Virus record (IMG/VR): IMGVR_UViG_3300032177_000090
Coordinates: 1-20,036 of that record
DNA length: 20,036 nucleotides
Source: a virus
Direction: 5' to 3' (one strand)
Of the stretch, positions 1 through 20,036 are shown piece after piece. Within the stretch, counting starts at the first letter, position 1; each line of letters starts with the position of its first letter. The notes beneath the pieces were generated by a model, which did not search any database, was not told the origin of the DNA, and saw only the letters and a program-made list of their open reading frames with translations. The position numbers and the translations under genes are program-made.

Positions 1-1644
1 GACGTAGATATCACCGACGAATTCATTGCGGTCAATGATTTCTGGCGTGTTGTTGGTTTCGTCGCAGACTACGCGATAGTCGTAGATACCACGGCGACCC
101 TGCACTGTGCGTAGGAATGGCTCGACCAAGTTCACGAACTGTGCGCGAGTGAATTCATCGTTGAACTCAAACAGGCTGGAACGTGATGCCTTGGCAATGC
201 TCTTTTCGAGGACGATGAACAGTCTACGAACGTTGATACGGTCGAATGCTGATGGGCGTCCAAGAAGAGTCTTGTCACCAAACAACATCGTACCTTCGCC
301 GGGGAAGGAAACGACAGGGTTGATGCCATTCTTGTATAGCTCGTCACGGTTAGCCTTCGTTGGATTGTAGGCTAGCTTGATGACATTCTTGATCTGTCCA
401 CGGAGAAGACCGGCTGGCGAGAACCATGGGTCACGCTCTGCGTCTGTACGTGCGCATAGACCAGCCATGTCGCCGTTCAGTGGGATCCAACGGTACACAT
501 CGTTGTACTTGTCGTACTGGTACTTCCAACCCGAGTCGATGACTGCGTAGGAGGTAGACACGTTCGATAGTGCATTGTTGCGATAGTTGATAACGGCTGT
601 GGTTACATCTGCGGCTTGTACGTTTGCGAGTGCAGGCGAAACGAACGCCAAGCAATCCTTACGACCGGCTGCTACGTTATTGATGAGGTCTAGCTGGACT
701 GTCTGGTTGTGTCCTGCCGCCATGACAAGTTGAATATCAACCTGTTCGACATTCTTCAACAGATCCAATCCGCGAATGTTGTCACCATCTGTGAGAGTTT
801 CGTCGGTGCCGAGAATGAACGAGAAGGAGTTTTCGGTAGCGAGCATGTCCGTGTAGAACGTGCCGTTAGCTACCGCAACACCCCAACCATTGTCGTTACC
901 CTGATAGTCTTCTGGCTGACCGGCACCGTAGATGTACTTCGACTTGCGATATAGAACGTCCTGCCAGTAGATGCTCTGACCCTGCTCGTCGCGAGCATTA
1001 GGTGCCTTGGATACGTTAGGGAACTTCTCAAGAACCGTTCCTGCCGAACCACTGATTGCACCGTCTTCATCGACAACGACCATATGGAATTCGTCGTTCG
1101 CACCGGCTTGGAAGTTTTGTGCTACGAAATAGCTAGTTCCCGGCTTCTTGTCAAAGAATGAACCATATTCCCAAGTGGACAGTGCAACGTTGCCGTTTGC
1201 CCATACACCAACCTTGAGCGAGTTGCCAAGTGCGCCGGGATAACGAGCAACAAATGCTGTGTTCGCGGTGTATGCTACTGGCAAACCTGCTGAGTATGCG
1301 GTTTCATCCTTGATCTGGATAACATGTCCAGCCTGAACCGTTGCCGTGACCGACTTCTGGTTAGCAGTTGCGTTGTTGCTCTTGCTGTTCGCAGAACGGA
1401 CTACGCGAAGGTCGCCTGCATATGCAAGGAAGTTCGCTGCTGTGAAGAAGGTAAGTGCCGAGTTGGTCTTAGGCTTACCGAACTGGCTTACTAGCTCAAG
1501 TTCGTTGGAAACCTGACGGACTGATTCCACTGGACCCCATTCGAAGGGACCGGCGACGGCACCCGTCGATACGGATACGGCAGGAATTACCGTGGTTAGG
1601 TCAACCTCAGAGGTGATTACGCCGGGAGATACTTGAAATGTCAT
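1..1644 (-). CDS. gp18: Tail sheath protein, T4 gp18-like (3' end outside window)
   Basis: This is the contractile tail sheath subunit, which polymerises around the tail tube and shortens at infection. The frame stays open for all 548 codons from the ATG at 1644 to base 1, so the C-terminal part is missing (T4 gp18 is about 659 residues). The N-terminus MTFQVSPGVITSEVDLTTV is the usual sheath start: a 'SPGV' element followed by acidic and hydroxyl residues. Near the left edge the frame reads VVCDETNNTPEIIDRNEFVG, the conserved motif of the T4-type sheath C-terminal domain. A strong ribosome binding site (AAGGAG on the minus strand, 1654-1659) and a late-promoter-like box (1684-1691) precede it, so it can be transcribed separately from the terminase gene upstream. 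The family call is recognised from motifs and from its position after gp17. Confidence 0.95.
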   Translation of the reverse strand, partial: MTFQVSPGVITSEVDLTTVIPAVSVSTGAVAGPFEWGPVESVRQVSNELELVSQFGKPKTNSALTFFTAANFLAYAGDLRVVRSANSKSNNATANQKSVTATVQAGHVIQIKDETAYSAGLPVAYTANTAFVARYPGALGNSLKVGVWANGNVALSTWEYGSFFDKKPGTSYFVAQNFQAGANDEFHMVVVDEDGAISGSAGTVLEKFPNVSKAPNARDEQGQSIYWQDVLYRKSKYIYGAGQPEDYQGNDNGWGVAVANGTFYTDMLATENSFSFILGTDETLTDGDNIRGLDLLKNVEQVDIQLVMAAGHNQTVQLDLINNVAAGRKDCLAFVSPALANVQAADVTTAVINYRNNALSNVSTSYAVIDSGWKYQYDKYNDVYRWIPLNGDMAGLCARTDAERDPWFSPAGLLRGQIKNVIKLAYNPTKANRDELYKNGINPVVSFPGEGTMLFGDKTLLGRPSAFDRINVRRLFIVLEKSIAKASRSSLFEFNDEFTRAQFVNLVEPFLRTVQGRRGIYDYRVVCDETNNTPEIIDRNEFVGDIYV

Positions 1645-1653
1645 TTGGGTCTA

Positions 1654-1659
1654 CTCCTT
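1654..1659 (-). promoter_or_regulatory. Strong ribosome binding site of the sheath gene
   Basis: AAGGAG on the minus strand, 9 bases before the ATG at 1644. It is the strongest site in the window, fitting a protein needed in many copies, and it fixes the start. Confidence 0.8.
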
Positions 1660-1683
1660 GATAGGAACTTGGAATCGCTTTGA

Positions 1684-1691
1684 TTATTTAG
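1684..1691 (-). promoter_or_regulatory. Late-promoter-like box before the tail sheath gene
   Basis: The minus strand reads CTAAATAA in the 53-base gap between gp17 and gp18, 39 bases before the sheath ATG. It resembles the T4 late -10 element TATAAATA and the CTAAATA variant of T4-like marine phages, and has no -35 element, as expected for that class. Transcription from it has not been shown. Confidence 0.65.
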
Positions 1692-1697
1692 GTTTTT

Positions 1698-3320
1698 CTA
1701 ATCTCGCACTACGTCCCACACGCTGCCATCTTCTACGAACTGAGCGTTTTCTAGCCCATCGTTCATAAGCGGCAAAGGTAGGAGTTCGTTTTCGATTTGC
1801 TTCATCTGCTCGCGGTAAAGCTTTTCCTTGATGTTGGTGTTACAGAGGTCAACGAAAAATTGCTGGTTGGTCATCCATGAGAACAGGACAAGGCACATAA
1901 CGAGGTCGTCGTTTGCACCCTCATCAGCCTCATAGCTGTTCCGCTTATTTATGAAAGTCGAGAGTTCCGAAATGATGTTGAAGTCTTGGAAGATCAGCTT
2001 GTGGGACTCAATCATCGACTTCATGAGAGTACAGCCGAGGCGCTTGACCGACTTGGTGGTGCGGATACCCCGCTCGCCGTGCCTGCCGCCATACTGCCAA
2101 GACAGGACAACCCGACCCTTGACCGTGACCGAGGATAGGATGTTCTCGTACTCGTAGTCATCGAACAGCAAATCGACCACCTGTTGCCCGTTATCGTTGA
2201 TTTCAATTAGAGAGTACGCCTCGTTATACCACTTACCGATCTTAGAAATGATGGAAGGGAAGACGATAGGACTAATATCATTGTCTTTGTACGTGCAAAC
2301 GACCTTATATGGAATGTCAGTTACATCCACAATGACGAAAGCGGAATAGTCAAGCCCTTTTCCACGCGAAGTATCGACAACTTGTACGTACTTTCGACCC
2401 TTGATTGGGCGCTCGTAGAAGCACAGTCCGGTGATGCCTTCGAAGGTGTTTGGTCTGACAAATGCCAGTGACTTGAGACACATACCCGAAATGAGGGTGC
2501 CTGTCGAGCCTTGGAACTCGCACTCCATTTCCTGTAGGTACTTGTCATCGCCAAGAACCTTCCGTTGGTTCGCCGCCCACGCCTCGGTCCTGCCGGGAAC
2601 CTCACGCCAGCTAGCCTCAATCGGCACGAATCCGTTCCGCCCTTGGGTGGCATCCGTCCACATCTTGTAGAAGTGGTTCATGCCGTGCGGCGTCGAACTG
2701 ATCAGGATCTTCGAAGAGTGACCGGAGGTGATGGTAGGATAGACGGAGGTGAAGAAGTCGTCGGCAATGTTGTTAGGGACGAATGCGAACTCGTCCAGAT
2801 AGACGAAGTTGAATGCGTATCCACGGATAACGGTAGATGCTGTTGAGTCTGCCATGACGCGAGACTGGTTCTCAAGTCCTATATCACCCTTGTTCCACTC
2901 GACTACGCCCTGCTGGATCCACCATGGAAGCTCGGCATAGGCAATCTGGATGCGCCCGAGGATTTCGCGAGCCGTCTTCGCCTTGTTTGCGAGGATGGCG
3001 ACGAACTTGGCATCATTGAATAGGACATACCACAGGATGTAGCCGACGACCATGGTGGTCTTTCCCACCTGCCGACCAGCCTTGATGATGACCGTCCGCT
3101 CCCGGTCGATGATTTCGATTGCCTTCTTCTGGAAGTCATAGAGATTGATGGGTACGAAACCCTTGTCCAGAGTGATGATCTTGACCCAATTCTGAATGAA
3201 GTATTCAGGACTCTGTGCGCATTTGGTGTACTCGTCCACCTGCGATTGAGTCATTGAAACCTTGACACCAACTCGCTTTAGCTTGGGATTTCCCAAATAA
3301 TTAAGGGTAACTTCACTCAT
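1698..3320 (-). CDS. gp17: Terminase large subunit, T4 gp17-like (packaging ATPase-nuclease)
   Basis: This is the DNA-packaging motor: an N-terminal ATPase drives DNA into the prohead and a C-terminal RNase H-fold nuclease cuts the concatemer. In the 540 residues I see Walker A AGRQVGKTT (81-89), Walker B FVYLDEF (172-178, with D176 and E177), and the coupling motif SST (208-210). The candidate nuclease acids are D316 in VVDTSRG, E373 in LIEIND, and D471/D472 in NDDLVM. Spacing between motifs matches T4 gp17, but the N-terminus is about 80 residues shorter (T4 is about 610 in total). No intein or intron interrupts the motifs. The ATG at 3320 overlaps the end of the small-subunit gene by 8 bases, which implies translational coupling. 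The gene ends in TAG, 53 bases before the sheath gene. Confidence 0.97.
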   Translation of the reverse strand: MSEVTLNYLGNPKLKRVGVKVSMTQSQVDEYTKCAQSPEYFIQNWVKIITLDKGFVPINLYDFQKKAIEIIDRERTVIIKAGRQVGKTTMVVGYILWYVLFNDAKFVAILANKAKTAREILGRIQIAYAELPWWIQQGVVEWNKGDIGLENQSRVMADSTASTVIRGYAFNFVYLDEFAFVPNNIADDFFTSVYPTITSGHSSKILISSTPHGMNHFYKMWTDATQGRNGFVPIEASWREVPGRTEAWAANQRKVLGDDKYLQEMECEFQGSTGTLISGMCLKSLAFVRPNTFEGITGLCFYERPIKGRKYVQVVDTSRGKGLDYSAFVIVDVTDIPYKVVCTYKDNDISPIVFPSIISKIGKWYNEAYSLIEINDNGQQVVDLLFDDYEYENILSSVTVKGRVVLSWQYGGRHGERGIRTTKSVKRLGCTLMKSMIESHKLIFQDFNIISELSTFINKRNSYEADEGANDDLVMCLVLFSWMTNQQFFVDLCNTNIKEKLYREQMKQIENELLPLPLMNDGLENAQFVEDGSVWDVVRD

Positions 3321-3774
3321 TGGCGTTGCCGCGAACCTGCTTTAGTAGCTCGGAAGTGGATCCTACAAATACGGCTTGTTCGACATTGACTGATGCCGAC
3401 GCCTTTCCGCCCCGGCGAACAGCCGCTTCCATCTCTTTCTTGTCTTTCTGTAGCTTCATGAGCTTGTCGGTCATGTCAGATACGGTCTTGAGCAACTGCC
3501 CTGCGACCTCATAGGCGCGAGGATGCTGCGACTCGACCGCAACCCTCGACGCATTAGCCAGCAATTCTGTGCCTTTGTCGATCAGGTCGCGGTGGGTTAT
3601 GCGTGAGAATTCGTAGTCGTAAGCTATGTCACGATCCGTTCCACCAACCACAGCTACAGGATGATCCTCGGCTGGAACGACTTCGGTGGAGGTATTGGCT
3701 TCCACCACTTCTTCGTATTCAACATTGAGGATTGTGCTTAGGTTCTTGTCTACTTCACTTGTTGGTTCTGTCAT
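3313..3774 (-). CDS. gp16: Terminase small subunit, T4 gp16-like
   Basis: This 153-residue protein lies directly before the large terminase and is the right length for T4 gp16 (164 residues), which forms a ring that recognises viral DNA and regulates the gp17 motor. Residues 1-60 are acidic and low in complexity. Residues 60-118 look helical, and the stretch from about 90 to 118 (many K, E, M and L) is a likely coiled coil used in ring assembly. Near the C-terminus, AVFVGSTSELLKQV resembles the conserved tail of small terminases of T4-like marine phages. The ATG overlaps the stop of the gene 15 homologue (ATGA, 3771-3774). The call rests on gene order and that C-terminal motif more than on a catalytic signature. 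Confidence 0.88.
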   Translation of the reverse strand: MTEPTSEVDKNLSTILNVEYEEVVEANTSTEVVPAEDHPVAVVGGTDRDIAYDYEFSRITHRDLIDKGTELLANASRVAVESQHPRAYEVAGQLLKTVSDMTDKLMKLQKDKKEMEAAVRRGGKASASVNVEQAVFVGSTSELLKQVRGNANE

Positions 3775-4769
3775 GTGTACTCAATGATATTAGTGCTGAA
3801 GCCAAAAGCTTCAGCCAAGGTGTTTGCCGTATTCGGTACCGGCTCGACGGTGATTTTCACCATCTGGTTTGCATCAATTCCATAGGTCGCTACATTATAC
3901 TTAGCTCCACTGACTGCTCCACTCAACACAACGTTCTGTCGGAAGGTTCCGTTGGTGTCGTAGACAATGATCGAGTTGGAGGTTCCGTCCCAATTTCGAA
4001 CATAACCAGTAACGCTTGCTTCATCAATGGTGTATCCTTGATAGACCAGTTCACCGATCTTGAAACTTCCATTACCGCTAGCGAGGGTCATTGCCTTGAG
4101 AGGATTGCTCTCAAAGGTGTTGTCATAGACGTTTGAAGTTGCCTTGCGAATCATCTTGATATCTGCAACTGGTCCGAAGATGTATGCCTTGACTGTGAAG
4201 TTCAGCGTCCAGATAATAGACCGCGTAGACTCAGGATCACCTTCATGTGAGTCGTCGTAGGTGATGGAGTTGAACACCACCGGCACATCCATCTTGAGGC
4301 TGTTGATATTCACAAAGTCGATAGTCATTGTGTAGTCTGGTGCGAAGTATGGTAGGATTTGCTCTACGATCTGTGCGCCGTCTTCCGTGTTACGAACGAA
4401 AACGTACAGGTTGAAGTCGAAGTTGTACGGAGTACACTTGACCTTCTTGAGTCCGAGTGGCAACCCCTCTGCAAATTGCTCGGTAAAACTAGAGATTTTA
4501 CGCAATGGATCATAGGAGATTCCGTTCATTTCGAAAGCCAGTCGCGGCAACGTCAGGTTCATTGGGTTGATCAAGTCGGGCGAATTCATGATCCGGTTGT
4601 AGAACTTTTCCTTCGATGCATAGACCAGAGGCACGTTGATGCGCTCAACCTCAATGTCTTGATTGTTGGTCTGGTCATAGCGCACCAGCCGCATGTCGTT
4701 GAACATGGAGCCGAACGCAACAACAAGCTTACGAATGATTCGATGGTAGTAGTGTTGAGTAGGTAGCAT
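3771..4769 (-). CDS. gp15: Tail sheath stabiliser and completion protein, T4 gp15-like
   Basis: In T4, gp15 forms a hexamer capping the head-proximal end of the tail and provides the surface on which the neck docks. This 332-residue protein occupies the gene 15 position. Its N-terminus MLPTQHYYHRIIRKLVVAFGSMFNDM and the following stretch NVPLVYASKEKFYNRI are the recognisable start of this family. It is longer than T4 gp15 (about 272), with extra beta-rich sequence after residue 230 (GSFKIGELVYQGYTI and onwards), which looks like an added C-terminal domain of a type also seen in other phage structural proteins. The ATG at 4769 overlaps the preceding stop by one base (TGATG). It is probably a virion component expressed late with its neighbours. 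Confidence 0.92.
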   Translation of the reverse strand: MLPTQHYYHRIIRKLVVAFGSMFNDMRLVRYDQTNNQDIEVERINVPLVYASKEKFYNRIMNSPDLINPMNLTLPRLAFEMNGISYDPLRKISSFTEQFAEGLPLGLKKVKCTPYNFDFNLYVFVRNTEDGAQIVEQILPYFAPDYTMTIDFVNINSLKMDVPVVFNSITYDDSHEGDPESTRSIIWTLNFTVKAYIFGPVADIKMIRKATSNVYDNTFESNPLKAMTLASGNGSFKIGELVYQGYTIDEASVTGYVRNWDGTSNSIIVYDTNGTFRQNVVLSGAVSGAKYNVATYGIDANQMVKITVEPVPNTANTLAEAFGFSTNIIEYT

Positions 4770-5665
4770 CAGAGATTACCGAATGGATTGGACTCAGAGA
4801 AGTCCACGATGAGGTTTGCTTCTGATTCGATAATCACATTGTCTCCAATCTCACCCTGCGGGATCGTCGCATTATAGAGGATATCGTAGTTCATCAGGTT
4901 CGCATGAGCGTTGGTTGCGCTGCCGAATATCACATTGGCGTTAGCCGTATTGGAGAACGCACCCTTGATATTGCGCAGCCGCAGAACATTGTTAGGACGA
5001 TCAAATGATACGACAACACCATGGGCTGTTGAGTTCGCCACATCACCATTGGTTCCCTGATATGCAATCTCATATCGCTTGAACGATGTTGTGGAGTAAC
5101 TGTTCGCATCCAGATCGTAATTGGTGGAGAGTGTTGATTCATCTGCCATGTAGTCGATTTCTTCGATGCCGGTGTTGATGAATTCGCCGTTGAACTTGAA
5201 GGTTTCAAGTGACAACCCATACATGTAAGGAACCTGCTTTCCCAACTGGAAGAAGGACATGTCGCGTTCCACGAACCGGATTTCCATGATCTTGCGTTGT
5301 GCAGGCAGGAACAGCAAATCGCCTTCCTTCGGCAATAGACGGAGTGCAGGATTCACGTACTTCTCAAAGGTGCGACGAGCCACAGCGACTCGCGCTGTCT
5401 TTTCAATCTGTAGACCGAACTTGGAGAAGAATTCCTGCTGACCACCGAAGTCGTTGAAGGTTTCCATGTACATGTCGATCTTGATTGCCTGATCAAAATA
5501 CTTGACAGGATCATCACCGAACAAGGAATCTAGGGTTCCCTGCGAAGTCCGTGGCAGATAGTACACATCAATGCCATGGTTTCGGATACTCTCAATGACC
5601 ATATCCTCAAGGAGCATCTGCTCCCGAGTCGCATTCTGGTTGTTGAAGTAGACGCTAGTAGGCAT
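4769..5665 (-). CDS. gp14: Neck protein, T4 gp14-like (head completion)
   Basis: This 298-residue protein is a homologue of the neck or head-completion protein gp14, which with gp13 closes the filled head and joins it to the tail. The conserved start MPTSVYFNNQNATREQMLLEDM is followed by IRNHGIDVYYLPRT, both typical of gp14 in T4-like marine phages. The middle part, from LFGDDPVKYFDQA to FGLQIEKTARVAVARRTF (residues about 49-100), is also family-like. T4 gp14 is about 256 residues; the excess here is in the C-terminal half, rich in Asn, Ala and Thr. The gene starts 3 bases after the gp13 stop and ends overlapping gp15, so it belongs to the same message. The ribosome binding site is weak (GGGG only), consistent with coupled translation. 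Confidence 0.93.
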   Translation of the reverse strand: MPTSVYFNNQNATREQMLLEDMVIESIRNHGIDVYYLPRTSQGTLDSLFGDDPVKYFDQAIKIDMYMETFNDFGGQQEFFSKFGLQIEKTARVAVARRTFEKYVNPALRLLPKEGDLLFLPAQRKIMEIRFVERDMSFFQLGKQVPYMYGLSLETFKFNGEFINTGIEEIDYMADESTLSTNYDLDANSYSTTSFKRYEIAYQGTNGDVANSTAHGVVVSFDRPNNVLRLRNIKGAFSNTANANVIFGSATNAHANLMNYDILYNATIPQGEIGDNVIIESEANLIVDFSESNPFGNL

Positions 5666-5668
5666 GGA

Positions 5669-6484
5669 TTACCCCAAGAGGAAGTCAGGTGGCATCTGGA
5701 AATCGTTCTTCAACTGGAATTCCAGCCGCACGATATCTGCGATTGCCTCGTCGTAAATCTGTTGTCCGTTGATGACCATACCACCCGGCAGCGTGTAGTT
5801 GCCGTACTTCTTCATGTTCTCGCCCCACTGCCTCTTGACAACCTGAGTGAAGTATTCCTTGAGCCACATGTCATTGTAGACTGATGGGAATTCGTCGGCG
5901 GCGAGGACGCGGGTACACTCCACAATGAAGTAGTGGTCTTGAGCGATTTCACCAGACTTCCAGTGCATGTCGATGTACAACCGGTTCATGTGCTTGTTGA
6001 AGCGAACAGGGTTCTCACCGACAAGGATCATTTCCAGCATACGGATGTGGGTCCGAGCGATCCAGTAATACTGGTAGGATGAACTGGTGAATTCGTAGAG
6101 TTCGTTCAGGCGCAACTGGTAGTTCAAGTCGAAGATGTTGAAGTTGCCACCCTGATTCGTGACCGTAGAACTGGTAATAGGAATGATGCGCCGCACACCA
6201 ATGACGTTATCCGGCAGCGGCACCCACCCATAGGTAGTGTTCGCAATCGTGACGTTTGAGGAATTAGAGTTAGTATTGCTGCCGTTGGCGAGCAATTCGG
6301 GAGTCATCTTGATAGCCAGATAGTCGGAGTGAACCGCGTCATAGTGGAATTCTGCGAACTTCTGTAGGCAGTCATCCAGACGGTCATCTACCTGATCGTC
6401 GTCCACGTTGATATCAATGACCGGAAAACCGAGATTCCGTAGGGCGTAGTCCTTGAGGGACGTTCTTGAGGTTGGTGTTGCCAT
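5669..6484 (-). CDS. gp13: Neck protein, T4 gp13-like (head completion)
   Basis: This 271-residue protein is the gp13-type neck protein, which attaches below the portal and works with gp14. The N-terminus MATPTSRTSLKDYALRNLGF, then PVIDINVDDDQVDDRLDDCL and FAEFHYDA, is the classic gp13 start in T4-like phages. A Trp/Tyr-rich middle (YQYYWIARTHIRMLEMIL, then HWKSGEI) and an acidic, helical C-terminus (EAIADIVRLEFQLKNDFQMPPDFLLG) also fit. T4 gp13 is about 309 residues. The ATG directly abuts the stop of the upstream metallopeptidase gene (TAAATG), with AAAGGA as ribosome binding site inside that gene. It opens the conserved block of genes 13 to 18. Confidence 0.93.
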   Translation of the reverse strand: MATPTSRTSLKDYALRNLGFPVIDINVDDDQVDDRLDDCLQKFAEFHYDAVHSDYLAIKMTPELLANGSNTNSNSSNVTIANTTYGWVPLPDNVIGVRRIIPITSSTVTNQGGNFNIFDLNYQLRLNELYEFTSSSYQYYWIARTHIRMLEMILVGENPVRFNKHMNRLYIDMHWKSGEIAQDHYFIVECTRVLAADEFPSVYNDMWLKEYFTQVVKRQWGENMKKYGNYTLPGGMVINGQQIYDEAIADIVRLEFQLKNDFQMPPDFLLG

Positions 6485-6787
6485 TTAGCTGTTGTCCTTT
6501 ATCTTGCGCTCTTCGGCAGTCAGTGGGGTGTTCTCTATGGCGTATGCTGCCACTTCGTATTTATTGTTCCTGTAGCCATGTCGCAAGTTCTGCCAAAGAT
6601 TCCCAAGATAGAACTTGATCCAACCAACACGCTCTACCTGATAGATATGCTCCATTTCATGTCGAAAAAGAGCGTCAGTGATCTTGCTCTTGTCGAATTT
6701 GAAGAGGATGAACGGATAAATCGTCATGCCACGGATCCAGCCCCATAGCCGGAAGGGAAGAAAACTGTAGACGATCCTGACTTTCAT
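6485..6787 (-). CDS. Small HEMEH zinc-metallopeptidase-like protein
   Basis: This 100-residue protein has the zinc-binding motif HEMEH at 43-47 (context ALFRHEMEHIYQVERVGW) and a downstream YEVAAYA with Glu78, a plausible third zinc ligand as in gluzincin-type peptidases. The N-terminal 30 residues are hydrophobic (IVYSFLPFRLWGWIRGMTIYPFILF) and could lie against a membrane, although they may simply be part of a minimal fold. Comparable small HExxH proteins occur in tailed phages, but their substrates are generally unknown. A strong ribosome binding site (AGGAG, 6798-6802) and a late-promoter-like box (6809-6816) lie just upstream, so it may begin a transcript running into gp13. A role in virion maturation or entry is only inferred from context. 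No cell-wall-binding domain is present. Confidence 0.72.
   Translation of the reverse strand: MKVRIVYSFLPFRLWGWIRGMTIYPFILFKFDKSKITDALFRHEMEHIYQVERVGWIKFYLGNLWQNLRHGYRNNKYEVAAYAIENTPLTAEERKIKDNS
6558..6565 (-). promoter_or_regulatory. Possible late-promoter-like box before gp13
   Basis: AATAAATA on the minus strand within the HEMEH gene, 73 bases before the gp13 ATG. It is a weaker match than the others and lies inside coding sequence, so it may be chance. Confidence 0.3.
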
Positions 6788-6792
6788 GGGCG

Positions 6793-7488
6793 TTATACTC
6801 CTGATTTCTTATTTAGGAACGTCTGAAACTCATCATGGAAATCGTTTGGATACCTGAGTCTCAACCTTTTCATTATGTAGTGGTTGGGTGTGTATGTTCT
6901 GGCTTCGGGTCTATTTTTAGATCCATTCAGACACACAATAGGAACATCCCCATCCCCACCAAAAATACCTATGAGCTTCCTCAAGTCTGATTCGAAATTA
7001 CTGAATCTGAGGACTTTTACCTGTGGATGTATGAGGTAGTGGTATTGTTCCATCCAGACACCACCATGAACTCTCGGAGCATCCAGAAATTGCTCCGGTG
7101 TGAGATTTCGAATCCGATCCTGCATTTCTTCTGGAAGGGATTCAAATTCGCCCGGTTTCCATTCATCACGGTATGTTTTATCTCCAACTGGTACGTCGCC
7201 CAAGATATCGGGAAAACTGTTTCTTAGGCGTACCGCAAACATCTTGGTGTAGTTGACTGCCGAAAAGAACCTCTCTACAGGATCCCGGTAGAACGCATAG
7301 TATGTAATCTGGCTTAGATCAACACCAGAATAACCATTGTGGACATGATCCTCGAATTCCATTGGCTTACCATGGTAGATTTCTTCCGGCAATTCCTTTC
7401 CATATGGAGCCAAATGGTAATCGACGGTTTGTGTGCCGGTCTTTGGAACAGCAATGAAGATGCTCTTTCTGTCATTGGAGAGTTTCAT
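6793..7488 (-). CDS. Sulfotransferase-like protein, copy 3 (231 residues)
   Basis: The protein carries the two sulfotransferase landmarks: PKTGTQT at 15-21, the loop that would bind the 5'-phosphosulfate of PAPS, and YRDPVERFFSA at 67-77, the 3'-phosphate-binding strand and helix. Their spacing fits the Sulfotransfer_2-like carbohydrate sulfotransferases. His48 and His50 (EFEDHVHNG) are candidate catalytic bases. At the C-terminus, YTPNHYIMKRLRLRYPNDFHDEF matches the end seen in small bacterial and phage sulfotransferases. There is no signal peptide or membrane segment, so it would act in the cytoplasm of the infected cell. The acceptor is unknown: the neighbouring adhesins, host glycans and small molecules are all possible. 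Its ATG overlaps the stop of copy 2 (ATGA). Of the three copies it diverges most in the C-terminal half. Confidence 0.85.
   Translation of the reverse strand: MKLSNDRKSIFIAVPKTGTQTVDYHLAPYGKELPEEIYHGKPMEFEDHVHNGYSGVDLSQITYYAFYRDPVERFFSAVNYTKMFAVRLRNSFPDILGDVPVGDKTYRDEWKPGEFESLPEEMQDRIRNLTPEQFLDAPRVHGGVWMEQYHYLIHPQVKVLRFSNFESDLRKLIGIFGGDGDVPIVCLNGSKNRPEARTYTPNHYIMKRLRLRYPNDFHDEFQTFLNKKSGV
6809..6816 (-). promoter_or_regulatory. Late-promoter-like box before the HEMEH gene and gp13 operon
   Basis: CTAAATAA on the minus strand inside the last codons of sulfotransferase copy 3, 21 bases before the ATG at 6787. Its nine bases with the preceding C (CCTAAATAA) are identical to those before the sheath gene. 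It would start a transcript through genes 13 to 17. Confidence 0.6.
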
Positions 7489-8051
7489 ACCTTGAATGTG
7501 ATGCCTTTACTGGTAAAGAAATCATAGTCCTCTTTGTATAGATCCTTGATGAAAGCTATCTCTTCAGCACTCAAATCGGCTGGCGTCTTCCTGTTTGGAC
7601 TTGCGTTCAATCTAGGAATGGGTGTGGTTTCAGGGATACCGATCTTGTTCATAACGGTTCGTAGTTCTGGTTCGAAATTCTCATAATTCAGTAGGTTGAT
7701 GTTCACTGTATCGTGCTTGAGCCATCTGACCTGTGGTGTAAACATCCCATATTCCATCACGTAGTCCATGACCGTATTCATAGGGCGCATCAGGAAATGT
7801 CGGTAGTTGTGTGACATGAATGAGAGGAACTTTTCAACCGGTTCCCGGTAAAATGCATACACATTGTACTCAAGAATATCCGGCACATCAGGACGAGCAA
7901 ACCTGAGTTGCTCTAGGCTAGGGTGATTGTTGTCACCGAAATACCTGATAGCCTGAATCTTATTATGATCCTTGAGGATATTACGAATGGTATGAGTCCC
8001 GGTCTTGTGCGGGTATAGGATGACTACGCGATTTTCTTGATCTATGTACAT
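7485..8051 (-). CDS. Sulfotransferase-like protein, copy 2 (188 residues)
   Basis: This small sulfotransferase-like protein has HKTGTHT at 15-21 (PAPS 5'-phosphosulfate loop, Lys16 retained) and YREPVEKFLSF at 68-78 (3'-phosphate site). His43 in GDNNHPSLEQLR sits where copy 1 has HW and may be catalytic. It is clearly paralogous to copy 1: both have Y/FAPQxxxL-type segments after the 3'-phosphate motif, a late LTAEEI or LSAEEI, and the ending DYDFFTSKGITFK. At 188 residues it is close to the minimum for a sulfotransferase fold, and no trafficking signal is visible. It starts 2 bases after the 151-residue adhesin-like gene and overlaps copy 3, so the three are presumably made together. The substrate cannot be read from the sequence. 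Confidence 0.82.
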   Translation of the reverse strand: MYIDQENRVVILYPHKTGTHTIRNILKDHNKIQAIRYFGDNNHPSLEQLRFARPDVPDILEYNVYAFYREPVEKFLSFMSHNYRHFLMRPMNTVMDYVMEYGMFTPQVRWLKHDTVNINLLNYENFEPELRTVMNKIGIPETTPIPRLNASPNRKTPADLSAEEIAFIKDLYKEDYDFFTSKGITFKV

Positions 8052-8053
8052 GG

Positions 8054-8509
8054 TTATTTCAGTGAATCTGCCGACATGAAATGGGATGCCGTTCCGACAA
8101 GAGTGGAATTCGAATTATAACGTAGACTGATATCCGATTGCACCGTAAGATTACCTGTGACGCTTTCAGCTATGGAGAGCCACCTATTGGTAGACATAGG
8201 CATCCATGAATTGTTCGCCCATCCTGATGAGAATGTGGCAAGTGAAGTTCCGCCAGTCCTTTTAGCGAGAATGTCAAAATCTGAAGAAGTGCCACCAGTC
8301 AACCATGCGTAAGATGCACCAACACTACCAGTTTCGGGGTTTCCAGTAAGTTGTCCTAGCCATGTTCCATTGGCAAAGAACACATCGTTAGCCTTCGCAC
8401 TATGAGTACCAACCGAATTCATTTCTCTCGCAAGAATTGATGCACTCGGACCCGTCACAGGTGCAGCTTGCGGTGGTCCGTATGAGAGCAGTATGAGTTG
8501 CATACTCAT
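8054..8509 (-). CDS. Small adhesin-like virion protein without Hint domain
   Basis: This 151-residue protein is not a recognised family, but it is related to the N-terminal part of the Hint protein at 9093-9968 and to residues about 340-420 of the 565-residue Hint adhesin. The shared pattern runs FDILAKRTGG, then NNSWMPM, a short R-W-L-S segment, and SLRYNSNSTLVG; the Hint proteins have LDIQMQKVTG and FDVRVTKITGG, then NTWIQL and NNSWLNL, then RFRSNS and EFRRNS. Here the protein ends right after the shared domain, with no CPxCCF or Hint. It may start at 8509 (MSMQL) or 8503 (MQLIL); I chose 8509 because it forms an ATGA overlap with the preceding sulfotransferase gene. It is probably a tail-associated adhesin or fibre-tip domain, inferred from its relatives. 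Confidence 0.68.
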   Translation of the reverse strand: MSMQLILLSYGPPQAAPVTGPSASILAREMNSVGTHSAKANDVFFANGTWLGQLTGNPETGSVGASYAWLTGGTSSDFDILAKRTGGTSLATFSSGWANNSWMPMSTNRWLSIAESVTGNLTVQSDISLRYNSNSTLVGTASHFMSADSLK

Positions 8510-9093
8510 TTGAAAGTAATTCCCTTAGAGGCAAAAAGATCATAATCCATCTTATAGAAATCCTTGACCGTGGTGATTTCTTCGGCAGTGAGGGATTCTC
8601 TAGGAATGATGCGTAGGGCTTCATTTCTCCACGGAACGTCCTTCTCAGTAATATCTAGTCCAAAAATAGCTGCCAGCCGGATCACTTCATTTACATAGTC
8701 ATCAAATCGAAACCATTCTATTTCGACACCTTCCATATGAAGAAAATGGTATTGTGGAGCAAAGAATCCCACCGCAATATCGTATTCTTCTATTGTCATA
8801 TTCTCGCGCATCAGATGAGGTACCATTCTATAGTGATGCCCCATACCAGAAAGAAACCTTTCTATCGGTTCCCTGTAAAAAGAGAACACACGGTACTTTC
8901 CAGCTATAACCTCTTCTTCGATATCGGGTGCCTCTATCAATACCCGCTTTAGACACCAGTTCCAGTGTTGGTTATCTTTTCCGAAGTCTAATTCTGATTC
9001 GATAGCACTATCATGGAACATCTTACTTAGAGAAGTAGAACCAGTTCTTGAATTGAGGATGACTATCAGTTTCCGCTTTCTATCAAGTATCAT
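8506..9093 (-). CDS. Sulfotransferase-like protein, copy 1 (195 residues), altered PAPS loop
   Basis: This is the first of three sulfotransferase-like paralogues. The 3'-phosphate motif YREPIERFLSG (73-83) is perfect, but the 5'-phosphosulfate loop reads NSRTGSTS (14-21), with Arg where the family normally has the catalytic Lys (PKTGTxT). Many related small proteins keep a basic residue here, so activity is possible but less certain than for copies 2 and 3. It shares with copy 2 the segment around His43 (DNQHW against DNNHP), the LTAEEI stretch and the ending DYDLFASKGITFK. Its ATG overlaps the stop of the Hint gene by one base (TAATG), and its own stop overlaps the small adhesin gene (ATGA). 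This places it firmly in one operon with virion adhesins. Confidence 0.78.
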   Translation of the reverse strand: MILDRKRKLIVILNSRTGSTSLSKMFHDSAIESELDFGKDNQHWNWCLKRVLIEAPDIEEEVIAGKYRVFSFYREPIERFLSGMGHHYRMVPHLMRENMTIEEYDIAVGFFAPQYHFLHMEGVEIEWFRFDDYVNEVIRLAAIFGLDITEKDVPWRNEALRIIPRESLTAEEITTVKDFYKMDYDLFASKGITFK

Positions 9094-9968
9094 TAGTACA
9101 CCAACATCCCATTAGCATAGAATCGTGGATTTGCGAAAGTATAGACCTCCCATGGGTAGTACATTTCGGTGATGGAGAGAATTTCATTCTCGGTGTCGTT
9201 TTGATCTATAGCAAAATCACCGACCGCAATCTTTGCTGGCACGGTAATATCCTTGTAATCAACTGTCGGGTTGATAGAAGCGAATCCTTTTCCGCGCACA
9301 TATATTGGATGGTCTTCGGATGCCTTCAAAACTCGACCATCTGCAAATTCAATCTCATACATTCTGGTGTATTCGCGAACGATTATTTCTGTTACGGCTA
9401 CCGGAACTCGTCCACCAATAGTCATGTCGTATCCGAGGATCATATCACCAACCATCACATCTGCAATACGTTTAGTGGTTCCATCTGCCATCGTGATCAA
9501 TGTATCTGGTGTAAAGCAACATGTCGGGCAACCAGTAGAGGTACCAGTGTTTTCTGCTGTCAGGGACCATGCGACATTGGCTGCGGTTATTTCCTGTTGT
9601 GTTGAATTGGATCGAAATCTCATCCAACCAGTAACAGTTCTAATACTTCCCGGTATACCAGTTCCTACACCCCATGCTTTAGGACCGTTCAATTGGATCC
9701 ATGTGTTTACGGCATTGCCTGTCATCGCTGCCGTACCCGTCACTTTTTGCATTTGAATATCCAGATCACCTAATGCCCTGCCAACCAGCCACCGATATTG
9801 AGAAGATGTTTGACCACCCCATGTACTAGTAACGACGGCATCAACAGTGGTAATATTCATCGTACTATTTACAATACCATGAGCTATATTCAATCGTGCA
9901 GTAGCATCCTGCACATATAAGACAAGTGCCTGTGGTGCAATCTTAGTCTTCGCAACATAATGGGTCAC
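9093..9968 (-). CDS. Adhesin-like protein with C-terminal Hint (Hedgehog/intein-type) domain, 291 residues
   Basis: Residues 1-145 hold the adhesin-like domain shared with the 151- and 565-residue proteins (LDIQMQKVTG, NTWIQL, WMRFRSNS, LTAEN). Residues 151-291 are a Hint self-processing domain. Cys151-Phe152 follows CPTC; CFTPDTLITMADGTTKRI is the N-terminal block; VGDMILG follows; SEDHPIYV (217-224, His220) is the block B histidine; and it ends RFYANGMLVY. Inteins normally end in His-Asn before a downstream extein. Here the protein stops at Tyr, so splicing is unlikely, and N-terminal cleavage or ester formation in Hedgehog fashion is the expected chemistry. The start is GTG at 9968, overlapping the preceding stop (GTGA); no other Met occurs before residue 37. 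The function in the virion is inferred. Confidence 0.85.
   Translation of the reverse strand: MTHYVAKTKIAPQALVLYVQDATARLNIAHGIVNSTMNITTVDAVVTSTWGGQTSSQYRWLVGRALGDLDIQMQKVTGTAAMTGNAVNTWIQLNGPKAWGVGTGIPGSIRTVTGWMRFRSNSTQQEITAANVAWSLTAENTGTSTGCPTCCFTPDTLITMADGTTKRIADVMVGDMILGYDMTIGGRVPVAVTEIIVREYTRMYEIEFADGRVLKASEDHPIYVRGKGFASINPTVDYKDITVPAKIAVGDFAIDQNDTENEILSITEMYYPWEVYTFANPRFYANGMLVY
9096..9518 (-). other. Hint domain 1 (Cys151 to end)
   Basis: This span encodes the self-processing domain. The nucleophile codon TGC is at 9516-9518, preceded by another Cys codon (9519-9521). The domain is 141 residues with no homing endonuclease inserted, i.e. a mini-Hint. The SEDHP histidine and the VGD turn are intact, while the C-terminal His-Asn pair of inteins is absent. 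Confidence 0.85.
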
Positions 9969-12892
9969 AGTATGTCACCAGATACGATTGCCGTAGCTGT
10001 TGTTGGATAGAAGACCGTTGCGACTGAGTATCTTGCTGTCAGATTAGAAGTCAAGAATCCGGCACTGTTCAACTTCGCAACACCGGTAGTGTTTGCAATA
10101 GTCACGTTACCTGTATTAGTGCGGATGATAGTGAATGCAAAGTTAGGAGTAGCTGCCGCCGCAATCGTTAGCGTGATAGCCGATGTGCTATTACACATCA
10201 ATACCGCACCAGCCGCATTGTCTGCGTAGGTTGCACTCCCTGTGACATTGATATGAGGAATAGAAGTACCACCACCACCAGTCGTGCCCTGAATGCCCTG
10301 AGTTCCGGTTCCAGTGATACCCTGAATACCCTGAATACCCTGAATACCTTGAATACCCTGTATGCCCTGTGAACCCGCACCACCCGCCGATTCAATGCTA
10401 CCTAATACATAGATTGCATTGGTAGCCGAGTATACAACCGTGACCGCTGCATTCTGTGAAGCAATGTTCGATGTGGTGAACGTAGTGCTATTTGACTTGA
10501 GTGCGAGGTTTGCAATCGTGACGTTGCCGGTTCCCTTACGAACAATCGTGTATGCGAAACCGGAAGTTGCCGAGTTAGCGATTGTGATTGTGAGAGCCGA
10601 AGCAGAGTTGACTTCAATGATCTTACCGGCTGCGTTGTCGTTGTAGTGGGTGCTTGCAGTAATGGTGATGATAGGTGTATCAAAGATATGATCTGTGAAT
10701 ACGGTGTTTGCATTGAATGTCACATCACCAGTAAACGTGCCGCCGCCGAATGGATTTCCAGTTAGACCCTGAATACCTTGAATACCCTGTACACCTTGGA
10801 TACCCTGAATACCTTGTGTACCAGCACCAGTGATACCCTGAATACCTTGGATGCCTTGAATGCCGGTAGCTCCCTGAATACCGGTGGTGCCTTGAACACC
10901 CTGAACACCCTGCGTACCAGTACCAGTTGTTCCCTGAATACCAGTCGTTCCTTGGACACCCTGAATACCCTGAATGCCTTGTGTTCCAGTGGTGCCTTGA
11001 ATTCCAGTGGTGCCTTGCACACCCTGAATTCCCTGAATACCAGTTGTTCCCTGAATACCAGTGGTTCCTTGCACACCCTGCCGACCTTGGATACCTTGGA
11101 TACCTTGTGAGCCTGTGATACCTTGAATGCCTTGGATACCCTGAATACCTTGAATGCCAGTTGTTCCCTGAATTCCAGTGGTTCCCTGTACACCTTGAAT
11201 ACCCTGAATACCTTGTGTGCCAGTACCAGTTGTTCCCTGAATACCAGTGGTTCCCTGTACACCTTGGATACCTTGAATGCCCTGCGCACCGGTTGCACCT
11301 TGCGTACCGGTACCAGTTATTCCCTGTATGCCTTGAATACCTTGTGTGCCTGTGATACCTTGGATACCTTGAATACCAGTAGTTCCCTGTACACCCTGAA
11401 TACCTTGAATGCCTTGTGCGCCAGTCGTGCCTTGAATACCCTGAATGCCCTGCGCACCCTTATCACCAGTTCGATAGAAACCAACCGCAGTAGAAAGTCC
11501 ATTCGTCGGCAGTGCGCCAGATACGAATGCAACAGGAACCTTGCAGTAGTTCGTAGCCGCAACAATTGCACCATTGATCTTCCACACATCTACAGTAGTT
11601 CCAGCATTCGAATTATCAGCGACAATCAAATACCCATCAGTTCCATCTGTTGTCGAGTCTGCCCACTGTGTAATGAATGCATTGACAGCAACAGAAGAAC
11701 TTGTATTGGATATGAAAATGTTGGTGACAGAAGCAATGGTTCCGTTGTTATATCTGTAAGTACCAGCACCGGGATCTGCATCTGTAATAGTGGTGGAGAA
11801 AGCATAGGTGAGTCCACCTTTGCTTCCTTGTGTTCCTAGAACACCCTGAATGCCTTGGATACCTTGAATACCAGTGGTTCCTTGGATACCCTGAATGCCT
11901 TGGATACCTTGTGTGCCGGTAGTACCTTGAATTCCAGTAGTTCCCTGTACACCTTGAATGCCTTGAATGCCCTGAGTACCAGTTGTTCCTTGGATTCCTG
12001 TGGTTCCCTGTACACCTTGGATACCTTGAATACCTTGTGCGCCTGTGGTACCTTGAATACCAGTCGTTCCTTGAATTCCAGTAGTTCCCTGAATACCCTG
12101 CCGACCCTGAACGCCTTGGATACCTTGGAGTCCTTGGATACCCTGAATGCCCTGTGTTCCAGTGATACCTTGAATACCTTGGATGCCGGTAGTACCTTGA
12201 ACACCCTGTATACCTTGGATACCTTGTGTGCCGGTAGTACCTTGAATTCCAGTAGTTCCCTGTACACCTTGAATGCCTTGAATGCCCTGAGTACCAGTTG
12301 TTCCTTGGATGCCGGTGGTACCTTGAATACCCTGAATGCCTTGAGTACCGGTTACACCTTGGATGCCCTGAATACCCTGAATGCCCGTGGTACCCTGAAT
12401 ACCTTGAATTCCTTGGGTGCCAGTAGTACCTTGAATGCCAGTCGTTCCTTGAATACCCTGAATGCCTTGGATACCCTGAGTGCCGGTTGTTCCTTGGATG
12501 CCGGTTGTTCCTTGAACGCCTTGAACGCCTTGGATACCCTGCACACCAGCACCAGTTGCACCCTGAATACCGAGTACACCCTGTATACCCTGAATACCTT
12601 GGATACCCTGAATACCTTGCGGTCCTGCGACGGTACCTGCAATGACAAAGGATATGTTTGCGTTGCCCGTTGCGCCAGAATTGACGCTTACGAGAATGTC
12701 GGATGTGTTGACAAAGTTGATGCCGTTGGCATTGATGGTCGAGGCAGAGTTTGCCGAGACTAGGAGCGTAGACAAACCACCGGCACCACTGCCACCTTCG
12801 CTCTTCCACGAATAACCGTCCCATGTCCACACGGTTCCGTCAGGAGCCGTGTAGGTGGTGTCGGGTGCAGGAGAAGGAGGGAAATCTGCCAT
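9965..12892 (-). CDS. Collagen-like tail fibre protein, 975 residues
   Basis: This is a modular phage fibre. Residues 1-35 (MADFPPSPAPDTTYTAPDG, then WTWDGYSWKS) are a common fibre N-terminus. About 36-90 holds a beta domain (NANGINFVNTSDILVSVNSG) also present in the partial fibre at the right edge. Collagen-like Gly-X-Y repeats (GIQ, GTT, GVQ, GTQ) run about 92-355 and 477-711, with a short third block near 840-870. Between the first two is a phage domain starting GLTYAFSTTITDADPG and ending FYRTGDKG. Two homologous domains of about 90 residues close the protein (TASTHYNDNAAGKIIEVNS and TGSATYADNAAGAVLMCNS), separated by the short collagen block. It probably trimerises. A late-promoter-like box lies 25 bases upstream. 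It occupies the slot where T4 keeps fibre and whisker genes, but the exact virion site is unknown. Confidence 0.88.
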   Translation of the reverse strand: MADFPPSPAPDTTYTAPDGTVWTWDGYSWKSEGGSGAGGLSTLLVSANSASTINANGINFVNTSDILVSVNSGATGNANISFVIAGTVAGPQGIQGIQGIQGIQGVLGIQGATGAGVQGIQGVQGVQGTTGIQGTTGTQGIQGIQGIQGTTGIQGTTGTQGIQGIQGTTGIQGIQGIQGVTGTQGIQGIQGTTGIQGTTGTQGIQGIQGVQGTTGIQGTTGTQGIQGIQGVQGTTGIQGIQGITGTQGIQGIQGLQGIQGVQGRQGIQGTTGIQGTTGIQGTTGAQGIQGIQGVQGTTGIQGTTGTQGIQGIQGVQGTTGIQGTTGTQGIQGIQGIQGTTGIQGIQGIQGVLGTQGSKGGLTYAFSTTITDADPGAGTYRYNNGTIASVTNIFISNTSSSVAVNAFITQWADSTTDGTDGYLIVADNSNAGTTVDVWKINGAIVAATNYCKVPVAFVSGALPTNGLSTAVGFYRTGDKGAQGIQGIQGTTGAQGIQGIQGVQGTTGIQGIQGITGTQGIQGIQGITGTGTQGATGAQGIQGIQGVQGTTGIQGTTGTGTQGIQGIQGVQGTTGIQGTTGIQGIQGIQGIQGITGSQGIQGIQGRQGVQGTTGIQGTTGIQGIQGVQGTTGIQGTTGTQGIQGIQGVQGTTGIQGTTGTGTQGVQGVQGTTGIQGATGIQGIQGIQGITGAGTQGIQGIQGVQGIQGIQGLTGNPFGGGTFTGDVTFNANTVFTDHIFDTPIITITASTHYNDNAAGKIIEVNSASALTITIANSATSGFAYTIVRKGTGNVTIANLALKSNSTTFTTSNIASQNAAVTVVYSATNAIYVLGSIESAGGAGSQGIQGIQGIQGIQGIQGITGTGTQGIQGTTGGGGTSIPHINVTGSATYADNAAGAVLMCNSTSAITLTIAAAATPNFAFTIIRTNTGNVTIANTTGVAKLNSAGFLTSNLTARYSVATVFYPTTATAIVSGDIL
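10278..10371 (-). repeat. Short collagen-coding repeat, third block of the 975-residue fibre
   Basis: About ten Gly-X-Y triplets (mainly GIQ) encoded by a 9-base unit with synonymous variation. They separate the two homologous C-terminal domains of the fibre. Confidence 0.85.
10763..11460 (-). repeat. Collagen-coding repeat block 2 of the 975-residue fibre
   Basis: Continuous Gly-X-Y triplets such as GIQ, GVQ, GTT, GTQ and GRQ. The DNA is a 9-base quasi-repeat in which Gly, Ile and Gln codons vary at the third base. It contains one copy (11067-11143) of a 77-base segment also present in the partial fibre gene at 19796-19872. Confidence 0.95.
11067..11143. repeat. 77-base segment shared between two fibre genes, copy A
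   Basis: Identical to 19796-19872 in the S74 fibre gene, although the surrounding repeats are only similar. It encodes the unusual GRQG triplet. Confidence 0.93.
11898..11995. repeat. Perfect 98-base direct repeat, copy A
   Basis: Base-for-base identical to 12213-12310. Both copies are in the same reading frame of the same gene; the flanking bases differ on each side. Confidence 0.93.
12213..12310. repeat. Perfect 98-base direct repeat, copy B
   Basis: Partner of 11898-11995, 315 bases (105 codons) away. Confidence 0.93.
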
Positions 12893-12917
12893 GATTTACT
12901 CTAAGGGATTTACCCTT

Positions 12918-12925
12918 TATTTATG
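12918..12925 (-). promoter_or_regulatory. Late-promoter-like box before the 975-residue fibre gene
   Basis: CATAAATA on the minus strand in the 34-base gap between the two large fibre genes, 25 bases before the ATG. Between box and ATG a small inverted repeat (AAGGG/CCCTT, 12903-12917, 5-base loop) could form a weak hairpin in the leader. Confidence 0.65.
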
Positions 12926-12926
12926 A

Positions 12927-15900
12927 TCACATATCGTGTTCAATGTAGGTGCTAATGTAATCCATTGCTACGAAAGACGCATTGGTGTTGTTACTTCTCC
13001 ACTCTTGAATTGTGAGCATCGTGTTAGGCGCAGGCAGATTCGTCGTATCGTCTGTGATGATCTTGAAGAACGAGTTAGTAGCCGGTGCCAACATATCAAT
13101 CACACCAACAGACACCGTAGTCGAGTTAGGTGCAGCAAAGATTGCCACATCCCACAAATTGACGTTACCGACGTTGCAATACAATCCTGTGTCGATGGTG
13201 ATGGCTGTGGCTTGTGCCTTGTTGTAGACAATCCATAGCGTGTTCGATGTAGCAATCTGACACACACCAATTACGTTGGTCATTGCCGTAGGTGAGGTTG
13301 CATTAGCAATCTGTCCAATCGTGTTGGATAGACCGACAAACATGAGTGCCTTGTCCACTGCAACCGCGTCTGCAACAGCAAAGCGAGCGACAAAGTGGAA
13401 TCCACCACCGCCTACAACGTTACCTCTCCACCACTGCGCGTTAGGATGACGAATAGCTACATTCGATCCGGCAGTCGCGGCAGAGACATAACCGATACGG
13501 CGAATACTCTGGAACAATGTTGCCGGTGATGCGATTCTGGAAGTAGCGGTTCCAGTAGCCGTAGGAGCGACCATACCGAGTGCAAGAGCAGTCGTGGTTG
13601 CGTTACCGACCCAACGCCACTGCGACCAACCATTTCTTCCCAAGAATGGTTGTAGTGCTGAATCCAAACCGGATGGACCCATGAATGCGGGCATCATTCG
13701 ACCACCAACCGATTTTGCGAAAATCGCTACCGTATTTGCTGGTGGAAGTGGTGGATTGGTGTTAGACTTGAACACCTGAATCGAAGTGTTTGGTGAATTG
13801 GTTCCTATACCAATTTTCATCAGAGAAGTCGCAGCATTGAAGGTGAGGTTAGAGTTACCTACGAGTGTTCCGCCACTATTGTAGATGATTTGTTCATCTG
13901 TGCCGATGGCAGCGAGACTTCCACTCGTGCCTTGTACACCTTGAATACCCTGACTACCAGAACCAGTGATACCTTGGATACCCTGAATACCCTGAGTTCC
14001 TGTGCCAGTAATACCCTGAATGCCTTGGATACCCTGTGTACCGGCACCTGTAATACCTTGGATACCCTGAATACCTTGTGTACCAGTAATACCTTGGATA
14101 CCTTGAATACCCTGAATACCTTGTGCGCCGGTTGTGCCTTGAATACCAGTGGTTCCCTGAATACCGGTAGTACCCTGAATGCCTTGGATACCTTGCGTAC
14201 CGGCACCAGTAGTTCCCTGAATACCTTGGATACCTTGAGTACCCGCGCCTGTGATACCTTGGATGCCTTGCACACCTTGGATACCCTGAATACCTTGAGT
14301 ACCAGTTGTTCCTTGAATACCAGTCGTGCCTTGCACACCTTGGATACCTTGGATACCTTGTGTTCCGGTACCAGTTGTTCCCTGAATACCAGTGGTTCCC
14401 TGTACACCCTGAATACCTTGAATACCTTGCGTACCGGTACCAGTTGTTCCCTGTACACCTTGGATGCCTTGAATACCTTGTGATCCGGTGATACCTTGAA
14501 TGCCTTGAATGCCTTGAATACCAGTGGTTCCTTGTATACCCTGAATACCTTGCGTACCGGCACCAGTGATACCTTGGATGCCTTGAATACCTTGCGTACC
14601 GGCACCAGTCGTTCCTTGAATACCCTGAATACCTTGTGTTCCGGCACCAGTGATACCTTGAATACCCTGAATGCCTTGAATACCAGTGGTGCCTTGGATA
14701 CCTTGAATACCCTGTGTTCCGGCTCCGGTGATACCTTGCACACCCTGAATGCCTTGGATGCCTTGTGCGCCAGTCGTTCCTTGAATACCCTGAATGCCTT
14801 GGATACCTTGATCGCCTGTTGCACCGGCTGCACCGCCGAGGTTCACATCCCATCTATTGAACGTACCAGCACCGGTTGCGGTTGCCGAGTTCATGACGAG
14901 GTTTCCATTTCCGCTGTAGTATGCGGTAACGGTTCCTTCCATCTTGTGTGTTGCGTCATTAGCCGCAACGACAGACTGACCAGCCGAATATGCTAGAGAT
15001 AGACCGATATCAAACTGCTTTGTGCCTGTTCCGATAGCAACCGAAGTCGTGGATGTGGTTGCATACTTGTCACCACCAAATCCCTGAATACCTTGAGTAC
15101 CTTGGATACCCTGTACGCCTTGGATGCCTTGAGTACCTTGCGATCCAGTGATACCTTGGATACCCTGAATTCCTTGTGCGCCTGTGATGCCTTGGATACC
15201 TTGGATACCTTGTGCGCCTGTGAGTCCCTGAATGCCTTGGATGCCTTGTGCGCCAGTGAGTCCCTGAATGCCTTGGATACCCTGTGCGCCTGTGATGCCT
15301 TGGATACCTTGGATGCCTTGCGTACCGGTACCAGTTGTTCCCTGTATACCTTGAATGCCCTGAGTTCCAGCACCAGTCGTTCCCTGAATACCTTGAATAC
15401 CTTGAGTTCCGGCACCAGTGATGCCTTGGATACCTTGGATACCAGTCGTTCCTTGTATACCTTGGATGCCTTGTGTGCCAGCACCAGTGATACCTTGGAT
15501 ACCCTGAATGCCAGTGGCACCTTGGATACCCTGAATACCTTGAGTACCGGCACCTGTGATACCCTGAATGCCCTGAATGCCTTGAATACCAGTGGTGCCT
15601 TGGATACCCTGAACACCCTGCGTACCTGCACCGGTCGCACCTTGGATGCCTTGTGTGCCGGTAGTTCCTTGGATACCTTGCACACCCTGAGTACCTTGTG
15701 TTCCCTGTACTCCTTGGATACCCTGTGCGCCATCGCCACCGAGGAATCCGGCTGTACCTTGCACACCCTGAATACCTTGGATACCCTGCGAGCCATTACT
15801 TCCGACAAAGCCTGCCGTACCTTGCACACCTTGGATACCTTGCGGTCCACCTGTCTGTGCTTGATTGCGCCATTGTTCTGTTGCAAATTCATAGACAAGA

Positions 15901-16772
15901 ACATCACCCGTATTTGGAGTGACTACATTGACGTTATGGAGGTCTTCAACGTCGCCTGCGGTTTTCGAATTGACGAAGATGATGCCTGCCGTTGCGTTAG
16001 ACACCACACAACGACCGAGGAATACTGCCGGAATTGGAGACTGCGGTTTGACGTTTACGATTCTACCGGCTTGTGATGGAGACAACCAGAGTCGGTCGCC
16101 CACAGCAAACGTACTGGTATCCAAATCGTGAATTTCACCGAAGACTGTAACGAACGCATTCGAATACATCGGCATGTTTTCTGTGGCAACACCGATTGTC
16201 GAGAAACCATCCAGTGCTGTGTTTGCCTGTGCCAACGACACATTCATGAATCCGGCAGAAGTATTGGCACCATAGACGATGACCGCATCACCATTCCAGA
16301 TATCTACACCAGAATCGTTGTGCGCCCGAATGTGGGTTTCCTGACCAACCTGTAGCGTGACGTTATTGCCACGAAGACCAATTCTCAACGTTCCCGCGTG
16401 AGGATCCCATTGAACAGAACCTTCATGGTCTGTCTCGATATTAGCCGAAGGGTCAATGTCTAGGTGATTGGTCTTGATGGATACGGCATAGAGTTCTTCT
16501 TCACCATAGTCTGCGGTACTCTTCCAATGTAGGTTGGGTGAAGTTGTGAATGGTCCACCAGAACTCTTGTACTGAATTTCACCTGTGTTGCCAGCCGCAA
16601 TCGCACCCACGCCGGTAGCACCCTGTACACCCTGAACACCCTGAATACCCTGTGCGCCGTTTGCACCGGTTTGACCGGGTGCGCCGGTTCTGATACCAAC
16701 GTTACCGATGGATGCGGTCTGGCTAACTTCTACCTTGCCAACCTGATTCTGTGGGCTAATCTCGACCTTCAT
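12927..16772 (-). CDS. Large collagen-like tail fibre or structural protein, 1281 residues
   Basis: The N-terminus (MKVEISPQNQVGKVEVSQTA) is followed by a short collagen segment and then a beta-rich domain to about residue 307, ending in DLHNVNVVTPNTGDVLVYEF, a motif common in phage tail fibres of this kind. Collagen-like repeats cover about 309-563 and 651-950. They are split by a domain of about 85 residues (KYATTSTTSVAIGTGTKQFD to RWDVNLGGAAG) that recurs beside collagen repeats in phage fibres. The last 330 residues form a globular C-terminal domain (AIGTDEQIIYNSGGTLVGNS to DYISTYIEHDM), which is the likely receptor-contacting tip. There is no S74 domain. The ATG overlaps the preceding gene's stop by one base (TAATG). 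The long threonine- and glutamine-rich repeats without proline are notable. Confidence 0.88.
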   Translation of the reverse strand: MKVEISPQNQVGKVEVSQTASIGNVGIRTGAPGQTGANGAQGIQGVQGVQGATGVGAIAAGNTGEIQYKSSGGPFTTSPNLHWKSTADYGEEELYAVSIKTNHLDIDPSANIETDHEGSVQWDPHAGTLRIGLRGNNVTLQVGQETHIRAHNDSGVDIWNGDAVIVYGANTSAGFMNVSLAQANTALDGFSTIGVATENMPMYSNAFVTVFGEIHDLDTSTFAVGDRLWLSPSQAGRIVNVKPQSPIPAVFLGRCVVSNATAGIIFVNSKTAGDVEDLHNVNVVTPNTGDVLVYEFATEQWRNQAQTGGPQGIQGVQGTAGFVGSNGSQGIQGIQGVQGTAGFLGGDGAQGIQGVQGTQGTQGVQGIQGTTGTQGIQGATGAGTQGVQGIQGTTGIQGIQGIQGITGAGTQGIQGIQGATGIQGIQGITGAGTQGIQGIQGTTGIQGIQGITGAGTQGIQGIQGTTGAGTQGIQGIQGTTGTGTQGIQGIQGITGAQGIQGIQGLTGAQGIQGIQGLTGAQGIQGIQGITGAQGIQGIQGITGSQGTQGIQGVQGIQGTQGIQGFGGDKYATTSTTSVAIGTGTKQFDIGLSLAYSAGQSVVAANDATHKMEGTVTAYYSGNGNLVMNSATATGAGTFNRWDVNLGGAAGATGDQGIQGIQGIQGTTGAQGIQGIQGVQGITGAGTQGIQGIQGTTGIQGIQGIQGITGAGTQGIQGIQGTTGAGTQGIQGIQGITGAGTQGIQGIQGTTGIQGIQGIQGITGSQGIQGIQGVQGTTGTGTQGIQGIQGVQGTTGIQGTTGTGTQGIQGIQGVQGTTGIQGTTGTQGIQGIQGVQGIQGITGAGTQGIQGIQGTTGAGTQGIQGIQGTTGIQGTTGIQGTTGAQGIQGIQGIQGITGTQGIQGIQGITGAGTQGIQGIQGITGTGTQGIQGIQGITGSGSQGIQGVQGTSGSLAAIGTDEQIIYNSGGTLVGNSNLTFNAATSLMKIGIGTNSPNTSIQVFKSNTNPPLPPANTVAIFAKSVGGRMMPAFMGPSGLDSALQPFLGRNGWSQWRWVGNATTTALALGMVAPTATGTATSRIASPATLFQSIRRIGYVSAATAGSNVAIRHPNAQWWRGNVVGGGGFHFVARFAVADAVAVDKALMFVGLSNTIGQIANATSPTAMTNVIGVCQIATSNTLWIVYNKAQATAITIDTGLYCNVGNVNLWDVAIFAAPNSTTVSVGVIDMLAPATNSFFKIITDDTTNLPAPNTMLTIQEWRSNNTNASFVAMDYISTYIEHDM
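13922..14815 (-). repeat. Collagen-coding repeat block 2 of the 1281-residue fibre
   Basis: About 300 residues of Gly-X-Y triplets, many organised in larger units GITGAGTQGIQGIQ or GTTGTGTQGIQG. In these GAG or GTG puts Gly at the third position, locally breaking the triplet register. Confidence 0.95.
15083..15846 (-). repeat. Collagen-coding repeat block 1 of the 1281-residue fibre
   Basis: About 255 residues of Gly-X-Y triplets. Around 15180-15310 there is a 36-base higher-order tandem unit encoding GLTGAQGIQGIQ or its GIT variant, repeated about four times. Confidence 0.95.
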
Positions 16773-17122
16773 TATCTGCTGACCTGTGGACTGATTGTAA
16801 TAATCCCCTCAAGTACGCGAATGACTACGTTGCTGCTAGGAGAGTAGGTGGTCATCTTCAAGTCATAGAGATAGCGTCCTGCCTTGATGTTGGCAGTATT
16901 GGCTGAATCCATGGAAAGGGATATCTGCCCATTGGTATTAGGTGCGACGATAGAAACGGCAATCGTGTTAGCCGTATTGGAGTAATACGACTTGCGAACT
17001 TGACATGCGAACGTAGGCTCACCGTTGCCGGTGTTAGCCAGATTCATAGGAGTACCATCATCGTTCGTTAGGTCGATGGTGGCAAAAGTTGTTCCTTGGT
17101 CTATGTTGAGTTCTGCGTACAT
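16772..17122 (-). CDS. Small beta-rich virion structural protein (116 residues)
   Basis: The sequence MYAELNIDQGTTF, with a C-terminal KAGRYLYDLKMT and RVLEGIITISPQVSR, is a small beta-sandwich protein seen beside tail fibre genes in many T4-like marine phages, usually annotated only as a structural protein. I chose the ATG at 17122 rather than the GTG at 17146 because AGAGGA (minus strand, 17131-17136) is well spaced before the ATG, and because a late-promoter-like box at 17148-17155 would start its RNA at about 17141, inside the longer version. The protein probably links fibre and baseplate, or forms an adaptor, judging by its place between two fibre genes. It ends one base inside the start of the 1281-residue fibre gene. 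Confidence 0.75.
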   Translation of the reverse strand: MYAELNIDQGTTFATIDLTNDDGTPMNLANTGNGEPTFACQVRKSYYSNTANTIAVSIVAPNTNGQISLSMDSANTANIKAGRYLYDLKMTTYSPSSNVVIRVLEGIITISPQVSR

Positions 17123-17147
17123 GCCAATATTCCTCTGAGGATCCACC

Positions 17148-17155
17148 CTATTTAG
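17148..17155 (-). promoter_or_regulatory. Late-promoter-like box before the 116-residue structural gene
   Basis: CTAAATAG on the minus strand in the short gap after the 565-residue adhesin gene, 25 bases before the preferred ATG at 17122. It sits inside the dyad ACCCT-ATTT-AGGGT (17145-17158). RNA would begin at about 17141, which supports the shorter start. Confidence 0.62.
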
Positions 17156-17157
17156 GG

Positions 17158-18855
17158 TTAGTAGACAAGCATTCCGTTAGCATAAAACTCCGATTCCAAG
17201 AAGGTGTAAACCGTATGTGGATAGTCGAGTTCTGTAATAGATACAATCTCATTCTCATCGTCATCAACGTCAATTACACGGTCGCCTACCTCTAGTTGCT
17301 GCGCCATACCCAAACTCTTGTAGACACCAACCGGGTTGATGGCTGCGTAACCCTTGTCCTTGACAAAGAGCGGATGGTCTTCGGATACGTTGAGGATTCT
17401 ACCATCGAAGAAGGTGATCCTGTACATCTCACGGAATTGCCGAGTGATGACTTCTGTAACCACCTTGTCTCCGCTACGAGAACGGATGGAATCACCGACC
17501 TGAACCATGTAGATAGGCTTCGTGGAGAAGTCTGCCATGGTGATGAGAGTCTCTGGCGTAAAGCAACAGAGTGGACAGCCGCCACTACCGTGAGTACCGG
17601 GTGTAGAATCGGCTTCTCCGGTCAGGCGCACCGTACTGCTCGACAACACAACACTGTCTGAATTTCTACGGAATTCGATGGTTGCAAGAGCAAATTTAGT
17701 ATTCGGTCCACCGGTAGGTGAAATCACATTCATAGACCATATTCTGTCTGCGTTCAGGTTCAACCATGAGTTATTTGCCTCACCCACCCATGCGATTGAG
17801 GTATTTCCACCGGTTATCTTCGTAACCCGAACATCGAAATAGGCTCCCAAAGTAGTGTCCGAAGGTTCAGAATCATGTCTCAACCATACATGTGCAGATG
17901 CAAGATTGGCATACGTGTGTCCAAAATATCCATTAGCTCCAACTATCAATTTGACGTTTGCATTGCACTGTCCACCATCTGTGGATATGCTGCTATAGAA
18001 CATATAGGTCAAACTATTCGCCATACCCAAACTGTCGGCACCCCGAAAAGTGAGCAAACTCACCGGAGCGGTAGCAGATATTGCCCCCGAATATCCAAAC
18101 GAATTTGTAGGCACACCATTTGCACCGGTTGTGAAGGATACTAATTGGTCTTTGTTAGGATCAATCGCATACCAATCAATGATTATCTGCCCATTAGCAC
18201 CGGCTTTTCCAGTACCGGTTGAACCGCCGCCGCCACCACCGGGGATGGTACCAGCAACATCTATTGCGCCTCCTACACCACCACCATAAGCGACACCACC
18301 TGCATTACCACCTGTAGTGGAAACACCAGTATTTCCGTTTGCCGAACCGGTTTCGACTAACGATAATGCGTCATATTGTCCCACATCCCAATAAGAATAA
18401 GACAGTGAAACATTACCACCATTGCCAACAAAGGAAGTTTTTGAAGGTTTGTATGCTCCCTTGCCACCTGTCGCGTATATGTTTATGGTATTTGTGGCTG
18501 GACCGCTATAAATGCGCAACATAGACTGGTCGCCAGCCGATGCATTAGTGGATGAACCAGCACCACCTTTACCTACTATTATAGAAAATGCGTTGGAAGT
18601 ACCACCAACTAATCCATAGAGTGTTTTCTTGAAGAATCCGGCACCACCACCGCCTTTATCTGCGCCGCCACCACCACCGCCCCATGTGCGTACATCACAA
18701 CTAACTGCCGTTGCAGGAATGCTGATGTTTATTCTAAAATTAGATGAAGCACTGGCATCATAGGTATCTGTCTGAAACGGCGTCGTGCAGGCAGAATACG
18801 TATTCGCAACTTCCGCTAGTGAAACAGGTAGTGTGTTGGCAACTCCGCGACTCAT
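17158..18855 (-). CDS. Glycine-rich tail adhesin with C-terminal Hint domain, 565 residues
   Basis: Residues about 50-230 are a glycine-rich phage adhesin domain (WGGGGGGADKGGGGAGFFKK, IIVGKGGAG, ATGGKGA, GGGGGG), a type found in receptor-binding tips of T4-like fibres. Residues about 340-420 carry the domain shared with the two smaller adhesins (FDVRVTKITGG, NNSWLNL, EFRRNSDS). A CPLC then precedes Cys431-Phe432, which opens a 135-residue Hint domain: CFTPETLITMADFSTKPI, VGDSIRS, SEDHPLFV (His494), GDRVIDV, and an ending SEFYANGMLVY. As in the other copy there is no terminal His-Asn and no C-extein. The gene starts 3 bases after the S74 fibre gene, with AAGGAAAG as ribosome binding site. Cleavage at Cys431 would release a 430-residue adhesin. 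Confidence 0.87.
   Translation of the reverse strand: MSRGVANTLPVSLAEVANTYSACTTPFQTDTYDASASSNFRINISIPATAVSCDVRTWGGGGGGADKGGGGAGFFKKTLYGLVGGTSNAFSIIVGKGGAGSSTNASAGDQSMLRIYSGPATNTINIYATGGKGAYKPSKTSFVGNGGNVSLSYSYWDVGQYDALSLVETGSANGNTGVSTTGGNAGGVAYGGGVGGAIDVAGTIPGGGGGGSTGTGKAGANGQIIIDWYAIDPNKDQLVSFTTGANGVPTNSFGYSGAISATAPVSLLTFRGADSLGMANSLTYMFYSSISTDGGQCNANVKLIVGANGYFGHTYANLASAHVWLRHDSEPSDTTLGAYFDVRVTKITGGNTSIAWVGEANNSWLNLNADRIWSMNVISPTGGPNTKFALATIEFRRNSDSVVLSSSTVRLTGEADSTPGTHGSGGCPLCCFTPETLITMADFSTKPIYMVQVGDSIRSRSGDKVVTEVITRQFREMYRITFFDGRILNVSEDHPLFVKDKGYAAINPVGVYKSLGMAQQLEVGDRVIDVDDDENEIVSITELDYPHTVYTFLESEFYANGMLVY
17161..17565 (-). other. Hint domain 2 (Cys431 to end)
   Basis: This is a mini-Hint of 135 residues without an endonuclease. 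The catalytic Cys codon TGC is at 17563-17565. It aligns along its full length with Hint domain 1, sharing CPxCCFTP, TLITMAD, VGD, SEDHP, INP, EIxSITE and FYANGMLVY, and differing mainly in the middle. It is clearly a paralogue. Confidence 0.85.
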
Positions 18856-18858
18856 GAT

Positions 18859-20036
18859 TTACTTTCCTTCAAGAACTTTGATACGTGCGCTCAACTCTTT
18901 GATTGCTTCGATGAGAACAGGGACCAGACGATCATAGGAGACACGCTTATATCCATCGACTTCGTGAATCAGTTCTGGCAATTGTGCTTCGACTTCCTGT
19001 GCCAGAATACCGACTTGTGGTTTGTCATCATTGATACCCAATGATTTTGCAAGTGAATTCCACTTGTAGCGAACACCATTGATAGTGGAGAGAATATCCA
19101 ATGGATTGTCGATGAATCCTAGAACATTCTTGAGGCGAGCATCCGATGCGGCTGCAAAGTCTGTGGCTGAAACAGTACCAGTCGATGCATTGAATGTGTA
19201 GGCTGTTGCCGATGTTCTGACCTTTGGTGTTTGGTTGGATCCGGCAGCGGCAACGCAAACTGGATATAGTGTCGCAGTCGATGTGTCGTTCGATGCATTG
19301 ATAGCCGTCGAAGGACCGGTCGCACCTTGCGTTCCAAGAACACCCTGCGTACCTGTAGTACCCTGCGTTCCGTTGGTTCCAGTGATACCCTGAATACCTT
19401 GAATACCCTGTATACCCTGTGCGCCGTTGGTACCGTTCGTTCCCTGAATGCCTTGGATACCCTGCGAACCTGTGATACCTTGGATACCTTGAACACCTTG
19501 CGAACCAGTTGTTCCAGTGATACCTTGAATACCTTGGATACCCTGTGCGCCAGTAGTACCGGTCGTTCCCTGAATACCTTGGATACCCTGAGAGCCATTG
19601 GTTCCTGTGATACCTTGGATACCCTGTGAGCCAGCGGTTCCTGTGGTGCCTTGAATACCCTGAATACCCTGTGCGCCGTTGCTACCACTGATGCCCTGAA
19701 TACCCTGTGTGCCAGTACCGGTGATACCCTGAATACCTTGGATACCCTGTGTGCCAGTACCGGTGATACCCTGAATACCTTGGATACCTTGCGCACCTTG
19801 CACACCCTGCCGACCTTGGATACCTTGGATACCTTGTGAGCCTGTGATACCTTGAATGCCTTGGATACCCTGCGCACCAGTGATGCCAGTTATACCCTGA
19901 ATGCCTTGAATACCTTGCGGACCAATCAGTGCCGGGTTAGTGTTGTCAACCGCGAACGATACGTTTGCGTTACCATTGACACCAGCACCGACAGTGACGA
20001 GGACGGTTGATGTGTTGCTGAAGTTGATGCCGTTTG
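18859..20036 (-). CDS. Collagen-like tail fibre with C-terminal S74 self-cleaving chaperone domain (5' end outside window)
   Basis: The frame is open to the right edge, leaving 391 codons plus the stop; the true start lies beyond 20036. At the edge the frame reads NGINFSNTSTVLVTVGAG, the same beta domain as near the N-terminus of the 975-residue fibre. Collagen-like repeats cover about 19324-19918. A beta segment follows (TATLYPVCVAA, then KVRTSATAYTFNASTGTVSA), and then the Peptidase_S74 intramolecular chaperone: SDARLK begins at the Ser codon 19144-19146. The Ser and the Lys five residues later match the self-cleaving dyad of endosialidase-type chaperones. KYKWNSL-like and GILAQEVEAQLPELI elements and a helical end (AIKELSARIKVLEGK) complete it. 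The domain helps the fibre trimerise and then cuts itself off. Confidence 0.93.
   Translation of the reverse strand, partial: NGINFSNTSTVLVTVGAGVNGNANVSFAVDNTNPALIGPQGIQGIQGITGITGAQGIQGIQGITGSQGIQGIQGRQGVQGAQGIQGIQGITGTGTQGIQGIQGITGTGTQGIQGISGSNGAQGIQGIQGTTGTAGSQGIQGITGTNGSQGIQGIQGTTGTTGAQGIQGIQGITGTTGSQGVQGIQGITGSQGIQGIQGTNGTNGAQGIQGIQGIQGITGTNGTQGTTGTQGVLGTQGATGPSTAINASNDTSTATLYPVCVAAAGSNQTPKVRTSATAYTFNASTGTVSATDFAAASDARLKNVLGFIDNPLDILSTINGVRYKWNSLAKSLGINDDKPQVGILAQEVEAQLPELIHEVDGYKRVSYDRLVPVLIEAIKELSARIKVLEGK
18862..19146 (-). other. Peptidase_S74 intramolecular chaperone domain
   Basis: These last 95 residues of the fibre form the chaperone. Autocleavage is predicted immediately before the Ser of SDARLK. 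GVRYKW, GILAQEVEAQLPEL and the C-terminal helix are the family's conserved elements. This is one of three self-processing domains in the window, but it is unrelated to the Hint fold. Confidence 0.92.
19324..19918 (-). repeat. Collagen-coding repeat block of the S74 fibre
   Basis: About 198 residues of Gly-X-Y triplets with spacers such as GTNGTN and GTTGTT. It includes a tandem 42-base duplication starting at 19700 (second copy from 19742), encoding a 14-residue unit with GTGTQGIQGIQ. Confidence 0.95.
19796..19872. repeat. 77-base segment shared between two fibre genes, copy B
   Basis: Partner of 11067-11143; both lie on the same strand and in the same frame. Confidence 0.93.

Follow-up and report, generated by a model that had tools for sequence, protein, structure and literature searches.

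Two predicted tail proteins encoded in the 20,036-nucleotide stretch of viral DNA analyzed here (the window) end in a domain for which the structure model supports a true Hint fold with an intact N-side active site (Cys1 and the block-B [S/T]xxH motif) and a lost splicing end. Our preferred reading, to which we give a probability of roughly 60%, is that of a tail component with a C-terminal, single-turnover Hint autoprocessing module, in which a thioester would form at Cys150-Cys151 and the Hint would then be shed. Because the Hint fold and the intact N-side site are combined with the loss of the splicing end and with strong selection, N-side activation is, as judged from sequence, the likeliest activity of both Hints. 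The coordinates of the proteins, their domains and neighboring genes are given in Table 1.

Table 1. Hint-ended proteins 1 and 2, their domains and neighboring genes in the window.
Feature	Position	Strand	Extent	Remarks
Protein 1	9093..9968	-	291 aa	GTG start; N-terminal beta-rich domain and C-terminal Hint
CPTC of protein 1	9519..9530	-	residues 147-150	abuts Cys1; Cys150 is the family-invariant Cys(-1)
Hint 1	9096..9518	-	residues 151-291	Cys1 is Cys151; block B S217-E-D-H220; terminal Tyr291
Protein 2	17158..18855	-	565 aa	Gly-rich domain (PF21722), beta-rich domain, C-terminal Hint
CPLC of protein 2	17566..17577	-	residues 427-430	abuts Cys1
Hint 2	17161..17565	-	residues 431-565	Cys1 is Cys431; block B S491-E-D-H494; terminal Tyr565
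Hint-less stand-alone relative	8054..8509	-	151 aa	~25% identity to the domain preceding the Hint in proteins 1 and 2
phrog_1084 / L-shaped tail fibre assembly-like protein	16772..17146	-		directly downstream of protein 2
Collagen-like fibre with C-terminal S74 self-cleaving chaperone domain	18859..19803	-		directly upstream of protein 2

The two open reading frames and their motifs lie where the preliminary description of this DNA had placed them and read as claimed: both Hints carry CFTPDTLITMAD / CFTPETLITMAD, VGD and SEDHP and end in FYANGMLVY followed by TAA, and the only cysteines of protein 1 are those at 147, 150, and 151. The Pfam Hint match is above the cut-off for protein 1 (E 4.6e-7) and below it for protein 2 (E 2.6e-5). 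The profile of the family finds BIL, intein and Hedgehog chains among the solved structures (best E 4.5e-13). The AlphaFold model of Hint 1, in which pLDDT is about 90 or higher for most of the domain, has a predicted Hint fold (Z 22.5 to 6y75_B, BIL2, with an rmsd of 1.8 across 141 residues), and the entire list of structure matches consists of Hint structures. By Pfam, family profile and AlphaFold fold match, chance is excluded for the Hint assignment.

In the register of the model, residue 151 falls on intein residue 1, and fold register and alignment agree with the earlier placing of the domain starts at Cys151 and Cys431. Residue 291 aligns with residue 142 of BIL2, 153 of SspDnaB, 124 of gp41-1 and 439 of Mtu RecA, each of which is one residue ahead of the terminal Asn. 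Tyr291 thus occupies the position that the penultimate His has in inteins, and the chain ends one residue short of the terminal Asn, which bears out the description of the domains as being without His-Asn and C-extein. It should be noted, however, that the bond named there as the activated one, Cys-Phe, is off by one, the N side of Cys1 being Cys150-Cys151 in protein 1 and Cys430-Cys431 in protein 2.

Tyr-terminated Hints were also found in 31 other viral records and in one bacterial bin, which rules out an assembly error at the C-terminus. They share a mean identity of 47% (20 sequences remaining at 90% redundancy). Cys(-1), Cys1, F2, T6, H70, P71, and the final Tyr141 are present in all 20 sequences, and position 67 is Ser in 19 of them and Thr in one. 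The domain is always C-terminal, with 0 residues beyond the Tyr in all members. An unbiased check on this conservation comes from 21 viral stretches chosen solely by an ANGxL[VA]Y-stop DNA pattern, every one of which carries Cys-Cys1 and [S/T]xxHP (21/21). In several close pairs the dN/dS of the Hint is 0.007–0.06; for example, the Hints of L014 and L021 differ by 32 synonymous versus 1 non-synonymous change, with N-parts just 53% identical. By these substitution patterns the Tyr-terminated module is under strong purifying selection. Among the family members found, no inactivated copies were seen. Searches by tblastn with four members as queries found none of the subfamily in cultured phages; the matches there were inteins, polymorphic-toxin-type proteins or subtilases.

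The Hint fold, the block A nucleophile at residue 1 and the block B [T/S]xxH place the domains within the Hint superfamily. The closest known systems are BIL2 of the Tetrahymena BUBL1 locus (6tmm, 6y75) and the BIL of Clostridium thermocellum (2lwy), with profile E values of 4.5e-13 and 1.3e-9 and fold Z scores of 22.5 and 18.8, which likewise have Cys1 and a small Hint without endonuclease. However, BILs retain His-Asn at the terminus, followed by a C-flank, and types A and B are cleaved at both ends, whereas the phage Hint has Tyr for His, neither Asn nor flank, and an invariant Cys(-1). The nearest bacterial relatives (L033 and L035) carry VHN. The Hedgehog C-terminal domain (1at0; Z 17.5) is also a C-terminal Hint without a splicing end whose Cys1 acts on the N-terminal partner, but the sequence match is weak (E 0.004), and the phage Hint is without a sterol-recognition region: 0 residues follow the last Hint strand, where Hedgehog/Hog proteins have their region for recognizing a sterol or adduct. 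Viral and phage inteins (in TerL, RNR, polymerase, and helicase) share the fold and blocks A, B, and F, but are inserted in conserved enzymes, end in VHN followed by C/S/T (+1), and have D/N at position 4 of block F; the phage Hint is not inserted in a conserved protein but C-terminal, and its chain ends at the Tyr in the penultimate place. PT-HINT of bacterial polymorphic-toxin-type proteins, to which protein 1 has a weak Pfam match (2.7e-4), keeps VHN and stands just before a C-terminal toxin domain, whereas the phage Hint is itself the last domain.

Hints on tail fibres have a precedent in the annotation of Achromobacter phage JWF, and the Tyr-terminated form is a new variant. JWF gp28 (YP_009224034, 'Hom_end-associated Hint family protein'), which has relatives in Providencia phage PSTNGR1 (QPB11246) and in Achromobacter phage 2-1, is a tail-module protein with a C-terminal Hint without His-Asn, and in JWF and 2-1 there are cysteines ahead of Cys1. 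These Hints belong, however, to another subfamily that ends in VNGYLMTAG or FVNGYLVSS plus a tail of 13–20 residues and has neither the terminal Tyr nor CC before Phe. Within the collection of papers searched, the literature on Hint domains in phage tail proteins gave only inteins in TerL, RNR and similar, and for the JWF Hint protein no paper surfaced.

The two genes lie in a tail-fibre module, with S74/collagen fibres, a tail fibre assembly-like gene and T4-like neck and terminase genes around them, and the order of S74/collagen-like fibre and protein 2 recurs in L002-L004. This gene position supports the assignment of proteins 1 and 2 as predicted tail proteins. The source of the two is an uncultivated T4-like phage. 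Of the term "tail-type adhesins" used in the preliminary description, the tail part holds by gene position, whereas the adhesin part goes further: the proteins may act as adhesins, but the N-terminal beta-rich domain modeled alone gave a poor model (pLDDT 61.8). With this poor model as query no reliable PDB match was found; there are weak matches to viral proteins, and no relatives were found among cultured phages. In the relative L001, ATG stands where protein 1 has its GTG start.

The Hint-less relative in the window stops at the point where the CPxC-Hint would start. Elsewhere the Hint is joined to fibre-like domains, to a phrog_2048 tail protein (tail hub), to phrog_3677 subtilases and to YN-repeat proteins. 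The Hint-less relative together with these diverse partners shows, at the level of sequence, that the Hint is an add-on module mobile between unrelated tail proteins.

In the autoprocessing mechanism that we prefer, the Hint would have retained the N-side half of the splicing chemistry and no more. Cys1 would attack the carbonyl of the invariant Cys(-1) in an N-S acyl shift that converts the Cys150-Cys151 (Cys430-Cys431) bond into a thioester. With no Asn or C-extein and with a terminal Tyr in place of the penultimate His, the reaction could not go on to C-cleavage or splicing. The thioester would most likely be resolved by water or a thiol, possibly of the neighboring CPxC cysteines; a Hint of ~15.5–16 kDa would be shed and the remaining tail protein would end in CPxC. 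The CPxC-C cluster is probably a gate, Cys1 being blocked in the oxidized state and cleavage being allowed in the reduced state, and the cysteines freed by cleavage could also staple chains. Thioester formation, cleavage, nucleophile, redox gating and timing in assembly are what we infer. A precedent for redox control are the Cys(-3)-Cys1 traps in inteins (PMC3922620). Cys(-4) of CPxC is absent in the group formed by L116-L118 and L247, and the subtilases have it displaced, so a CPxC-specific gate would not be general, only Cys(-1) being so; this also weakens a Cys(-4)/Cys(-1) thiolactone as general mechanism. Since position 4 of block F is Thr/Glu and not Asp/Asn in the Tyr-terminated Hint, the N-side reaction may run slowly or only under certain conditions.

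The strong conservation of the Hint could conceivably also reflect a structural role. A non-catalytic module used for trimerization, chaperoning or packing, with CxxCC binding metal or forming inter-chain disulfides, would suit the fibre-type setting beside collagen-like and S74 proteins, and metal- or disulfide-like runs of cysteines precede Cys1 in tail-fibre Hints of cultured phages (CNCDCNCNCSC in JWF gp28). We nevertheless regard this as unlikely: a scaffold would not need Cys1 and the block-B His in 20/20 divergent members, and the hub and subtilase partners differ from trimeric fibres.

Quite unlikely is a Hedgehog/BUBL-like transfer of the Cys(-1) thioester to a specific acceptor, either on a neighboring tail subunit (through Lys or Cys) or on the host surface (through an amine or alcohol), by which the adhesin would be crosslinked or anchored. 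Among solved structures, BUBL1 BIL2 is indeed the nearest in both profile and fold, the loss of the C side with retention of the N-side residues in a C-terminal Hint is the Hedgehog arrangement, and a covalent bond would suit the tail location. Yet there is no acceptor-binding domain behind the Tyr as in Hedgehog, a partner gene common to all loci was not found, and the N-terminal partners are diverse. Distinctly doubtful in its wider form is a mobile module that makes tail adhesins, hubs and proteases C-terminally thioester-reactive and thereby covalently joined to a partner subunit or the host surface, Hedgehog-like, in virion maturation or host attachment, with CPxC-Cys1 reduction as gate.

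A functionless decaying intein or BIL that has lost its C-terminus is very improbable. The C-terminal ends found in phages form a graded series, from VHN-K plus tail (L320-L323) through LVY-DEQK-stop (L325, L327, L331) to LVY-stop (the Tyr-terminated family), which could be read this way, but against it stand the dN/dS values down to 0.007, the single supported tree group (94/88) with an identical C-terminal end in every member, and the constant position of the stop, whether TAA or TGA, with the next gene often starting within a few bases. These stops and the often immediate next gene also rule out read-through or frameshift to a hidden C-extein. Most improbable of all is a trans-acting ligation in which a separate gene provides the terminal Asn and C-extein, the only missing parts, in the manner of a split intein: the Hint retains its last strand and so offers no split site, every member has Tyr instead of the final His, and 30 of the 31 other viral records have a single Hint.

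The preferred autoprocessing suggests phage tail parts matured by self-cleavage or self-attachment. If N-side activity is true, a Hedgehog-like single-turnover domain, not a protease, would mature or crosslink these parts and would be transferable between unrelated tail proteins. The phage series VHN-K, VY-DEQK, VY-stop would be an actual succession of C-terminal losses connecting inteins, BILs and Hedgehog. A small Hint that carries out only the N-side step, ends at the last strand and is maybe redox-switched would lend itself to C-terminal thioester ligation, and the role of C-terminal Hints on virion proteins is directly testable with one 32 kDa protein.

The two Hints had been described as paralogous. 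By sequence they are homologous (58% identical), and the 565-aa protein's copy is nearer to copies of other phages: in the tree Hint 2 groups with L002/L003 and not with Hint 1, so the pair is not a recent duplication within the phage, and the tree gives no support to a simple duplication of one Hint there.

The C-terminal ends of protein 1 (291 aa) and protein 2 (565 aa), beginning at Cys151 and Cys431, are Hint domains by fold and catalytic residues. Protein 1 is above the cut-off for Pfam Hint (E = 4.6e-7) and passes that for the intein N-terminal splicing region (TIGR01445); protein 2 is below the cut-off for Pfam Hint (E = 2.6e-5). A profile of the family described below matches solved chains of BIL2, the Hint of the Tetrahymena BUBL1 locus (4.5e-13), a Clostridium bacterial intein-like (BIL) domain, the gp41-1 intein and Hedgehog. 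The AlphaFold model, with pLDDT of about 90 or more across most of the Hint, aligns in VIA-align with BIL2 (Z = 22.5), the Ssp DnaB intein (19.4) and Hedgehog (17.5). The profile search and structure model called for in the preliminary description, which had read both ends as Hint from sequence alone, thus bear it out. The structural register is exact, residue 151 being intein residue 1. The terminal Tyr291 aligns with residues 142 of BIL2, 153 of Ssp DnaB, 124 of gp41-1 and 439 of Mtu RecA, which is the penultimate position in every reference (BIL2 N143A is given in the structure entry title). On the model, this means that the penultimate His is replaced by Tyr and that the chain ends one residue short of the catalytic Asn.

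The window, a record of 20,036 bases from an uncultivated virus, is part of a T4-like myovirus: its large terminase is 49% identical to cyanophage terminases, and it has gp15-like, terminase small-subunit and neck proteins. The minus strand carries all its large genes. The two long collagen-like proteins (975 and 1281 aa, 9965-16772), mostly GIQGIQG/GTTGIQG repeats, are probably trimeric fibres. A stand-alone beta-rich domain gene sits between two of the three sulfotransferase-like genes, in the same order as in the close relative L001; the Sulfotransfer_2 match of gene 6793-7488 is weak. Where L001 has a GIY-YIG/NUMOD3 homing-endonuclease-like ORF right after the gp15-like gene, the window has the small terminase gene.

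Features of the window and of compared records
Feature	Record	Position	Strand	Remark
Collagen-like protein with S74 chaperone	window	19803-18859	(-)	first in transcription order of fibre module
Protein 2	window	18855-17158	(-)	second; C-terminal Hint
Tail fibre assembly-like protein	window	17146-16772	(-)	third
Long collagen-like protein	window	16772-12927	(-)	fourth
Long collagen-like protein	window	12892-9965	(-)	fifth
Protein 1	window	9968-9093	(-)	after collagen-like pair; C-terminal Hint
Sulfotransferase-like genes and stand-alone beta-rich domain, then neck and terminase genes	window		(-)	downstream of protein 1
Three sulfotransferase-like genes (Sulfotransfer_2)	window	6793-9093		tightly packed just downstream of protein 1
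Hint-less copy of beta-rich domain	window	8054-8509
GIY-YIG/NUMOD3 ORF	L001	7276-7815
Hint, CC at start, HN-K at end	L330	4001-4435		within 1012-aa large tail protein (phrog_358/877)
JWF tail-fibre protein	L339	3080-4531
Phage 2-1 tail-fibre protein	L334	3083-4525

The observation extends well past two genes. A Hint ending in Tyr-stop is found in 31 other viral records (IMG/VR scans) and in one Desulfuromonadales bin. The 28 distinct sequences reduce to 20 at 90% redundancy, with a mean identity of 47% (minimum 32%). Invariant in all 20 are Cys(-1), the residue just before the Hint, Cys1, Phe2, Thr6, Arg48, His70, Pro71, Tyr88, Val125-Tyr126, Phe133, Ala135-Asn136 and the last Tyr; at position 67, 19 sequences have Ser and one has Thr. 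Because some scans relied on a CCFTP pattern, DNA was also scanned for F[YF]ANGxL[VA]Y-stop alone, which gave 21 stretches with 22 copies, all having Cys-Cys1-Phe and [S/T]xxHP. The same pattern with His-Asn for Tyr-stop matched at least 120 stretches, and the readable cases resemble ordinary inteins: of 76, 71 carry C, S or T at +1, and 66 of 71 scorable cases have D or N at block F position 4, as against Thr (25) or Glu (3) in the Tyr-stop family. Among 24 bacterial control Hints, three have Cys(-1) and most keep VHN. A maximum-likelihood tree places all Tyr-terminated Hints in a single group (94/88), although its long outgroup branches call for caution. Stop codons in the family (TAA or TGA) are often followed within a few bases by the start of the next gene, which rules out a hidden translated C-extein.

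Across the family the Hint follows N-terminal parts of several unrelated types. Some are beta-rich domains, either on their own or preceded by a Gly-rich, cyanophage-type or HINVAGVW-repeat start; others are MPLQ...-Ig-like proteins, subtilases (L028, L030, L115; phrog_3677) or YN-repeat proteins (L116-L118). In L024 the partner is a phrog_2048 tail protein, and the Hint starts just beyond the end of the phrog_2048 match. In close pairs the Hint is much more constrained than the adjoining N-part. For example, the Hints of records L014 and L021 differ by 32 synonymous versus 1 non-synonymous change, with N-parts just 53% identical, and window and L001 have identical Hints with an N-part dN/dS of 0.6.

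In established Hint chemistry, the N-side bond is converted to a thioester by Cys1 together with the block-B Thr/Ser and His, and C-side cleavage requires the terminal Asn (PMC4031507; PMC7664689). Since the phage Tyr-stop domains keep the N-side residue set and have lost the terminal Asn, the best reading of sequence and structure is N-side-only autoprocessing, which would occur at Cys150-Cys151 in protein 1 and at Cys430-Cys431 in protein 2. Of the preliminary proposal that Cys1 activates a bond at Cys-Phe, the first step is plausible, but the bond was off by one residue. Hydrolysis or thiolysis would most likely break the thioester and release the Hint, because nothing after the Hint could bind an acceptor. 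The cysteine cluster CPxC-Cys1 suggests a redox gate on the reaction: a Cys1-Cys(-3) disulfide with the N-extein halts engineered Ssp DnaE and native P. abyssi MoaA inteins (PMC3922620). As Cys(-4) is missing or displaced in some members, only Cys(-1) could be a general component of such a gate.

Whereas inteins and BILs are defined by His-Asn and a C-flank, and Hedgehog has an adduct-recognition region, the Tyr-stop Hint has none of these and falls outside all three. Phages contain a graded series of Hint C-terminal ends. Large virion proteins (L320-L323) have VHN-K followed by a short tail, and a fibre (L305) has SHN, also with a tail. Other proteins (L325, L327, L331) end LVY-DEQK-stop, preceded by a second Hint-like stretch that has HN but no Cys. 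L330 has an internal HN-K Hint, in a relative of large tail proteins, and the Tyr-stop family also belongs to the series. In the virion-type proteins of L325, L327 and L331 the Hint-like stretches are in tandem: the first, apparently without Cys1, ends LLHN-K, an 8-residue two-Cys linker follows (KCAWSGFC, KCHTYPYC, KCTWSGFC), and the second runs from Cys1 to LVYDE[QE]K. L330, a 162-kb phage contig, has a second Hint-like match.

The literature searched contained no paper treating the phage Hints of this series or of cultured phages as virion maturation domains. Tail-module proteins with a C-terminal Hint without His-Asn occur in Achromobacter phages JWF (gp28, annotated as Hom_end-associated Hint family protein) and 2-1 and in Providencia phage PSTNGR1, but these Hints belong to a subfamily other than Tyr-stop. 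In the tail-fibre proteins of JWF and 2-1 a cysteine run (CNCDCNCNCSC and CNCDCNCSC, respectively) leads up to Cys1; two genes further downstream is a radical SAM gene.
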